From: Listeria cossartiae subsp. cayugensis | Lineage (GTDB): Bacteria > Bacillota > Bacilli > Lactobacillales > Listeriaceae | NCBI RefSeq assembly: GCF_014229095.1 | Contig: NZ_JAARZC010000001.1 | Span: forward strand, 1,054,001-1,118,000 | Direction of reading: 5' to 3' | DNA: 64,000 nucleotides | Shown: positions 1 through 64,000 of the stretch, one piece after another | Layout of the letters: each line of letters starts with the position of its first letter | Position numbering within the stretch: the stretch's first letter is position 1 | Notes under the pieces: model-generated | The model's input: the letters and a program-made list of their open reading frames with translations, nothing else | Database searches by the model: none | Told to the model about the DNA's origin: nothing | Program-made: the position numbers and the translations under genes

Positions 1-256
1 AGAGCAAGTTGGCAAAAAAGGCATTATTCGCGATCCAGCAGTACATGCGTCTGTCGTGGAAAACATTGTTCAATTTGCGCTCGATAATGGTTATGACTTG
101 ATGGGCCTTGATTTCTCACCTATTACAGGTGGCGAAGGAAACATCGAATTTATCGCGCACCTTAAATGGACTGGCGAAGAAACGGGAACAAGCCATATAG
201 AACCAGACGCGATTACAAAACTTATCGAAAAAGCACATACTAAATTAGATAAATAA
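1..256 (+). CDS. TlyA/YqxC-family RNA methyltransferase (hemolysin-like), C-terminal part
   Basis: Only the last 84 codons are in the window; the reading frame is open to the left edge (frame begins at base 2). The visible tail contains GIIRDPAVH, then the G-x-D-F-S-P-I-T-G-G-x-G-N-I-E-F stretch, which is typical of the C-terminal end of the FtsJ-like domain of TlyA/YqxC proteins. Family knowledge: these are S4-domain plus FtsJ-domain rRNA 2'-O-methyltransferases, long annotated as hemolysins. The S4 domain and catalytic residues lie outside the window. A GTG at 56 is internal, not the start. The gene is followed by a hairpin at 262-287 and then argR, the same order (yqxC-ahrC-recN) as in Bacillus. 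Confidence 0.85.
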   Translation, partial: EQVGKKGIIRDPAVHASVVENIVQFALDNGYDLMGLDFSPITGGEGNIEFIAHLKWTGEETGTSHIEPDAITKLIEKAHTKLDK

Positions 257-261
257 TGTAT

Positions 262-291
262 ACCGGAAAGCAGCGATGTTTTCCGGTTTTT
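262..291 (+). terminator. rho-independent terminator after tlyA-like gene
   Basis: An 8-bp perfect stem, ACCGGAAA (262-269) with TTTCCGGT (280-287), runs into a T-rich tract. It separates the tlyA-like gene from argR. Confidence 0.75.
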
Positions 292-362
292 GCTTTTACC
301 ATGCTATTTTGGCTCATTTTACGATGTATTTTCTATGTATAATGTATTAAAGAAACTTTTCT

Positions 363-413
363 TGCATAAATTTGCACTAAATCCGTGACTTTATGCGTTT
401 TTTCGGATAAGAT
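363..413 (+). promoter_or_regulatory. argR promoter region with candidate ARG box
   Basis: TGCATAAATTTGCA at 363-376 is a near-palindromic AT-centred box resembling ArgR/AhrC operators. Just downstream is a possible sigma-A promoter, GTGACT (385-390), 17 bp, TAAGAT (408-413). Another TATAAT lies upstream at 338-343. The arrangement would allow autoregulation, but the box differs from the Bacillus consensus, so the call is tentative. Confidence 0.35.
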
Positions 414-446
414 GTAAGTAGAAAATTATCGTGAGGTGAAGAAGGA

Positions 447-896
447 ATGAATAAAGGTCATCGTCATATTATTATTCGAGAATTGATTACATCTAATGAG
501 ATTGACACGCAAGAAGATTTAGTAGAACTTCTATTAGAACGCGATGTTAAAGTTACCCAAGCAACCGTTTCCCGTGATATTAAAGAACTTCATCTTGTCA
601 AAGTTCCAACACAAACAGGCGGCTACAAATATAGTCTTCCTGCCGATAATAGCTTTAACCCACACCAAAAATTAAAACGCGCTTTGATTGATTGCTTTAT
701 TGGCATTGATAATGTGCAATTTATGATTATTTTAAAAGTAATGCCAGGTAACGGAAATTCCGTTGGTGCATTAATAGATAACTTGGACTGGCCAGAAAAA
801 GCTGGAACTATTTGCGGAGATGACACTTGCTTGATTATTTGTCGCTCGGAAGAAAATGCCAAAACATTAACAGATCGTTTTATCGATATGCTTTAA
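447..896 (+). CDS. argR: arginine repressor ArgR/AhrC
   Basis: This is a 149-residue protein, the usual ArgR length. The N-terminal winged-helix DNA-binding domain carries the family recognition segment [13 protein letters not shown] (about residues 36-48). The C-terminal oligomerisation and arginine-binding domain carries [11 protein letters not shown] and [10 protein letters not shown], the site of the paired aspartates that bind arginine. Known role: an arginine-bound hexamer that represses biosynthetic arg genes and can activate catabolism. The start ATG at 447 follows a strong Shine-Dalgarno, GAGGTGAAG (433-441). It lies 22 bases before recN, so the two are probably cotranscribed, as in Bacillus ahrC-recN. 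A candidate ARG box lies upstream. Confidence 0.95.
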
Positions 897-918
897 AATT
901 TGTTGGAGGTGAAAGATT

Positions 919-2610
919 TTGCTTCAAGAAATGACAATTAAAAACTTTGCTATCATCGAATCGCTTTCTTTAACTTTTCAAGAAGGGATGACGGTATTAA
1001 CAGGGGAGACCGGCGCTGGTAAATCAATTATTATTGATGCGCTTGGTCTTCTTGTTGGCGGACGCGGATCAGCTGACTTTATCCGTCACGGCGAGGAACG
1101 CTTGGAACTTCAAGGGTTATTCGGATTAGCAGAGGATAATCACGCTTGCCGCAATGCACTTTTAGAAAATGGGATAGATGCTTCGGATGATATGGTCGTT
1201 TTGGAACGTAGCTTATTTCGGTCAGGGAAAAATAGTTGCCGAATTAACGGAAAACTCGTAACGACCGTTCTCTTGCGCCAAATTGGCTCGAAATTAATAG
1301 ATATCCATAGTCAGCATGAACATCAAGAATTGATGAATGACGAGTTTCATTTATCGTTACTAGATCGTTTTGCTTCTGACAAAATCAAGCCGGCACTAAC
1401 GAAATATCAAACTAATTTTAAAGAATACCAAGCGATTGAAAAAGAATGGAAAAATTGGACGAAAAATGAGCGGGAATTAGCACAGCGACTGGATATGCTT
1501 CGTTTTCAACAACAAGAAATCGAAAATGCCAATTTACAAGCTGGTGAAGAAGATCGCTTATTAGAGCAAAAAAATATTTTAGCTAATTTTGAAAAACTAA
1601 ATGAAAATTTGCAAGGTGCATACGCGGCGATTCAAGGAGAGCCTGGTGGGCTAGAGTTTGTCGGGGAAGCGATGCGCCAAATGGAAACAGCGGCCAGCAT
1701 TCATACCGACTATAAAGCAGTCAGTGAGGCGATTTCGTCTAGTTACTATATGTTAGAAGATAGCATGAGCCAAATTAGACAATCGCTCGACCAGTTAGAA
1801 TTTCAACCAGAAGAACTGAATCAAATTGAATCTCGTTTGAATGACTTAAATCAATTGAAACGCAAATATGGTAAAACAATTGAAGATATCATTCAATACG
1901 AACAAGAAATCAGCAGCGAAATGGAAAAACTAACGGACAGTGAATCGCATGTCGGCCACTTAGAGACAAAATTAGCAACACTCAAAACGGAACTAACCAA
2001 ACAGGCGAACACGCTAACAGATATCCGTAAAAAAGCGGCAGTTATCTTAGAAAAACAAATTAAACAAGAATTAAATCAACTCTATATGGAAAAAGCTATT
2101 TTTAGTGTGCGTTTTGAAGCAAATAAAATGGAACTGACAGAATCCGGCCAAGATAGCGTCGTTTTCTACATGTCAACTAACCCAGGAGAACCGCTAAAAC
2201 CGTTAGCAAAAATTGCGTCTGGCGGTGAATTATCGCGAATGATGTTAGCTTTAAAAACTATTTTCTCCAGACACCAAGGTATTACTTCTATCATTTTCGA
2301 TGAAGTAGATACGGGTGTAAGTGGCCGAGTTGGTCAAGCCATCGCAGAAAAAATTTATGCGGTATCTGTGGGGTCGCAAGTCTTATGTATTAGCCATCTA
2401 CCACAAGTTGCTGCCATGGCGAACCACCATTACTACATCACGAAAAAAGTACAAAATAAGCGGACAACAACTTCTGTCACCGTACTTCAAGGTGAAGATA
2501 AAGTAGAGGAAATCAGTCGAATGATTGCTGGAATAGAAGTCACAGAATTAACAAAACAACATGCAAAAGAAATGATTGAACAAGCGGAAAAAGTAAAACA
2601 AACCTATTAA
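919..2610 (+). CDS. recN: DNA repair protein RecN
   Basis: This 563-residue SMC-like ATPase has full family length. Walker A is GETGAGKS at residues 29-36. A long charged, Gln/Glu-rich coiled coil occupies roughly residues 150-370. The ABC signature KIASGGELSRMM and Walker B IIFDEVDTGVSG follow in the C-terminal half. RecN acts at double-strand breaks, tethering DNA ends for RecA-dependent repair. The start is a TTG at 919 with Shine-Dalgarno GGAGGTG at 905-911, eight bases away; an in-frame ATG follows at codon 5. I see no LexA box in the short gap after argR. Confidence 0.95.
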   Translation: MLQEMTIKNFAIIESLSLTFQEGMTVLTGETGAGKSIIIDALGLLVGGRGSADFIRHGEERLELQGLFGLAEDNHACRNALLENGIDASDDMVVLERSLFRSGKNSCRINGKLVTTVLLRQIGSKLIDIHSQHEHQELMNDEFHLSLLDRFASDKIKPALTKYQTNFKEYQAIEKEWKNWTKNERELAQRLDMLRFQQQEIENANLQAGEEDRLLEQKNILANFEKLNENLQGAYAAIQGEPGGLEFVGEAMRQMETAASIHTDYKAVSEAISSSYYMLEDSMSQIRQSLDQLEFQPEELNQIESRLNDLNQLKRKYGKTIEDIIQYEQEISSEMEKLTDSESHVGHLETKLATLKTELTKQANTLTDIRKKAAVILEKQIKQELNQLYMEKAIFSVRFEANKMELTESGQDSVVFYMSTNPGEPLKPLAKIASGGELSRMMLALKTIFSRHQGITSIIFDEVDTGVSGRVGQAIAEKIYAVSVGSQVLCISHLPQVAAMANHHYYITKKVQNKRTTTSVTVLQGEDKVEEISRMIAGIEVTELTKQHAKEMIEQAEKVKQTY

Positions 2611-2623
2611 AAAACGAAATTGC

Positions 2624-2652
2624 TTGCATATCGAATAGTTTTTGCTTAAAAT
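2624..2652 (+). promoter_or_regulatory. sigma-A promoter of the ptb-buk-bkd operon
   Basis: TTGCAT (2624-2629), a 17-bp spacer and TAAAAT (2647-2652) lie 85 bases before the ptb start. I see no sigma-54 (GG-N10-GC) promoter, unlike the SigL/BkdR-controlled bkd operon of B. subtilis. Confidence 0.55.
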
Positions 2653-2737
2653 GAATAAGGTAGAAATTATTACCTGGTCATAAAAACAACTACTAATTCG
2701 AAATGCGGCTTTTTTGTGCGATAAAGGAGTAATTTTT

Positions 2738-3604
2738 ATGACAAAAAGCAGATTTTTTACAGAAGTAGCAGACACAAGCTCATTTGTTTTTGCGGTAGCA
2801 GGCGCGGATGATGAAGTAGTACTTGAAACGATTCGCCTCGCATTAAACCAAAAACTAGGTAAATTTCTTTTATTCGGAAAAAAAGAAGACAAAACATTAA
2901 CAGCAAACGAAAGTGTTACATGGATTCAAGCAGATACAGCAGAAGCGGCAGCACAAGGCGCAATTTCAGCTGTGAAAAATAAAGAAGCAGACATTTTAGT
3001 CAAAGGTTTTATCCCAACGGCTACATTGATGAGCCACGTATTAAAAAAAGAAAACGGACTTAGAACGAACCAATTACTAAGCCAAATTGCTATTTTTGAT
3101 ATTCCGACTTATCATAAACCACTGCTCCTAACAGACTGTGCCATGAACGTTGCACCAACAACTAAAGAAAAAATCGCGATTACAGAAAATGCAGTCGCGG
3201 CTGCGCATAAAATCGGCATAGCAAATCCCAAAATTGCTTTGCTAAGTGCCGTGGAAGAAGTGACAGAAAAAATGCCATCCACTGTGGAAGCGCGGGACGT
3301 TGTAGCTCATTTTGGCGATAGCATAAACATCGCAGGTCCATTAGCACTAGATGTAGCCATTTCAAAAGAAGCAGCCCTTCATAAAGGCATTACCGATAGT
3401 TCGGCTGGTGAAGCAGATATCTTAGTAGCACCGAATATCGAAACAGGAAATGCGCTGTATAAATCACTCGTATACTTTGCAGGCGCTAAGGTCGGCAGTG
3501 CAATCGTCGGCGCGAAAGTACCAATTGTTATTTCCTCGAGAAATGATACACCAGAGAATAAATTAGCTTCATTTATCTTAACCGTAAGAATGGTTGAGAA
3601 ATGA
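2738..3604 (+). CDS. ptb: phosphate butyryltransferase (branched-chain acyl-CoA phosphotransferase)
   Basis: This is a 288-residue member of the phosphate acetyl/butyryltransferase family. The start ATG at 2738 is chosen because it follows AAAGGAGT (2723-2730); an in-frame upstream ATG at 2714 has no ribosome binding site. C-terminal family features are visible, such as [21 protein letters not shown] and the closing [10 protein letters not shown]. It converts butyryl-CoA or branched acyl-CoA plus phosphate to acyl phosphate and CoA. As first gene before buk and the BkdA/B/lpd genes, it is inferred to work on isobutyryl-, isovaleryl- and 2-methylbutyryl-CoA made by the dehydrogenase complex. 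Run in reverse with buk, it could activate exogenous branched acids for membrane lipid synthesis. Confidence 0.92.
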
Positions 3605-3740
3605 TGAAATAATGTGAATAGACGGACTTTAACAAACTGAATGCAAAGGCTTTTATTTGATTACGCCCTACGTGTTACAATAGTCCATGGGAAAATGATG
3701 ACCTACTGCATTTTTCACAATTAAATTTGGAGGAAAGCAA

Positions 3741-4808
3741 ATGTCTTTTGATGTTTTGACCATAAATCCTGGTTCCACGTCTACAAAACTCGCTGTTTAC
3801 CAAGGCGATAAAGTACTTTTTGAAGAAACAGTCAGACACACAATGCAAGAACTAGCCGATTTTAATAATGTACAGGAACAATTTGATTTTAGATGGCAAG
3901 TTTTACGTCGAGTGATGGATGCATTTGGTTATGATGGAAAGAATTTACAAGCAGTAGTTGGAAGAGGTGGCTTACTTCGACCAGTTGCTGGCGGTACATA
4001 TATGGTTACAGAAAAAATGATAGCGGATTTAAAAGAGAACAAATACGGAGAGCATGCCTCAAATTTAGGCGCAATGCTTGCGAAAAAACTAGCCGATGAG
4101 CTCGAAATCCCAAGTTTTATTGTCGACCCAGTGGTAGTGGATGAAATGCAAGCCATCGCACGAGTTTCTGGAAACGCCTTGGTTGCAAGAAAAAGTATTT
4201 TCCACGCGTTAAACCATAAAGCTGCGGGGCGGAAAATAGCCAAACAACTAGGATCCGATTATGAAAAAATGAATTTCGTTATTGCTCATCTTGGTGGAGG
4301 GATTTCGGTTGCAGCCCACAGACAAGGCGAAGCGGTTGACGTGAATAACGCCTTAGATGGAGACGGTCCTTTTAGTCCAGAAAGATCAGGTTCACTTCCG
4401 ATGAATGATTTTTTAGAAGCGTGTTTTAGTGGGAAGTGGACGAAACGCGAACTGCATGATTTGATTGTTGGTCGTGGTGGGATGATTTCTTATCTAGGAA
4501 CCAACAGCATGCTAGATGTAGAAGCGAAAGTTCAAGCAGGTGACGAAAAAGCAATTGAAGCTTTCGATGCAATGGCGTATCAAGTAAGTAAAGAAATTGG
4601 CGCTTGTTCTGTAGTCTTGCAAGGCAACATTGACGCGATTATTTTAACCGGCGGACTTGCTAGAAGTGAGCTTTTTACAAAGAAAATTACCGAGCAAATA
4701 AACTGGATAGCCAGTGTGATTATAGAGCCAGGCGAAGACGAATTAGAAGCATTAAATAGTGGCGTACAACGCGTGCTCGCTGGCCTTGAAAAAGAAAAAG
4801 TGTATTAA
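3741..4808 (+). CDS. buk: butyrate kinase
   Basis: This 355-residue protein is an acetate/butyrate kinase of the ASKHA fold. The N-terminal NPGSTSTKLAVY phosphate-binding segment begins at residue 9, and HLGGGISVAAH and ILTGGLARS are the later nucleotide-binding motifs. It converts acyl phosphate plus ADP to carboxylic acid plus ATP, so it completes substrate-level phosphorylation from branched-chain keto acids with the product of ptb. The start ATG follows GGAGGAAAG. It is separated from ptb by 136 bases holding a TACAAT at 3676-3681 without a convincing -35, so a weak internal promoter is possible. It ends 14 bases before lpd. Confidence 0.93.
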   Translation: MSFDVLTINPGSTSTKLAVYQGDKVLFEETVRHTMQELADFNNVQEQFDFRWQVLRRVMDAFGYDGKNLQAVVGRGGLLRPVAGGTYMVTEKMIADLKENKYGEHASNLGAMLAKKLADELEIPSFIVDPVVVDEMQAIARVSGNALVARKSIFHALNHKAAGRKIAKQLGSDYEKMNFVIAHLGGGISVAAHRQGEAVDVNNALDGDGPFSPERSGSLPMNDFLEACFSGKWTKRELHDLIVGRGGMISYLGTNSMLDVEAKVQAGDEKAIEAFDAMAYQVSKEIGACSVVLQGNIDAIILTGGLARSELFTKKITEQINWIASVIIEPGEDELEALNSGVQRVLAGLEKEKVY

Positions 4809-4822
4809 AAGGAGGAGATAAT

Positions 4823-6250
4823 GTGGCAACAGAATATGATGTAGTTATTCTTGGCGGAGGAACTGGCGGTTACGTCGCAGCAATCCAAGCAGCAAAGAAC
4901 GGACAAAAAGTAGCTGTCGTTGAAAAAGGAAAAGTTGGTGGGACGTGTCTTCATCGCGGCTGTATTCCAACAAAAGCCTTATTACGTTCAGCAGAAGTTC
5001 TACAAACAGTAAAAAAAGCAAGTGAATTTGGTATTTCGGTTGAAGGAACTGCCGGAATCAACTTTTTACAAGCACAAGAAAGAAAACAACAAATTGTAGA
5101 CCAACTAGAAAAAGGTATCCACCAATTATTTAAACAAGGTAAAATAGACTTGTTTGTTGGAACGGGGACGATTTTAGGACCATCGATTTTTTCACCGACA
5201 GCTGGGACGGTTTCAGTTGAATTTGAAGATGGCTCTGAAAATGAAATGCTCATTCCTAAAAACTTGATTATCGCGACAGGCTCCAAACCGCGCACATTAA
5301 ATGGTTTAACAATCGATGAAGAACATGTTTTATCATCTGATGGCGCGCTAAATCTTGAAACTTTACCAAAATCAATTATTATTGTTGGCGGCGGGGTTAT
5401 CGGGATGGAATGGGCTTCAATGATGCATGATTTCGGCGTAGAAGTGACGGTGCTAGAATATGCGGACCGGATTTTGCCAACCGAAGATAAAGAAGTAGCG
5501 AAAGAATTAGCAAGACTGTATAAAAAGAAAAAATTAAACATGCATACATCTGCTGAAGTTCAAGCAGCGAGTTATAAAAAAACAGATGCTGGTGTAGAAA
5601 TTAGCGCAATCATCAAAGGTGAAGAGCAAACTTTCACAGCGGACAAAATTCTTGTTTCTGTTGGTCGTTCGGCTAACACAGAAAATATCGGTTTACAAAA
5701 CACGGATATCGCGACCGAAAATGGCTTTATCCAAGTAAATGATTTTTACCAAACAAAAGAAAGCCATATCTATGCGATTGGTGACTGCATTCCAACAATT
5801 CAACTTGCGCACGTTGCCATGGAAGAAGGAACAATTGCAGCTAACCATATTGCTGGAAAAGCGACGGAAAAACTTGACTATGACTTAGTTCCCCGTTGTA
5901 TTTATACTTCTACAGAAATCGCAAGTGTCGGTATCACAGAAGAGCAAGCGAAAGAACGCGGTCATGAAGTTAAAAAAGGCAAATTTTTCTTCCGTGGTAT
6001 CGGGAAAGCACTCGTTTACGGAGAATCAGATGGCTTCATTAAAATTATTGCAGATAAAAAGACAGACGATATCTTAGGCGTGAGCATGATTGGACCGCAC
6101 GTTACGGACATGATTAGCGAAGCCGCTTTAGCGCAAGTTTTAAATGCAACGCCGTGGGAAGTGGGCAACACGATTCACCCACACCCAACTTTATCAGAAA
6201 GTTTTAGAGAAGCTGCCCTTGCTGTGGATGGCAATGCAATTCACGGTTAA
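4823..6250 (+). CDS. lpd: dihydrolipoamide dehydrogenase (E3) of the branched-chain keto acid complex
   Basis: This is a 475-residue pyridine nucleotide-disulfide oxidoreductase. An FAD-binding GGGTGG motif starts at residue 11. The redox-active disulfide motif is GGTCLHRGCIPTK, with cysteines 42 and 47. An NAD-binding GGGVIGMEWA motif lies mid-protein, and the C-terminal dimer interface has the His-Pro-His-Pro-Thr-x-Ser-Glu catalytic segment. It reoxidises dihydrolipoyl groups on BkdB with NAD+. The start is GTG at 4823, behind a strong AAAGGAGGAG. Its place in the operon indicates a dedicated BCKDH E3 rather than the pyruvate dehydrogenase E3. Also called lpdV or bkdD in relatives. Confidence 0.92.
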   Translation: MATEYDVVILGGGTGGYVAAIQAAKNGQKVAVVEKGKVGGTCLHRGCIPTKALLRSAEVLQTVKKASEFGISVEGTAGINFLQAQERKQQIVDQLEKGIHQLFKQGKIDLFVGTGTILGPSIFSPTAGTVSVEFEDGSENEMLIPKNLIIATGSKPRTLNGLTIDEEHVLSSDGALNLETLPKSIIIVGGGVIGMEWASMMHDFGVEVTVLEYADRILPTEDKEVAKELARLYKKKKLNMHTSAEVQAASYKKTDAGVEISAIIKGEEQTFTADKILVSVGRSANTENIGLQNTDIATENGFIQVNDFYQTKESHIYAIGDCIPTIQLAHVAMEEGTIAANHIAGKATEKLDYDLVPRCIYTSTEIASVGITEEQAKERGHEVKKGKFFFRGIGKALVYGESDGFIKIIADKKTDDILGVSMIGPHVTDMISEAALAQVLNATPWEVGNTIHPHPTLSESFREAALAVDGNAIHG

Positions 6251-6274
6251 TACAGCTTTAAAGGAGGAACAAAA

Positions 6275-7270
6275 ATGACTTTAAAAGAAGCAGGTTTAAC
6301 AGAAGATAAATTAATTAAAATGTATGAAACAATGTTAATGGCAAGAAGACTAGATGAACGTATGTGGCTACTTAACCGTTCTGGGAAAATTCCTTTCACC
6401 ATTTCTGGACAAGGGCAAGAAACGGCACAAATTGGCGCTGCGTTTGCCTTTGATTTAGATAAAGATTACGCATTACCATATTACCGCGATTTGGCGGTTG
6501 TGTTAGCATTCGGAATGACAGCGAAAGATATTATGTTATCCGCGTTTGCTAAAGCCGAAGACCCGAACTCTGGCGGACGTCAAATGCCAGCTCACTTTGG
6601 TCAAAAATCGAACCGCATCGTGACACAAAGCTCACCTGTAACAACCCAGTTCCCGCACGCAGCAGGTATTGGTCTTGCAGCAAAAATGGCCGGTGATGAG
6701 ATTGCAATTTATGCTTCAACTGGTGAAGGCTCTTCTAACCAAGGCGATTTCCACGAAGGAATCAACTTCGCATCTGTACATAAGTTGCCAGTTGTTTTCG
6801 TCATTCACAATAACCAATATGCCATTTCTGTGCCAGCATCGAAACAGTATGCCGCAGAAAAACTATCTGACCGAGCAATTGGTTACGGCATCCCTGGTGA
6901 ACGCGTTGATGGAACGAATATGGGAGAAGTTTATGCCGCATTTAAACGCGCAGCAGATCGCGCAAGAAACGGCGAAGGACCAACTTTAATCGAAACAGTT
7001 TCCTACCGCTTCACGCCACACTCCTCCGATGATGACGACAGCAGTTATCGTTCCAGAGAAGAAGTGAACGAAGCAAAAGGAAAAGATCCACTGACAATTT
7101 TCCAAACAGAATTACTTGAAGAAGGTTACTTAACAGAAGAAAAAATCGCTGAAATCGAAAAAAATATTGCAAAAGAAGTTAACGAAGCAACCGATTACGC
7201 GGAAAGTGCAGCCTACGCTGAACCAGAATCATCTTTACTTTACGTATATGATGAAGAAGCGAATAGCTGA
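6275..7270 (+). CDS. bkdAA: branched-chain 2-oxo acid dehydrogenase E1 alpha subunit
   Basis: This 331-residue E1 alpha subunit carries the thiamine diphosphate motif beginning GEGSSNQGDFHEG and ending in the HNN of VVFVIHNN. PHSSDDDDSSYRS contains the phosphorylation-loop-like region conserved in E1 alpha chains. With BkdAB it decarboxylates keto acids of Val, Ile and Leu and reductively acylates the lipoyl group of BkdB. The start ATG at 6275 follows AAAGGAGG, 24 bases after lpd. The next gene begins 16 bases downstream. A pyruvate dehydrogenase E1 alpha is the alternative family call, but the ptb-buk context argues for branched-chain substrates. Confidence 0.92.
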   Translation: MTLKEAGLTEDKLIKMYETMLMARRLDERMWLLNRSGKIPFTISGQGQETAQIGAAFAFDLDKDYALPYYRDLAVVLAFGMTAKDIMLSAFAKAEDPNSGGRQMPAHFGQKSNRIVTQSSPVTTQFPHAAGIGLAAKMAGDEIAIYASTGEGSSNQGDFHEGINFASVHKLPVVFVIHNNQYAISVPASKQYAAEKLSDRAIGYGIPGERVDGTNMGEVYAAFKRAADRARNGEGPTLIETVSYRFTPHSSDDDDSSYRSREEVNEAKGKDPLTIFQTELLEEGYLTEEKIAEIEKNIAKEVNEATDYAESAAYAEPESSLLYVYDEEANS

Positions 7271-7286
7271 TTAGGAGGGAATTTGA

Positions 7287-8270
7287 ATGCCAGTCATTTC
7301 ATATATTGATGCAATAACAATGGCGCTTAAAGAAGAAATGGAGCGCGACGACAAAGTATTTATTTTAGGAGAAGACGTAGGGAAAAAAGGCGGCGTATTT
7401 AAAGCAACTGCCGGCCTATACGATGAATTTGGAGAAGACAGAGTGCTTGATACACCACTTGCTGAGTCCGCGATTGCCGGAGTTGGAATTGGTGCAGCGA
7501 TGTACGGCTATCGTCCAGTTGCAGAAATGCAATTTGCAGACTTTATTATGCCTGCTGTTAACCAAATCATTTCAGAAGCATCTCGCATTCGCTACCGTTC
7601 GAATAATGATTGGTCTTGCCCGATGGTTATTCGCGCACCTTTTGGAGGCGGGGTACACGGAGCGCTTTACCATTCACAATCAGTTGAAAAAGTGTTTTTC
7701 GGGCAACCAGGTTTAAAAATTGTTGTTCCATCTTCTCCATATGATGCAAAAGGACTTTTAAAAGCAGCGATTCGCGATAACGATCCAGTGCTTTTCTTTG
7801 AACATAAACGTGCCTATCGCTTACTAAAAGGCGAAGTACCGGAAACAGATTATATCGTTCCAATCGGCGAAGCAAATGTTGTCCGTGAAGGCGATGATAT
7901 TACTGTTATTACTTATGGCTTAGCAGTTCAATTTGCCCAACAAGCCGCAGAGCGTTTAGCAGCAGAAGGTGTAGAAGCACATATTCTTGATTTACGTACA
8001 ATTTATCCGTTAGACCAAGAAGCGATTATCGAAGCAACGAAAAAAACAGGTAAAGTACTTCTTGTAACAGAGGATAACAAGCAAGGAAGTATCATTAGTG
8101 AAGTTGCAGCAATTATTTCGGAACATTGTCTATTCGATTTAGATGCGCCAATTGCTAGACTGGCAGGGCCAGATACCCCAGCAATGCCTTTTGCTCCAAC
8201 AATGGAAAAACATTTTATGATTAATCCGGATAAAGTGGCGGATGCAATGAAAGAATTAGCGGAATTTTAG
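7287..8270 (+). CDS. bkdAB: branched-chain 2-oxo acid dehydrogenase E1 beta subunit
   Basis: This is a 327-residue transketolase-like E1 beta subunit. The N-terminal ILGEDVG and the TPLAESAIAGVGIGAA segment (with the catalytic ThDP-activating Glu) are typical. A C-terminal transketolase domain follows, with ITYGLAVQ and LDLRTIYPLD. It forms the alpha2-beta2 E1 component with BkdAA. Shine-Dalgarno TTAGGAGGG lies before the ATG. It ends 30 bases before bkdB. Confidence 0.93.
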   Translation: MPVISYIDAITMALKEEMERDDKVFILGEDVGKKGGVFKATAGLYDEFGEDRVLDTPLAESAIAGVGIGAAMYGYRPVAEMQFADFIMPAVNQIISEASRIRYRSNNDWSCPMVIRAPFGGGVHGALYHSQSVEKVFFGQPGLKIVVPSSPYDAKGLLKAAIRDNDPVLFFEHKRAYRLLKGEVPETDYIVPIGEANVVREGDDITVITYGLAVQFAQQAAERLAAEGVEAHILDLRTIYPLDQEAIIEATKKTGKVLLVTEDNKQGSIISEVAAIISEHCLFDLDAPIARLAGPDTPAMPFAPTMEKHFMINPDKVADAMKELAEF

Positions 8271-8300
8271 ACCCGTTTTAAATTAAAGGAGTGAAGACCC

Positions 8301-9548
8301 GTGGCAGTTGAAAAAATCACCATGCCCAAATTAGGGGAAAGTGTAACAGAAGGAACGATTAGTTCATGGTTAGTGAAACCAGGCGATACAGTCGAAAAAT
8401 ATGATGCTATCGCAGAAGTATTAACCGACAAAGTAACAGCTGAAATCCCATCTTCTTTTAGCGGGACAATCAAAGAAATTTTAGCCGAAGAAGATGAAAC
8501 ATTAGAAGTAGGCGAAGTTATTTGCACAATCGAAACAGCTGATGCGGGCGATTCAGAGCCAGTTGCCGAAGTAGAGAAAGTGGAAGCCAAAGCCACTGAA
8601 AAACAAGAAACGAAACAAGTTAAACTAGCAGAAGCACCAGCTAGCGGAAGATTTTCCCCGGCCGTACTTCGAATTGCTGGCGAAAACAATATTGATTTAT
8701 CCACTATAGCAGGTACTGGTAAAGGTGGCAGAATTACAAGAAAAGATTTGCTACAAGTTATTGAAAACGGGCCAGTAGCTACTAAACCAGAAGTACAAAG
8801 TGCGCCACAAGAAAAAGCCGCTGCACCAACACCTGTACGCTCAGCAGCGGGTGATAAAGAAATCCCAATCAATGGCGTAAGAAAAGCAATTGCGAAACAT
8901 ATGAGCGTCAGCAAACAAGAAATCCCACATGCTTGGATGATGGTGGAAGTTGATGCAACAGGACTAGTTCGCTATCGTAATGCAGTGAAAGATAGCTTCA
9001 AAAAAGAGGAAGGTTACTCGTTAACTTATTTCGCCTTTTTCATCAAAGCAGTTGCACAGGCATTGAAAGAATTCCCACAACTTAACAGTACATGGGCAGG
9101 CGATAAAATCATCGAGCATGGTAATATCAATATTTCGATTGCCATTGCAGCTGGCGATTTATTGTATGTTCCAGTAATTAAAAATGCAGATGAAAAATCC
9201 ATTAAAGGTATTGCTCGCGAAATAAGCGAACTTGCTGGAAAAGCGCGTAATGGCAAACTTAGCCAAGCGGACATGGAAGGTGGTACATTCACAGTAAACA
9301 GCACCGGTTCATTTGGCTCTGTTCAATCAATGGGAATTATTAACCATCCGCAAGCAGCTATTCTTCAAGTGGAATCGATTGTAAAACGTCCAGTTATTAT
9401 TGACGATATGATTGCCGTGCGCGATATGGTGAACCTATGTCTGTCCATCGATCACCGTATTTTAGACGGGTTATTAGCTGGGAAATTCTTACAAACAATT
9501 AAAGCGAATGTCGAAAAAATTTCCAAAGAAAATACAGCGTTATATTAA
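8301..9548 (+). CDS. bkdB: branched-chain 2-oxo acid dehydrogenase E2 (dihydrolipoyl acyltransferase)
   Basis: This 415-residue E2 has the expected order of parts. A lipoyl domain has lipoyl-lysine K44 in EVLTDKVTAE. Then come an acidic linker, a peripheral subunit-binding domain (about 115-152, FSPAVLRIAGENNIDLSTIAG), a second Ala/Pro-rich linker, and the acyltransferase domain. The active site DHRILDG has the catalytic His and Asp near the C-terminus; DHRVVDG is the commoner form. It forms the core that transfers branched acyl groups to CoA. The start is GTG at 8301 behind AAAGGAGTG. It is the last gene of the operon. No separate terminator is visible before the sbrA terminator at 9624-9654, so bkd transcripts may end there too. 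Confidence 0.93.
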   Translation: MAVEKITMPKLGESVTEGTISSWLVKPGDTVEKYDAIAEVLTDKVTAEIPSSFSGTIKEILAEEDETLEVGEVICTIETADAGDSEPVAEVEKVEAKATEKQETKQVKLAEAPASGRFSPAVLRIAGENNIDLSTIAGTGKGGRITRKDLLQVIENGPVATKPEVQSAPQEKAAAPTPVRSAAGDKEIPINGVRKAIAKHMSVSKQEIPHAWMMVEVDATGLVRYRNAVKDSFKKEEGYSLTYFAFFIKAVAQALKEFPQLNSTWAGDKIIEHGNINISIAIAAGDLLYVPVIKNADEKSIKGIAREISELAGKARNGKLSQADMEGGTFTVNSTGSFGSVQSMGIINHPQAAILQVESIVKRPVIIDDMIAVRDMVNLCLSIDHRILDGLLAGKFLQTIKANVEKISKENTALY

Positions 9549-9552
9549 AGAT

Positions 9553-9577
9553 GTTTTAATCTAGGTTTAGCGGGTAT
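9553..9577 (+). promoter_or_regulatory. sigma-B promoter of sbrA
   Basis: GTTT (9553-9556, in GTTTTAAT), a 15-bp spacer and GGGTAT (9572-9577) match the Firmicute sigma-B consensus GTTT-N13-15-GGGWAT exactly. It begins four bases after the bkdB stop codon and points at the terminator at 9624-9654. Confidence 0.8.
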
Positions 9578-9583
9578 TGTTTA

Positions 9584-9654
9584 GTACATCTAGATCCATA
9601 CCCCTAAACTCCCTAGATGTCTTGGGTAGTACTTTCGGGTGCTGCTCTTTTTTT
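9584..9654 (+). ncRNA. sbrA: SbrA, sigma-B-dependent small RNA
   Basis: A start about 7 bases after the sigma-B -10 box and an end in the T-run of the terminator give a transcript near 70 nt. This matches my recollection of SbrA, the sigma-B-dependent RNA reported between the bkdB and peptidase genes of L. monocytogenes. Two hairpins are visible. The 5' one pairs ACATCTAG (9586-9593) with CTAGATGT (9613-9620) around a 19-base loop rich in C (ACCCC and CTCC). The 3' one is a 9-bp stem with wobble pairs, 9624-9632 with 9639-9647, followed by seven T. No reading frame of note is present. The exact 5' end is inferred. Confidence 0.75.
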
Positions 9655-9660
9655 GAGGAG

Positions 9661-9695
9661 AAAAATAAAAAAGTCTGAACCAGTTTGGCTCAGAC
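9661..9695 (-). terminator. terminator of prli42
   Basis: On the minus strand GTCTGAGCCA pairs with TGGTTCAGAC (bases 9673-9695) with one mismatch, then TTTTTTATTTTT. It lies 9 bases after the prli42 stop and only 7 bases from the end of the sbrA T-run, so the two transcription units end back to back. Confidence 0.75.
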
Positions 9696-9704
9696 GATGG
9701 ATAT

Positions 9705-9800
9705 TTATAAAAACATTAATACCCCGGTTAAAACACTTGATAATACAATCGCGATTAACATTAAAATAACAACAACGCGAACTACTTTTTTATTAGTCAT
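9705..9800 (-). CDS. prli42: Prli42, stressosome-associated membrane miniprotein (31 aa)
   Basis: This is a 31-codon ORF. The N-terminus MTNKKVVR is basic (K4, K5, R8) and is followed by a single hydrophobic helix running to the C-terminus (residues about 9-31, ending GVLMFL). It matches the composition and length I know for Prli42, a membrane miniprotein conserved in Firmicutes that anchors the stressosome through RsbR1 and is needed for sigma-B activation in Listeria. Supporting gene signals: a sigma-A promoter (9843-9871), a GAGAGGAG ribosome site about 12 bases before ATG, and a terminator directly after. It is short enough to be missed by ORF callers. It converges on sbrA. Confidence 0.85.
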   Translation of the reverse strand: MTNKKVVRVVVILMLIAIVLSSVLTGVLMFL

Positions 9801-9842
9801 TGCGGAAGAAAACTCCTCTCATAAAGCATTTCAGATATATCC

Positions 9843-9871
9843 ATCTTACTGATAATTAAAGCAAATTTCAA
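9843..9871 (-). promoter_or_regulatory. sigma-A promoter of prli42
   Basis: Read on the minus strand: TTGAAA (9871-9866), 17-bp spacer, TAAGAT (9848-9843). This gives a 5' leader of roughly 35 bases. The site lies in the divergent gap with the M20 peptidase gene. Confidence 0.65.
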
Positions 9872-9922
9872 GTTATTTCTTGATTTTTTTAGGCAAATAG
9901 GAAGAATGTAGGTGAAAATAAG

Positions 9923-11017
9923 ATGATAGCCAATGTGAAAAAATATTTTACCGAATTAATCCAAATTTCGTCCGTTTCTGGAAAAGAAAAAGCCATTTTA
10001 ACTTACATAAAAAAACATTTAACGACATTGAATGTTACTTATAGCTTAGACGAAAATTATGGCTTGATTGCCCGGATTTCAGCGACTAGGGAGAAATTTC
10101 CAACGATATTTTTCTGTAGTCATGTCGATACGCATCCAAGTGCAGCCACGCCTGTTTTTCAAATCGAACAAGATGTGTTTACCGCTACAAAAGGTACTTC
10201 TTTAGGTGCAGATGACAAAGCGGCCGTTGCAGCCATGTTAGCGGCGATTGATTATTTTTGTACCGAAAAAACGCCGCACGGGAACATTGAATTTATTTTT
10301 ACGACAAAAGAAGAGCTCGGTATGATTGGAATGCGTCTTTTTCCGGAAGAAGAAATTACAGCAGCTTACGGCTATTGTTTGGATGCACCCGGGGAAGTAG
10401 GGAATTATCAGCTGCAAGCAAGTACGCTCGTTGCGATGGGATTTACAATTGCTAGTTCTGATGATGCGCAAATGTCACCAATTTCCATTGCTAGAATGGC
10501 GCTTCATGCAACACGTCCAGGCCGAATTGATCGAGAAAATAAATGGGAAATCCAGTCGTTTTCTGGTGGGATAAACGATGAAAATCGACAAGATGCCCAA
10601 TTAGAAATTCTTTTTACGTCAGCAGCAAGTTTTCGTAAGGCACTCCTGCATATTCAAACGATTAGAGAGCGTTTTGCCCAAACGTGTGAGAAATACGGTG
10701 CAATGCTAACACACGATACGAAGCTAATTTACGAAGGCTACCATATCCGCGCTAAACATCCACTAATGAATATTTTTCAAAAAGCGGCAAAAAAACAAGC
10801 TTTAGAAATGCACGAAATCTTGTTAGAGGGCGGAACCGATGCCAATGTGTTAAACGAAAAAGGTATTCCAACCATGCTCTTGTCAGCAGGATATGAAAAT
10901 GCGCACACAGACAAAGAAACGATTTCCATAAGTCAGTTGGAAAAACTCACACAACTCGTGATTGACCTTGCAGAATCCGCTAAAAACGAGAAAATTTTAC
11001 TCAGAAAGCTAAATTAA
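9923..11017 (+). CDS. M20-family metallopeptidase, peptidase T-like
   Basis: This 364-residue protein carries the M20 metal and catalytic motifs. HVDTHPS supplies a zinc His and adjacent Asp, GADDKAA the bridging Asp, TKEELG the catalytic and metal-binding Glu pair, CLDAPGEVG a further Asp, and a C-terminal [13 protein letters not shown]...GYENAHT the last His. This domain order (dimerisation lid inserted around residues 180-290) resembles PepT-like tripeptidases and related aminoacyl hydrolases. It is cytosolic, with no signal peptide. The start ATG at 9923 follows AGGTGAAAA. It appears monocistronic and is divergent from prli42. The substrate cannot be told from sequence. Confidence 0.8.
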
Positions 11018-11049
11018 TGAAAAAAAGTCAAATAATTCGGATTGATTCA

Positions 11050-11078
11050 TTGTCCAAGAAGCAATTCTTTGATATAGT
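11050..11078 (+). promoter_or_regulatory. sigma-A promoter of gnd
   Basis: TTGTCC (11050-11055), 17-bp spacer, TATAGT (11073-11078). An 83-base leader follows before the gnd start. Confidence 0.6.
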
Positions 11079-11161
11079 AAATAATGTTGATACTTTTATG
11101 TGTCATGTTGAAGTAAGACAGATTTTTCTGCCTTAATAAACCGGAAAGGAAGAAGTGCAAA

Positions 11162-12580
11162 ATGGCAAAACAAGAAATTGGCGTTATAGGAATGGGCGTT
11201 ATGGGCCGTAACTTGGCTCTAAACATTGAAAGCCGCGGTCATACAGTATCTATCTTTAACCGTTCTACTGAAAAAACGAAAGCGGTTATGGAAGAAAATG
11301 CGGACAAAAAATTAGTACCAACTTATAGTTTAGAGGAATTTGTCGAATCTCTTGAAGTGCCTCGCCGTATCCTTATTATGGTAAAAGCTGGCGATGCTAC
11401 AGATATGATGATTGAAGCAGTTAAACCTTTCTTAAACGAAGGCGATATTTTAATTGATGGCGGTAATGCTTTCTTCAAAGATACGATTCGTCGTAATAAA
11501 GAACTAAGTGAAGAAGGATTTAACTTCATCGGAACTGGTGTATCAGGCGGAGAAGAAGGCGCACTTAAAGGCCCTTCCATCATGCCAGGTGGTCAACGCA
11601 AGGCATATGACCTTGTAGCCCCTATTTTACGTGAAATTGCTGCAGTTGCAGACGGAGAGCCATGTGTGACTTATATTGGTCCAGACGGTGCCGGACATTA
11701 CGTTAAAATGGTGCATAACGGTATCGAATACGGCGATATGCAATTAATCGCAGAAGCTTACACTATTTTGAAAGAAATTGGTGGATTAAGCCACGATGAA
11801 CTTGCGGACGTATTTGAAGAATGGAATAACGGCGAACTTGATAGCTATTTAATCGAGATCACTAAAAATATCCTAAAAGTAAAAGACGAAGAAACCGGCA
11901 AACCAATTGTCGATGTTATCCTTGATAAAGCTGGTCAAAAAGGAACTGGTAAATGGACTAGCCAAAGTGCTCTTGACTTAGGTGTTCCACTTTCCTTAAT
12001 TACAGAGTCTGTATTCGCTCGTTATATTTCTGCTCTTAAAGAAGAACGTGTGTATGCAAGCACTGTATTAAATGGTCCATCGAACTATCATTTTGAAGGC
12101 GACAAAAAAGCATTTGTTGAATCTGTTCGTCGCGCACTTTATTTCAGTAAAATCGCATCTTATGCACAAGGTTTTGCTCAAATGAGAGCTGCTAGCGAAG
12201 AGTACAACTGGGATTTACAATACGGCGAAATTGCGAAAATTTTCCGCGCTGGTTGTATTATCCGTGCTCGTTTCTTACAAAAAATTACAGATGCATATAA
12301 CCAAGATAAAAATCTTAAAAACTTGCTATTAGATCCATATTTCAAAGATATCGCACATAACTACCAAGGCGACCTTCGTACAGTTGTTGCAGAAGCAGTA
12401 AAAGCTGGAATTCCAGTGCCAACATTCACTGCAGCAATCAGCTACTACGACAGCTATCGTTCGGAAGTATTATCTGCAAATCTGATCCAAGCACAACGCG
12501 ACTACTTTGGCGCTCATACGTATGAAAGAGTCGACAAACCAGGCGTATTCCATACAGAATGGCCACAAGTAGAAGATTGA
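11162..12580 (+). CDS. gnd: 6-phosphogluconate dehydrogenase (decarboxylating)
   Basis: This 472-residue enzyme is full length. The N-terminal Rossmann motif is [26 protein letters not shown] and [16 protein letters not shown] are the substrate-binding signature, and [18 protein letters not shown] carries the catalytic Lys-x2-His-Asn region. It oxidises 6-phosphogluconate to ribulose 5-phosphate with NADP+ in the oxidative pentose phosphate pathway. Shine-Dalgarno GGAAAGGAAG precedes the ATG. The unit is monocistronic: own promoter upstream and a strong terminator at 12593. Confidence 0.96.
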
Positions 12581-12592
12581 TTAAAAAACAAG

Positions 12593-12623
12593 GCATCCAC
12601 TTTCACGAGTGGATGCTTTTTTT
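12593..12623 (+). terminator. terminator after gnd
   Basis: Perfect 9-bp stem, GCATCCACT with AGTGGATGC around TTCACG, followed by seven T. Confidence 0.9.
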
Positions 12624-12697
12624 ATGAGATTTGAATTAGTAAATCATGGTAAACCGCTAAAAAATACAGGAAATATCTATTTATGCGCTGTTATTAG

Positions 12698-12725
12698 TTG
12701 TTTTTGAGCTAAAGTTCGTTACAAT
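12698..12725 (+). promoter_or_regulatory. sigma-A promoter of lisRK
   Basis: TTGTTT (12698-12703), 16-bp spacer, TACAAT (12720-12725), 47 bases before the lisR start. Confidence 0.55.
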
Positions 12726-12771
12726 AGTAATAGGAATATAGTGTAATGACCGAAAGAGAGGGTTAGGCCAA

Positions 12772-13452
12772 ATGAATAGAATATTAATCGTAGAAGATGA
12801 AAAAAACTTAGCACGCTTTATTGAACTAGAACTTCAGCATGAAAATTATGAAACAGCGGTTGCTAATGATGGACGCGCTGGACTTGAACTCGCATTGAAT
12901 GAAGAATGGGATGCAATCTTACTTGATTTAATGTTGCCACATTTAAATGGTGTAGAAGTTTGTCGTCGTGTGCGCCAAGTGAAACAAACACCTATTATTA
13001 TGATAACTGCACGTGACTCTGTTATTGACCGTGTATCAGGACTTGACCACGGAGCAGATGATTATATCGTCAAACCTTTTGCTATTGAAGAATTACTGGC
13101 TCGTCTGCGTTCGTTACTACGCCGGGTGGAAAATGCAGAACAATCGGCGAAACAAACGACGCTTCAATACCGTAACTTAATCGTTGAAAAAGAAAATCGG
13201 ATTGTTAAACGCGACGAAGAAATTATTGACTTAACTAAACGAGAGTACGAGCTTTTGCTTACGTTAATGGAAAATGTCAATATCGTTCTAACGCGAGAAG
13301 TGTTGCTCAACAAAGTTTGGGGCTACGAAACAGAAGTAGAAACGAATGTAGTCGATGTGTACGTTCGTTACTTACGAAATAAAATTGATCATCCTGACGA
13401 AGAAAGTTACATCCAAACAGTTCGCGGGACAGGGTATGTGATGCGTACATGA
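12772..13452 (+). CDS. lisR: response regulator LisR
   Basis: This is a 226-residue OmpR-family regulator. The receiver domain has the acidic pocket E8-D9, phospho-acceptor D52 in LLDLMLP, the conserved Thr in MITARDS and Lys in YIVKPF. A winged-helix trans-acting domain follows (about 130-226) with LTKREYELLLTLM and the closing VRGTGYVMRT. With LisK it forms the Listeria system linked to ethanol, acid, cell-wall antibiotic and nisin responses and virulence (family literature). The start ATG at 12772 follows AGAGAGGGTTAG. The stop overlaps the lisK start by four bases, so the two are translationally coupled. Confidence 0.93.
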   Translation: MNRILIVEDEKNLARFIELELQHENYETAVANDGRAGLELALNEEWDAILLDLMLPHLNGVEVCRRVRQVKQTPIIMITARDSVIDRVSGLDHGADDYIVKPFAIEELLARLRSLLRRVENAEQSAKQTTLQYRNLIVEKENRIVKRDEEIIDLTKREYELLLTLMENVNIVLTREVLLNKVWGYETEVETNVVDVYVRYLRNKIDHPDEESYIQTVRGTGYVMRT

Positions 13453-14900
13453 CAACTAGCCCATTCTCCTTAAAAAGTCGTTCGTTGAAATTTAAATGGA
13501 CTTTTGGAGCTAGTGCAGCGATTTTTCTAACATTTTTCTTATTTTCCTATGCGATTTATCAAGGGATTGGGCAAATGTTGCTAAATGAAGAAGAACCGGA
13601 AGTAAAAGAACTGCTTCTAGCGACAACAAGTACATTAACAAATCAAGATTTAACCGACAATGAGGAAATCAAATATTTATTTAACAACGATAAAACCGTG
13701 AACCGCAAACTGCAAGACCAAGTGATTAATCTCTATGATAAAGATGGCCATTTTATTAATAAGTATTATTTTTCTAGAAATCAAGATATCACAAGTATTG
13801 ATTTTTCGCAGTATTTTGTTAGCGGCACGGATAAATTTATTATGAACAAACCGACGATTGATGGGCAGAAGATGATGACGGCGCAAATGCCAATTGTGGC
13901 AGATGATAATACGACGGTGATTGGTTATGCGCAAGTCGTAAACCCGCTCACTTCTTACAATCGGATGATGGATCGCTTGCTTGTTACGATGATTTTACTC
14001 GGGGCAGTGGCACTCTTTATTAGTGGTATGCTTGGCTATTTGCTAGCTCAAAACTTCTTAAACCCGCTCACTCGACTAGCACGATCTATGAACGATATTC
14101 GTAAAAATGGTTTCCAAAAACGTATCGAAACACAAACAAATTCCCGAGATGAAATCGGTGAATTGACCGTCGTCTTTAATGATATGATGACGCGCATTGA
14201 AACTAGTTTTGAACAGCAAAAACAATTTGTCGAGGATGCTTCCCATGAATTACGGACGCCTGTTCAAATTATGGAAGGTCATTTAAAACTTCTGACACGT
14301 TGGGGGAAAGATGATCCAGCCGTATTAGACGAATCATTAAATGCTTCTTTAACAGAACTAGAACGGATGAAAAAATTAGTGCAAGAAATGCTTGATTTAT
14401 CCAGAGCAGAACAAATTTCGCAAACAAAAGAATTACAAATTACAGATGTAAATGCGACTGTGGAACAAGTTAGACGTAATTTTGAAGTGATGTATGAGAA
14501 TTTCACTTTTACCTTAAAAGAAGACGACAAGGATTTACGTGCGCTTATTCAGCATAATCATTTAGAACAGATTTTAATTATTATTATGGATAACGCGGTG
14601 AAGTATTCAGGCGATGGTACAGAAGTGGATATGCATGTTTACAAAGAACAAAAGCAAATCCATATTGATGTGCGCGATTACGGGGAAGGCATCTCACAAG
14701 AAGAAATTGATAAGATCTTTAATCGTTTCTATCGTGTAGATAAAGCTAGAAGCCGTGAAAAAGGCGGTAATGGCCTCGGACTTGCGATTGCTAAACAATT
14801 AGTCGAAGGATATTTAGGAACGATTAACGCGGTTAGTGAGCCAGATAAAGGCACGACCATCAAAATTACACTTCCTTATATTGAACCAAAATCTAAATAG
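13449..14900 (+). CDS. lisK: sensor histidine kinase LisK
   Basis: This is a 483-residue membrane kinase. A basic N-terminus and a first membrane helix (about 20-40) precede an extracytoplasmic sensor region (about 41-175). A second helix (about 177-200) and a HAMP linker follow. The HisKA box DASHELRTPVQ has phospho-acceptor His266. The ATPase domain has N (MDNAVKYS), G1 (DYGEGIS), F (FNRFYRVDKARSR) and G2 (GGNGLGLAIAKQL) boxes. The ATGA overlap with lisR indicates one operon, closed by the terminator at 14904. Confidence 0.93.
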   Translation: MTTSPFSLKSRSLKFKWTFGASAAIFLTFFLFSYAIYQGIGQMLLNEEEPEVKELLLATTSTLTNQDLTDNEEIKYLFNNDKTVNRKLQDQVINLYDKDGHFINKYYFSRNQDITSIDFSQYFVSGTDKFIMNKPTIDGQKMMTAQMPIVADDNTTVIGYAQVVNPLTSYNRMMDRLLVTMILLGAVALFISGMLGYLLAQNFLNPLTRLARSMNDIRKNGFQKRIETQTNSRDEIGELTVVFNDMMTRIETSFEQQKQFVEDASHELRTPVQIMEGHLKLLTRWGKDDPAVLDESLNASLTELERMKKLVQEMLDLSRAEQISQTKELQITDVNATVEQVRRNFEVMYENFTFTLKEDDKDLRALIQHNHLEQILIIIMDNAVKYSGDGTEVDMHVYKEQKQIHIDVRDYGEGISQEEIDKIFNRFYRVDKARSREKGGNGLGLAIAKQLVEGYLGTINAVSEPDKGTTIKITLPYIEPKSK

Positions 14901-14903
14901 AAA

Positions 14904-14935
14904 AACCGCAACCTTATGACGAGGTTGCGGTTTCT
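14904..14935. terminator. bidirectional terminator between lisK and yidC
   Basis: Perfect 11-bp stem, AACCGCAACCT (14904-14914) with AGGTTGCGGTT (14922-14932). T-rich on the plus side and A-rich before it, so it can serve both converging units. Confidence 0.85.
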
Positions 14936-14936
14936 T

Positions 14937-15764
14937 TTATTTTTCTTTCTTTTGTTCTTCTACGATTTGTTCAAATTCTTTTTCTTCTTGTTCCATTACT
15001 TTAATTTCTGGATGTTTATTCATGTAGAGTTTTTTCGTTAGTAATGTTTGACCTGCTAAGAATAGTCCGCCGACAGCCCAGTATAATGCTAGAGCAGAAG
15101 GAGCTGTAAAGGAAACGAATAAAATCATAATAGGTGACATTAAGCCGATAATTTTCATTTGTTTCTTTTGTTCTGGTGAGTAACCAATCATTGAAACAAA
15201 GTATTGTGCTAAGTAGACAAGGCCGGCGATAATCGCAAGCACCATATCCGGTGAACCTAGGTTAAACCATAAGAATGTGTGACTAGCAATTTCAGATGAA
15301 CCACGAATCGCATAATAGAACGCCATCAAAATCGGCATTTGAATAAGAAGTGGTAAACAACCCATTTGCATCGGATTGATATTATACTTGGAATAAACAG
15401 TCATCATTTCTTTTTGGATAGTTGCTTGTTCTTCTTTTGATGTAGCACGTTTTAAACGGGCTTGAATTTCGTCAATTTCTGGTTTAGCAATCGCCATTTT
15501 GGATTGCATACCCATTTGAGCTTTAGCAGTACGTAAGTTTAGCGGCATAATTAGCGCGCGGATAAGGAGCGTTGTAATAATAATCGCTACCCCGTAGTTA
15601 CCCCCAACAAATTTTGCAACAAACATAATAAAGCTAGTGAATGGTTGAATCAGATAAGTACTGAAAAAACCATCTGTATTTTGTGACGGGTCCATACTAC
15701 ACCCTGTAAGTAATAGTAGAGCACCAAGTAAAACGCTAATTAAAATAATATTTTTCTTTTTCAA
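14937..15764 (-). CDS. yidC: membrane protein insertase YidC/OxaA, probably the second (YqjG-like) paralogue
   Basis: This 275-residue lipoprotein-type insertase has an N-terminal signal with lipobox LLTGC (lipidated C22). Five hydrophobic segments follow, including [20 protein letters not shown] with the conserved hydrophilic-groove Arg, and [24 protein letters not shown]. The C-terminus is basic and Glu/Lys-rich, as in Firmicute YidC. It inserts and folds proteins into the membrane with or without SecYEG. Firmicutes usually carry another copy beside rnpA at the origin. Because this copy has no rnpA neighbour, I infer it is the YqjG/YidC2 type. The start ATG follows GGAGGAAAATGAA. Confidence 0.88.
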
Positions 15765-15800
15765 TGTTTCATTTTCCTCCTAAATAGTAAAATAATCAAT

Positions 15801-16082
15801 TCATACGTTGGAAAATGAAAAACTGTCTTCATCATCAGTAATGGCGCTACATTTCCTAGTTATCGCCAACCAATTAATGATAAAATTAGGCGAGGTTCTA
15901 TAAAAATGTGCTCGAAGTGCAATCTTTACTGGCTTTAAGCAGATAGCGTCAGCGGGTAGCACCATTTTCGGTTTTAATAATGTAATGGCCGACCAATAAC
16001 TAAAGATCGTTAACATTAATAAAAACGTCACTGTGAGTGAAATGAATTCTGGTTCAAGTAAGATTTGCAAAATGGAAATCAT
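15801..16082 (-). CDS. small hypothetical membrane protein
   Basis: I do not recognise this 93-codon ORF. It has one clear membrane helix (about residues 13-36, FISLTVTFLLMLTIFSYW) and then a basic segment with scattered Cys and Trp that looks unlike a conserved domain. A ribosome site AAAGGAGCG lies about 15 bases before the ATG, which is rather far. It sits between acylphosphatase and yidC on the same strand with short gaps, so it could be cotranscribed with either. It could be a rapidly evolving small protein or the decayed end of a longer one. Confidence 0.45.
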   Translation of the reverse strand: MISILQILLEPEFISLTVTFLLMLTIFSYWSAITLLKPKMVLPADAICLKPVKIALRAHFYRTSPNFIINWLAITRKCSAITDDEDSFSFSNV

Positions 16083-16167
16083 GCCACGCAGTCGCTCCTT
16101 TCAAGGTTTTAGTACTCATTAACTATAATGCAAAAAGAGCTATAGCACAACTACTATTTTTGGAATT

Positions 16168-16449
16168 TTAATAAACGATATCAAACGTTTTTCGTTCTTC
16201 TACAGGCGCCCCTTTGTAAATGTAAACATGCTCGATGCGGCAACCAGGGGAAGGGCCTTTTTTGATTGCATCAATAAATTTATTTAAGTTTTCCTCTTCT
16301 GCAATTGCATGAATTTCAACGGAACCATCGTCTAAATTTTTTACTGTTCCACTAATATCATATTTGTAAGCGACGTGTTTTGTGGTGTAACGAAATCCAA
16401 CGCCTTGCACAAATCCAGTTACTCTCAAAATCGCTGTATCTCTAGCCAT
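16168..16449 (-). CDS. acyP: acylphosphatase
   Basis: This 93-residue protein is a textbook acylphosphatase. The signature GFVQGVGFR supplies catalytic Arg20 in the phosphate-binding loop. [16 protein letters not shown] supplies catalytic Asn38. It hydrolyses carboxyl-phosphate bonds such as acetyl or 1,3-bisphosphoglycerate phosphate; its physiological role in bacteria is unclear. The start ATG at 16449 follows AAAGGAGTTGG. It is divergent from the DUF1033 gene. Confidence 0.93.
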
Positions 16450-16545
16450 GGCGAAACCAACTCCTTTTATTTTTCCTTACTACTAGTGTATCTTTTTTTG
16501 CCATTACTTTCAAAAATTTGCATTCCGGTATTTCAAGAAAGCTTG

Positions 16546-16554
16546 TGCTATAAT
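16546..16554 (+). promoter_or_regulatory. extended -10 promoter of the DUF1033 gene
   Basis: TGCTATAAT is a perfect extended -10 (TGn plus TATAAT at 16549-16554) with no good -35, 34 bases before the start codon. The same 9-mer occurs upstream of ftsK and mutS. Confidence 0.6.
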
Positions 16555-16588
16555 AAGTGTATTATATTTACTGTTGGGAGTTTTTGAT

Positions 16589-16936
16589 ATGACAAAATGG
16601 CATGTCTATCTGACTAAAGGAGAATATGAGCCTTGGTGGTTTTTCGAGGAGTGGGAAACATCCATTCAAGCAGAATATTCTTTTTCGGATAAAGAAGCAG
16701 CTTTTCTGAAGTACCAAGAATTAGCAGAGGACTTACTGCGGAATTATCCTAACCATCAAACGAAAAAAGATTGTTTGCTTGCTGCTTGGAACGAAGAAGA
16801 AGTGGAATATTGTGAGGACTGTGAAGATGATATCCAAACATTTCACGGACTTATTTTATTTTTAGATGGAGATGTATATCAACCAACTCCCGAAGAGAAA
16901 GAGACGATTTTTAAACCAGTTTTAACCTTTGCTTGA
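16589..16936 (+). CDS. DUF1033 family protein
   Basis: This is a 115-residue acidic protein. The N-terminal MTKWHVYLTKGEYEPWWFFE matches the YEPWWFFE(D/E)W signature I associate with DUF1033, a small cytosolic family in Bacilli with unknown function. The C-terminal half has a CEDCEDD cluster. ATG at 16589 is preferred over an upstream TTG at 16574 because GGGAG (16576-16580) is correctly spaced for it. It ends 28 bases before fni and is probably cotranscribed with it. Function unknown. Confidence 0.75.
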   Translation: MTKWHVYLTKGEYEPWWFFEEWETSIQAEYSFSDKEAAFLKYQELAEDLLRNYPNHQTKKDCLLAAWNEEEVEYCEDCEDDIQTFHGLILFLDGDVYQPTPEEKETIFKPVLTFA

Positions 16937-16964
16937 GGCGAAAAGAAATTTGGAGGATTAACAC

Positions 16965-18041
16965 ATGCAGAAGAACGATGACTTATTAAGAGAACGTCGA
17001 AAAGACGAACACGTTGCTCTTGGTGTAAAGCAAAATGAGCAATTAGCGCCGTCGAGTTTAGAAGATATTCAGCTGATCGGAACATCTATCCCGCGCTATA
17101 ATGTGAAAGATATTGATTTAACTACGACTATTTTTGGGACGAATGTGCCGTTCCCGTTTTATATTAACGCAATGACAGGCGGGAGTCGCCATACGAAAAA
17201 AATCAATGCCGAACTTGCTGAAATAGCTCGTGAAGTAGCTATTCCGATGGCAGTTGGTTCGCAATCTGCAGCTCTAAAAAACAGTTCACTAATCGATACC
17301 TATAAAATTGTGCGCGAAGTGAATCCAGCAGGTGTGATTTTAGCGAATGTCAGTCCAGAAGTGGCAATTCAAGATGGTCTGCGCGCGGTGGAAATGTTAG
17401 AAGCAGATGCACTGCAAATTCATATTAACCCTGCGCAAGAATTAGTCATGGAAGAAGGCGACCGAGCTTTCAGTCACTGGCTGACAAGAATAGAAGAGTA
17501 TGTCAAACTTTCCCCAGTACCAGTAGTCGTGAAAGAAGTTGGCTTTGGGATGACACGGGAAACTGTTAAGACATTAGCCGAAGTAGGCGTTAAAACAGTA
17601 GACTTGGCTGGAAAAGGCGGAACAAATTTTGTGCAAATCGAAAATGACCGCCGCCGCGACCATGCCTACGACTTTTTACTTGATTGGGGTATCTCAACTG
17701 GCCAAGCATTAATCGATATGCAACACGCCGATGCACCAAAGATTGCTTATTTGGCATCAGGTGGCATTAGAAACCCATTAGATATCGTGAAAGCTTTAGC
17801 GCTCGGAGCAGATAGCGTTGGCATGGCCGGACAAATCATCTATTCACTAAAAAAAGATGGCGTCACCAAAACCATCGAAAAATTAGAGTTATGGAAAGAA
17901 CAGCTACGTGGCTTATTTGTGCTAGCGGATGCGAAAAATATCACGGAACTAAAGACAACCCCTTTAATCGTAAGTGGCGAACTTGCTAAATGGGGAACCT
18001 TACGAGAAATTGATTTAATCAAACTTGCTAATAGAAAATAA
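16965..18041 (+). CDS. fni: isopentenyl-diphosphate delta-isomerase, type II (FMN-dependent)
   Basis: This 358-residue protein has the type II IDI hallmarks. RRKDEHVALG lies near the N-terminus. MTGGSRHTKKIN and VGSQSAALKN form the FMN and substrate site, with IHINPAQELVMEEGDR following. A TIM-barrel phosphate-binding end follows: KGGTNFVQIE, then ASGGIRNPLDIVKALALGAD. It interconverts IPP and DMAPP for isoprenoid synthesis and needs FMN and NADPH. It serves the mevalonate pathway begun by thl and mvaS elsewhere in this window. The start ATG follows TTTGGAGG. Confidence 0.93.
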   Translation: MQKNDDLLRERRKDEHVALGVKQNEQLAPSSLEDIQLIGTSIPRYNVKDIDLTTTIFGTNVPFPFYINAMTGGSRHTKKINAELAEIAREVAIPMAVGSQSAALKNSSLIDTYKIVREVNPAGVILANVSPEVAIQDGLRAVEMLEADALQIHINPAQELVMEEGDRAFSHWLTRIEEYVKLSPVPVVVKEVGFGMTRETVKTLAEVGVKTVDLAGKGGTNFVQIENDRRRDHAYDFLLDWGISTGQALIDMQHADAPKIAYLASGGIRNPLDIVKALALGADSVGMAGQIIYSLKKDGVTKTIEKLELWKEQLRGLFVLADAKNITELKTTPLIVSGELAKWGTLREIDLIKLANRK

Positions 18042-18078
18042 AAACCAGCTGCTATTTATTTAGCAAAGCTGGTTTTTT
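18041..18078. terminator. bidirectional terminator between fni and trhO
   Basis: AACCAGCT pairs with AGCTGGTT, with an inner TGCTA/TAGCA extension, flanked by A-run on the left and TTTTTT on the right. It serves both converging genes. Confidence 0.8.
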
Positions 18079-18080
18079 GT

Positions 18081-19040
18081 TTATTGAACCATTTCTGGCA
18101 AAGTTTCATCAATTGCTTGAAGACGTTCTGTAAATTCTTCTTTAGATAAATTTTTCGTATAAAGATTTGCTGGATGAACGCGGCAATCATGCGAACAACT
18201 ACGCAAATATTTTTCTTCGTTGGAAACAGAAGCGAGAATTTGCTTGTTACAATACGGATTAGCACAATTAATGTAACGTTCGCAAGGCGTACCGTCAAAG
18301 TAATCTTTCCCAACAATGGTAGGATTTACTTGGTTAATCGGAACCGCAATTCTTTCATCGAAAACATACATTTGACCATCCCAAAGCTCACCTTTTGTTT
18401 CTTCATTTTTACCGTAAGTAGCAATCCCGCCGTGTAGTTGACTAACATCGTCAAAGCCAGCTGTTTTTAACCAACCAGAAAATTTCTCACAACGAATGCC
18501 ACCAGTACAGTAAGTGACGATTTTTTTATCAGCCAGCTGCTCACGATTATCTTCAATCCAGCCTGGTAACTCACGGAAATTTTGAATATCTGGGCGAACA
18601 GCTCCGCGGAAATGACCGATATCAAATTCATAATCATTTCGAGCATCTAAAATCACTGTATCTTCATCCAAAAGCGCTTCACGAAACTCAGCAGGCTCTA
18701 GGTAAGTACCAGTAATTTCTAACGGATTTACATCTTCTTCTAAACTTAAACTAACGATTTCAGTACGAGGTCGAACATGCATTTTCTTAAACGCATGAGA
18801 ATCAGCCGCGTCAATTTTAAATACCATATCAGCGAAGCGAGCATCATTTGCCATATAATTGATATACTTGTTTGTTGCCTCTACTGTTCCCGAAACGGTG
18901 CCATTAATCCCCTCAGACGCCACCAAAATTCGGCCTTTCAATTCCATTTCTTTGCAAGCTGCAAGATGCTCTTTTGCAAAAGTTTCTGGATCATCAATCG
19001 TTGTGTATTTGTAATATAACAACACTTGATAGTCACTCAT
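18081..19040 (-). CDS. trhO: tRNA uridine(34) hydroxylase TrhO (rhodanese-domain protein)
   Basis: This 319-residue protein has an N-terminal ferredoxin-like domain (ending near [11 protein letters not shown]). A rhodanese domain follows with active-site loop [12 protein letters not shown] (catalytic Cys). A C-terminal Cys-rich region has [16 protein letters not shown] and CSHDCR. This layout is that of the YceA/YbfQ family, shown to make 5-hydroxyuridine at tRNA position 34 using O2. I chose ATG at 19040 over an upstream in-frame ATG at 19076, because alignable sequence begins [12 protein letters not shown] and AAGGGTGAT precedes it. Confidence 0.88.
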
Positions 19041-19106
19041 AATCTTATCACCCTTCAAAATGTATTTCATGTGCAAGAATAATTCTCCACAAGTTTGCGC
19101 ATTAAT

Positions 19107-19135
19107 ACTATACTATAGCAAATTCAGACTGGCAA
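19107..19135 (-). promoter_or_regulatory. sigma-A promoter of trhO
   Basis: On the minus strand: TTGCCA (19135-19130), 17-bp spacer, TATAGT (19112-19107). Confidence 0.6.
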
Positions 19136-19291
19136 GTAAGCGAACTGGGAAATAAATGCTTCTTATTATTAACTATATGTACAAGTACAAAACAGCTATG
19201 GTATACTTATTAAATATGAAGCGAAAATTTTGTTGATGGAAACAAATCTTGTTTTCATTGCCTAAAATAAAGAATGAAGTAAGGATTGGGC

Positions 19292-20218
19292 GTGAGCTAT
19301 GTGCAAATAAATGAATCGTTTATGGAAGAACTAGCTTTAAAAAAAGTAAAACAAGAACGCAGAAAAAGGTTAAAGTGGTTTGTGTATAAGTTTTTAATGA
19401 TTACCTTTGGTGCTATTTTAATGGGGGTTGGGCTGGAACTTTTCCTTGTAAACAACCGGATCTTAGATGGCGGGGTCGTTGGTATTTCGATTATTATTTC
19501 GCAATTAACACCACTGCCACTCGGAGTTTTAACTTTTGTACTTAATATTCCGTTTTTTATTATCGGTTACCGGAAAATCGGAAAGGTATTTGCCTTATTT
19601 ACGTTATACGGGATTGCGGTCATGTCGATTGTAACGCTCGTTTTACATGATATGGATCCAGTGACGGATGACTTGTTGCTGGCGACTGTTTTTGGCGGTA
19701 TGACGCTTGGTCTTGGCGTTGGACTTGTTATTCGTAATGGTGGGGCGCTTGATGGGACAGAAATTATTTCTATCATCATTAACGGCCGTACGCCATTTTC
19801 AACGGGACAAATTATTATGTTTATTAATATCGTCATTTTCATTGTTGCGGGGCTGGTGTTTAACTGGGACCGGGCGATGTATTCTCTCATTACCTATTTT
19901 CTAGCGTATAAAGTGATTGATATTGTTATTCAAGGTGTAGATGAATCAAAAAGTGCTTTTATTATTAGTCGCTATTACGAGGAAATTGGTGCAGAAATTA
20001 TGGAACAACTTGGAAAAGGCGTGACATACTTAGATGCAACTGGTGGCTATTCCGGCGATGTAAGAAAAGTAGTTTTCGTTATCGTCTCAAGATTTGAAGA
20101 AGTAAAAGTAAAAGCAATTTTGGACGAAATTGACCCAGATGCCTTTTTAGCTGTCGGAGGAAGCATGTCAGAAGTCCGCGGCGGAAAATTGATGAACACG
20201 AAAACACCACATTTGTAA
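19292..20218 (+). CDS. YitT family membrane protein (DUF161/DUF2179)
   Basis: This protein of about 308 residues has five or six hydrophobic segments. They include FLVNNRILDGGVVGISIIIS, LGVGLVIRNGGALDGTEII and IMFINIVIFIVAGLVFNW. A cytosolic DUF2179 domain makes up the last 80 residues (GVTYLDATGGYSGD to the end). Glycine-rich LDGG-type repeats are typical of the YitT family, whose function is not established. The start is uncertain: GTG at 19292 has AAGGA at 19281-19285 with six-base spacing. TTG at 19286 is too close, and ATG at 19322 lacks a ribosome site. An extended -10 (TGGTATACT, 19199-19207) lies upstream. Confidence 0.82.
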   Translation: MSYVQINESFMEELALKKVKQERRKRLKWFVYKFLMITFGAILMGVGLELFLVNNRILDGGVVGISIIISQLTPLPLGVLTFVLNIPFFIIGYRKIGKVFALFTLYGIAVMSIVTLVLHDMDPVTDDLLLATVFGGMTLGLGVGLVIRNGGALDGTEIISIIINGRTPFSTGQIIMFINIVIFIVAGLVFNWDRAMYSLITYFLAYKVIDIVIQGVDESKSAFIISRYYEEIGAEIMEQLGKGVTYLDATGGYSGDVRKVVFVIVSRFEEVKVKAILDEIDPDAFLAVGGSMSEVRGGKLMNTKTPHL

Positions 20219-20225
20219 CTATACT

Positions 20226-20267
20226 AAAACCATGTATCTTTTTGTTGAGATAGGTGGTTTTTTGACG
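20226..20267 (+). terminator. terminator after the YitT-family gene, overlapping the ftsK -35
   Basis: AAACCA pairs with TGGTTT and inner TATCT with AGATA, ending in a T-run. Its last bases form the TTGACG (20262-20267) of the next promoter. Confidence 0.6.
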
Positions 20268-20334
20268 AACGGAAACATTTGTTTGTATAATAGGGCTATA
20301 GTATGAGCGACAGAACGAATAGATGTGCTATAAT
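20262..20334 (+). promoter_or_regulatory. two candidate promoters of ftsK/spoIIIE
   Basis: P1: TTGACG (20262-20267), 18-bp spacer, TATAAT (20286-20291). P2: extended -10 TGCTATAAT ending at 20334, 35 bases before the ATG, with no clear -35. Confidence 0.55.
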
Positions 20335-20369
20335 AAAACAAGCAAAAAAAGGAATGGGTGGGACTTGGA

Positions 20370-22643
20370 ATGGCGACACAAAAGAAAAAAACGAGCGGAC
20401 GTAAAAAATCGTCAACACGTTCAAAGAAAAAACAATCAGCCTCTTTTCGTTTAGAAATAACAGGGGTTGTTTTGATAGCAATAGGAATAATCGGGCTTTT
20501 ACAATTAGGCTTTATCGGCCGCGGTTTTTTTGCGTTGGCTGAAATGTTTGTTGGTCTTCTAAGTTATGTATTACTAGCTGGAAGTGTGATACTTGGCGGC
20601 TACATGGTCATTAGAAGAAAAATGCCACATCTCTTTAGCAAACGTTTAGTAGGGATTTACCTAATTGTTTTAGGCTTTTTAACTTATATACATATGTATT
20701 TTATTATTCACAATTTAGGGGCGAATGCGTCCGTTATTTCTAGCACATGGAAATTAGTACTAGAAAATTTATTTAGACCAAATCAAGTTGGTTTTGTTGG
20801 CGGAGGTATGATTGGAGCTGTGATTACTTCCATTACGTATTTCTTATTAGATCGTCTTGGCACAAATTTAATCGCGGCACTACTTATCATTTATGGATTT
20901 TCACTTATATCTGGCATTTCCATCCGCCAATTTTTCGCGAAAGTAGCAGAATTTGTCCGCTACTTGTTCACAAAAGGAAAAGCAGCAACGGAAAAAGGCA
21001 AAGAAGTAAAAGCAAAACGTGATAAAAAGAAAGCAGAAAAAGTTGTTGATGTGGAGCCGGAAGAGGAAATTGACCTAATAGAACCAATCCCAGAAGAAAA
21101 AATTCCACCAATAATTTCCAACTTTAGTTCAAAAGTGGAGCAAGAAAAAGCACCAGTGGAAGAAAAAACGGAACAAAAAGAACCAGATTTAGAAATGTTC
21201 CAACAAGAATCTTTCGAAAATGAGATTTATCAATTACCACCAGTGGATATTTTAGCACCAGCCAAAGTAACGGATCAAAGCAAAGAGTACGATCAAATCA
21301 AAATAAATGCTCAGAAACTTGAAGATACTTTTGAAAGCTTTGGCGTAAAAGCGAAAATCACCCAAGTGCATTTAGGACCAGCTGTTACCAAATATGAAGT
21401 ACAGCCGTCTGTTGGTGTCAAAGTAAGTAAAATTGTTTCGTTGAGCGATGATATAGCACTTGCGCTAGCGGCAAAAGATATTCGGATTGAAGCACCAATT
21501 CCAGGGAAGTCTGCTATTGGGATTGAAGTAGCGAATCAGAATGTTGCCATGGTATCGTTGCGTGAAGTGTTAGAAAATAACCCTAAAAATAATCCGGAAG
21601 AGAAACTGCAAATCGCGCTCGGTCGTGATATTTCTGGTGAAGCGATGATGGCGAGTCTCGATAAAATGCCCCATTTACTTGTCGCAGGAGCAACAGGGAG
21701 CGGGAAATCCGTTTGTATTAACGGAATTATTACGAGCATTTTACTCCGCGCCAAACCGCATGAAGTGAAAATGATGATGATTGATCCAAAAATGGTCGAG
21801 TTAAATGTCTATAATGGGATTCCGCATTTACTTGCGCCAGTTGTAACGAATCCTAAAAAAGCAGCTCAAGCCTTACAAAAAGTCGTTGCTGAGATGGAAC
21901 GCCGTTACGATTTATTCTCACATACCGGTACACGTAATATGCAAGGTTACAATGATTATGTGAAAAAACAAAATGAACTAAACAATGAAAAACAACCAGA
22001 GTTACCATTTATCGTTGTTATTGTAGATGAGTTGGCTGACTTAATGATGGTTGCTTCGAACGATGTAGAGGACGCTATTACGAGATTAGCACAAATGGCA
22101 CGAGCGGCGGGCATACATTTAATTATTGCCACGCAGCGACCATCTGTAGACGTAATTACAGGTGTTATTAAAGCGAACATCCCATCACGAATTGCTTTTG
22201 CTGTATCAAGCTCAATTGATTCAAGAACAATTTTAGATATGGGTGGAGCAGAGAAATTGCTTGGCCGAGGAGATATGCTATTACTACCAGTTGGCTCAAG
22301 TAAACCAACGCGTATTCAAGGGGCCTTTTTATCTGATGCAGAAGTAGAGGATGTCGTGAATTACGTTATTTCGCAACAAAAAGCACAATATAGCGAAGAA
22401 ATGATTCCTGATGATATCCCGGAAGTAGAAGGAGAAGTAACAGACGAGCTTTATCACGAAGCAGTAGAACTTGTTGTAGAGATGCAAACAGCTTCCGTCT
22501 CAATGTTACAACGGAAATTCCGAATCGGCTATAACCGTGCAGCGAGATTAATTGATGAAATGGAACAAAGAGGCGTCGTTGGCCCGCATGAAGGTAGCAA
22601 GCCAAGACGAGTAAATGTTGAAATTAGTCCTGAACATGAATAA
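20370..22643 (+). CDS. ftsK: DNA translocase FtsK/SpoIIIE
   Basis: This 757-residue translocase starts with a very basic N-terminus, then four membrane helices (about 35-190). A charged Lys/Glu/Pro linker (about 205-300) precedes the RecA-like motor. Walker A is [10 protein letters not shown] and Walker [38 protein letters not shown] is also conserved. The C-terminal gamma winged-helix (about 690-757) includes [15 protein letters not shown], the part that reads KOPS/SRS polarity sequences. It pumps chromosomal DNA through the division septum. ATG at 20370 is preferred over GTG at 20358 because orthologues begin with a similar M-A-basic run. Listeria do not sporulate, so a division role is inferred. 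Confidence 0.93.
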
Positions 22644-22676
22644 AAAAGGTTGCGACGAAAAGTCGCAACCTTTTTT
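22642..22676. terminator. bidirectional terminator between ftsK and the ProC-like gene
   Basis: A-run plus AGGTTGCGAC pairs with GTCGCAACCT plus T-run, giving a perfect stem that continues through A/T pairs and suits both strands. Confidence 0.9.
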
Positions 22677-23514
22677 AGGAAAGTAAATCCTTTTTTTGAG
22701 CTTGAATTTGTTTTTCGCTAGCAGCATATTTTGATTGTGTTCGGTCAAGCAGTTCATCAAAAAAATTTGGCAACTCAGTTTGGCTCAGCTCCACGCCTTC
22801 CGCTGTGCTACCACCTTTTGTTGCAACGCGTTCAATCAAGCCGCTAAACGTGTAATCTTCCTCAACTAACAACTTGGAAGTTCCCGCCAAAGCAAAATTA
22901 ATCATTTGGAAAACCTCAGCATCTGATAAAGAAGACCTTCTAAGAGCGGCTTCCACAAATTGTTCAAAAATCGCTGCGATAATACCAGGCGAGGAGCTAG
23001 TTAAATCACTTGCAACATCCATATTTTCTTCGCGAATCGTCATCACATGTCCAAAATGCTCAAAGGCCGTTTCCAACCAAGTACTATTCTTGGCATCAAC
23101 CGTATCAGCATGCGCAATCAACGTTGTCCCGACGCCAACAGTCGACGTGATAGAAGGAATCAGTTTACTAATTTGTAATGTGGGCGAAAGTGCTAAAATA
23201 TCAGAAGTACTGACGCCAGCCGCAATAGAAATGACATGACGTTGCGCTGTAAGTACCGCCGAACAATCTTTTATAAGTGGTAAAACAGCAAGTGGCAATG
23301 TACAAATAAAACTATGCGCCGCTTTTGTAAAAACTTCCGCTTCGTTACTAGCTAATTCCGCCGTCGGATATGTATCATAAAATTGTTTAAAATGCTCATT
23401 TTGGGAATTGGAATAAAGGATGATTTCTTCAGGAGTTGCAATCTCAGTTTCTATTACTTTAGTCGCAATTAACGATGCCATACTTCCAAAACCGATAAAT
23501 CCTATTTTTGTCAT
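22675..23514 (-). CDS. pyrroline-5-carboxylate reductase-like protein (ComER/ProC family)
   Basis: This 279-residue protein starts with the Rossmann motif KIGFIGFGSMASLIA. Later ProC-type features are AAGVSTSDILAL, KLIPSITSTVGVGTT and a C-terminal dimerisation segment with SDLTSSSPGI and ATKGGSTAEGVE. Canonical ProC enzymes carry a stricter TSPGGTT-like end, so this may be the ComER-type paralogue rather than the housekeeping proline enzyme. The ATG at 23514 is chosen because AAAGGCGGG is correctly spaced for it; an in-frame ATG at 23532 is not. It stands alone, divergent from tcsA. Confidence 0.75.
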   Translation of the reverse strand: MTKIGFIGFGSMASLIATKVIETEIATPEEIILYSNSQNEHFKQFYDTYPTAELASNEAEVFTKAAHSFICTLPLAVLPLIKDCSAVLTAQRHVISIAAGVSTSDILALSPTLQISKLIPSITSTVGVGTTLIAHADTVDAKNSTWLETAFEHFGHVMTIREENMDVASDLTSSSPGIIAAIFEQFVEAALRRSSLSDAEVFQMINFALAGTSKLLVEEDYTFSGLIERVATKGGSTAEGVELSQTELPNFFDELLDRTQSKYAASEKQIQAQKKDLLS

Positions 23515-23654
23515 TTTCATCCCGCCTTTCATTATTGATTTTTATTATGAAGGGAATAAAAGGGGATTGCAACTAAATTTGATTGTTTGCTTTTTCACGT
23601 TAACGCGCTTGTGTCTAGGGATTGGCGAAAAAGCGAATGATTCCGATAGAATTA

Positions 23655-23669
23655 AATTTTCTGAATTCA
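23655..23669 (+). promoter_or_regulatory. candidate CodY box upstream of tcsA
   Basis: AATTTTCTGAATTCA matches 11 of 15 positions of the CodY consensus AATTTTCWGAAAATT, with an intact left arm. It lies about 200 bases before tcsA. The rest of the 23515-23867 gap is AT-rich; a TATATT at 23722-23727 has no good -35, and no other gene is visible there. CodY control of the related Bacillus guanosine importer makes the site plausible. Confidence 0.35.
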
Positions 23670-23867
23670 TTTGCATTAAAAATTTATGAAGTTGGTTATT
23701 TATTTATTTTATTTTCCATGTTATATTAAGAACAGTTGGAGAAGACGTTAAATGTTTTTGTGCGTTTTCCGAAAAAGGGACCATACATAATTTTCTAATA
23801 CGCGCCTGAATGTTTGTTTTGACAGATAGCTCTAACTAACATTATATCTCTCGGGAGGGGTTTTAAG

Positions 23868-24941
23868 GTGAAAAAGCGTACATTTGCTTTAGCACTATCA
23901 ATGATTATTGCTTCTGGCGTTATCCTAGGTGCTTGTGGTTCGAGCAGCGACGATAAAAAAAGTAGCAGTGATAAGAGCAGTAAAGATTTTACAGTAGCAA
24001 TGGTTACAGATACTGGTGGTGTTGATGACCGTTCGTTTAACCAATCTGCATGGGAAGGCTTACAAAAATTTGGTAAAGCTAACGACATGGAAAAAGGTAC
24101 TGATGGTTACAACTACTTGCAATCAGCTTCTGAAGCAGACTACAAAACAAACTTAAACACTGCTGTTCGTAGCGACTATGATTTAATTTATGGAATTGGT
24201 TACAAACTGAAAGATGCAATTGAAGAAGTTTCTAAACAAAAACCTAAAAATCAATTCGCTATTGTTGATGACACAATTGATGACCGTGATAATGTAGTAA
24301 GTATTGGATTTAAAGATAACGATGGTTCTTACCTTGTTGGAGTTGTAGCCGGCTTAACAACAAAAACAAATAAAGTTGGATTTGTTGGTGGGGTAAAAGG
24401 AACTGTTATCGACCGTTTTGAAGCTGGTTTCACTGCTGGTGTAAAAGCTGTTAATCCGAACGCACAAATTGATGTGCAATATGCAAACGATTTCGCTAAA
24501 GCAGACAAAGGACAACAAATCGCTTCTTCCATGTATTCAAGTGGAGTTGACGTAATTTTCCATGCTGCTGGTGGTACTGGTAACGGTGTCTTTGCAGAAG
24601 CTAAAAACTTGAAGAAAAAAGATCCTAGCCGTGCTGTTTGGGTAATCGGTGTTGACCGTGACCAATGGGACGAAGGAAAAGTTACAGCAAACGATGGCAA
24701 AGATTACAATGTAACACTTACATCTGAAATCAAACGCGTTGATATCGCTGTTGATGACCTTGCAACTCGTGCTAAAGCTGGAGATTTCCCAGGCGGAACT
24801 AAAATTGAATATGGTCTTGATAAAGATGCTGTAGGGCTTTCTGAACATCAAGATAATATTTCAAAAGACGTTTTAGCTAAAGTAGAAGAATACAAACAAA
24901 AAATCGTTGATGGGGACATTAAAGTTCCAGAAAAACCTTGA
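23868..24941 (+). CDS. tcsA: BMP-family nucleoside-binding lipoprotein TcsA (CD4+ T-cell-stimulating antigen)
   Basis: This 357-residue lipoprotein has a signal peptide ending in lipobox ILGAC (lipidated C23). A Ser/Asp/Lys-rich tether follows, then a BMP/PnrA periplasmic-binding domain opening VAMVTDTGGVDDRSFNQSAW. VGFVGG, AAGGTGNGVFAEA and VIGVDRDQWDEGK follow. BMP-family proteins bind purine nucleosides, and the linked ATPase and permease genes make an importer. The gene is known in Listeria as tcsA because it encodes a T-cell antigen. The start is GTG at 23868 with GGGAGGGG seven bases upstream. A hairpin at 24986-25024 separates it from the transporter genes. Confidence 0.9.
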   Translation: MKKRTFALALSMIIASGVILGACGSSSDDKKSSSDKSSKDFTVAMVTDTGGVDDRSFNQSAWEGLQKFGKANDMEKGTDGYNYLQSASEADYKTNLNTAVRSDYDLIYGIGYKLKDAIEEVSKQKPKNQFAIVDDTIDDRDNVVSIGFKDNDGSYLVGVVAGLTTKTNKVGFVGGVKGTVIDRFEAGFTAGVKAVNPNAQIDVQYANDFAKADKGQQIASSMYSSGVDVIFHAAGGTGNGVFAEAKNLKKKDPSRAVWVIGVDRDQWDEGKVTANDGKDYNVTLTSEIKRVDIAVDDLATRAKAGDFPGGTKIEYGLDKDAVGLSEHQDNISKDVLAKVEEYKQKIVDGDIKVPEKP

Positions 24942-24985
24942 TTTTATAGTTATAAAAACTGAGTAATACGAACGAAGTAAAACCT

Positions 24986-25024
24986 TTTATGAAAGTCGGC
25001 ATGCAACGTGTCGACTTTCATAAA
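24986..25024 (+). other. intercistronic stem-loop between tcsA and the ABC ATPase gene
   Basis: A 13-bp perfect stem, TTTATGAAAGTCG (24986-24998) with CGACTTTCATAAA (25012-25024), extends inward through CGGCA/TGTCG pairing. It is followed by A-rich, not T-rich, sequence. So it looks like an mRNA-stabilising or processing hairpin that would keep the binding-protein mRNA more abundant, not a classical terminator. Confidence 0.7.
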
Positions 25025-25033
25025 AAATTAATT

Positions 25034-25047
25034 TGTAAGCGTTTTAA
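25034..25047 (+). promoter_or_regulatory. candidate catabolite-responsive element (cre)
   Basis: TGTAAGCGTTTTAA matches the CcpA consensus TGWAARCGYTWNCW at 13 of 14 positions (A for C near the end). It sits ten bases after the intercistronic hairpin. Confidence 0.45.
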
Positions 25048-25187
25048 TTTGATAGGTAAACCCTTTTACTAAAAGAAAATAATCGGTATATTGGAATTTA
25101 TGATTGCAATGAATGCCATTTAGAAATAAAATAAGGAGATGGCTTTTTTAATCGCTTAAAAATGCAAGGCAAGCTTTCGTACATAGA

Positions 25188-25196
25188 TGGTATAAT
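25188..25196 (+). promoter_or_regulatory. possible internal extended -10 promoter before the ABC ATPase gene
   Basis: TGGTATAAT gives a perfect extended -10, with no clear -35. It would let the ATPase and permease genes be transcribed apart from tcsA. The rest of the gap (25200-25373) holds a G+C-rich structured patch and an overlapping 51-codon leader ORF, reported under findings. Confidence 0.5.
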
Positions 25197-25373
25197 AAAA
25201 CGTGTTTTTACAACATACCAAAGCATTGAAGCGAGGAAGTCATTGAACAACAAACGGATAAAAAACTCGGAACCTTCTTCGGGAGGAAGTACGGGGAGAG
25301 GCGGCGTCCTTCGAGAGAATCGCGCGTGTGGCTGTTTTTCCAGTTTGAACCAGACGACAAGGGGAGTGAAGAA

Positions 25374-26915
25374 GTGGACTTTGTTATTGAAATGTTAGGA
25401 ATCAGGAAGGAATTCTCTGGATTTGTAGCAAATGATAACATTACCTTACAGTTAAAGCAGGGAGAAATTCATGCTTTGTTAGGTGAGAATGGCGCAGGGA
25501 AATCTACGCTAATGAATGTCTTGTTTGGTCTATATGAACCAGATGGTGGAGAAATTCGTGTTCGTGGTACGAAAGAAAATATTAACAGCCCGAACAAAGC
25601 AAATGAGCTTGGAATCGGTATGGTCCATCAGCATTTCATGTTAGTGGATAAATTCACGGTTGCAGAAAACATCATCCTTGGTAAAGAGCCAAGCAAACTA
25701 GGTGTTATCGAAAAGAAAAAAGCGATTGAAGAAATTAAAGAAATTTCTGATCGTTACGGCTTGCGAGTGGATCCAAATGCGGTTGTGCGTGATATTTCTA
25801 TCGGTATGCAACAACGTGTAGAAATTCTAAAAACACTTTATCGTGGCGCGGACATCCTCATTTTTGATGAGCCGACAGCTGTTTTAACACCCCAAGAAAT
25901 CAAAGAACTAATCCAAATTATGCGTTCTCTAATCAAGGAAGGCAAATCGATTATTTTAATCACACATAAACTAAAAGAAATCATGGACGTTTGTGACCGC
26001 GTAACTGTTATCCGTCGTGGTAAAGGCATGGGTACAGTAAACGTTCCAGAAACTACACCACAAGATTTGGCTAATTTAATGGTTGGCCGTGAAGTTGTCT
26101 TTACAACCGAGAAAATAGATGCAACTCCTGGTAAAGACGTTTTAGAAGTAAAAGATTTAGTTGTGAAAGAAAGTCGCGGCGTTGAAAGTGTTCGTGGACT
26201 TAATTTGACTGTCAGAGCTGGCGAAATCGTCGGAATAGCTGGGGTCGATGGTAATGGTCAAAGTGAACTTATTTCTGCGATTGCTGGTCTTTCTAAAGTA
26301 ACTAGTGGTAGCATTCTTCTAAATGGCGAACATATCGAAAACAAAAAACCACGTAAAATTACGGAAGCTGGTTTAGGACATATTCCAGAAGATCGTCACA
26401 AACATGGTTTAGTACTCGAAATGTCGCTTGGAGAGAACATTGCTCTGCAAACATACTATAAAAAACCTATTTCTAGTAAAGGGTTCTTAAATCATAAAGC
26501 AATGTACGACTTTGCGCGTGAACTAATTGAAGAATACGATGTTCGTGCAAGTAGCGAATATGTAGCAGCAAAATCACTTTCTGGTGGTAACCAACAAAAA
26601 GCGATTATTGCAAGGGAGATAAATCGTAATCCAGATTTCTTAATTGCGGCTCAACCGACACGGGGACTAGATGTTGGTGCAATTGAATTCATTCATAGAC
26701 GCTTGATTGAACAACGAGATAAAGGGAAAGCAGTATTACTTATGTCGTTTGAATTAGATGAAATTATGAATGTAAGTGACCGTATTGCGGTTATTTACGA
26801 AGGGAAAATCGTTGCTATTGTTGATCCGAAAGAAACAACGGAGCAAGAACTTGGCCTAATGATGGCTGGTTCATCCAAACAGGAAGCGGAAATGGGGGAG
26901 AAAGAGCATGTCTAA
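25374..26915 (+). CDS. nucleoside ABC transporter, ATP-binding subunit (two ATPase modules)
   Basis: This 513-residue protein has two ABC modules in tandem, as in sugar and nucleoside importers. Module 1 has Walker A GENGAGKST, signature DISIGMQQRVEILKTL and Walker B DILIFDEPTAVLTP. Module 2 has the degenerate GVDGNGQSEL in place of Walker A, then SLSGGNQQKAIIAREI and a divergent Walker B FLIAAQPTRGLD. Degenerate second sites are normal in this family. It energises the importer fed by TcsA. GTG at 25374 is chosen because GGGGAG (25361-25366) precedes it and homologues begin in the same place. In-frame reading continues upstream to GTG 25326 and beyond. Confidence 0.9.
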   Translation: MDFVIEMLGIRKEFSGFVANDNITLQLKQGEIHALLGENGAGKSTLMNVLFGLYEPDGGEIRVRGTKENINSPNKANELGIGMVHQHFMLVDKFTVAENIILGKEPSKLGVIEKKKAIEEIKEISDRYGLRVDPNAVVRDISIGMQQRVEILKTLYRGADILIFDEPTAVLTPQEIKELIQIMRSLIKEGKSIILITHKLKEIMDVCDRVTVIRRGKGMGTVNVPETTPQDLANLMVGREVVFTTEKIDATPGKDVLEVKDLVVKESRGVESVRGLNLTVRAGEIVGIAGVDGNGQSELISAIAGLSKVTSGSILLNGEHIENKKPRKITEAGLGHIPEDRHKHGLVLEMSLGENIALQTYYKKPISSKGFLNHKAMYDFARELIEEYDVRASSEYVAAKSLSGGNQQKAIIAREINRNPDFLIAAQPTRGLDVGAIEFIHRRLIEQRDKGKAVLLMSFELDEIMNVSDRIAVIYEGKIVAIVDPKETTEQELGLMMAGSSKQEAEMGEKEHV

Positions 26916-27960
26916 ACGACTACAAGCATTAGTTATCCCAGTTACAGCCGTTATCCTTGGACTTATCTGCGGTGCGATTATCATGCTTATTTTTGGATAT
27001 GACCCAATTGCAGGTTATTCAGCACTTGTAGAAGGCGTTATCGGAGAACCTTTCTACATCGGTGAAACAATTCGCCAAGCTACACCATACATTTTAGTTG
27101 GTCTATCTGTCGCGGTTGCATTTAAAGCCGGTCTTTTCAATATCGGTGCAGAAGGTCAAATGCTTATGGGCTGGTTAGGTTCAATCATCATCGCAGTAAA
27201 CTTTGATGGTTTAGCAAAATGGATTCATTTACCACTTGCGATTATCACTGGTATGGTTTTCGGTGCGATTTGGGCATTCATTCCAGGTATTTTAAAAGCA
27301 ACTTTACGCGTAAATGAAGTTATCGTAACAATCATGCTTAACTATACAGCACTTTATATTTTCAACTATGTCGTACAAAATTTACTTACAGATGGTTTGG
27401 ATAAAACGCAAGAAATTCATGCGTCTGCGTCTTTACAATCTGAATTATTACAATCACTTACAGATTATTCATCGCTACATTGGGGAATATTGATAGCCCT
27501 AGGTTTTGCACTTATTATTTGGTTAATGTTAAACAAAACTACTTTTGGTTACGAAATCGAAGCAGTTGGGTTTAACGAAAATGCATCGCAATATGCCGGA
27601 ATGAGTGTTAAGAAAACAATTATCTTTTCCATGGTTATTGCCGGAGCGCTTGCTGGTCTTGGTGGCGTAATGGAAGGTCTTGGAACATACGGAACAGCTT
27701 ATGTATTAACTTCTTCTCCAGGAATTGGTTTTGACGGTATTGCCGTTGCATTACTCGGAGGAAGTTCTCCAATTGGGATTGTTTTCTCTGCCATCTTGTT
27801 CGGCGCTCTAAAAGTCGGAGCACTAAACATGCCAGCAGTTGCGGGCGTTCCAAACGAATTAGTCAATGTAATTATCGCTCTGATTATCTTCTTTGTGGCA
27901 TCCAGCTACATTATCCGCTGGGCGATGGCAAAATTTAAGAAGGGGGCGAAAGCAGAATGA
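26908..27960 (+). CDS. nucleoside ABC transporter permease 1
   Basis: This 350-residue BPD_transp_2-family permease has about nine hydrophobic segments. They include FKAGLFNIGAEGQMLMGWLG, which carries the family's GxFNIGxEGQ signature. A second conserved cytosolic segment is GFNENASQYAGMSVKKTI. It forms the channel with the next gene product. The ATG overlaps the ATPase gene by eight bases, giving translational coupling. Nucleoside specificity is inferred from the BMP-type binding protein; sugars are the alternative for this permease family. Confidence 0.9.
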   Translation: MSKRLQALVIPVTAVILGLICGAIIMLIFGYDPIAGYSALVEGVIGEPFYIGETIRQATPYILVGLSVAVAFKAGLFNIGAEGQMLMGWLGSIIIAVNFDGLAKWIHLPLAIITGMVFGAIWAFIPGILKATLRVNEVIVTIMLNYTALYIFNYVVQNLLTDGLDKTQEIHASASLQSELLQSLTDYSSLHWGILIALGFALIIWLMLNKTTFGYEIEAVGFNENASQYAGMSVKKTIIFSMVIAGALAGLGGVMEGLGTYGTAYVLTSSPGIGFDGIAVALLGGSSPIGIVFSAILFGALKVGALNMPAVAGVPNELVNVIIALIIFFVASSYIIRWAMAKFKKGAKAE

Positions 27961-28907
27961 CAGCCATTTTAGCGACAATTGTTTCTAGTACACTGCTTAT
28001 GGCAGGCCCACTAATTTTTACTGCTCTCGGGGGCGTTTATTCAGAACGAGGCGGTGTGGTTAATATTGGACTAGAGGGTATGATGGTAATGGGAGCATTC
28101 TCGGCTATCGTCTTCAACCTTACTTTCCAAGATACTTTTGGCAATTTAACTCCTTGGATATCACTTATCGCAGCGATGGTCGTTGGGGGATTATTCTCTC
28201 TTGTACACGCTGTTGCAACTATTAATTTCCGCGCTGACCACGTAATCAGTGGTGTAGCGATTAACTTTTTAGCAACTGGTCTATCTTTATTCCTTGTAAA
28301 AGTAATTTATGATAAAGGCCAAACAGATCAAATTAAGTACTATTTTGGTAAACCGGATATTCCTGTTTTGAGTGATATTCCAGTCATTGGTGATATTTTC
28401 TTCAAAAACATTCCGGTAATGAGTTATGTGGCGATTATTTTCGCTATCGCATCTTGGTTTATTATTTACAAAACACGCTTTGGCCTTCGTCTTCGTTCTG
28501 TAGGGGAACATCCTCTTGCAGCCGACACAATGGGAATCAAAGTTCGTTGGATGAGATACCAAGGTGTTATCATTTCTGGTATTCTTGGTGGCCTAGGTGG
28601 CGCGGTTTACGCCCAATCCTTTACACTTGATTTCGGACATGCAACTATTTCCGGTCAAGGTTATATGGCCCTTGCAGCGATGATTTTTGGTAAATGGAAC
28701 CCGCTTGGAGCTATGGGAGCAGCAATCTTCTTCGGTTTTGCGCAATGTTTGGCAATTACCGGTGGATCACTACCATTCTTCAAAGACATTCCAGACGTTT
28801 ACTTACAAATTGCGCCTTATGTATTAACAATCCTTGCGCTTGTTGGCTTTATCGGTAAATCCGAAGCGCCAAAAGCAGACGGTGTGAACTACATTAAAGG
28901 TAAATAA
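27957..28907 (+). CDS. nucleoside ABC transporter permease 2
   Basis: This is a 316-residue second BPD_transp_2 permease. It carries GGVVNIGLEGMMVMGAF, the parallel signature to permease 1, and RSVGEHPLAADTMGIKV in the cytosolic loop. The ATGA overlap with the previous gene marks the end of a tightly packed operon. A strong terminator follows at 28917. Confidence 0.9.
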   Translation: MTAILATIVSSTLLMAGPLIFTALGGVYSERGGVVNIGLEGMMVMGAFSAIVFNLTFQDTFGNLTPWISLIAAMVVGGLFSLVHAVATINFRADHVISGVAINFLATGLSLFLVKVIYDKGQTDQIKYYFGKPDIPVLSDIPVIGDIFFKNIPVMSYVAIIFAIASWFIIYKTRFGLRLRSVGEHPLAADTMGIKVRWMRYQGVIISGILGGLGGAVYAQSFTLDFGHATISGQGYMALAAMIFGKWNPLGAMGAAIFFGFAQCLAITGGSLPFFKDIPDVYLQIAPYVLTILALVGFIGKSEAPKADGVNYIKGK

Positions 28908-28916
28908 TACGAGTGA

Positions 28917-28948
28917 ACAGCCTAGATTAAATTCTAGGCTGTTTTTTT
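28917..28948 (+). terminator. terminator of the tcsA-ABC transporter operon
   Basis: Perfect 10-bp stem, ACAGCCTAGA with TCTAGGCTGT, then seven T. Confidence 0.9.
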
Positions 28949-28959
28949 ATGCTAGAAAA

Positions 28960-28988
28960 TTGTGTGTCACAACAACTTACGATACAAT
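28960..28988 (+). promoter_or_regulatory. sigma-A promoter of the ymfF-ymfH unit
   Basis: TTGTGT (28960-28965), 17-bp spacer, TACAAT (28983-28988), 36 bases before the chosen start of ymfF. Confidence 0.65.
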
Positions 28989-29024
28989 AGGAAAGTGAGA
29001 TCATTGCTTGAAAGGAGCATTATA

Positions 29025-30317
29025 ATGACAGACAAAATATTTCAAGAAAAAGTTGGCCCAGTTGCCCTGACAATTGTTCCAACCCAAAAATATAAATCCA
29101 ATAAAATTGTTTTTAAATTTCGCGCTCCATTAGAAAGAGAAACAGTAACTAAACGGGCTTTACTTTCGATATTATTAGAAACAAATAGTGAAAAATATCC
29201 AACTCAAACGGATTTTAGAAAACAGTTAGCGAATCTTTATGGTGCTAATTTTTATACGACTACTGCCAAAAAAGGCAATGAACATGTATTAACTGTAATT
29301 TTTGATATGATTGATGGACAATATGTATCCGATGGAAATCATATTTTAAAAGATGCGTTTTCATTTATAGAACAAGCATTATTCCACCCAAACGTTGCAA
29401 ATGGTGCTTTCAATGAAGAAACACTTGCTCGTGAAAAAGAGAATTTAAAAAGTAGTTTAGAAGGCATTTACGATGATAAAATTCGTTTCGCTTCCAAACG
29501 ATTAATAGAAGAAATGTTCCAAGACGATGCGTTTCGCTTTGGTTCAGCTGGTATCTTAGAAGATATTGACGCTATCACAGCGAAAGATTTGTACGATTAC
29601 TATCTGCAATTTATCGCAGAAGATACAGTCGAAATATTTATTTGCGGAGATGTAACAACAGAAGAAGTCATGCCGCTTATCGGAAAAATGGCTTTTGCGC
29701 CGCGTGCGGAACGAAAAGGTGTTTTTTATACAAAAGAAGCGCCGAAAGAAGTGCGCGTGATTCACGAGCAACAAGCAATTAACCAAGGGAAACTTGTACT
29801 TGGTTATCAAACTGAAACATTATTTGGAGACGATGATTTCGTGGCACTTCAACTTGCGAACGGTTTGCTTGGCGGATTTGCGAACTCCAAAATCTTCATC
29901 AATGTGCGTGAAAAAGCAAGTCTAGCTTATTACGCTTCTAGCCGAATTGATTCTTTCAAAGGCTACATGATTATTTCAGCTGGAATCGATGAAGTGAACT
30001 ATGAGCAAGCATTGTCAATTATTGAAGAACAAGTCGTTGCAATGAAACAAGGCGATTTTACAGAAGATGAATTAAACCAAACAAAAGAAATGCTTATTAA
30101 CCAATTGCTTGAAACAAATGACCAAGCACAAGGCCTAATTGAACTCGTGTATAACAATGTTTTACGCGAAGCTAATTTAGACCTAGAAAATTGGATTGCA
30201 AAAATCAAACAAGCAACGAAAGAAGAAGTAGTTGCTGCCATCAATAAAATTAAACCAGATACTATTTATTTCTTGAGCAAGGGAGGAGAAGAACTTCATG
30301 GAAAAAATCACATTTGA
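29025..30317 (+). CDS. ymfF: M16-family protein YmfF, lacking the zinc site
   Basis: This 430-residue protein has the two-domain fold of M16 peptidases. The ATG at 29025 follows AAAGGAG; the longer frame from 28962 runs over the promoter. Where a HxxEH zinc motif should lie, it reads LSILLETNSE, so the metal-binding residues are absent. The C-terminal domain keeps INVREKASLAYYASSRI, the R/Y substrate-site segment. As with other paired M16 proteins (YmfF/YmfH), the zinc-less subunit is inferred to partner the zinc-bearing next gene product. It overlaps ymfH by 20 bases. The substrate is unknown. Confidence 0.85.
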   Translation: MTDKIFQEKVGPVALTIVPTQKYKSNKIVFKFRAPLERETVTKRALLSILLETNSEKYPTQTDFRKQLANLYGANFYTTTAKKGNEHVLTVIFDMIDGQYVSDGNHILKDAFSFIEQALFHPNVANGAFNEETLAREKENLKSSLEGIYDDKIRFASKRLIEEMFQDDAFRFGSAGILEDIDAITAKDLYDYYLQFIAEDTVEIFICGDVTTEEVMPLIGKMAFAPRAERKGVFYTKEAPKEVRVIHEQQAINQGKLVLGYQTETLFGDDDFVALQLANGLLGGFANSKIFINVREKASLAYYASSRIDSFKGYMIISAGIDEVNYEQALSIIEEQVVAMKQGDFTEDELNQTKEMLINQLLETNDQAQGLIELVYNNVLREANLDLENWIAKIKQATKEEVVAAINKIKPDTIYFLSKGGEELHGKNHI

Positions 30318-31584
30318 GCAAGTAAAAGAAGCAGTCTTTCATAAAAAAATGGCAAATGGCTTACAAGTGTATCTTCTTCCAAAACAAGGATTTAGTAAGA
30401 CTTATGCTGTATTCACAACAAACTACGGGGCAATCGATAATAATTTCGTCCCAATTGGCGAAACCGAATTTACGAAAGTTCCAGACGGCATTGCCCATTT
30501 CTTAGAGCATAAAATGTTTGAAAAAGAAGACGGCGATGTATTCTTCAAATTTGGCGAAAAAGGTGCATTCACGAATGCGTTCACCTCTTTTACCAAAACA
30601 GCGTATCTTTTCTCAAGTACTTCTCGCGTAGAAGAAAACTTAGAGACGCTAATTGATTTCGTACAAGATCCGTATTTCACTGAAGAAACAGTCGAAAAAG
30701 AAAAAGGCATTATCGGCCAAGAAATCAGAATGTATGATGATGATCCAGATTTTCGCGCATATTTTGGCGTAATTGAAAACATGTATCATAATCACCCAGT
30801 AAAAATCGACATCGCTGGAACAGTTGAATCCATCGCGGAAATTAACAAAGATTTACTTTACCTTTGTTATAACACGTTCTATCACCCGAGCAACATGGTA
30901 CTTTTCGTTGTAGGTAACTTAGAACCTGAACAAATGATGGACCAAATTCGTTCTAACCAAGCGAAAAAAGAATTTGCTGAAGCTGCACCAATCAAACGTC
31001 ATTTCCCGGAAGAACCGAAAACAGTTGCTGTAAAAGAACGCAAAATCCATTTCCCGGTTCAAATCGCTAAAAATTTAGTGGGGATTAAAGAAGATATCGG
31101 TTCCATGGAAGGACAAGCGGCATTAAAACAAGAAATTATCGGTGATGTTGCCTTGGAAATGCTATTTGGCACAACTTCTGACACCTACTTGAAGTTATAT
31201 AACGAAGGAATCATTGATGACACATTTGGCTATGATTACACACTTCAAGATAGCTTTTCATTCGTGCTAGTTGGCGGCGACGCAAAAGACCCGGACAAAC
31301 AAACAGCCAAAATTAAAGAAGCTATTCAAGCAGCAGCTAAAAATGGTTTAAGTGAAACTGATTTAGCGCTCGTTAAACGCAAACGTATCGGTCAATTTTT
31401 ACGTTCATTGAATTCACCTGAGTTTATTGCGAACCAATTTAGCCAATACGTTATGAAATCAGCTTCGTTATTTGATATTTTACCTTTAATGGAAAAAGTG
31501 ACTTTAGAAGAAGTAAATCATTTCGTTAAAAACTTGGACCAAGAAGAGCGGACAACGAGTTTCCAATTACTTCCAGAGCAATAA
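30298..31584 (+). CDS. ymfH: M16-family zinc peptidase YmfH
   Basis: This 428-residue partner of YmfF has the inverted zinc motif HFLEH (H67, E70, H71). The downstream Glu region EKEKGIIGQEIRMYDDDP lies about 75 residues later. An active peptidase site is therefore visible. Shine-Dalgarno GGGAGGAG lies inside the end of ymfF and the genes overlap by 20 bases, implying coupled synthesis of a heterodimer. In B. subtilis this block precedes ymfI, ymfM, pgsA, cinA and recA, and the order is kept here. Confidence 0.88.
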   Translation: MEKITFEQVKEAVFHKKMANGLQVYLLPKQGFSKTYAVFTTNYGAIDNNFVPIGETEFTKVPDGIAHFLEHKMFEKEDGDVFFKFGEKGAFTNAFTSFTKTAYLFSSTSRVEENLETLIDFVQDPYFTEETVEKEKGIIGQEIRMYDDDPDFRAYFGVIENMYHNHPVKIDIAGTVESIAEINKDLLYLCYNTFYHPSNMVLFVVGNLEPEQMMDQIRSNQAKKEFAEAAPIKRHFPEEPKTVAVKERKIHFPVQIAKNLVGIKEDIGSMEGQAALKQEIIGDVALEMLFGTTSDTYLKLYNEGIIDDTFGYDYTLQDSFSFVLVGGDAKDPDKQTAKIKEAIQAAAKNGLSETDLALVKRKRIGQFLRSLNSPEFIANQFSQYVMKSASLFDILPLMEKVTLEEVNHFVKNLDQEERTTSFQLLPEQ

Positions 31585-31588
31585 ACAA

Positions 31589-31625
31589 ATTTATGTCTTT
31601 TTTTAGTATAAAAAATGGCATAAAT
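31589..31625 (+). other. AT-rich intercistronic hairpin between ymfH and ymfI
   Basis: ATTTATG pairs with CATAAAT, with an inner TTTTTT/AAAAAA helix. No T-run follows, so it is not a clear terminator; it may modulate readthrough or mRNA stability. Confidence 0.4.
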
Positions 31626-31676
31626 TCCTGAGTCATGCTATCATAAAAGAAATAGACTGGAAAGGGTTGCCTTTTT

Positions 31677-32408
31677 TTGGATAAAGAGATAAAATATGCT
31701 TTTGTAACTGGTGCTAGCGGAGAGATTGGACAAGCAATTTGTTTATCCCTTGCGAAAGCTGGCTGGAACTTGTATCTTCACTATTATCAAAATAAACAAG
31801 CAGTAGAAACATTATTGCCACAATTAGAAGCAGAAGAAGTAGATGTTATGCTTATTCAAGCTGATTTTGATGATTTAGCAAGTTTAGCAGAACTGGAAAA
31901 GCAAGTTTTTCAAGTAGATGCTTTTATTCATACAGCGGGGCAGGCTCACTATAGTTTATTCCAGGATACTACAGATACAATTATAGCTGAACTATGGAAT
32001 GTTCATATGTTCATGCCGATGAGATTAATCCGTACTTTTATGCCAAAGCTAATGAAAAGTAGCCAAGGAAGAATTATTTTCATTAGTTCAATATGGGGAG
32101 AAGTTGGTGCGTCGATGGAAGTAGCGTACTCCACTGTAAAAGGTGCACAAATAGCCTTTTGCCGTGCGCTAAGCCAAGAAGTAGGACTGTCTGGAATAAC
32201 CGTTAATGCGGTGACACCAGGAGTTGTAGAAACAAAAATGATGGATCAATTTGCAGACGATGAGAAGGAAATGTTGCGGCAAGAAATCCCTTTAAAACGT
32301 TTTGCAAAACCCGAAGAAATTGCAGAAACAGTAGAATTTTTAACAAGTAAAAAAGCAAGCTATATCACTGGAGAAGTTTTGCGCTTAAATGGCGGTTGGC
32401 TTATGTAA
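31677..32408 (+). CDS. ymfI: SDR-family reductase YmfI (EF-P 5-aminopentanone reductase)
   Basis: This 243-residue short-chain dehydrogenase has an N-terminal cofactor motif TGASGEIGQAI. The catalytic Ser lies in IIFISSIWGE, and Tyr-x3-Lys in YSTVKGA. The C-terminal ITGEVLRLNGGW is typical of FabG-like enzymes. In B. subtilis the orthologue at this locus reduces 5-aminopentanone on elongation factor P, so that function is inferred from synteny; generic FabG-like activity is the alternative. The start is TTG at 31677 behind AAAGGG. Confidence 0.82.
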   Translation: MDKEIKYAFVTGASGEIGQAICLSLAKAGWNLYLHYYQNKQAVETLLPQLEAEEVDVMLIQADFDDLASLAELEKQVFQVDAFIHTAGQAHYSLFQDTTDTIIAELWNVHMFMPMRLIRTFMPKLMKSSQGRIIFISSIWGEVGASMEVAYSTVKGAQIAFCRALSQEVGLSGITVNAVTPGVVETKMMDQFADDEKEMLRQEIPLKRFAKPEEIAETVEFLTSKKASYITGEVLRLNGGWLM

Positions 32409-32459
32409 TTTTTAGCAAAAAAATGGAAATTTGAAATTAGTAATGGTAGGTGTTTAATT

Positions 32460-33380
32460 TTGACAGAACTCGGTGATAAACTGAAACAAGCTAGACGTGA
32501 AAAAGGACTCAGTTTAGATGACTTGCAACAAATAACGAAAATTCAAAAACGTTATTTAGTAGCGATTGAAGAAGGAAATTATGCGGTAATGCCTGGAAAA
32601 TTTTATGCGAGGGCATTTATTAAACAATATGCAGAGGCAGTTGGGCTAGATAGCACAACGCTTTTTGACGAGTTTGAAAGCGAAGTTCCTGAAACACCGC
32701 AACAAGAAGTAGTAAATAACGAGCCAACACGCGTTCAAAGTAAAAGAAATCCAATTCCTGCACAAGCTGTGGGTAATCAGAGTAACGCTCGTAATCGTTT
32801 CTTTGATATTTTACCAAAAATCCTCATCGCTTTATTTATCGTTTTTATTCTTTTCATCGTTTGGTTCTTCTTGCTTAATAAACAAGATAATTCCACAGAA
32901 AAAGTAAAAACAGACACAAGCAATCCTACAGTAAAAGTAGAAGATTCTACAAAAAATGAGGACACAAGTAAAGATACAGAGAAAAAAGATACGACATCTG
33001 ACGAAGATAAATCAACTGAAAAAACAGAAGATACATCCAAAGAAGTGGAAGTGACTAAAGGAGAAACATCGGGTAATGCCACTACGTACACAGTGAAAAA
33101 TACCGATAAAATGAATTTATCACTTAGCGCTACAGGTGATTCATGGATTGGCGTTTCCGATGCGAATGGCAGCACAATCCAAAATATAACATTATCCACA
33201 CAAAATCCATCTACTGAAATTGATTTAGGCGACAACAAGACAGTTTCTATCGTTATCGGAAACTCTCCTGTTACTACCGTTAAAATCAATGACAAACAGC
33301 TGGAACTAGCACCGGATCTTGTTAAACAAGTCTTAACAATTAACTTAGAAGCGAGCGATACTAGCTCAGATGCTGAATAA
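32460..33380 (+). CDS. ymfM: RodZ-like HTH membrane protein YmfM
   Basis: This 306-residue protein has an N-terminal HTH_25 domain (about 5-70, LKQARREKGLSLDDLQQITKI). A basic linker and one membrane helix (about 118-140, KILIALFIVFILFIVWFFLL) follow. A Thr/Lys/Asp-rich low-complexity stretch (about 145-195) precedes a DUF4115 domain with GDSWIGVSDANG. This is the RodZ layout; RodZ links MreB to the elongation machinery. The start is TTG at 32460 with GGTAGGTG upstream. It lies downstream of ymfI in the conserved cluster. Confidence 0.88.
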   Translation: MTELGDKLKQARREKGLSLDDLQQITKIQKRYLVAIEEGNYAVMPGKFYARAFIKQYAEAVGLDSTTLFDEFESEVPETPQQEVVNNEPTRVQSKRNPIPAQAVGNQSNARNRFFDILPKILIALFIVFILFIVWFFLLNKQDNSTEKVKTDTSNPTVKVEDSTKNEDTSKDTEKKDTTSDEDKSTEKTEDTSKEVEVTKGETSGNATTYTVKNTDKMNLSLSATGDSWIGVSDANGSTIQNITLSTQNPSTEIDLGDNKTVSIVIGNSPVTTVKINDKQLELAPDLVKQVLTINLEASDTSSDAE

Positions 33381-33392
33381 TTTGTTTTATAT

Positions 33393-33429
33393 GGCGAAAT
33401 CTGCTCATTAGATTTCGCCAACATTTTTT
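33393..33429 (+). terminator. terminator after ymfM
   Basis: GGCGAAATC pairs with GATTTCGCC, then AACATTTTTT. Confidence 0.8.
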
Positions 33430-33470
33430 ATAATTACATACTTTTTAAATGTAAAAAAGGAGAGAAAAAG

Positions 33471-34049
33471 ATGAATTTACCAAATAAATTGACGGTTATT
33501 CGCATTTTTATGATACCCATTTTTGTCATTCTTTGTGTAGTACCATTTGACTGGGGAAGTGTTACTTGGCTTGATTCGACTATTCCAGTTACAAGTTTAG
33601 TGGCAACGATTATTTTCGTCGTAGCAGCCCTTACAGACTGGTTTGATGGACATTTAGCACGTAAGTATAACTTAATTACCAACTTCGGGAAGTTTGCGGA
33701 TCCAATGGCAGATAAATTACTCGTAGCGGCAGCATTTATTATTCTTGTAGAAATGCATATCGCGCCGTCTTGGGTAGTTATTTTAATCATTAGCCGTGAG
33801 CTAGCTGTTACCGGTCTTCGTTTACTACTAGTTGAAGGCGGCGAAGTGCTTGCAGCTGGTCAACTTGGGAAAATTAAAACATTCACACAGATGATTGCTA
33901 TCCCGCTAATGTTACTAAACAATTTCCCATTTGCTTGGACAGGTATTCGTGTAGATTTAGTTTTCTTATATGTATGTGCATTCTTTGCCGTATGGTCAGG
34001 AATCGACTATTTCTACAAAAACCGTGGCGTATTCAAAGGTTCTATGTAA
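33471..34049 (+). CDS. pgsA: CDP-diacylglycerol-glycerol-3-phosphate 3-phosphatidyltransferase
   Basis: This 192-residue integral membrane enzyme has the CDP-alcohol phosphotransferase motif D-G-x2-A-R-x8-G-x3-D-x3-D. Here it begins DGHLAR and ends GKFADPMADK. N-terminal NLPNKLTVIRI and at least four hydrophobic helices are present. It makes phosphatidylglycerophosphate, the precursor of phosphatidylglycerol and cardiolipin. Shine-Dalgarno AAAGGAGAG precedes the ATG. Confidence 0.94.
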   Translation: MNLPNKLTVIRIFMIPIFVILCVVPFDWGSVTWLDSTIPVTSLVATIIFVVAALTDWFDGHLARKYNLITNFGKFADPMADKLLVAAAFIILVEMHIAPSWVVILIISRELAVTGLRLLLVEGGEVLAAGQLGKIKTFTQMIAIPLMLLNNFPFAWTGIRVDLVFLYVCAFFAVWSGIDYFYKNRGVFKGSM

Positions 34050-34054
34050 TAAAT

Positions 34055-34084
34055 AAAAAAAGCATACCATTGTGTGCTTTTTTT
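34055..34084 (+). terminator. terminator after pgsA
   Basis: AGCATAC pairs with GTGTGCT (one wobble), extended by A-run and T-run. Confidence 0.75.
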
Positions 34085-34116
34085 CTATACAAAAAATGAA
34101 ATGGGGATGAAACATA

Positions 34117-35364
34117 ATGGCAAGTGCAGAGATTATTGCAGTAGGAACAGAGTTATTACTCGGACAAATTGTGAATTCTAATGCGGCATTTATTTCACAA
34201 GAATTAGCGGCTGACGGGATATATGTATACCATCACACGGTCGTTGGAGATAATCCAGCCCGTTTAAAAGAAGTAATTGAGATTGCTGAAAAACGCAGTG
34301 ATATTTTAATTTTCACAGGTGGACTTGGACCAACAGAAGACGATATTACGAAACAAATTTTAGCAGCCCATTTACAAAAACAATTAGTAGAAGACGAATA
34401 CCACATGCAGAAAATTACCGAGTACTTCGCTTCCAGAAACAAACCGATGACGGAAAATAATAAGTTGCAAGCTGTTATTATTGAAGATTCCATTGTTTTA
34501 AATAATGACTATGGTTTTGCGGCTGGGATGTACTTGAAAGACAACAAGCATACATATGTACTACTTCCAGGACCTCCATCTGAAATGAAGCCAATGTTTA
34601 CGAGCTATGCGAATCCACTTCTTTTAAGCGAAAGTGGTGATCAAAATATTTTAGAATCCAAAATTTTGCGCTTTTTTGGTATTGGAGAATCACAATTAGC
34701 GGCTGATTTAAATGATTTAATTATTACACAAGTCAATCCAACGATCGCGACTTATGCTGGCGACAATGAAGTGGTTGTGCGAATTACGGCAACCGCTAAA
34801 ACGCAAGAAGAAGCTAGCGCACTCGTTCGGGATACCGAACAAGAAATACTTCGTCGTGATGGCACTTTTTTATATGGTTACGGAGAAGTTTCTTTATCTG
34901 AATTAGTGACGGCGATGCTACTAGAGAAAGAACTCACAATTTCTGCAGCAGAAAGTTTTACTGCTGGCTTATTCCAAGCCGAAATTGCCCGTTTCCCCGG
35001 CATTTCTAAAATTTTCAAAGGTGGAATGGTAACTTACAGCGAGGAAGCGAAACAATCTATTTTAGAAGTTTCACACCAAGTAATAAAAGAAAAAGGCGTT
35101 GTAAGCGAGGAATGCGCAAAAGAAATGGCTGAAAATGTAAGTCGACTTTGTAATACGGATATCGGTGTTAGTTTCACAGGAGTTGCGGGGCCGGATAGTT
35201 TAGAAGGACATCCAGCAGGGACTATATGGATTGGATTAAGTGTGAAAGGTCGCGAAACAGAAGCTTATCAATTTGTGTATGGAAGAGATAGAAACCATAA
35301 TCGTCGCCGTGCAGTGATGCAAGGATTTCAGCTGATTAAGCAATTTTTAGATGCAAAGAAGTAA
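34117..35364 (+). CDS. cinA: competence/damage-inducible protein CinA
   Basis: This 415-residue protein combines two modules. The N-terminal molybdopterin-binding-like domain (about 1-170) has VGTELLLGQIVNSNA and FTGGLGPTEDD. A KH-like middle precedes the C-terminal CinA amidase domain (about 255-415) with AAESFTAGLFQA and FTGVAGPDSLEG. The family includes nicotinamide-nucleotide amidase and pyrophosphatase activities that recycle NAD by-products. It precedes recA as in streptococci and Bacillus. Shine-Dalgarno ATGGGGATG lies before the ATG. Confidence 0.9.
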   Translation: MASAEIIAVGTELLLGQIVNSNAAFISQELAADGIYVYHHTVVGDNPARLKEVIEIAEKRSDILIFTGGLGPTEDDITKQILAAHLQKQLVEDEYHMQKITEYFASRNKPMTENNKLQAVIIEDSIVLNNDYGFAAGMYLKDNKHTYVLLPGPPSEMKPMFTSYANPLLLSESGDQNILESKILRFFGIGESQLAADLNDLIITQVNPTIATYAGDNEVVVRITATAKTQEEASALVRDTEQEILRRDGTFLYGYGEVSLSELVTAMLLEKELTISAAESFTAGLFQAEIARFPGISKIFKGGMVTYSEEAKQSILEVSHQVIKEKGVVSEECAKEMAENVSRLCNTDIGVSFTGVAGPDSLEGHPAGTIWIGLSVKGRETEAYQFVYGRDRNHNRRRAVMQGFQLIKQFLDAKK

Positions 35365-35496
35365 TTTTCTCTAGTAGAAAATGAAAAAACAGCCTAAAAA
35401 AATCAAAAATAAGCAATAAAAAAGTATTAGACGAACGCTGAAAATCCCGTTATAATGGGAAAGAAAGCAGCCGGTGCTTACACAAAATAAAAAATA

Positions 35497-35547
35497 CGAA
35501 TAAATGTTCGCTTTTTGCTTGCTTCTCACTCTAAAATGCGTTATAGT
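35497..35547 (+). promoter_or_regulatory. recA promoter with LexA (SOS) box
   Basis: CGAATAAATGTTCG (35497-35510) fits the Gram-positive LexA/DinR box CGAAC-N4-GTTCG except at the C of the left arm. It ends 8 bases before the -35 of a good sigma-A promoter, TTGCTT (35519-35524), 17 bp, TATAGT (35542-35547). A second possible -10, TATAAT at 35451-35456, lies upstream. Confidence 0.8.
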
Positions 35548-35633
35548 AATTCTAGGAAAAACATTCTGACTGTTTTTTGAGAGAGAAGAAGTAGAAAAAC
35601 AGCTATTAGGATATTTATGAAGGAGGCAACATT

Positions 35634-36677
35634 GTGAATGATCGTCAAGCGGCATTAGACCAAGCTTTAAAACAAATTGAAAAACAATTCGGTAAAGGTT
35701 CCATTATGAAATTAGGGGAACATTCAGATCAAAATATATCTACTATTTCTAGTGGTTCATTAGCATTAGATATTGCATTAGGAGTTGGCGGATACCCTCG
35801 TGGACGTATTATTGAAGTATACGGACCAGAGAGTTCTGGTAAAACAACGGTTGCACTTCACGCTATTGCAGAAGTACAAGCGCAAGGCGGAACAGCAGCA
35901 TTTATCGATGCAGAACACGCGTTAGATCCTGCTTATGCTAAAAACCTAGGCGTAAATATTGATGAATTACTATTATCTCAACCAGATACAGGGGAACAAG
36001 CTTTAGAGATTGCAGAAGCTTTAGTTAGAAGTGGCGCAGTTGATATGCTAGTAATTGACTCTGTTGCAGCACTTGTACCACGTGCTGAAATCGAAGGTGA
36101 GATGGGCGATGCGCACGTTGGTTTGCAAGCTCGTTTAATGTCTCAAGCATTACGTAAACTTTCTGGTGTTATTAATAAATCAAAAACCATTGCTATATTC
36201 ATTAACCAAATTCGTGAAAAAGTTGGTGTTATGTTCGGTAACCCTGAAATCACACCAGGTGGACGTGCGCTTAAATTCTATTCGACTGTTCGTTTAGAAG
36301 TAAGACGTGCTGAACAACTGAAACAAGGTACAGATGTAATGGGTAACAAAACAAAAATCAAAGTCGTAAAAAATAAAGTAGCACCACCATTCCGTATTGC
36401 TGAAGTAGATATTATGTATGGTGAAGGTATTTCGCGTGAAGGTGAGCTTGTTGATATGGCCGCTGAAGTGGATGTAATCAATAAGAGTGGTTCATGGTAT
36501 TCTTATAAAGAAGAACGCATCGGTCAAGGCCGTGAGAATGCAAAACAATATCTGAAAGAACACACTGATATTCGTGACGAGATTTCTAAACGCGTTCGTG
36601 AAGAGTATGAAATTGACGGCAACAAAGAACCTCTTGACGAAAATGAAGAAACTTTAAGCTTACTAGATGATGAATAA
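35634..36677 (+). CDS. recA: recombinase RecA
   Basis: This 347-residue recombinase is full length. Walker [10 protein letters not shown] lies near residue 66. [20 protein letters not shown] covers Walker B and the L1 loop, and [20 protein letters not shown] covers the L2 DNA-binding loop. The acidic C-terminus ends [13 protein letters not shown]. It catalyses strand exchange and LexA self-cleavage. The start is GTG at 35634 behind AAGGAGG. The LexA box and promoter give SOS control independent of cinA. A terminator follows at 36688. Confidence 0.97.
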
Positions 36678-36687
36678 ATAATTGCTA

Positions 36688-36727
36688 AATACGTGATGGG
36701 AATTTACTTCCTGTCGCGTATTTTTTG
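36688..36727 (+). terminator. terminator after recA
   Basis: A 15-bp stem with some wobble pairs, AATACGTGATGGGAA with TTCCTGTCGCGTATT, then TTTTTT. Confidence 0.8.
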
Positions 36728-36775
36728 TTATTTTAAAAAAACTAAGGAAAATAGTGTGACATTTCATTCCTTTCC

Positions 36776-36804
36776 TTGACATTGTATGCTTTGACCTATA
36801 AAAT
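36776..36804 (+). promoter_or_regulatory. sigma-A promoter of rny
   Basis: TTGACA (36776-36781), 17-bp spacer, TAAAAT (36799-36804). It leaves a leader of about 165 bases that contains a perfect 14-bp palindrome (36917-36930). Confidence 0.7.
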
Positions 36805-36977
36805 TAAGTTGTATATTTTATATTGCTGGGAGACAAGGGGGAAGTTTTTCCTTTGAAAATCGGCTTCAACTGAATGGGGAGATTAGCACTCGGTTGTTGA
36901 TGAAAAATACGCATGTGCCAGAATTCTGGCCACCGACATAACAATAACGAAAATTGAATAGCAAAGGAGGTGTAAGG

Positions 36978-38540
36978 ATGACAATCGCAATCACGATCAT
37001 CTCCAGTTTGCTTTTCTTAATCGTCGGTCTAGTTGTTGGTTCTCTAATTTTTAAATCTAGTACAGAGAAAAAACTGGCTGCTGCAAGGGGGACTGCTGAA
37101 TTAATTGTAGAAGATGCAAAGAAAGAAGCAGAAACTACAAAAAAAGAAGCATTGCTTGAAGCGAAGGAAGAGAATCATAGGTTACGTACTGAAATCGAAA
37201 ATGAACTTCGTGGGCGAAGAACAGAGACACAGAAAGCAGAAAATCGCTTATTGCAAAGGGAGGAAAACCTCGACCGTAAAGATACTTCTTTAAGTAAACG
37301 AGAAGCTACACTTGAAAGAAAAGAGGAGAGTATCAGTAAACGTCAACAACAAATTGAAGAGAAAGAAAGCAAACTAGCTGAGATGATTCAAGCGGAGCAG
37401 ACAGAACTCGAAAGAATTTCTGCGCTCAGCAAAGAAGAAGCGAAATCTATCATCCTTAACCAGGTAGAAGAGGAATTAACACATGATACAGCTATCATGG
37501 TCAAAGAATCAGAAAACCGGGCCAAGGAAGAGTCGGATAAAAAAGCAAAGAATATTCTCTCACTAGCTATCCAGCGTTGTGCAGCTGATCATGTGGCAGA
37601 AACAACGGTATCTGTTGTTACCTTACCAAATGATGAGATGAAAGGACGGATTATCGGACGTGAAGGACGTAATATCCGTACGCTTGAGACACTAACAGGG
37701 ATTGATTTGATAATTGATGATACGCCGGAAGCAGTTATACTTTCCGGATTTGATCCAATTCGACGTGAAATCGCTAGAATCGCCTTAGAAAAACTTGTTC
37801 AAGATGGAAGAATCCATCCAGCTCGAATTGAAGAAATGGTGGACAAAGCCCGTAAAGAGGTGGACGAACACATTCGCGAAGTCGGGGAACAAGCAACATT
37901 TGAAGTTGGAATTCATTCCATCCATCCTGATTTGATAAAAATTCTTGGCCGCTTGCGTTACCGTACTAGTTATGGACAAAACGTTCTTAACCACTCACTC
38001 GAAGTTTCGAAACTTGCAGGAATTCTTGCAGGAGAGCTTGGCGAAGACGTTACGCTTGCTAAACGGGCCGGACTACTTCATGATATTGGGAAAGCAATTG
38101 ACCATGAAATTGAAGGAAGTCACGTTGAAATTGGCGTGGAACTTGCTACCAAATACAAAGAAAATGATGTGGTAATCAATAGTATTGCTTCCCATCACGG
38201 AGATACAGAAGCGACTTCTGTTATCGCAGTATTGGTTGCAGCGGCGGATGCACTTTCTGCTGCAAGACCAGGAGCTCGTAGTGAAACGCTTGAAAATTAC
38301 ATTCGTCGTTTAGAAAAATTAGAAGAAATTTCTGAGTCTTACGATGGTGTAGAAAAATCTTATGCAATCCAAGCAGGACGTGAAGTACGTATCATCGTTG
38401 AACCAGATACAATTGATGATCTTTCGTCTTACCGCCTAGCTCGTGACATAAGAAAACGAATTGAAGAGGAATTAGATTACCCGGGTCACATCAAAGTGAC
38501 TGTAATTCGTGAAACAAGAGCAGTTGAATACGCTAAATAA
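36978..38540 (+). CDS. rny: ribonuclease Y
   Basis: This 520-residue endoribonuclease has one N-terminal membrane helix (about 2-24). A long Glu/Lys-rich coiled coil (about 30-200) follows. A KH domain (about 210-270) has [17 protein letters not shown], and an HD domain has [12 protein letters not shown] as the metal site. RNase Y initiates bulk mRNA decay at the membrane. ATG at 36978 follows AAAGGAGGTG; an upstream frame from 36954 has no support. YmcA (RicA), encoded further on, belongs to a complex known in Bacillus to steer RNase Y, so the locus groups functionally linked genes. Confidence 0.94.
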
Positions 38541-38545
38541 TAATT

Positions 38546-38587
38546 AAAAGATACATCGCAAATTTATTTTGCGGTGTATCTTTTTTT
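38546..38587 (+). terminator. terminator after rny
   Basis: AGATACATCGCAAA pairs with TTTGCGGTGTATCT (one wobble), then seven T. Confidence 0.9.
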
Positions 38588-38593
38588 AATCGG

Positions 38594-38622
38594 TTGCCTA
38601 GCTTGAGTAAGAACGGTATAAT
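38594..38622 (+). promoter_or_regulatory. sigma-A promoter of the acetyltransferase-ymdB-ymcA unit
   Basis: TTGCCT (38594-38599), 17-bp spacer, perfect TATAAT (38617-38622). Confidence 0.7.
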
Positions 38623-38654
38623 CAAAAGATAAACGAAAAAGGGAGGCGGAGTTT

Positions 38655-39152
38655 TTGAGTGAGTGGAAAATTTTGCCGATGCTAGAAGAACACTATCCTG
38701 GAGTTGCTGCGGTTCATCAAGAAGGCATTGATACAGGGAACGCTACTTTTCAAGAAAAAACACTTACGTTAGAAGCATGGGATGAAAAGTACTTAAAAAG
38801 TTGTCGATTAGTTGTACTGATGAACGACCAAGTGATTGGCTGGGCAGCATTACTACCATTTTCAAGTATGTATGCTTATCGCGGAGTAGCCGAGTTAAGC
38901 ATTTATATAGCAAAAAGCGCTCGTGGAAAAGGCGTTGGAAAAGCACTGATGCATGAAATTATCCAGACAAGTGAGCAAAATGGCTTCTGGACATTGCAAT
39001 CCTTAATTTTTCCAGAGAATAAAGCTAGTATTGCGCTTCACCATACATATGGCTTCCGAACATTATGCATTCATGAAAAATTAGGTGAAATGAATGGCGT
39101 TTTTCGGGATGTCGCATTATTAGAACGTAGAAGTAATAGAAACGGAGAATAA
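38655..39152 (+). CDS. GNAT-family N-acetyltransferase, phosphinothricin acetyltransferase-like
   Basis: This 165-residue protein carries the GNAT acetyl-CoA pyrophosphate loop ARGKGVGKALM. ELSIYIAKSARGKG precedes it and GFRTLCIHEKLGEMNGVFRD closes it. The N-terminal TGNATFQEK resembles phosphinothricin/amino-acid acetyltransferases (PAT/YwnH type). In such genomes the true substrate is more likely a toxic amino acid such as methionine sulfone than a herbicide, and is not determined here. The start is TTG at 38655 behind GGGAGGCGGAG. It lies four bases before ymdB, so the genes are cotranscribed. Confidence 0.82.
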   Translation: MSEWKILPMLEEHYPGVAAVHQEGIDTGNATFQEKTLTLEAWDEKYLKSCRLVVLMNDQVIGWAALLPFSSMYAYRGVAELSIYIAKSARGKGVGKALMHEIIQTSEQNGFWTLQSLIFPENKASIALHHTYGFRTLCIHEKLGEMNGVFRDVALLERRSNRNGE

Positions 39153-39156
39153 CAAA

Positions 39157-39960
39157 ATGAAAATACTATTTATCGGTGATGTTGTCGGCTCCATCGGCCG
39201 CGATGCCATTACAGAATATTTACCACAATTAAAGAAAAAATATAAACCAACAATCACGGTGATTAACGGTGAAAACGCAGCAAGTGGCCGTGGAATCACA
39301 GAGAAGATTTATAAAGATTTCCTAGAACTTGGTGCTAATGCAGTAACGCTTGGGAATCACACATGGGACAATCGTGATATTTTTGAATTTATCGAGGATG
39401 CTAAATATTTAGTGCGTCCTGCCAATTTCCCAGATGATACGACACCTGGAACAGGGATGGTTTTTGTGAAAAGTAATCAACATGAGATTGCTGTCATTAA
39501 TATGCAAGGTCGAACTTTCTTAGCAGATTTAGACGATCCGTTCCGTAAAATGGACGCGTTGATTGAAGAAGCAAAAAAACGTACTAACATTATTTTTGTG
39601 GACTTTCATGCCGAAACAACAAGTGAAAAAGAAGCAATGGGGTGGTATTTAGATGGTCGGGTGACTGCTGTGGTTGGTACGCATACCCACGTGCAAACGT
39701 CTGATAACCGCATCCTTCCAGAAGGAACAGCTTATTTGACGGATACTGGTATGACTGGACCGTACGATGCTATCCTTGGAATGGAAAAGGAAGCTGTTAT
39801 TCGTCGTTTTAAAACAGCTCTACCAACAAGATTCGAAGTTCCTAAAACAGGTCGTGCAGTCTTGTCTGGTTGTTTGATCACGCTTGACGAAAATACTGGA
39901 AAAGCACAAAAAATTGACCGAATTCTCATCAACGAAGACCACCCATTTTCCTTTGATTAA
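39157..39960 (+). CDS. ymdB: metallophosphoesterase YmdB
   Basis: This 267-residue protein has the YmdB/DR1281 family pattern. FIGDVVGSIGRDA supplies N-terminal metal ligands. VINGENAASGRG and TLGNHTWDN follow, then VDFHAETTSEK and VGTHTHVQTSD. In B. subtilis YmdB is a phosphodiesterase acting on cyclic nucleotides and affecting motility versus biofilm gene expression. It sits between an acetyltransferase gene and ymcA in one unit. Confidence 0.9.
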   Translation: MKILFIGDVVGSIGRDAITEYLPQLKKKYKPTITVINGENAASGRGITEKIYKDFLELGANAVTLGNHTWDNRDIFEFIEDAKYLVRPANFPDDTTPGTGMVFVKSNQHEIAVINMQGRTFLADLDDPFRKMDALIEEAKKRTNIIFVDFHAETTSEKEAMGWYLDGRVTAVVGTHTHVQTSDNRILPEGTAYLTDTGMTGPYDAILGMEKEAVIRRFKTALPTRFEVPKTGRAVLSGCLITLDENTGKAQKIDRILINEDHPFSFD

Positions 39961-39976
39961 GAATGGAGATGAAATT

Positions 39977-40339
39977 GTGACGGTTTCAAAAGAAGAAATT
40001 ATGAAAAAAGCAACAGAACTTCGTGATGCACTGCAACAAACGGAAGAAGTATCTTTTTACCGGATTGCCGAGGAAAGAATAAATGCTAATTCCAAAGTAT
40101 CAGCGAAAGTTTCTAAAATAAAGTTACTTCAAAAAGAAGCAGTCAACTTAGAACATTATCAAAAACTCGAAGCCATGAAACAAACCGAGAACCAAATTGA
40201 TAACGTTCGTGCAGACATTGACTCACTCCCGATTGTAACAGAATTCAGACGCGCTCAAGAAGATGCCAATGATCTTTTGCAGTCAATTACAACGGAGATT
40301 ACAACAAAAGTAACAACCGAGCTTGAAAAAGAAAATTGA
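39977..40339 (+). CDS. ymcA: YmcA (RicA), Com_YlbF family
   Basis: This 120-residue helical, charged protein belongs to the Com_YlbF/DUF964 family. GTG at 39977 is chosen (MTVSKEEIMKKATELRDA) because TGGAGATG precedes it; the longer frame from 39884 overlaps ymdB. In Bacillus YmcA forms the Y-complex with YlbF and YaaT, which carries iron-sulfur clusters and specifies RNase Y cleavage of operon mRNAs, affecting competence and biofilm. This copy has no cysteine in its sequence. A terminator follows at 40346. Confidence 0.88.
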   Translation: MTVSKEEIMKKATELRDALQQTEEVSFYRIAEERINANSKVSAKVSKIKLLQKEAVNLEHYQKLEAMKQTENQIDNVRADIDSLPIVTEFRRAQEDANDLLQSITTEITTKVTTELEKEN

Positions 40340-40345
40340 CCTTTT

Positions 40346-40374
40346 AAAACTGCCAAAACACTGGCAGTTTTTTT
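40346..40374 (+). terminator. terminator after ymcA
   Basis: AAAACTGCCA pairs with TGGCAGTTTT, then more T. Confidence 0.9.
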
Positions 40375-40404
40375 CTTTTGTGGTCGCGGGAGAATGAAAG
40401 TTTA

Positions 40405-40413
40405 TGCTATAAT
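40405..40413 (+). promoter_or_regulatory. extended -10 promoter of mutSL
   Basis: TGCTATAAT, a perfect extended -10 without a clear -35, 35 bases before the mutS ATG. Confidence 0.6.
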
Positions 40414-40448
40414 GAGAGGATGAAAAAGAAGTAAGGGATGATGAGATA

Positions 40449-43031
40449 ATGACAGAATATACACCAATGATTAAGCAATACTTGGAGATCAAAGACAAAT
40501 ATCAAGATGCTTTCTTATTTTTCCGTTTAGGAGATTTTTATGAAATGTTTTTTGAGGATGCGCTTAATGCTTCTCAAATTTTAGAAATTACGTTAACTGG
40601 TCGTGAAGGTGGAACAAAGGAGAAAATCCCGATGTGCGGAGTTCCATATCATTCGGCGAGCGGTTATATTGATACGTTAATCGAAAAAGGATACAAAGTA
40701 GCTATTTGTGAACAAGTCGAGGATCCTAAAACGACAAAAGGTATGGTTAAACGAGAAGTAGTGCAATTAATTTCGCCAGGTACGGTTATGGATGAGCGCG
40801 GCTTGAAAGCGAAAGAAAACAACTATATTGCGTCGCTTTATTGCTACGAAGGCAAAGAGTACGGTTTTGCTTATTCCGATTTATCGACAGGTGAACTAAA
40901 ATCAACCGTTATTGAAGCTAGCGAAGATCGTCTGATTAATGAATTAACGACACTTTCAACGAGAGAATTAATCGTTTCATCCTCAGAAAAAGAAGTACTT
41001 TCAGCTGTTATGAAGGAGCAACTAGGCTTAACTCTTTCGGTGCACGAAGAAGATACGATTCCAGCCGAAAATGAAAAATTAGTAACGCGCCATATGTCAT
41101 TATCAGAAAAACGAGCTATCGGCAAATTACTACATTACTTAAAAGAAACACAAAAGCGGGATTTAGGTCATTTGCAACAAGCGGTTCATTATGAAACGAG
41201 CAATTACATGAAAATGGACTATTATTCCAAACGCAACTTAGAATTAGCGGAATCTATTCGTGGCAAAGGACGACAAGGCACGCTGCTTTGGCTTTTAGAT
41301 AATACGCAAACAGCTATGGGCGGGAGAATGCTCAAACAATGGATTGACCGTCCACTAATAGACCGCAAAAAAATTATCGAACGCCAAAATGATGTTAGTG
41401 AACTAATGGCTCACTTTTTCGAACGCTTAGAGCTAGTAGAAAACTTGAAAAACGTGTATGACTTAGAACGTCTTGCTGGACGAGTTGCATACGGAAATGT
41501 CAATGCGCGCGATTTAGTTCAACTGCGTAACTCGCTATACCAAATCCCACGTATTCGCGCAACGTTATTATCGATGAATAGTGAGAGTCTTACAGAACTG
41601 GCGAACCAATTAGACCCATGTGAAGAATTAACGGAAAAGCTGGAAGACGCAATTATGGATTCTGCACCCATTTCGATTCGTGAAGGCGGGATTATTAAAG
41701 ACGGTTACAACAGCCAATTAGATACGTACCGCGATGCAAGTCGTAACGGAAAAACGTGGATTGCTGAATTAGAACGGAAAGAACGTGAACTAACAGGCAT
41801 TAAAACGATGAAGGTAGGCTTTAACCGCGTATTTGGTTATTATATTGAAGTTACCCGAGCAAACACGCATTTGCTCCCAGAAGGCCGCTATGAGCGTAAG
41901 CAGACCCTAACAAATGCCGAACGTTACATTACACCAGAACTAAAAGAGAAAGAAAAACTCATTTTAGATGCGGAAGAAAAAAGCATGGAGTTAGAATACC
42001 AATTATTTACAGAAGTGCGCGAGATGGTAAAAGACTACATAGAACGTCTGCAAAAATTAGCGAAGTCTGTAAGTGAAATTGATTGTCTGCAAAGTTTCGC
42101 CGATATTAGCGAGAAAAACCATTTCATTCGCCCAACACTAAGCGAAGACGGTTCTTTGCACGTTAAACAAGGTCGCCATCCAGTTGTAGAAAAAGTAATG
42201 GGTGCGCAAAGTTATGTAGCAAATGATTGTGATCTAGATGAAAATCGTGAAATCTTACTTATAACTGGTCCCAATATGTCAGGTAAAAGTACGTATATGC
42301 GCCAAGTAGCTTTAACAGCAATTTGTGCGCAAGTTGGTTGCTTTGTTCCTGCTGAGGAAGCGATATTGCCAGTTTTTGACCAGATTTTCACTCGAATTGG
42401 TGCAGCGGATGATTTAATCGCCGGCCAAAGTACATTCATGGTCGAGATGTTGGAAGCGAGAAATGCCATCGTCCATGCGACAAAAGACAGTTTAATTTTA
42501 TTTGATGAAATTGGTCGTGGTACAGCTACTTATGATGGGATGGCACTTGCTCAAGCGATTATCGAATACATCCATGAGAACGTCCATGCTAAAACACTTT
42601 TCTCCACACATTATCATGAATTAACAGATCTCGAGAAAGAGCTAAGAGGTCTGCAAAATATTCACGTTAGCGCCGTTGAAGAAAATGGTAAAGTAGTGTT
42701 CCTTCATAAAATTAAAGAAGGTCCCGCAGATAAAAGTTACGGTATTCATGTTGCTGAGTTAGCGGAACTACCAAAATCACTAATCGAACGAGCAAGCCGT
42801 ATTTTAGAACAGCTTGAAAGTGCTGATAAGAAAATAATTATCACAAATGATAAACAACTAGAAGAAGTTCATGAGGAAGTGCAATTATCGATGTTCCCTG
42901 TGGAGCCAGAGAAAAAAGTATCGTCTAAAGAAACAAAACTTCTAAAAGAAATTGCTTCTATGAACATTATGCAAATGACACCAATGGATGCAATGAACAA
43001 ACTATACGAACTTCAAAGTAAAGTCCATTAA
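40449..43031 (+). CDS. mutS: DNA mismatch repair protein MutS
   Basis: This 860-residue protein is full length. The N-terminal mismatch-reading motif is [11 protein letters not shown] (Phe-x-Glu equivalent). The connector and lever domains precede the C-terminal ATPase, with Walker [14 protein letters not shown], Walker [17 protein letters not shown] and the closing STHYHEL. It recognises mismatches and recruits MutL. It is 21 bases from mutL. Confidence 0.97.
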
Positions 43032-43052
43032 AATAGAAAGGCGGGTTTTTAA

Positions 43053-44864
43053 ATGGCTAAACATATTGTCGAATTAACGGATGCTTTATCCAATAAAATA
43101 GCTGCCGGAGAAGTAGTCGAACGTCCTGCTTCTGTCGTGAAAGAATTGGTAGAAAACGCCATTGATGCGGGAAGCACGGTCATCGATATTTTGGTGGAAG
43201 AAGCGGGATTAAATAAAATTACGATTATTGATAACGGCAGTGGCATTGAAGAAGAAGACGTTGCTACCGCATTTTTACGCCACGCCACAAGTAAAATTAA
43301 AAACGAAGCAGATCTATTTCGCGTGCATACTTTAGGATTCCGCGGTGAGGCACTTCCGAGTATCGCCTCTGTTTCCCATTTGTCGCTAGAAACTTCTACC
43401 GGAGAAACTAAAGGAACCATGATTTCTTTAGAGGGTGGGAAAATCATCGAACAAAAAAGTGGGCATGCTAGAAAAGGGACACAAATCGAAGTATCCCAGT
43501 TATTCTTTAATACCCCAGCCCGCCTCAAATATTTAAAAAGCTTACCAACGGAACTAGGTAACATTACCGATATTCTTAATCGTCTAGCTTTAGCGCATCC
43601 GGATATTAGTTTCCGCTTTTCACACAACGGAAAACCATTACTACAAACTAATGGCAATGGAGATTTGCGTCAAGTGATTGCGGCAATTTATGGCGTTTCG
43701 ATTGCAAAAAAATCGATACCAGTCAAAGCGGAGTCACTCGATTTTAAAATTTCTGGGTATGCCGTGTTACCAGAAGTGAATCGTTCCAATCGTAATTATA
43801 TTTCAACGATTATCAACGGCCGTTTTATTAAAAATTTTGCATTAGTAAAAGCTATTCAAGAAGGTTACCACACGCTTTTACCGATTGGTCGCTTTCCAAT
43901 TATCGTTTTACAAATCGAAATGGACCCGATTATTGTAGATGTTAATGTTCACCCTGCAAAATTAGAAGTCCGTTTGAGTAAAGAAAAAGAGCTTGGCCAG
44001 CTTATTAGTCAAATGATTAAAGCTGCCTTTCATAAGTTACAACTAATTCCAGATGGTGAAATTTCTAAAAAGCAAAAAGAAGTTCAAAAGTCCGAGCAAA
44101 TTCAAATGTCGTTTGAAGAGAATAAACAACCAAAAGAAATACCGACTCTTTTTTCCAAACCGACTATTCCTGAATATATTCCTTCCGATGAGGATGCTCC
44201 ACGGGAAGACGACTTTATTTTAGAAACGATGCCGTCTTATGAACCAGTGCCTCAAACTGAGCACGCAGAACAACCGAAAGAGCGCATTCCAAAAATGTAC
44301 CCAATCGGTCAAATGCACGCTACGTATATTTTTGCTCAGAATGAAAATGGTTTATATATCATTGATCAACATGCGGCACAAGAACGAATTAAGTACGAAT
44401 TCTATCGTGAAAAAATCGGCGAAGTTAGCCGAGAATTGCAAGAACTACTAGTACCAATAGTGCTCGAGTTCCCGGCAGATGAATATGTTCGCTTAGAAGA
44501 ACAAAAAGCTAAACTAGAAGAAGTAGGTGTATTCCTAGAAAACTTCGGACAAAATAGCTTTATCATTCGTGCGCACCCAACTTGGTTTCCGAAAGATCAA
44601 GAAGAAGAGATGCTCCGCGAAATTATCGACGAAGCATTATCCGCACCAAGTATTAGTATTCATAAACTAAGAGAAGATACGGCAATTATGATGAGCTGTA
44701 AAAAATCAATTAAAGCAAATCATTATTTAACAACGCAAGATATGGAAGCATTACTCGACACGCTTAGAGAAGCAAGTGATCCATTCACTTGTCCTCATGG
44801 CCGTCCAGTAATCATTCAATATTCGACCTATGAACTAGAAAAAATGTTTAAACGTGTCATGTAA
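43053..44864 (+). CDS. mutL: DNA mismatch repair protein MutL
   Basis: This 603-residue protein has the GHKL ATPase N-terminus with [17 protein letters not shown] and [14 protein letters not shown] linker (about 345-420) precedes the C-terminal domain with the latent endonuclease motif [12 protein letters not shown]. The later [12 protein letters not shown] and CPHGRP metal-site segments are also present. MutL here is thus of the nicking type expected in bacteria without MutH. Shine-Dalgarno AAAGGCGGG. It is followed at once by glpP. Confidence 0.96.
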
Positions 44865-44880
44865 AAGAGGAGGAGAAAGC

Positions 44881-45429
44881 TTGGAGTTACCATTTTCCGG
44901 TCAATCAATCATCCCAGCTGCACATAACCAAAAGGATATGGAGAAAATTTTAGAGCTTGATTTGACTTATATGGTGATGCTCGAAACGCATGTTGCTCAG
45001 CTAAAATCATTAGTCAAATACGCGCAAGCTAGCGGGAAAAAAGTTTTACTACACGCCGATTTAGTGAATGGCTTGAAAAACGATGATTACGCAATCGACT
45101 TTTTGTGCAAAGAAATTTGTCCTGATGGAATTATCTCTACTAGAGGAAATGCTATTATGAAAGCAAAACAACACAAAATGCTAGCAATTCAACGCCTTTT
45201 CATGATTGATTCAAGTGCTTACAACAAAGGAGTAGCCTTGATTCAAAAAGTACAACCTGATTGTATTGAACTTTTACCAGGGATTATTCCCGAACAAGTA
45301 CAAAAAATGACGCAAAAACTGCATATCCCTGTTATTGCAGGTGGTTTAATTGAAACTAGCGAACAAGTTGATCAAGTAATTGCGAGCGGGGCTATCGCTG
45401 TTACTACATCCAATAAATATTTATGGTGA
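44881..45429 (+). CDS. glpP: glycerol-3-phosphate responsive antiterminator GlpP
   Basis: This 182-residue protein belongs to the GlpP family: SGQSIIPAAHN at the start, KVLLHADLVNGLKND in the middle and PVIAGGLIETSEQVD then AVTTSNKYLW at the end. It is a TIM-barrel-like fold that binds glycerol 3-phosphate and antiterminates glp leader mRNAs. TTG at 44881 is chosen because AGAGGAGGAG precedes it and the family starts near (E/M)LPFSGQ. Its likely targets (glpF/glpK/glpD) are not in this window. Cotranscription with mutSL is inferred from the short gap. Confidence 0.9.
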   Translation: MELPFSGQSIIPAAHNQKDMEKILELDLTYMVMLETHVAQLKSLVKYAQASGKKVLLHADLVNGLKNDDYAIDFLCKEICPDGIISTRGNAIMKAKQHKMLAIQRLFMIDSSAYNKGVALIQKVQPDCIELLPGIIPEQVQKMTQKLHIPVIAGGLIETSEQVDQVIASGAIAVTTSNKYLW

Positions 45430-45436
45430 AACAGAA

Positions 45437-45474
45437 GCTAAGTCGTTAACGCTCCACGGCTTAGCTCTTTTTTT
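45437..45474 (+). terminator. terminator after mutSL-glpP
   Basis: GCTAAGTCGT pairs with ACGGCTTAGC (one wobble), then TCTTTTTTT. Confidence 0.85.
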
Positions 45475-45485
45475 ATGAAAAACAA

Positions 45486-45541
45486 TGAAAACGCTATATA
45501 TTAATGAAAAGCATTGAACTACAAGGGTTTAAGCGTTTTCT
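45486..45541 (+). promoter_or_regulatory. two candidate cre (CcpA) sites upstream of pflB
   Basis: TGAAAACGCTATAT (45486-45499) matches the cre consensus TGWAARCGYTWNCW at 13 of 14 positions. TTTAAGCGTTTTCT (45528-45541) on the other strand matches at 12 of 14. They lie 42 bases apart in the 380-base gap before pflB. The remaining gap is AT-rich; GATAAT (45765-45770) and TATGAT (45775-45780) are possible -10 elements without a well spaced -35. I see no tRNA or further ORF. Confidence 0.45.
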
Positions 45542-45853
45542 AACTGTTCTATAGAAATATAGGTTTTCTAAACTGTATCATAACAGATAGAGGTGGTTGA
45601 AGTGGTACAGTAAAAACGGAGGATTAAAATAAAAACAAAATTAGAATCATGATAAACTAGAAGAATGGCTTTATATAGCTGATAACGACCTTTATAAATT
45701 AAAAAGTCACAAAAAAGTCATAAAAAAGTTTGAAAAATATTGCACAAAACTGTAGCATTTTTTGGATAATATGTTATGATAACAGTGTAGATTATTTATA
45801 AATCAGTTTGCTCAAACAAGCACGCTCGAGAATGAACAATAAATGGAGGTTAT

Positions 45854-48088
45854 ATGATGACTGAACAATGGTATGAATTCGCAGGTGGTAACTGGCAACA
45901 AGAAGTAGATGTACGTGACTTTATCTTAAAAAACTATCGCTTATATGACGGTGACGACACTTTCTTAGCTGGCCCTACCGAAGCAACTACAAAACTTTGG
46001 GATCAAGTAATGGACTTAACTAAAAAAGAACGTGAAAACGGTGGCGTACTGGATATGGATACCAAAATCGTTTCAACCATCACTTCACATGACCCAGGTT
46101 ACTTAAATAAAGATTTAGAAAAAGTTGTCGGCGTTCAAACTGACGTACCTTTCAAACGCGCTTTACAACCATTCGGCGGAATCCGTATGGCAGAAGTTGC
46201 AGCTGAATCTTATGGTTTTAAAGTAGACGAAGAAATTAGCCATATTTTCTCTGAATACCGTAAAACACATAACCAAGGTGTATTTGATGCTTATACTGCT
46301 GAAATGCGCGCAGCTCGTAAGTCAGGCGTAATCACTGGTCTTCCAGATGCTTATGGCCGTGGACGTATTATCGGTGACTACCGTCGTGTAGCACTTTACG
46401 GTGTAGACTTCTTAATCAAACAAAAGAAACAAGATTTAAACAATACAGGTTTACGTACAATGAGCGATGACGTTATCCGTCAACGTGAAGAACTAAACGA
46501 ACAAATTCGTGCTCTAGGCGAATTAAAAGTTCTAGGTGAAAAACATGGTTTTGATCTTGGTCGTCCAGCTAAAACTGCACAAGAAGCTTTCCAATGGTTA
46601 TACCTTGGTTACTTAGCGGCAATCAAAGAACAAAATGGTGCGGCAATGAGTTTAGGACGTACATCTACATTCCTTGATATTTATGTAGAACGTGATCTTC
46701 GCAATGGCCTAATTACAGAAGAAGAAGCTCAAGAAATTGTTGACCACTTCATCATGAAATTACGTCTTGTAAAATTTGCTCGTACACCAGATTACAACGA
46801 ATTATTCTCTGGAGATCCAACTTGGGTTACTGAATCCATCGGTGGTATCACAGAAGAAGGTGTTCCACTTGTAACGAAAAACTCATTCCGTTTCTTACAC
46901 ACATTAGATAACTTAGGACCAGCTCCAGAGCCAAACTTAACTGTACTTTGGTCCACTCATTTACCATCAGGATTCAAGAAATTCTGTGCTAAAATGTCTA
47001 TCAAAACATCAGCTATTCAATACGAAAATGATGATGTTATGCGCCCTAAATGGGGAGACGATTATGCAATCGCATGTTGTGTATCCGCAATGCGCGTTGG
47101 TAAACAAATGCAATTCTTTGGTGCTCGTGCCAACCTTGCTAAAACACTTCTTTATGCAATTAATGGTGGTGTGGATGAAAAATCTAAAGCACAAGTTGGA
47201 CCAGCTTATCGTCCAGTTGAAGGCGACGTATTAGACTACAAAGAAGTAATGGAAAAATATGATGCAATGATGGAATGGATTGCTGAACTTTACCTTAATA
47301 CATTAAACGTAATTCACTATATGCATGATAAATACGCTTACGAACGTATCGAAATGGCTTTACATGATACAGAAGTATTGCGTACAATGGCAACTGGTAT
47401 TGCTGGACTTTCTGTTGCAGCTGACTCCTTATCTGCTATTAAATACGCAACTGTTCGTCCGATTCGTGACGAAGACGGAATCGTAGTTGATTATGCAATT
47501 GAAGGCGACTATCCTAAATACGGAAACAATGATGACCGTGTAGATGAAATCGCAGTAGAACTTCTAAAAACATTCATGACTAAAGTAAGAAAACATAAAA
47601 CTTACCGTGATGCAGTTCACACAACTTCTGTTCTTACAATCACTTCTAACGTGGTTTATGGTAAGAAAACTGGTAATACACCAGACGGACGTCGTGCTGG
47701 CGAACCATTTGCACCAGGTGCGAACCCAATGCATGGCCGTGATACAAAAGGTGCTTTAGCTTCTCTATCTTCTGTTGCTAAACTTCCTTACGAATATGGT
47801 CAAGATGGTATTTCAAACACATTCTCTATCGTACCAAAAGCTTTAGGTCGCGAAGATGAATCTCAAATCAATAACTTAGTTGCAATGCTTGATGGTTATT
47901 CCACAAAAATGGGACATCACTTAAACATCAACGTATTCAATCGTGATACGTTATTAGATGCGATGGATCACCCAGAAGAATATCCACAATTAACTATCCG
48001 TGTTTCTGGATATGCAGTTAACTTCATTAAATTAACACGTGAACAACAATTAGATGTTATTCACCGTACAATGCACGAATCTATGTAA
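45854..48088 (+). CDS. pflB: formate acetyltransferase (pyruvate formate-lyase)
   Basis: This 744-residue glycyl radical enzyme is full length. The active-site cysteine pair lies in AIACCVSAM (residues 408-409). The glycyl radical motif RVSGYAV has Gly719, followed by [17 protein letters not shown]. It cleaves pyruvate with CoA to acetyl-CoA and formate under anaerobic conditions. Tandem ATGs at 45854 and 45857 both follow GGAGG; the first is used. Codon use is strongly biased, as in highly expressed genes. The long leader carries possible cre sites. A hairpin separates it from pflA. Confidence 0.96.
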
Positions 48089-48109
48089 TATCAGGCGAGA
48101 ACGCTTTGA

Positions 48110-48141
48110 CAAGGATTGCTCACCAGTAGCAATCCTTGTTA
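48110..48141 (+). terminator. hairpin between pflB and pflA, probably a partial terminator
   Basis: A perfect 11-bp stem, CAAGGATTGCT with AGCAATCCTTG, is followed only by TTATTT. It likely gives attenuated readthrough into pflA. Confidence 0.65.
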
Positions 48142-48164
48142 TTTAGGAAAGGAAGAGGAGAATT

Positions 48165-48911
48165 ATGGCAGAGGTTTTAGGAAGAGTTCATTCAGTAGAA
48201 ACAATGGGAACAGTAGACGGTCCAGGTATCCGCTTTATTGTTTTTATGCAGGGGTGTTTACTTCGTTGCCAATTTTGTCATAATCCTGATACTTGGAAAA
48301 TTGGTACCGGCACAGAACGTTCTGCTCAAGATGTATTTGACGAAGCGATTAAGTATAAAGAGTTTTGGGATGCATCAGGTGGTGGTGTTACAGTTAGTGG
48401 TGGTGAACCGTTACTTCAAGTAGATTTCCTAATTGAGTTTTTCACGCTTTGTAAAGCAGCAGGGATTCATACAACGATTGATTCTTGCGGTGGTTGTTTC
48501 ACACGTGATCCAGAATTCATCGAGAAATTGGACCGTTTGATGGAAGTAACAGATTTAATTTTACTGGATATTAAACAAATCAATCCAGAAAAACATTTAA
48601 AACTGACTACCAAATCGAATGCACCAATAATTGATTTTGCTCATTATTTACGTGATAAAGAACAACCAATTTGGATTAGACACGTACTAATTCCAACGAA
48701 AACCGATGATCCAGAAGATTTAACTAAGCTACACGAATTCATTCAAACGCTTCCGAACGTAAAACAAGTGGATGTACTTCCATACCATACAATGGGTGTT
48801 TACAAATGGAAAGAGATGGGCATTCGTTATCCGTTAGAAGGTATCGAGGCTCCAGAAGAAGAAGTGGTAGCAATGGCTAATAAAATTTTGGAAACAAGTA
48901 GTTATAAATAG
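48165..48911 (+). CDS. pflA: pyruvate formate-lyase-activating enzyme
   Basis: This 248-residue radical SAM protein has the cluster motif C-x3-C-x2-C at C31, C35 and C38 (GCLLRCQFCHNPD). VSGGEPLLQ follows, the SAM-binding GGE motif. It uses SAM and a 4Fe-4S cluster to make the glycyl radical on PflB. The start ATG follows AGGAAAGGAAGAGGAG. It is 76 bases behind pflB, with a hairpin in between that would lower its expression relative to the lyase. Confidence 0.96.
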   Translation: MAEVLGRVHSVETMGTVDGPGIRFIVFMQGCLLRCQFCHNPDTWKIGTGTERSAQDVFDEAIKYKEFWDASGGGVTVSGGEPLLQVDFLIEFFTLCKAAGIHTTIDSCGGCFTRDPEFIEKLDRLMEVTDLILLDIKQINPEKHLKLTTKSNAPIIDFAHYLRDKEQPIWIRHVLIPTKTDDPEDLTKLHEFIQTLPNVKQVDVLPYHTMGVYKWKEMGIRYPLEGIEAPEEEVVAMANKILETSSYK

Positions 48912-48912
48912 T

Positions 48913-48948
48913 AAAAAACCGGCGAACATTGAATTCGCCGGTTTTTTT
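48913..48948. terminator. bidirectional terminator between pflA and ladR
   Basis: A-run and ACCGGCGAA pair with TTCGCCGGT and a T-run. It serves both converging genes. Confidence 0.9.
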
Positions 48949-49477
48949 ATAGTATTTTATACATTTCTGCGCACCATTTTAGTTCTGTTTGAATTAAATC
49001 AAATTTTCTTGCATAGACTTGATAAGACATGTTCTTAAGTTTGTCTTGTTTGGTTTTTAAATCAAATAAGTGAGCAAAATGATCAAGCGTTTCTTCAATT
49101 AAGAGGAGTTGTTCTTTTAAATAGCTTTCTCTTTCTTGGATAAGCCCTTTAGTTCTAGTATTATTTAGCCAGTCTAGCTGTACTTTTGTGGTGAATTCAT
49201 CTCTTGTTACAGGGATTTTAAGCGGAGTTTCTGACCATTCAAGCAAGGAGTCTAAGCCGGTTTGTGTTATCGTGTAGACTTTTTTATCCGGTTTTTTATC
49301 TTGGGAATGCTTATGTACAACTAAAAAACCTGCTTTTTCTAGCTTAGATAAAGAAGGATAGATTTGGCTGTGATGCGTATTTTGCATAATTCTAAGTCGG
49401 TTAGCAAGCTCATAACCACTAGATGCCTCACGAGCAATCATTTGTAATAACGTAAATTCTAAAACATTTGGTATCAT
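48947..49477 (-). CDS. ladR: PadR-like repressor LadR
   Basis: This 176-residue regulator has an N-terminal PadR winged helix (about 5-80), including HHSQIYPSLSKLEKAGFL. A C-terminal Vir_act_alpha_C-type helical dimerisation domain (about 95-175) follows. In Listeria LadR represses the neighbouring efflux gene mdrL; the divergent layout here fits. The start ATG follows AGAGGTG. The promoter on this strand is TTTACT (49538-49533), 17 bp, TACAAT (49515-49510). Confidence 0.88.
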   Translation of the reverse strand: MIPNVLEFTLLQMIAREASSGYELANRLRIMQNTHHSQIYPSLSKLEKAGFLVVHKHSQDKKPDKKVYTITQTGLDSLLEWSETPLKIPVTRDEFTTKVQLDWLNNTRTKGLIQERESYLKEQLLLIEETLDHFAHLFDLKTKQDKLKNMSYQVYARKFDLIQTELKWCAEMYKIL

Positions 49478-49548
49478 ACAATTGCACCTCTGAATTTCTA
49501 TTTAACCCTATTGTAAGCGATAAACATCAATAAGTAAAATGGTTATAT

Positions 49549-49602
49549 ATGTAATAAATTATATATGTAAATATTGACATTAGTATTTAGCAAGCGTAGT
49601 AT
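49549..49602 (+). promoter_or_regulatory. mdrL promoter with LadR (PadR-type) operators
   Basis: ATGT-N8-ACAT at 49565-49580 is a perfect PadR-type operator. A second copy 16 bases upstream, ATGT-N8-ATAT (49549-49564), has one mismatch. The longer TTATATATGTAA is directly repeated at 49543-49554 and 49559-49570. The perfect operator covers the -35 TTGACA (49574-49579) of a promoter with -10 TAGTAT (49597-49602, 17-bp spacer). Confidence 0.65.
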
Positions 49603-49643
49603 TATAGTTGAGTTTTATTTGGAAAGGGAAGTGTAGTTGGATT

Positions 49644-50837
49644 ATGATGACGGACAAGGAAATGAATACGGGAAAGTGGATAACCGCAGCAGCAAGTTTG
49701 CTTGCGTTTATGGGGATAGGGGTTGTCGATCCACTTTTGCCATCAATTGCAGAAAGTATCGGAGCATCTCATTCGCAAGTTGAAATGTTGTTTACTGCGT
49801 ATATTTTTACAATGGCGATTATGATGATTCCAATTGGGATTGTTGCAGGAAAATTAGGTGATAAAAAATTAATCGTTATCGGCCTATTTATTGTTACTAT
49901 TTTTGCTTTATTATGTGGTTTATCAGACACAATTGGTGCCTTATCTATTTTTCGTGCTGGTTGGGGATTCGGGAATTCGATGTTTATGGCTACAGCGATG
50001 ACGATGTTAATTGCTTTATCGGAGACACCTGGTCGCGCCATTGGGATTTATGAAGCTTCAATGGGCCTTGGGATGGCATTTGGGCCATTGCTTGGTGGGA
50101 TTTTAGGTAATATTTCTTGGCGCTATCCATTTTTTGCCACCGCTTGCTTAATTTTTATCGCATTTTTACTGATTTTATTTAAAGTAAAAGAACCGAAGAA
50201 AGTCGTACCAGCACCAACAGAGAAAAATGAAGTAGCTATCAAACAGATGTTACATTTATTTAAATACCGCCCATTTTTACAAATTGCTTTTAGTGGGATG
50301 TTTTATTATTATTGCTTCTTTACGATTTTGGCTTATTCGCCACTTATTCTTGGTTTATCGGCCATTCAAATCGGTTTTGTATTTTTCGCTTGGGGCTTAT
50401 GTTTGGCACTAGGATCAGCCAAAGTTTCGCATGCGTTAGAAGTTCGGTTTAATAGCAAGCAAATTTTAAAAGGTTCCTTACTCGCTTGTGCGGTTATTTT
50501 GGCGTTACTAGGATTTATTGATAATACGGCTGTAGACATTGGTTTAATCGTTGTATCTGGGTTGATTTTAGGCATAAATAATGCGCTATTTACAACAACA
50601 GTCATGGAGCATTCACCGTATGCAAGAAGTGTGACGAGTGGCGCCTATAACTTTGTTCGTTGGCTAGGAGCAGCGTTCGCACCACTTTGTTCAGGATTAT
50701 TAAGTGAAGCATTCGGTATGAAAATGCCGTTTATCGTTGCTAGTATTATTTGTTTAGCTGGCATGGGTTTACTCTTCATTAAACTAAAACCAGCGCACTT
50801 TACCTTACAACAATCTACTTCAATTAAAAGTGAATAA
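49644..50837 (+). CDS. mdrL: MFS multidrug efflux transporter MdrL
   Basis: This 397-residue protein has about 12 membrane helices. The MFS motif A region is GIVAGKLGDKKLIVIG and motif C is GIYEASMGLGMAFGPLLGG, the latter marking a drug:H+ antiporter of the 12-helix group. MdrL exports ethidium, cefotaxime and heavy metals in L. monocytogenes by published work. ATG at 49644 is chosen; the frame extends back to a TTG at 49608 that lies next to the -10 box. It is divergent from ladR. Confidence 0.88.
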   Translation: MMTDKEMNTGKWITAAASLLAFMGIGVVDPLLPSIAESIGASHSQVEMLFTAYIFTMAIMMIPIGIVAGKLGDKKLIVIGLFIVTIFALLCGLSDTIGALSIFRAGWGFGNSMFMATAMTMLIALSETPGRAIGIYEASMGLGMAFGPLLGGILGNISWRYPFFATACLIFIAFLLILFKVKEPKKVVPAPTEKNEVAIKQMLHLFKYRPFLQIAFSGMFYYYCFFTILAYSPLILGLSAIQIGFVFFAWGLCLALGSAKVSHALEVRFNSKQILKGSLLACAVILALLGFIDNTAVDIGLIVVSGLILGINNALFTTTVMEHSPYARSVTSGAYNFVRWLGAAFAPLCSGLLSEAFGMKMPFIVASIICLAGMGLLFIKLKPAHFTLQQSTSIKSE

Positions 50838-50843
50838 AATAGA

Positions 50844-50875
50844 AAAGGCTGAGCGATTTAGTTCAGTCTTTTTTA
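50844..50875 (+). terminator. terminator after mdrL
   Basis: AAGGCTGA pairs with TTCAGTCTT-type sequence (one wobble) ahead of TTTTTT. Confidence 0.65.
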
Positions 50876-50891
50876 TGTTAAGAATTAATTA

Positions 50892-50946
50892 TTTAACGTT
50901 TATCGTTAAAATTAGATTGACAGTCATGCTTCTTACTAGGTATAAT
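50892..50946 (+). promoter_or_regulatory. promoter and inverted repeat upstream of the DUF2975/HTH pair
   Basis: TTTAACG-TTTAT-CGTTAAA (50892-50910) is a perfect 7-bp inverted repeat. It ends six bases before TTGACA (50917-50922), 18-bp spacer, TATAAT (50941-50946). It looks like an operator, possibly for the HTH protein encoded by the second gene. Confidence 0.6.
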
Positions 50947-50970
50947 TTAGAAAAAAGGGAGAGATTATAC

Positions 50971-51519
50971 ATGAAGCTAAAACGGTTACAAAAAATGAGT
51001 TATTTCCTCCATATTACGCTTAAAATTTTATCGGTAAGTTCTGTGGTAATGGCTATAATCGCTGTTTTAATGAAGCTTTTTAGTAGCAAAAATGTTATGA
51101 TAAATAAATTGGAATCAGATACTATTTTTTATTTTCAAACAGAATTTTTCTCTGGCGTGGATAATCAGCAATATGTTCAAACCGAGGAATGGATTTTAGT
51201 AGGTACAGCTGTTTTTTCTATTATGTTAATCGCGTGGCTGTTATGGACTGCAAGTATGATTTTTAAAGATTTAGCAGCCGAATTTACGCCTTTTAGTGAT
51301 GTTGAAGTGAATAGATTGCGGAGAATTTCCTATTTGTTGCTTATTTATGCGCTAGTACCACAAATAGTTTACTCGGTTTTGCATACAGTGCTCATACCAG
51401 GCTATAGCATTACTTTGGGGCTAAATATGTCATTTTTCTTTGCACTTATTTTTTATTGTTTAACGGAAATATTTCGTTATGGTGCCTCTTTGCAAAAAGA
51501 ATCCGACGAAACTTTATGA
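50971..51519 (+). CDS. DUF2975 family membrane protein
   Basis: This 182-residue protein has four hydrophobic helices (about 15-40, 78-100, 120-145 and 150-172). The basic ends and the FKDLAAEFTPFSDVEVNRLRR segment between helices 2 and 3 are typical of DUF2975. ATG at 50971 follows AAAGGGAGAG; the frame extends upstream to 50830 but crosses the promoter. DUF2975 genes are often paired with a small YozG-like HTH gene, as here. Function is unknown; the pair may act as a membrane sensor plus regulator. Confidence 0.78.
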   Translation: MKLKRLQKMSYFLHITLKILSVSSVVMAIIAVLMKLFSSKNVMINKLESDTIFYFQTEFFSGVDNQQYVQTEEWILVGTAVFSIMLIAWLLWTASMIFKDLAAEFTPFSDVEVNRLRRISYLLLIYALVPQIVYSVLHTVLIPGYSITLGLNMSFFFALIFYCLTEIFRYGASLQKESDETL

Positions 51520-51534
51520 TTGGAGCGAAAAACG

Positions 51535-51765
51535 ATGGCAATTGTATTAAGGTTGGACCGGATAATGGCCGACCGTAAAATATCTTTAAACCAGCTATCC
51601 CAAGAAGTTGGTGTAGCAAATGTGAATTTATCCAAAATAAAAACCGGCAAAGTAAGTGCCATTCGGTTTTCAACGCTAAATGAAATATGCAAAGTATTAA
51701 ACTGCCAACCTGGCGATATTTTAGAGTATGTAGCCGATGATGATCCTGTTGATAACGATATTTAA
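51535..51765 (+). CDS. YozG-like XRE-family HTH regulator
   Basis: This 76-residue protein is almost all a Cro/C1-type HTH: LDRIMADRKISLNQLSQEVG, then VNLSKIKTGKVSAIRFSTL, then CKVLNCQPGDILEY. The acidic tail is DDDPVDNDI. ATG at 51535 follows TGGAGCG, 15 bases after the DUF2975 gene, so the two are coexpressed. The inverted repeat at 50892-50910 is a candidate autoregulatory operator. Confidence 0.85.
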   Translation: MAIVLRLDRIMADRKISLNQLSQEVGVANVNLSKIKTGKVSAIRFSTLNEICKVLNCQPGDILEYVADDDPVDNDI

Positions 51766-51804
51766 ATGAGTTAGATTGATCATGCTTAGATAAGGAGCGC
51801 TTAA

Positions 51805-52299
51805 ATGGATAAACATAATGAACTGCAAGCTGTGTTAACAAACAAGAAAAAAGTGTTAATTATTGGTCCTAATGGCGCTGGTAAATCCACTTTTGCAGCA
51901 AAACTTGGGACATACTATGATTTTGAAGTTTGTCATTTAGATAAGCTTTTTTGGCAGGAAAATTGGAATGCTGTGACAACCGTATATTATCGATGGCGAC
52001 TATTTCTTTAATTTAGAGAAAAGACTCGAGCACGCGGATTTAGTTATTTAGTTATTTGGATAAAAATTCCTTTATTAGTGTGTGTAGCAAATATAATTAA
52101 AAGAAGATTTAAATATGCAATGAATACTCGGCCAGATATAACTGAAGGCTGTGACGAAAAATTAAGTTTATCGTTTTTGATATATGCTTTAAGATATAAC
52201 AAGCGTTCAGGAAAACAAACGAAGGAATTGTTGGATAATGTGTACGAAAAAGAACTATTTATAATAGATAGTTATAGGAAATTGAACAATTATTGCTGA
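51805..52299 (+). pseudogene. broken P-loop kinase gene (FlaR/adenylate-kinase-like topology modulation family)
   Basis: The first 68 codons are intact: KKVLIIGPNGAGKSTFAAKLG (Walker A), then CHLDKLFWQENWNAVT, as in FlaR-type proteins. The frame then stops at 52009-52011. The expected continuation is found in another frame right there (IIDGDYFFNLEKRLEHADLVI at about 51987-52050). It then returns to the original frame (VIWIKIPL... and IIKRRFKYAMNTRPDITEGC to 52299). That requires an internal deletion after NAVT plus compensating frameshifts. So the gene is a decayed relic. The ATG follows AAGGAGCG, so a 68-residue fragment could still be made. Confidence 0.75.
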
Positions 52300-52373
52300 T
52301 AATAATCAATGAATGCTTATGAAATAAGGATTTTTGCTGGATTAAGTGTTTGTTGGTTGTTTGCGATAATTTG

Positions 52374-52453
<80 letters not shown>

Positions 52454-52458
<5 letters not shown>

Positions 52459-52621
52459 CCATCCGTAATGTTTTTTTGCATATGAAATATCCCTTTCTAA
52501 ATCTAAATTCTGGTAAATTTAGCATTAACGGTTCTGCTTTTGCTGAAAAAGGATTAAAAGTAATACTTAGAATGATCATAAATATAATAAAGGTAAATAA
52601 AGTTTTTCTAATGTGCTTCAT
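52454..52621 (-). pseudogene. remnant of a secreted or surface protein gene (signal peptide only)
   Basis: On the minus strand, ATG at 52621 follows a strong GGGAGGA ribosome site. It encodes a classic signal peptide, MKHIRKTLFTFIIFMIIL then SITF, before a premature TAA at 52553. Skipping one T of the TTTTT run restores SITFNPFSAKAEPL, a signal-peptidase-type AKA site, and the frame then runs to 52454. The remainder of any mature protein is missing, and a terminator-like hairpin follows. A plus-strand ORF at 52437-52643 is its shadow. It may be the scar of a surface-protein gene; identity not determined. The flanking 52300-52453 and 52622-52728 are AT-rich with nothing further seen. Confidence 0.55.
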
Positions 52622-52728
52622 ATGTGTCCTCCCGCTAGATTGAATATTTACATTCTAGTATCAAAAGCGGTAAAATATTTTTTTGTAAATAGTTTCACAA
52701 ATATGTTTGTATCTAGGTCACAAAAAAG

Positions 52729-52783
52729 ACAAATATAAAAAAGCAAACAAGCTAAAATCAATTACTAGATGATTTTAGCTTGT
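52729..52783 (-). terminator. terminator of the thiolase gene
   Basis: A perfect 14-bp stem on the minus strand, ACAAGCTAAAATCA with TGATTTTAGCTTGT, then TTGCTTTTTTA. Confidence 0.85.
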
Positions 52784-52807
52784 TATTGTTATTAAAATCT
52801 AGTGTTA

Positions 52808-53977
52808 TCAAGCTCTTTCGACAATAATAGCAATCCCGATGCCGCCGCCAATACATAAGGAAGCAACTCCGGTTTTCTTGTTTTCTTGTTTTAACTCATT
52901 TAATAAGGACGCAATAATGCGTGCCCCAGATGCTCCGATTGGATGACCTAGTGCAATTGCGCCACCGTAAATATTAAGTTTCTCTTCCGGGATTTCTAAG
53001 TCACGAGCTACTGCAACAGATTGTGATGCAAAAGCTTCATTTAAATGGAATAAATCAATTTCGTCGATTGTGTATCCGCCTTTTGCTAATGCTTCATTAA
53101 CTGCGTAGTACGGAGCATAGCCCATAATTGCAGGATCAACACCGATTTCGGATGTTACCTTAATTGTCGCGATATAAGGAATATTTTCGGCAATTGCTTT
53201 TTCCTTCGACATTAAAATAATTGCGGAAGCTCCGTCGTTTATACCAGAAGCATTGCCGGCTGTGACCGTTCCGTCTTCTTTAAATACGCTTTTCAAGGTA
53301 GCTAATTTTTCTAAAGTAGAGTTTGCACGGATTGTTTCGTCGGCTTCGAACAGTGAGCCATCCGTAAGTTCCACGGGGATAATTTCTTCGCTAAAAAGAT
53401 TTTTTTCTTGCGCACTTGCGGCTTTCATTTGTGAGTTATGAGCGAATTTATCTTGTTCTTCGCGAGATACGGAGAATTTTTCAGCTACGTTTTCTGCTGT
53501 AATTCCCATATGATATTCGCCGTAAACATCTGTTAATCCATCAATTAACATGCTATTTCTTAAATTTTTTGGATTGATTTCTTCGCCAGCTAGTTCAGGG
53601 TTAAGTAACAGTGGAGCTTGGGACATGTTTTCGGTCCCTCCTACAGCTACGATATCCGCCTCGCCTAGTTGTATTGCTTGTCTGCCAAGCATGATTGATT
53701 TTAAACCAGAGCCACAAACTTCATTGATAGTGACACCGGGTACTTTATAAGGAATTCCTGCTTTAATAGCGACTTGTCTAGCTACGTTTTGACCAAGACC
53801 GGCTTGTAATACATTGCCGAAAATAACTTGATCTACGCGGTCTGGAGCGATGTTGGCTCTTTCTAAAACGCCTTTTAGAGCCGTAGCGCCAAGGTCTACT
53901 GCACTGATGTCTTTCAAACTGCCACCGAATTTTCCAATTGGTGTTCTAACTGCATCTATTATAACTACTTCGTTCAT
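52808..53977 (-). CDS. acetyl-CoA acetyltransferase (thiolase)
   Basis: This 389-residue biosynthetic thiolase has acyl-enzyme Cys88 in NEVCGSGLKS. GGTENMSQAPLL is present. The catalytic His lies in GGAIALGHPIGASGAR, and the second Cys in SLCIGGGIG near the C-terminus. It condenses two acetyl-CoA to acetoacetyl-CoA. Its position, divergent from mvaS, makes the first step of the mevalonate pathway the likely role. The start ATG follows AAAGGAG. The promoter has an extended -10, TGATATAAT on the minus strand (54016-54008). Confidence 0.93.
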   Translation of the reverse strand: MNEVVIIDAVRTPIGKFGGSLKDISAVDLGATALKGVLERANIAPDRVDQVIFGNVLQAGLGQNVARQVAIKAGIPYKVPGVTINEVCGSGLKSIMLGRQAIQLGEADIVAVGGTENMSQAPLLLNPELAGEEINPKNLRNSMLIDGLTDVYGEYHMGITAENVAEKFSVSREEQDKFAHNSQMKAASAQEKNLFSEEIIPVELTDGSLFEADETIRANSTLEKLATLKSVFKEDGTVTAGNASGINDGASAIILMSKEKAIAENIPYIATIKVTSEIGVDPAIMGYAPYYAVNEALAKGGYTIDEIDLFHLNEAFASQSVAVARDLEIPEEKLNIYGGAIALGHPIGASGARIIASLLNELKQENKKTGVASLCIGGGIGIAIIVERA

Positions 53978-54055
53978 AGCAATCTCCTTTAAATGTAATC
54001 TATCCGTATTATATCATGAAACTAGCTAAAAACTCACTAGATTAAGCCCAATGTA

Positions 54056-54084
54056 TTGTATTTTATGCATTTTTCTACTAAAAT
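54056..54084 (+). promoter_or_regulatory. sigma-A promoter of mvaS
   Basis: TTGTAT (54056-54061), 17-bp spacer, TAAAAT (54079-54084), in the 149-base divergent gap with thiolase. Confidence 0.55.
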
Positions 54085-54126
54085 TAGAGTACTTACAAAT
54101 AAAATATAAAGGACTTGAGTGTACAT

Positions 54127-55293
54127 ATGAAAATTGGAATTGATAAAATAGGTTTTTATACTCCTGCATTTTATGTTGATATGACAGAACTTGCTGAAGC
54201 TAGAAATATTGACCCGAATAAATTTACTATTGGAATTGGCCAAGATAAAATGGCTTTTGCCCCGATTACGCAAGATTCTGTAACAATGGGCGCAAACGCT
54301 GCTTTGCAAATTTTAGATGATGAAGATTTGAAAAAAATTGATTTAGTTATTTTAGCGACAGAATCGGGAATTGATGAGTCGAAAGCTGGTGCGGTTTATA
54401 TTCACCGTTTACTAGGTATTCAACCCTTCTCTCGTGCTATCGAAATAAAAGAAGCTTGTTACGGAGCTACTGCTGGGATTAATTTAGCGAAAGATTATGT
54501 CGCGAAACATCCGGATAGCAAAGTACTTGTTATTGGATCGGATATTGCTCGATATGGTCTTGCAACTGGCGGTGAAGCAACTCAAGGAGCTGGAGCGGTT
54601 GCGATGGTTATTGCGGCTAATCCACGTTGTATCACACTTGAAGATGATAATGTTTTCTATACAGAAGATATTATGGACTTCTGGCGCCCAGTTTACTCCG
54701 AATATGCTTGTGTAGAAGGTAAATATTCGACCGAACAGTACATCCACTTCTTCCAAACTATTTGGGAAAAATATTCAGCGAAATTTGGCAAGAGTTTAGA
54801 AGATTTTGCGGCTATATGCTTCCATTTACCATATACAAAAATGGGTAAAAAAGCGTTAGATACTATTATTGAAACAGCTCCAAGTGAAGTTCAAGAAAGA
54901 TTGTTGGAAAATTATCGTCTAAGTACGCTATATAGCCGTAATGTCGGTAATATTTACACAGGTTCGCTTTATTTAAGCTTTATTTCTTTGTTAGACAATC
55001 AAGCAGATTTACAACCAGATGATAAAATTGGCTTCTTTAGCTATGGTTCTGGGGCTGTTGGTGAATTTTTCCATGGTGTGCTTCAACCGGACTATAAAAA
55101 TTATATCCGTAAAGACGAACACGCGGAATTATTAGCGAACCGTACGAAACTAGCTATTCCAGATTATGAAACGAAATTTAAACAACAATTGCCAAAAGAT
55201 GGTTCTACTTTCGAAGTGGATCCAGCTAGCGATCCGGCAGTGATTGTATTAACTGGCATTCAAGACCATAAACGTCAATATATCAAAAAATAA
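54127..55293 (+). CDS. mvaS: hydroxymethylglutaryl-CoA synthase
   Basis: This 388-residue enzyme has the bacterial HMGS pattern. MKIGIDKIGFYTPAFYVDM opens it. The catalytic Cys111 lies in KEACYGATAGI. The His of the general-base segment is in FHLPYTKMGKKA, and GFFSYGSGAVGEFF follows near the end. It condenses acetoacetyl-CoA with acetyl-CoA. ATG at 54127 fits homologues, although AAAGGA (54108-54113) lies 13 bases upstream; a TTG at 54115 is too close to it. A terminator lies directly after. Confidence 0.94.
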   Translation: MKIGIDKIGFYTPAFYVDMTELAEARNIDPNKFTIGIGQDKMAFAPITQDSVTMGANAALQILDDEDLKKIDLVILATESGIDESKAGAVYIHRLLGIQPFSRAIEIKEACYGATAGINLAKDYVAKHPDSKVLVIGSDIARYGLATGGEATQGAGAVAMVIAANPRCITLEDDNVFYTEDIMDFWRPVYSEYACVEGKYSTEQYIHFFQTIWEKYSAKFGKSLEDFAAICFHLPYTKMGKKALDTIIETAPSEVQERLLENYRLSTLYSRNVGNIYTGSLYLSFISLLDNQADLQPDDKIGFFSYGSGAVGEFFHGVLQPDYKNYIRKDEHAELLANRTKLAIPDYETKFKQQLPKDGSTFEVDPASDPAVIVLTGIQDHKRQYIKK

Positions 55294-55296
55294 TCA

Positions 55297-55331
55297 AAAA
55301 ACCGACTAGGCTAAATCAGCTAGTCGGTTTT
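55297..55331. terminator. bidirectional terminator between mvaS and the VanZ-like gene
   Basis: AAAACCGACTAG pairs perfectly with CTAGTCGGTTTT. Its right arm lies inside the last codons of the leftward VanZ-like gene. Confidence 0.8.
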
Positions 55332-55915
55332 ACTTTGAGTTGTTTAAATTTTCTTGGGGACAAAAAACGAATCACGATGTATCCAAGCATAATTCCGCAT
55401 ACATTGAGGAAAACATCTCCAGTATCAAAGAACCCTACGTGCATGATGTACTGCGCCCCTTCCACTGCGAAAATCAACATTCCGGCTGATACTAGCGCCG
55501 TGAAAAAGCCTAATTTCTTTAATAAAAAGCCAATTGGTACAAAAGCTAATACATTTCCTACAATAATGACCCGTAAATTACCTGATAAAAATGTATCAAC
55601 AAACCCAAAGGTGTCGCTTGAAAATCCTTGTGTGTCAGAAGCTTTTCCGAATAATAAACAAAGTAGAATACTGAAATAAATAATGTAACAAAATACGAGC
55701 AATGCTTTATTTATTTTCCAGTTTACTAATTGTACAGCAACAAAATAAAGTAAAATCGCCGTGATGCCAACCGTAATGTAGCCCATATGACTAACTGTGG
55801 CCATTACGTGCTTTAAGTAAAAATAAAGCCATCCCTGGAACCAGGAAAAATACATCGTTACTGCAGCAAATATCGAAATGATTGGTAAAACAAGAATTAT
55901 AAAGTATCTTTTCAT
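55316..55915 (-). CDS. VanZ-like family membrane protein
   Basis: This 199-residue protein has five hydrophobic segments. The VanZ core includes NVLAFVPIGFLLKKLGFF, AVEGAQYIMHVGFFDTGDVFLNVCGIMLGY. The DxxDxxxNxxGxxxGY-type end (DTGDVFLNVCGIMLGY) is the family hallmark. VanZ proteins modestly raise teicoplanin or lipopeptide tolerance, but many are housekeeping proteins of unknown role. The start ATG at 55915 follows AAAGGAGGACACC. It is 69 bases from the MFS gene upstream. Confidence 0.82.
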   Translation of the reverse strand: MKRYFIILVLPIISIFAAVTMYFSWFQGWLYFYLKHVMATVSHMGYITVGITAILLYFVAVQLVNWKINKALLVFCYIIYFSILLCLLFGKASDTQGFSSDTFGFVDTFLSGNLRVIIVGNVLAFVPIGFLLKKLGFFTALVSAGMLIFAVEGAQYIMHVGFFDTGDVFLNVCGIMLGYIVIRFLSPRKFKQLKVKPTS

Positions 55916-55984
55916 CCTGGTGTCCTCCTTTTCAAAGGCTAACTCAAGGATAACATTTGAAAATAAGGACTTTCTTAAAAGGAT

Positions 55985-57229
55985 TTAAAGATTTTCTAAG
56001 TTTTTCTCTTTTACGAATAAGAATAAAATGCCGCCAACGAGGAAAAGTACAATCAAACTAGCAACCCCGTATTGCGTTTTTCCTGTGATTTGTGTGATTA
56101 CGCCCATGAGTGCGGGTCCCATAATTGCTGAAAATTTCCCGAAAATGTTATAAAATCCGTAAAACTCATTGGAGCGTTTTTTAGGAATAATTTTTCCGAA
56201 GAAAGAACGACTCAATGCTTGAATACCACCTTGTGAAGTTCCAACCAACATTGCTAAAATCCAGAAATCGAGCGCAGATTTCATGAATACGGCATAAACG
56301 CAAATAATAATATAGACAAATATGGCTGTGAAAATAAGTGGTTTTGCACTGAATCGTTTAGCTAAATAGCCATACAATAATGTAAACGGGAAGGCGACGA
56401 GTTGGGTCATTAAAAGAATTAAAATGAGCGTTGTTTGTGAAATTCCAAGGTCAATCCCGTAAGATGTTGCCATGCGGAAAATCGTATCCACCCCGTCTAT
56501 GTAGAAAAAATAGGCAATTAAGAAAATGACAATATTTTTATGCTCGCTAATATGACTTATCGTATGAAATAATCGTTTGAAACTTGTCCGTACAGGATTC
56601 TTCACTGCTGGAATATAGTGGATTTGATGGACGTTTTTCCACATCGGAATCGTGAAAAATAGCCACCAAAGCGCCGTCATCACGAAGCCGATATTGACAA
56701 GCGCCACATCACTAATCGGTAAAATTCCTGTCGCTTGAAAAATGATGAAAATAATAAAAGGTATGCAACTACCTAAATAACCATACGCGTAACCAGCCGA
56801 GGATATCTTATCCATCCGATCATTCGTTGTTACATCAATTAAAAACGCATCATAAAATATATTTGCGCCAGAAAAACCAATTAACGATAGCACATAAAAG
56901 CCAAGTAACAAAAACCAAGCATCCGTTGGTATAAAAATTAATAAAAAAGTAAAAGCAATCCCAATCGTCGTGAAAATTCCAAAAAAGCGTTTCTTAAAAA
57001 ATTGATAATCAGCTATTGTTCCAAGTATTGGCGCAAGTAACGAAATCAGTAACGTCCCAATCGAGTTCGCATAGCCCCAATAAGCCGTCGAAGTAGTATC
57101 CGCAATCCCTGCATTCGCTGCAACTCCTTTGAAATAAATTGGTAAGATTGCTGTTGTAATCATAATCGAATAGGCGGAATTCGCCCAATCTTGAAAAATC
57201 CAACTTTTCTCCTCTTTTGTATATGCCAA
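55985..57229 (-). CDS. UMF1-family MFS transporter (Atg22-like)
   Basis: This 414-residue protein has about 12 helices. The UMF1/Atg22-type opening is KSWIFQDWANSAYSIMITT, and the cytosolic motif TNDRMDKISSAGYAYGYLGS is characteristic of that MFS branch. GGIQALSRSFFGKIIPKKRSNEFYG carries the second-half loop motif. Fungal Atg22 exports vacuolar amino acids; substrates of bacterial members are unknown. It lies 18 bases downstream of the phosphodiesterase gene and is probably cotranscribed with it. Confidence 0.82.
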   Translation of the reverse strand: MAYTKEEKSWIFQDWANSAYSIMITTAILPIYFKGVAANAGIADTTSTAYWGYANSIGTLLISLLAPILGTIADYQFFKKRFFGIFTTIGIAFTFLLIFIPTDAWFLLLGFYVLSLIGFSGANIFYDAFLIDVTTNDRMDKISSAGYAYGYLGSCIPFIIFIIFQATGILPISDVALVNIGFVMTALWWLFFTIPMWKNVHQIHYIPAVKNPVRTSFKRLFHTISHISEHKNIVIFLIAYFFYIDGVDTIFRMATSYGIDLGISQTTLILILLMTQLVAFPFTLLYGYLAKRFSAKPLIFTAIFVYIIICVYAVFMKSALDFWILAMLVGTSQGGIQALSRSFFGKIIPKKRSNEFYGFYNIFGKFSAIMGPALMGVITQITGKTQYGVASLIVLFLVGGILFLFVKEKNLENL

Positions 57230-57247
57230 GTGTGTTTCTCCCCTTTT

Positions 57248-58516
57248 CTATTCGAATAGCGTTTCTATTACTGTGCCAGCAGTATTAGGAAATTGTAACC
57301 CTAAAATCTTGGCAAATGTAGGAGCTTCATCAACTAAGTGCGCACTTGTGATTTTTTCTCCTTTTTTAATACCCGGTCCGTTGAAAATAATCGTTGTTTT
57401 GTAATCTGGTTTATGAGGAGAATAGCCATGGACAGCTTTATAGTAGCCCGGTTTACCAAGCATTTCCTCGGTCACTTCTTCGTATAGCGGCCCGTATAAA
57501 TCATCCATAAAATAGTAACCAGCCTTCCCTTCCACCATCAAAGTAGCACTGCTATCTGCGCCACGACGAGCAATTTCAGCCGCTGTTAAAACTTCTTCTA
57601 TTTCAGGCATGTTTTGAAGCACCTGTTGAATTTCTTTTATATGTTGCTCGTTTTTCGTATAAATATAACAGGATCCATCGCAGCTTTTGGCGTATACTTC
57701 CCAGTCGGTAATCTTATCATCCACCACTGTTACCCACCCTTTTTCAGCAAAAAGCACATTTAAACGAATCGCGTGCGTTACATTGATTTGATAATGATCT
57801 CCTAAAACTGCAAAAACGGTATTTTCATAGATACCAGCATCTTTTGTGGCTTGGATAATCTCAGCTAAGCGTCTGTCATGTCTTTTTAATGCGGCGGTTG
57901 CTTCGGGGGATGTAACGCCGTGCGCATGTCGCATGCTATCCATATCGACTAAATGTGTTAACAATAAAGTGGGCTTTTTCGTTTTGATCGTATCAACGAC
58001 ACTAGCTGTCAAAAATATATCTAAATCTGGTTGATTAATCCCTTTTCGCAAATGGCCAAATTTTCGGTCCATATCAATTAAAAATAATGGCGAGCTTGCG
58101 TGAAGTGATACCATCATTTGCGTTAACCAAAAGCGATTCGGGAAAATTTCGGCTATATTATAATCAATCCCACTTTTTGCTGCAACAGGCCATAAAAATG
58201 CGGCGGTTGTCATTCCGTGCTCTTTCGCTAAATCATAGAGCGTTGGAACTCGGATAGCTTTTTTATACCAATACCAGTCAGGAGAGTCTTTTTCGGGCTG
58301 AATTTTTGTATTATTAACGATGCCATGTGTTGCAGGATAATGCCCAGTGATAATACTCGTATGTGCTGGATAGGTCAATGATGGATAAATAGTTTCTACT
58401 TCCTGAATATGAGTTCCAGTTTCGATTAACTCTCGTAAAACTGGTAAGTCCGCGGTATCTTGCAAATCAAGCGCCCCAAGTGCATCTAATGAAATCACAA
58501 AAAGATGTTTTTTCAT
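57248..58516 (-). CDS. type I phosphodiesterase / nucleotide pyrophosphatase family protein (alkaline phosphatase fold)
   Basis: This 422-residue protein has the two-metal site of the family. ISLDALG supplies the first Asp. YPSLTYPAHTSIITGHYP contains the nucleophile Thr region and ligands. HLVDMDSMRHAHG and GDHYQINVTH supply Asp and His, and VHGYSPHKPDYKTTIIF ends the site. No signal peptide is seen, so it is cytosolic. ATG at 58516 is chosen (MKKHLFVIS) because AAAGGGGAG precedes it. The substrate is unknown, with nucleotide or phosphodiester compounds typical. It follows the AI-2E gene after a terminator-like hairpin. Confidence 0.8.
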   Translation of the reverse strand: MKKHLFVISLDALGALDLQDTADLPVLRELIETGTHIQEVETIYPSLTYPAHTSIITGHYPATHGIVNNTKIQPEKDSPDWYWYKKAIRVPTLYDLAKEHGMTTAAFLWPVAAKSGIDYNIAEIFPNRFWLTQMMVSLHASSPLFLIDMDRKFGHLRKGINQPDLDIFLTASVVDTIKTKKPTLLLTHLVDMDSMRHAHGVTSPEATAALKRHDRRLAEIIQATKDAGIYENTVFAVLGDHYQINVTHAIRLNVLFAEKGWVTVVDDKITDWEVYAKSCDGSCYIYTKNEQHIKEIQQVLQNMPEIEEVLTAAEIARRGADSSATLMVEGKAGYYFMDDLYGPLYEEVTEEMLGKPGYYKAVHGYSPHKPDYKTTIIFNGPGIKKGEKITSAHLVDEAPTFAKILGLQFPNTAGTVIETLFE

Positions 58517-58532
58517 TATTTTCTCCCCTTTC

Positions 58533-58574
58533 AAAAAAACAGGGATTTTCCAGCTAATCTGGAAGAACCCCTGT
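58533..58574 (-). terminator. terminator between the AI-2E family gene and the phosphodiesterase gene
   Basis: On the minus strand ACAGGG and TTCCA arms pair with TGGAA and CCCTGT around a short bulge, then seven T. It overlaps the region just before the next ribosome site, so the next gene may rely on readthrough or its own promoter. Confidence 0.75.
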
Positions 58575-58579
58575 GTAAA

Positions 58580-59617
58580 TTACGTATGACTGATTGTATC
58601 TTTTGGTTGTTCGATTTCCTCTTGATTCGTGACACCGAGTACATCTAAAAAGAACATAACAACTGGAATACCAACGATTAATCCCCAAATCCCAAAGAAA
58701 TGCTCTCCGAAAATAAGAATAATGAAAGTATAAAAAACGGGTAAATTCGTTTTTGCGGACATAAGTTTTGGATTAAGGACGTAAGATTCTAGTGCATGGA
58801 TAATGATAACGACTATTAAAATGTAGAAAATGTATTCGACACCACCGATGGAATAACCGATAATCGTTAGCGGGATAAGCGAAATAATCACCCCAGCTAC
58901 CGGAATTAATCCAAGTAAGAACACCATAATCGATAAAGTCATCAATTGTGGGAATCCTAAAATCCAAAGCGCAATCGTTGTTAAAATTGCATTGACAAGC
59001 GCGATAATAAATTGAGCTTCGATAACTTTACCGAAAGTCGCAACAAATTTTGATCCGAAGAATTTCACTTCCTCATAGATAAAAGCAATTTTACTGGTAG
59101 AGAATTGATTCGTAAAGGATACTAAATGCTCTTTTCCAAGGGAGAAAAACAGGCTTAACATCAGTGCGATAAACACATTCATCAAGACAGTTCCAACGTT
59201 TGTTAAGTATGTTAAAATCATCGAAACCCCTTGTTCTGTGTATTTCATAATATCAAATTGATTCGCTAAGCTCACAATATAATTAATGAAATCATTGTTG
59301 CTATCTGTTTTTAAGAACGTATTACCGAATTTCACCAATTGATTGATTTGATCCGCCAAAACAGGAATATACTTGACGAACACAAACACAATGACAGCTG
59401 CAATCAAAGCATAAAGTAGTAAGACAATGATTTGCCGATAAATCGAGATTCTTCGTAAAATAAAGTTTTCAAGGCGTGTTATAAGGTAAGAAAAAATAAA
59501 TGTTAATAAAATAATATTCATTTGGCTTCTGAGTAAGTATAAGACGAAGGCGATTAATATAAAGACGCCAACCCTTCGTACGCTGCGATTTTGTAAAAAT
59601 GAACTAAGCTCTTTCAA
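58580..59617 (-). CDS. AI-2E family transporter (TqsA/YtvI/YubA-like)
   Basis: This 345-residue protein has N-terminal paired helices (about 14-50), a third helix (about 62-85) and a large soluble region (about 90-215). A cluster of helices follows in the C-terminal third. These include the family segment GFPQLMTLSIMVFLLGLIPVAGVIISLIP and the closing GEHFFGIWGLIVGIPVVMFFLDVL. Some members export autoinducer-2 and others act as Na+/H+ antiporters, so the substrate is open. It starts 29 bases after murB on the same strand. Confidence 0.85.
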   Translation of the reverse strand: MKELSSFLQNRSVRRVGVFILIAFVLYLLRSQMNIILLTFIFSYLITRLENFILRRISIYRQIIVLLLYALIAAVIVFVFVKYIPVLADQINQLVKFGNTFLKTDSNNDFINYIVSLANQFDIMKYTEQGVSMILTYLTNVGTVLMNVFIALMLSLFFSLGKEHLVSFTNQFSTSKIAFIYEEVKFFGSKFVATFGKVIEAQFIIALVNAILTTIALWILGFPQLMTLSIMVFLLGLIPVAGVIISLIPLTIIGYSIGGVEYIFYILIVVIIIHALESYVLNPKLMSAKTNLPVFYTFIILIFGEHFFGIWGLIVGIPVVMFFLDVLGVTNQEEIEQPKDTISHT

Positions 59618-59646
59618 AAATAGATGACCTCCTACTTGTGTTGTGG

Positions 59647-60543
59647 CTACTTATCTTCGCCAATAATTTTAACTTCTGTTTCTAGTTCTACATCGAATTT
59701 CTCGCGGACGGTTTTTTGAACATAGGCAATTAAATCCATGTAGTCTGTGGCAGTCGCACCGCCGATATTTACAATAAATCCAGCATGTTTTAATGAAACT
59801 TGAGCCCCACCGATAATATGTCCTTGTAAGCCGCTATCTTGAATGAGTTTACCGGCAAAATGACCTGGTGGGCGTTTGAACACACTACCACATGAAGGAT
59901 ATTCTAGTGGCTGTTTTGATTCGCGTGCTGCGGTCAGTTCATCCATTTTTGCTTGGATAGTATTTTTATCATCTAAGGCTAAAGAGAAAGTCGCATCTAA
60001 CACGATGTAATTTTTCTCCGCAATAGTACTAAAACGATATGCTGCTTTTAGCTCAGAACGCTTTAATTTCTTTAGTTCGCCCGTTTGGGTTAATACAGTA
60101 GCCGCTTCTAAAACATCGCTAATTTCGCCGCCGTATGCCCCTGCATTCATATGTAATGCTCCACCAATAGAGCCAGGAATGCCACAAGCAAATTCGAGCC
60201 CACTAAGGCTCTCATCAAGTGCAAATTTAGCTGTATCGATAAGTTTGGCGCCACTCATTGCAGTAATTTGCGTATTGTTTCTTTCAATCGTTTGGAGTAA
60301 ATCGAGATGTAAGATAACGCCACGAATTCCGCCATCTTTAATTATAAGATTCGATCCGTTACCAAGAATCGTTAATGGAATTTCATTTTGGTGGCAATAA
60401 GATACTACTTCTTGCGTCTCTTCTATTGTTTTCGGCATAACGAAAATGTCTGCCATGCCACCTGTTTTTGTATACGTATAGTTAGATAAGGGTTCATTTA
60501 ATTTTATCGTTATATGTGGGAACTGTGTTTGTAAGTTATTCAT
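59647..60543 (-). CDS. murB: UDP-N-acetylenolpyruvoylglucosamine reductase
   Basis: This 298-residue enzyme has the FAD-binding domain with [16 protein letters not shown] and [20 protein letters not shown]. The catalytic Ser lies in [10 protein letters not shown], and a C-terminal VRVREKF-like end ([14 protein letters not shown]) holds the catalytic Glu region. It makes UDP-MurNAc in peptidoglycan synthesis. ATG at 60543 has a weak ribosome site (GAAAGG). It has its own promoter at 60593-60620 and lies upstream of the AI-2E family gene. Confidence 0.95.
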
Positions 60544-60592
60544 TATTTATTTCAAACCTTTCATGGTTGTAGTTTAAAAAATCACTTCCTTT

Positions 60593-60620
60593 ATTTTATC
60601 ATGGAACCTCACTTTTACAA
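60593..60620 (-). promoter_or_regulatory. sigma-A promoter of murB
   Basis: Minus strand: TTGTAA (60620-60615), 16-bp spacer, TAAAAT (60598-60593). Confidence 0.55.
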
Positions 60621-60631
60621 AGAATTCCAGA

Positions 60632-60719
60632 GTTTTTTTAGTAAAATAGGAATATTTAAGTATATTTTAGGGTAATTGGTTGATATGTTCTTGAGTATTA
60701 AAATGAAAAATGTTAGAAT
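60632..60719 (+). promoter_or_regulatory. bilE promoter region
   Basis: Sigma-A: TTGAGT (60691-60696), 17-bp spacer, TAGAAT (60714-60719). A poor sigma-B match, GTTT (60632-60635), N13, GGAATA (60649-60654), lies upstream. Sigma-B control of bilE is known from work on Listeria, but I could not see a consensus GGGWAT box placed for it. Confidence 0.5.
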
Positions 60720-60759
60720 GTAGAACATACATTCGATTAAAAAGGAAAGGGATGAAAAA

Positions 60760-61743
60760 ATGATTCGTTTTGATAATGTATCAAAAAAATATAACGAAGA
60801 TAAGACTGCTGTAAACAACGTGACTTTAGATATTAAAGACGGCGAGTTCTTTGTTTTCATCGGGCCGAGTGGTTGCGGGAAAACGACAACATTAAAAATG
60901 ATTAATCGCTTGATTCCACTGACAACTGGAACCATTTATATTAATGAAAAGCGAATTAGTGATTACGATATTCATGAACTTCGCTGGGATATCGGCTATG
61001 TATTGCAGCAAATTGCACTCTTTCCTCATATGACAATTGAAGAAAATATTGCGATTGTTCCAGAATTAAAGAAATGGAGCAAAGAAAAAATTCACGACCG
61101 GATTACGGAATTACTAGATAGTGTTGGCTTAGATCCAGAAAGTTACCGTAATCGTAAACCAGCTGAACTTTCAGGTGGAGAACAGCAACGTGTTGGCGTC
61201 GTTCGGGCCCTTGCAGCTGATCCAGGAATTATTTTGATGGATGAACCTTTTAGTGCACTTGATCCGATTTCTCGCCAGCGTTTACAACAAGATATTTCTG
61301 CGCTTCAAAAGAAAATTAAAAAAACCATCGTATTTGTTACGCATGATATGCAAGAGGCTCTTGCACTTGGGGACCGAATTTGCGTAATGCAAGGCGGCGA
61401 AATTGTTCAAGTAGCTACTCCTGAAGAAATTATTAAAAATCCGGAAAATGATTTTGTGAAAGATTTCTTAGCATCCGGTCATGCTTTCAATACGCCAATT
61501 TTAGAAGGTAGTTTTACGGTCAATGATTTAATGGAAGCTGATTTGTTTTATGCGTATCAAGCTAGCGATGGCACACTTGGTATTTCTTCCAAAGAACCTG
61601 TCGAAAATCTCGTACGCCGCATTGCTGAAGAACAATCGATTCCGGTTACAGACGAAACGGGCAATTTTATTGGTACGATTGCAAATAAACACGTGATGCA
61701 ATTTTTAGCGCGTCATCTGGAAAGTTCGGGTGAGCTAGTATGA
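60760..61743 (+). CDS. bilEA: bile exclusion / betaine-type ABC transporter ATPase BilEA
   Basis: This 327-residue ProV/OpuCA-like ATPase has Walker [11 protein letters not shown], signature [15 protein letters not shown] and Walker [14 protein letters not shown]. The C-terminal tail (about 240-327) corresponds to the CBS region; only one CBS-like unit with [19 protein letters not shown] is clear. In Listeria this gene pair was first annotated as opuB, but mutants show it excludes bile instead of importing betaine. Shine-Dalgarno AAAGGAAAGGG precedes the ATG. It overlaps bilEB by four bases. Confidence 0.87.
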
Positions 61744-63254
61744 ATACACTTTTAGATACATTTGCTGTCCGTAAAGATGAACTGTTCACGGCTTTAGTGC
61801 AACACATTCAAATTTCTTTCGTATCCCTGTTTATCGCTGTGTTAATTGCGCTACCACTTGGCATTTACTTGACTAGACACAAACGACTTGCTGAGCCAAT
61901 TATTCAAGTAGCTGCCATTTTCCAAACGATACCGTCTCTTGCCCTACTGGGATTATTAATTCCGCTAGTTGGTATTGGGATTGTACCGGCGATTATCGCG
62001 CTTGTTATTTATGCCCTTTTACCGATTTTAAGGAATACATATACTGGGATAAAAGAAGTCGATCCGGCGCTTGTCGAAGCTTCACGCGCCATGGGAATGA
62101 ACAAATGGAAACGACTTTACAAAGTACAATTACCACTTGCAATGCCTGTAATTATGGCTGGTATTCGTACAGCAATGGTATTAATTATCGGTACCGCAAC
62201 ACTCGCTGCATTAATTGGCGCTGGTGGACTTGGGGACTTGATTTTACTTGGTATTGACCGCAATGATAATAGTTTAATCCTGCTTGGTGCTATTCCAGCA
62301 GCATTACTCGCTATCTTGTTTGATTTCCTATTACGTTTCCTTGAAAAAGCATCGTTTAGAAGTACCGTAATTACGATTTCGGCAGGAATTTTACTGACTG
62401 CAGCAATCATTGTCGTTCCTTATTTTGCGTCTGATAAAAAAGAAATTACGATTGCTGGTAAATTAGGTGCTGAGCCAGAAATTTTGATTAATATGTATAA
62501 GTTGGTTATTGAAGACGAAACCGATTTAAAAGTCAATGTAAAGCCTAATATGGGTAAAACGAGCTTCGTTTTCAATGCCTTAAAATCAGGCGATATTGAT
62601 ATTTATCCTGAATTTACGGGAACGGTGTTGGAAACTTTCTTGAAGGAAAATGCGAAAACACATGATCCCGAGCAAGTTTATACGCAAGCACGTGATGGTT
62701 TGGCAAAAGATTTCAACATGACTTACTTAAAACCAATGAAATATAACAATACTTACGCGCTGGCGGTTTCATCTGAATTCGCTAAAGAAAATAATTTGGA
62801 AAAAATATCTGACCTCGGTCCGGTATCTGACCAAGTGAAAGCAGGATTCACGCTCGAGTTCAAAGACCGTTCGGATGGTTATAAAGGTATTCAAGATAAA
62901 TACGGCCTAACCTTCTCAAACTTGAAAACAATGGAGCCAAAACTCCGCTATAATGCGATTAAGTCTGGGGATATTAACTTGTTAGATGCGTATTCGACCG
63001 ACAGCGAACTAGCGCAGTATAAATTAAAAGTGCTGGAAGATGATGAGCAACTCTTCCCTCCTTACCAAGGGGCACCACTTATGCTGACGAAAACTTTGGA
63101 TAAATATCCAGAACTGAAAAAACCATTAAACAAACTCGCTGGGAAAATTACAGACGATGAAATGCGTAAAATGAACTACGAAGTCAATGTAAATGGTAAA
63201 TCAGCTTATACTGTTGCCAAAGATTATTTACAAGATCAAGGTATCATTAAATAA
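61740..63254 (+). CDS. bilEB: BilEB, fused permease and substrate-binding protein
   Basis: This 504-residue fusion has an N-terminal BPD_transp_1 permease (about 1-225, five or six helices). The EAA loop includes [21 protein letters not shown]. An extracellular OpuAC-type glycine-betaine-binding-like domain (about 230-504) follows, starting [19 protein letters not shown] and including [15 protein letters not shown]. Permease and binding domain in one chain is normal for the OpuB/BilE type. The ATGA overlap with bilEA gives coupling. A terminator lies directly after. Confidence 0.87.
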
Positions 63255-63296
63255 AATAAAGCTAAGTGGCGTAAATACCACTTAGCTTTATTTTTT
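63255..63296. terminator. bidirectional terminator after bilEB
   Basis: A perfect 15-bp stem, AATAAAGCTAAGTGG with CCACTTAGCTTTATT, A-rich before and T-rich after. Confidence 0.9.
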
Positions 63297-64000
63297 ATTG
63301 CCTAATTAAGTTTTTAACTTTATTAACGTTCGGTTTATAGAAACGACAATGTGTTTCAAATTCTTTGTTAAATTCAGCTGCTCGTTGGGTTAAAGATTGC
63401 TCGTGATCAAGCATTAAGCCTTCTTCAAGGAGCGGTGTAAGGGAAATGATTTGGTCGAAAACTAGACCAGCATTCGTATCGCTTAAAACAGAAACCATTT
63501 TTCCAAGTGCTTTTTGTTTTTCTGTAGGAAGCTCTTTTTGATGAAGATGGAACCATTTTGCTAGTTGTTTACGATTTTTGCGCGTTGCTTCTAAATAAAT
63601 GCTTTGTGCATAAGCGGCTTTAGCAAACGCAATCGATAAGTTTTCAGCAGATTCCCAGTCTTCTTCTAAAATTTCCCCTTGCATCTTGATTTTTTGATTG
63701 AGTAACGTAATATCTTCTTGATAAACATCCATTTTGTGTTGCTGCTGTTTGTAAACTTCCATTGCTAAATTAAGTTCATCAATGGTTGGCTGCATTTTTT
63801 CACCAAAAATAGTATTATCATTTAAAATTAATTGTGTTTGTTCTATTTTTTCAGCAATAATGCTATCGCGTTCTTTAATTACATGAGATCGTTTACCTAA
63901 GTACTCAAAATAGAAGTTATACTTTTGAATGCGATTAACAACTGCTTCTGCTTCTTTCACGGTCGCTGGTTCTTCTTTTGAATTTAAGACAGTTACACCG
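63295..64000 (-). CDS. hypothetical coiled-coil-like protein, N-terminus cut by the window edge
   Basis: I do not recognise this family. A GTG at 63960 could start a 221-residue ORF. The frame is open upstream to the window edge (…LNSKEEPATVKEAEAVV), and no ribosome site precedes that GTG. So the true start is likely outside and the entry is partial. The protein is rich in Glu, Lys and Gln with heptad-like stretches, has no membrane helix, and ends NVNKVKNLIRQ. It converges on bilEB across a shared terminator. A soluble helical structure is inferred only from composition. Confidence 0.65.
   Translation of the reverse strand, partial: GVTVLNSKEEPATVKEAEAVVNRIQKYNFYFEYLGKRSHVIKERDSIIAEKIEQTQLILNDNTIFGEKMQPTIDELNLAMEVYKQQQHKMDVYQEDITLLNQKIKMQGEILEEDWESAENLSIAFAKAAYAQSIYLEATRKNRKQLAKWFHLHQKELPTEKQKALGKMVSVLSDTNAGLVFDQIISLTPLLEEGLMLDHEQSLTQRAAEFNKEFETHCRFYKPNVNKVKNLIRQ

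Follow-up and report, generated by a model that had tools for sequence, protein, structure and literature searches.

A family-wide small RNA with an invariant, C-rich core lies at 9584–9654 (+) of the window, the 64,000-nucleotide stretch of a Listeria cossartiae subsp. cayugensis genome analyzed here. The RNA is SbrA, an already described Listeria small RNA of about 71 nt that is also called Rli11 (PMC4214639). Its 18-nt core, ATACCCCTAAACTCCCTA (9598–9615, +), is the presumed pairing region and is identical in all 34 genomes where the RNA was found. It seems likely overall that SbrA is started by sigma-B and acts in trans, with the core pairing to the ribosome-binding regions of mRNAs.

The identity of the RNA follows from a cmscan match to Rfam family RF01489 (sbrA) at 103.2 bits (E 1e-21), which spans model positions 1–71 of 71 and exceeds the curated gathering cutoff of 45 bits over the whole model. 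A sequence-only reading of the DNA had named SbrA from the location, and the full-length match shows that the name was right. Directly upstream is bkdB (8301–9548, +; stop codon TAA at 9546–9548), the gene for the E2 acyltransferase in the branched-chain keto acid dehydrogenase operon. In NCBIfam this open reading frame best matches E2 acyltransferases from 2-oxo acid dehydrogenase complexes, and the gene name was assigned from operon order. Lying 3′ of bkdB and convergent with rli42/prli42, the window copy sits where RF01489 is expected. SbrA/Rli11 of L. monocytogenes is the same RNA, with the same bkdB–prli42 location, a sigma-B promoter and a length of 71 nt, and nothing separates the window RNA from this family. 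A scan of SbrA for small open reading frames found none with a stop codon inside the RNA.

The promoter, GTTT-N15-GGGTAT (9553–9577, +), is an exact match to the sigma-B pattern and begins four bases past the bkdB stop. GTTT, at 9553–9556, is the −35 element. GGGTAT, at 9572–9577, ends 6 nt short of 9584, where the Rfam model puts the expected 5′ end of the transcript. The pattern alone is not rare: the window has three matches where 1.0 would be expected, and 12 of 100 shuffles reach at least three. The two further matches to GTTT-N13-16-GGGWAT, at 23385–23408 (+) and 53502–53527 (−), are about as many as chance would give. What makes the sbrA promoter real is its position together with its conservation: all 34 sbrA copies follow bkdB, and each has a promoter of the form GTTT-N14/15-GGG[TA]A and ATACCCCTAAACTCCCTA without substitution. 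In some genomes sbrA sits about 90 nt from bkdB, and the promoter is still kept. The sigB gene was found in all 36 Listeriaceae genomes, including the two of genus g2; in G018 the match (C1:910901–911656) contains one internal TGA and may be a broken sigB or a sequence error.

Published work agrees with the consensus sigma-B promoter that had been proposed just past bkdB. Sigma-B dependence of SbrA was described in strain EGD-e (Nielsen 2008, as cited in PMC2813243), at pH 5.5 wild-type 10403S and H7858 had higher sbrA than their sigB mutants (PMC5808219), and both a sigma-B promoter and sigma-B dependence were reported for stationary-phase 10403S (PMC8066629). Two results count against our main reading. 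RNA-seq of 10403S detected SbrA without sigma-B dependence (PMC2813243), and deletion of sbrA gave no phenotype (PMC3565269). SbrA has also served as an unrelated negative control in an in vitro test (PMC4214639).

The RNA folds as two hairpins (−20.4 kcal/mol, z = −3.6). Hairpin I (9586–9620, +) has an 8-bp stem and a 19-nt loop at 9594–9612 that contains ACCCC and CTCC, as the sequence-only reading had described. Hairpin II with its T run is an intrinsic terminator (9624–9654, +), in which 10 bp at 9624–9647 are followed by seven T ending at 9654. This is the strong terminator that had been placed some 80 bases downstream, and it is among the two that a terminator scan found in the region against 0.2 expected. 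The same scan found no terminator between bkdB and the sbrA promoter, in keeping with the earlier remark that bkdB has no other, and the sbrA terminator probably also ends the bkd mRNA. A comparison of 18 distinct sbrA sequences separates the two hairpins. In hairpin II two pairs are changed on both sides and 98% of the cells are paired. In hairpin I there are no compensating changes: four of the eight pairs are invariant, and the other four depart solely by mismatches, with the hairpin broken in L033 and L034 and one pair lost in L031.

RF01489 is present in 34 of the 36 Listeriaceae genomes: each of the 25 from the window's genus (g1, Listeria) and each of the nine from the sister genus g3 carries it, and neither of the two g2 genomes does. 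Across 296 genomes of the order, matches outside Listeriaceae were found solely below the cutoff, at 28–33 bits. A loop that varied across Listeria species was to have refuted the earlier reading; 18 bases of loop and stem prove invariant in 34 of 34 genomes. The core even outlasts its stem. In G023 (L034) the stem is largely gone, with a 5′ strand of CACACCGAG versus CTAAATGT, and the promoter, core and terminator are retained; in G003 (L033) the stem of hairpin I is halved and the core is intact. Because the core survives stem decay in these genomes, the loop is the functional part, with its sequence selected rather than the stem. G023 is a small Listeria genome of 2.1 Mb in which the −10 element reads GGGAAA, and it offers a natural test of what SbrA requires. 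The retention of bkdB, the sigma-B-type promoter and the core in 34 of 34 genomes is new from this genome comparison.

The nature of the core suggests how the RNA might work. The complement of the loop and the stem edge, AGGGAGUUUAGGGGUAUG, is laid out like a ribosome-binding site followed by a start codon, and the core exactly complements AGGGAG-N9-AUG, a translation start region. From its invariance and this complementarity, the core very probably pairs with mRNA. The AUG part of it is not essential, because the base facing the last G of AUG varies, with UAU replacing CAU in L024, L028, L033 and L034. Under stress, sigma-B RNA polymerase would initiate at about 9584 and produce an RNA of about 71 nt that ends at its own terminator. 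This RNA would expose a 19-nt unpaired, C-rich loop and act in trans, the core pairing with the ribosome-binding regions of at least one mRNA and lowering translation.

SbrA has the conserved, unpaired, C-rich seed typical of trans-acting antisense small RNAs. Short Gram-positive RNAs such as LhrC/Rli22/Rli33-1 and RoxS/RsaE use unpaired C-rich motifs against ribosome-binding sites. SbrA shares short size and the unpaired C-rich motif with these RNAs but differs in sequence, regulator and place, and its core reads ACCCCUAAACUCCCU instead of UCCC repeats. A parallel known to work is Rli47/SbrE of L. monocytogenes, which like SbrA is sigma-B-driven with a CU-rich loop, in this case one that pairs with ilvA at its Shine-Dalgarno region (PMC12596718). 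The two are different families: SbrA is family-wide, but Rli47/SbrE, about 500 nt long with several stem–loops, is absent in Listeria sensu lato species.

Two other accounts of SbrA have to be weighed against trans-acting pairing, and both seem improbable. SbrA could chiefly represent the 3′ end of bkd mRNA, with hairpin and terminator protecting the transcript and the short RNA arising as a processing by-product. The continuity of bkdB with SbrA, with no terminator separating them, would allow this, and the sigma-B-independent SbrA reads in 10403S (PMC2813243) fit a bkd contribution. Against it, the sigma-B promoter is kept in every copy, even with bkdB about 90 nt away, and protection of an mRNA end requires the hairpin, yet it is the stem that breaks while the loop stays. 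We put a similarly low likelihood on the core being the site of an RNA-binding protein that SbrA titrates, in place of mRNA pairing. The nearly fixed sequence of loop and stem, the lack of covariation in hairpin I and the failure of our search to find a conserved mRNA target would all suit a protein site. Such sites, however, usually need a stem, which is lost in G023 and G003, and the core, like that of other Listeria regulatory RNAs, is complementary to a translation start region.

For trans-acting pairing by SbrA, the question becomes which mRNA is bound. The sequence-only reading knew of no established target, and the papers found likewise name none. Near-full complements of the core (three or fewer mismatches) are not enriched in the genome, with 16 against 21 for the reversed control. 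Two sites with two mismatches, one in the coding end of a PTS IID gene and one upstream of a spoVG-like gene before a promoter-like sequence, are unconvincing as leaders because of their location. For start-anchored seeds the comparison covered a sample of genomes. The seed GGGAGTTT outnumbers its reversed control (31 versus 10), a control that is unfair because the seed contains a Shine-Dalgarno sequence; TTTAGGGG and TAGGGGTR are each rarer than their reversed controls. The leader of a FliN-like motility gene was set aside, as its predicted pairing, −19.8 in the monocytogenes group, weakens to −14.3 in G010 and to between −7 and −9 in G005 and G011, and the gene is missing from 19 of the 36 genomes. 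Feedback on the neighbor prli42 was likewise rejected, with ordinary leader pairing of −5.8 to −11.7. A minus-strand sigma-B promoter formed by the loop (GTTTAGGGGTAT) was also considered and has no −35 element at a suitable distance.

The best conserved candidate is the leader of thiT, where SbrA would repress thiamine uptake by pairing its core with GGGAGTTTATTTTTTATG, the ribosome-binding site that follows a TPP riboswitch. Of the 36 genomes, the 34 that carry sbrA are also the ones that carry thiT. Ahead of the ATG, nearly all Listeria leaders read have kept GGGAGTTTA, two have GAGGAGTTTA, and their predicted pairing with the core is −15 to −19 kcal/mol. In the sister genus the leader has AGGGGTAT or GGGGGTAT in most genomes read, meeting the other half of the core, although pairing drops to −10.6 to −14.4. 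At best the leader ranks in about the top 4% of those sampled, as about 4% of 47 window leaders pair equally well, and the riboswitch, which also uses the leader, could explain its conservation. We know of no link between thiamine and sigma-B, which also speaks against thiT, and as a target of SbrA it would be a long shot. Among the thiT leaders (L155–L184, L063, L081 and L082), GGGAGTTTATTTTTTATG is nearly unchanged through the genus, and most g3 leaders read have AGGGGTAT or GGGGGTAT at the same place.

The stretch immediately upstream of SbrA may hold a further layer of control. The promoter spacer and −10 element, ATCTAGGTTTAGCGGGTAT (9559–9577, +), match the SbrA loop and 3′ stem as an imperfect inverted repeat, which the spacer forms with the loop in most Listeria genomes, and 9540–9654 folds as one long hairpin in which 9559–9577 is paired with the loop (−38.2 kcal/mol, z −4.9). 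The core is unpaired with a probability of 0.82 in SbrA alone versus 0.05–0.42 with the upstream arm in most Listeria. This pattern was first noticed in the window and tested afterward. L001 has the same promoter arm and loop as the window; there the arm–loop duplex reaches −16.8 kcal/mol, and shuffles with the −10 element held constant give −10.4. The duplex beats shuffles in L001 (p 0.022), L017 (0.022), L018 (0.004), L021 (0.006) and L033 (0.004), none of 500 shuffles was as good in L024 and L028, and the result is borderline (0.05–0.1) in L016 and some species of the monocytogenes group. By the same shuffle test the arm is absent in the sister genus g3, G010 and G023 (loci including L020 and L034), so it is not essential to SbrA as such. 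On a bkdB tree whose deep branches have little support, the arm fits one gain within the genus and one loss. It may be the decay remnant of an old inverted repeat, yet the spacers vary in sequence between clades while the pairing persists, which favors selection on the arm.

In the window's lineage, bkd read-through RNA would pair the spacer with the loop and hide it, leaving only sigma-B-started SbrA active. The sequence-only reading had allowed for a second supply of the same 3′ end from bkd mRNA; since folding predicts a masked loop, such a copy, if read-through occurs, would not be an equivalent source of SbrA. We tentatively suggest, as a possibility we regard with some doubt, that the sbrA promoter also serves as an RNA safety catch, with the copy on bkd mRNA folded shut and only molecules started by sigma-B able to act. 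Such masking suggests why RNA-seq counts of sbrA may not track sigma-B, as bkd read-through would be counted though folded inactive.

Downstream lies prli42 (9705–9800, −), a convergent gene for a 31-aa membrane miniprotein, with its own terminator at 9673–9695 (−). Rfam still classes the stretch at 9667–9837 (−) as the small RNA rli42 (RF01474), though it encodes Prli42. The genes rli42 and sbrA/rli89 have been listed as an antisense pair (PMC4179725); in the window the two RNAs end 12 bases apart with no overlap if both terminate, and therefore overlap requires read-through. A convergent prli42 was found downstream of sbrA in every one of the genus's 25 genomes and in three from g3. Three g3 loci (L022, L023 and L025) have repeat-like TTGGGG...CCCCAA stretches between sbrA and prli42, which there are 280–350 bases apart. 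Prli42 acts on the stressosome, upstream of sigma-B, and an RNA output and a protein input of sigma-B are thus convergent neighbors throughout the genus.

SbrA has been known since 2008, and the comparison narrows what its partner should look like. Binding must involve the 18 bases of ATACCCCTAAACTCCCTA, the stem should be dispensable for it, and the partner is expected family-wide, including the sister genus. In the SbrA/Rli11 literature we found no description of the masking arm or of a core that survives stem loss, and read-through masking is a possible new element on a known RNA. If it is true, the 3′ end of an operon and a stress regulator would share one terminator without cross-talk.
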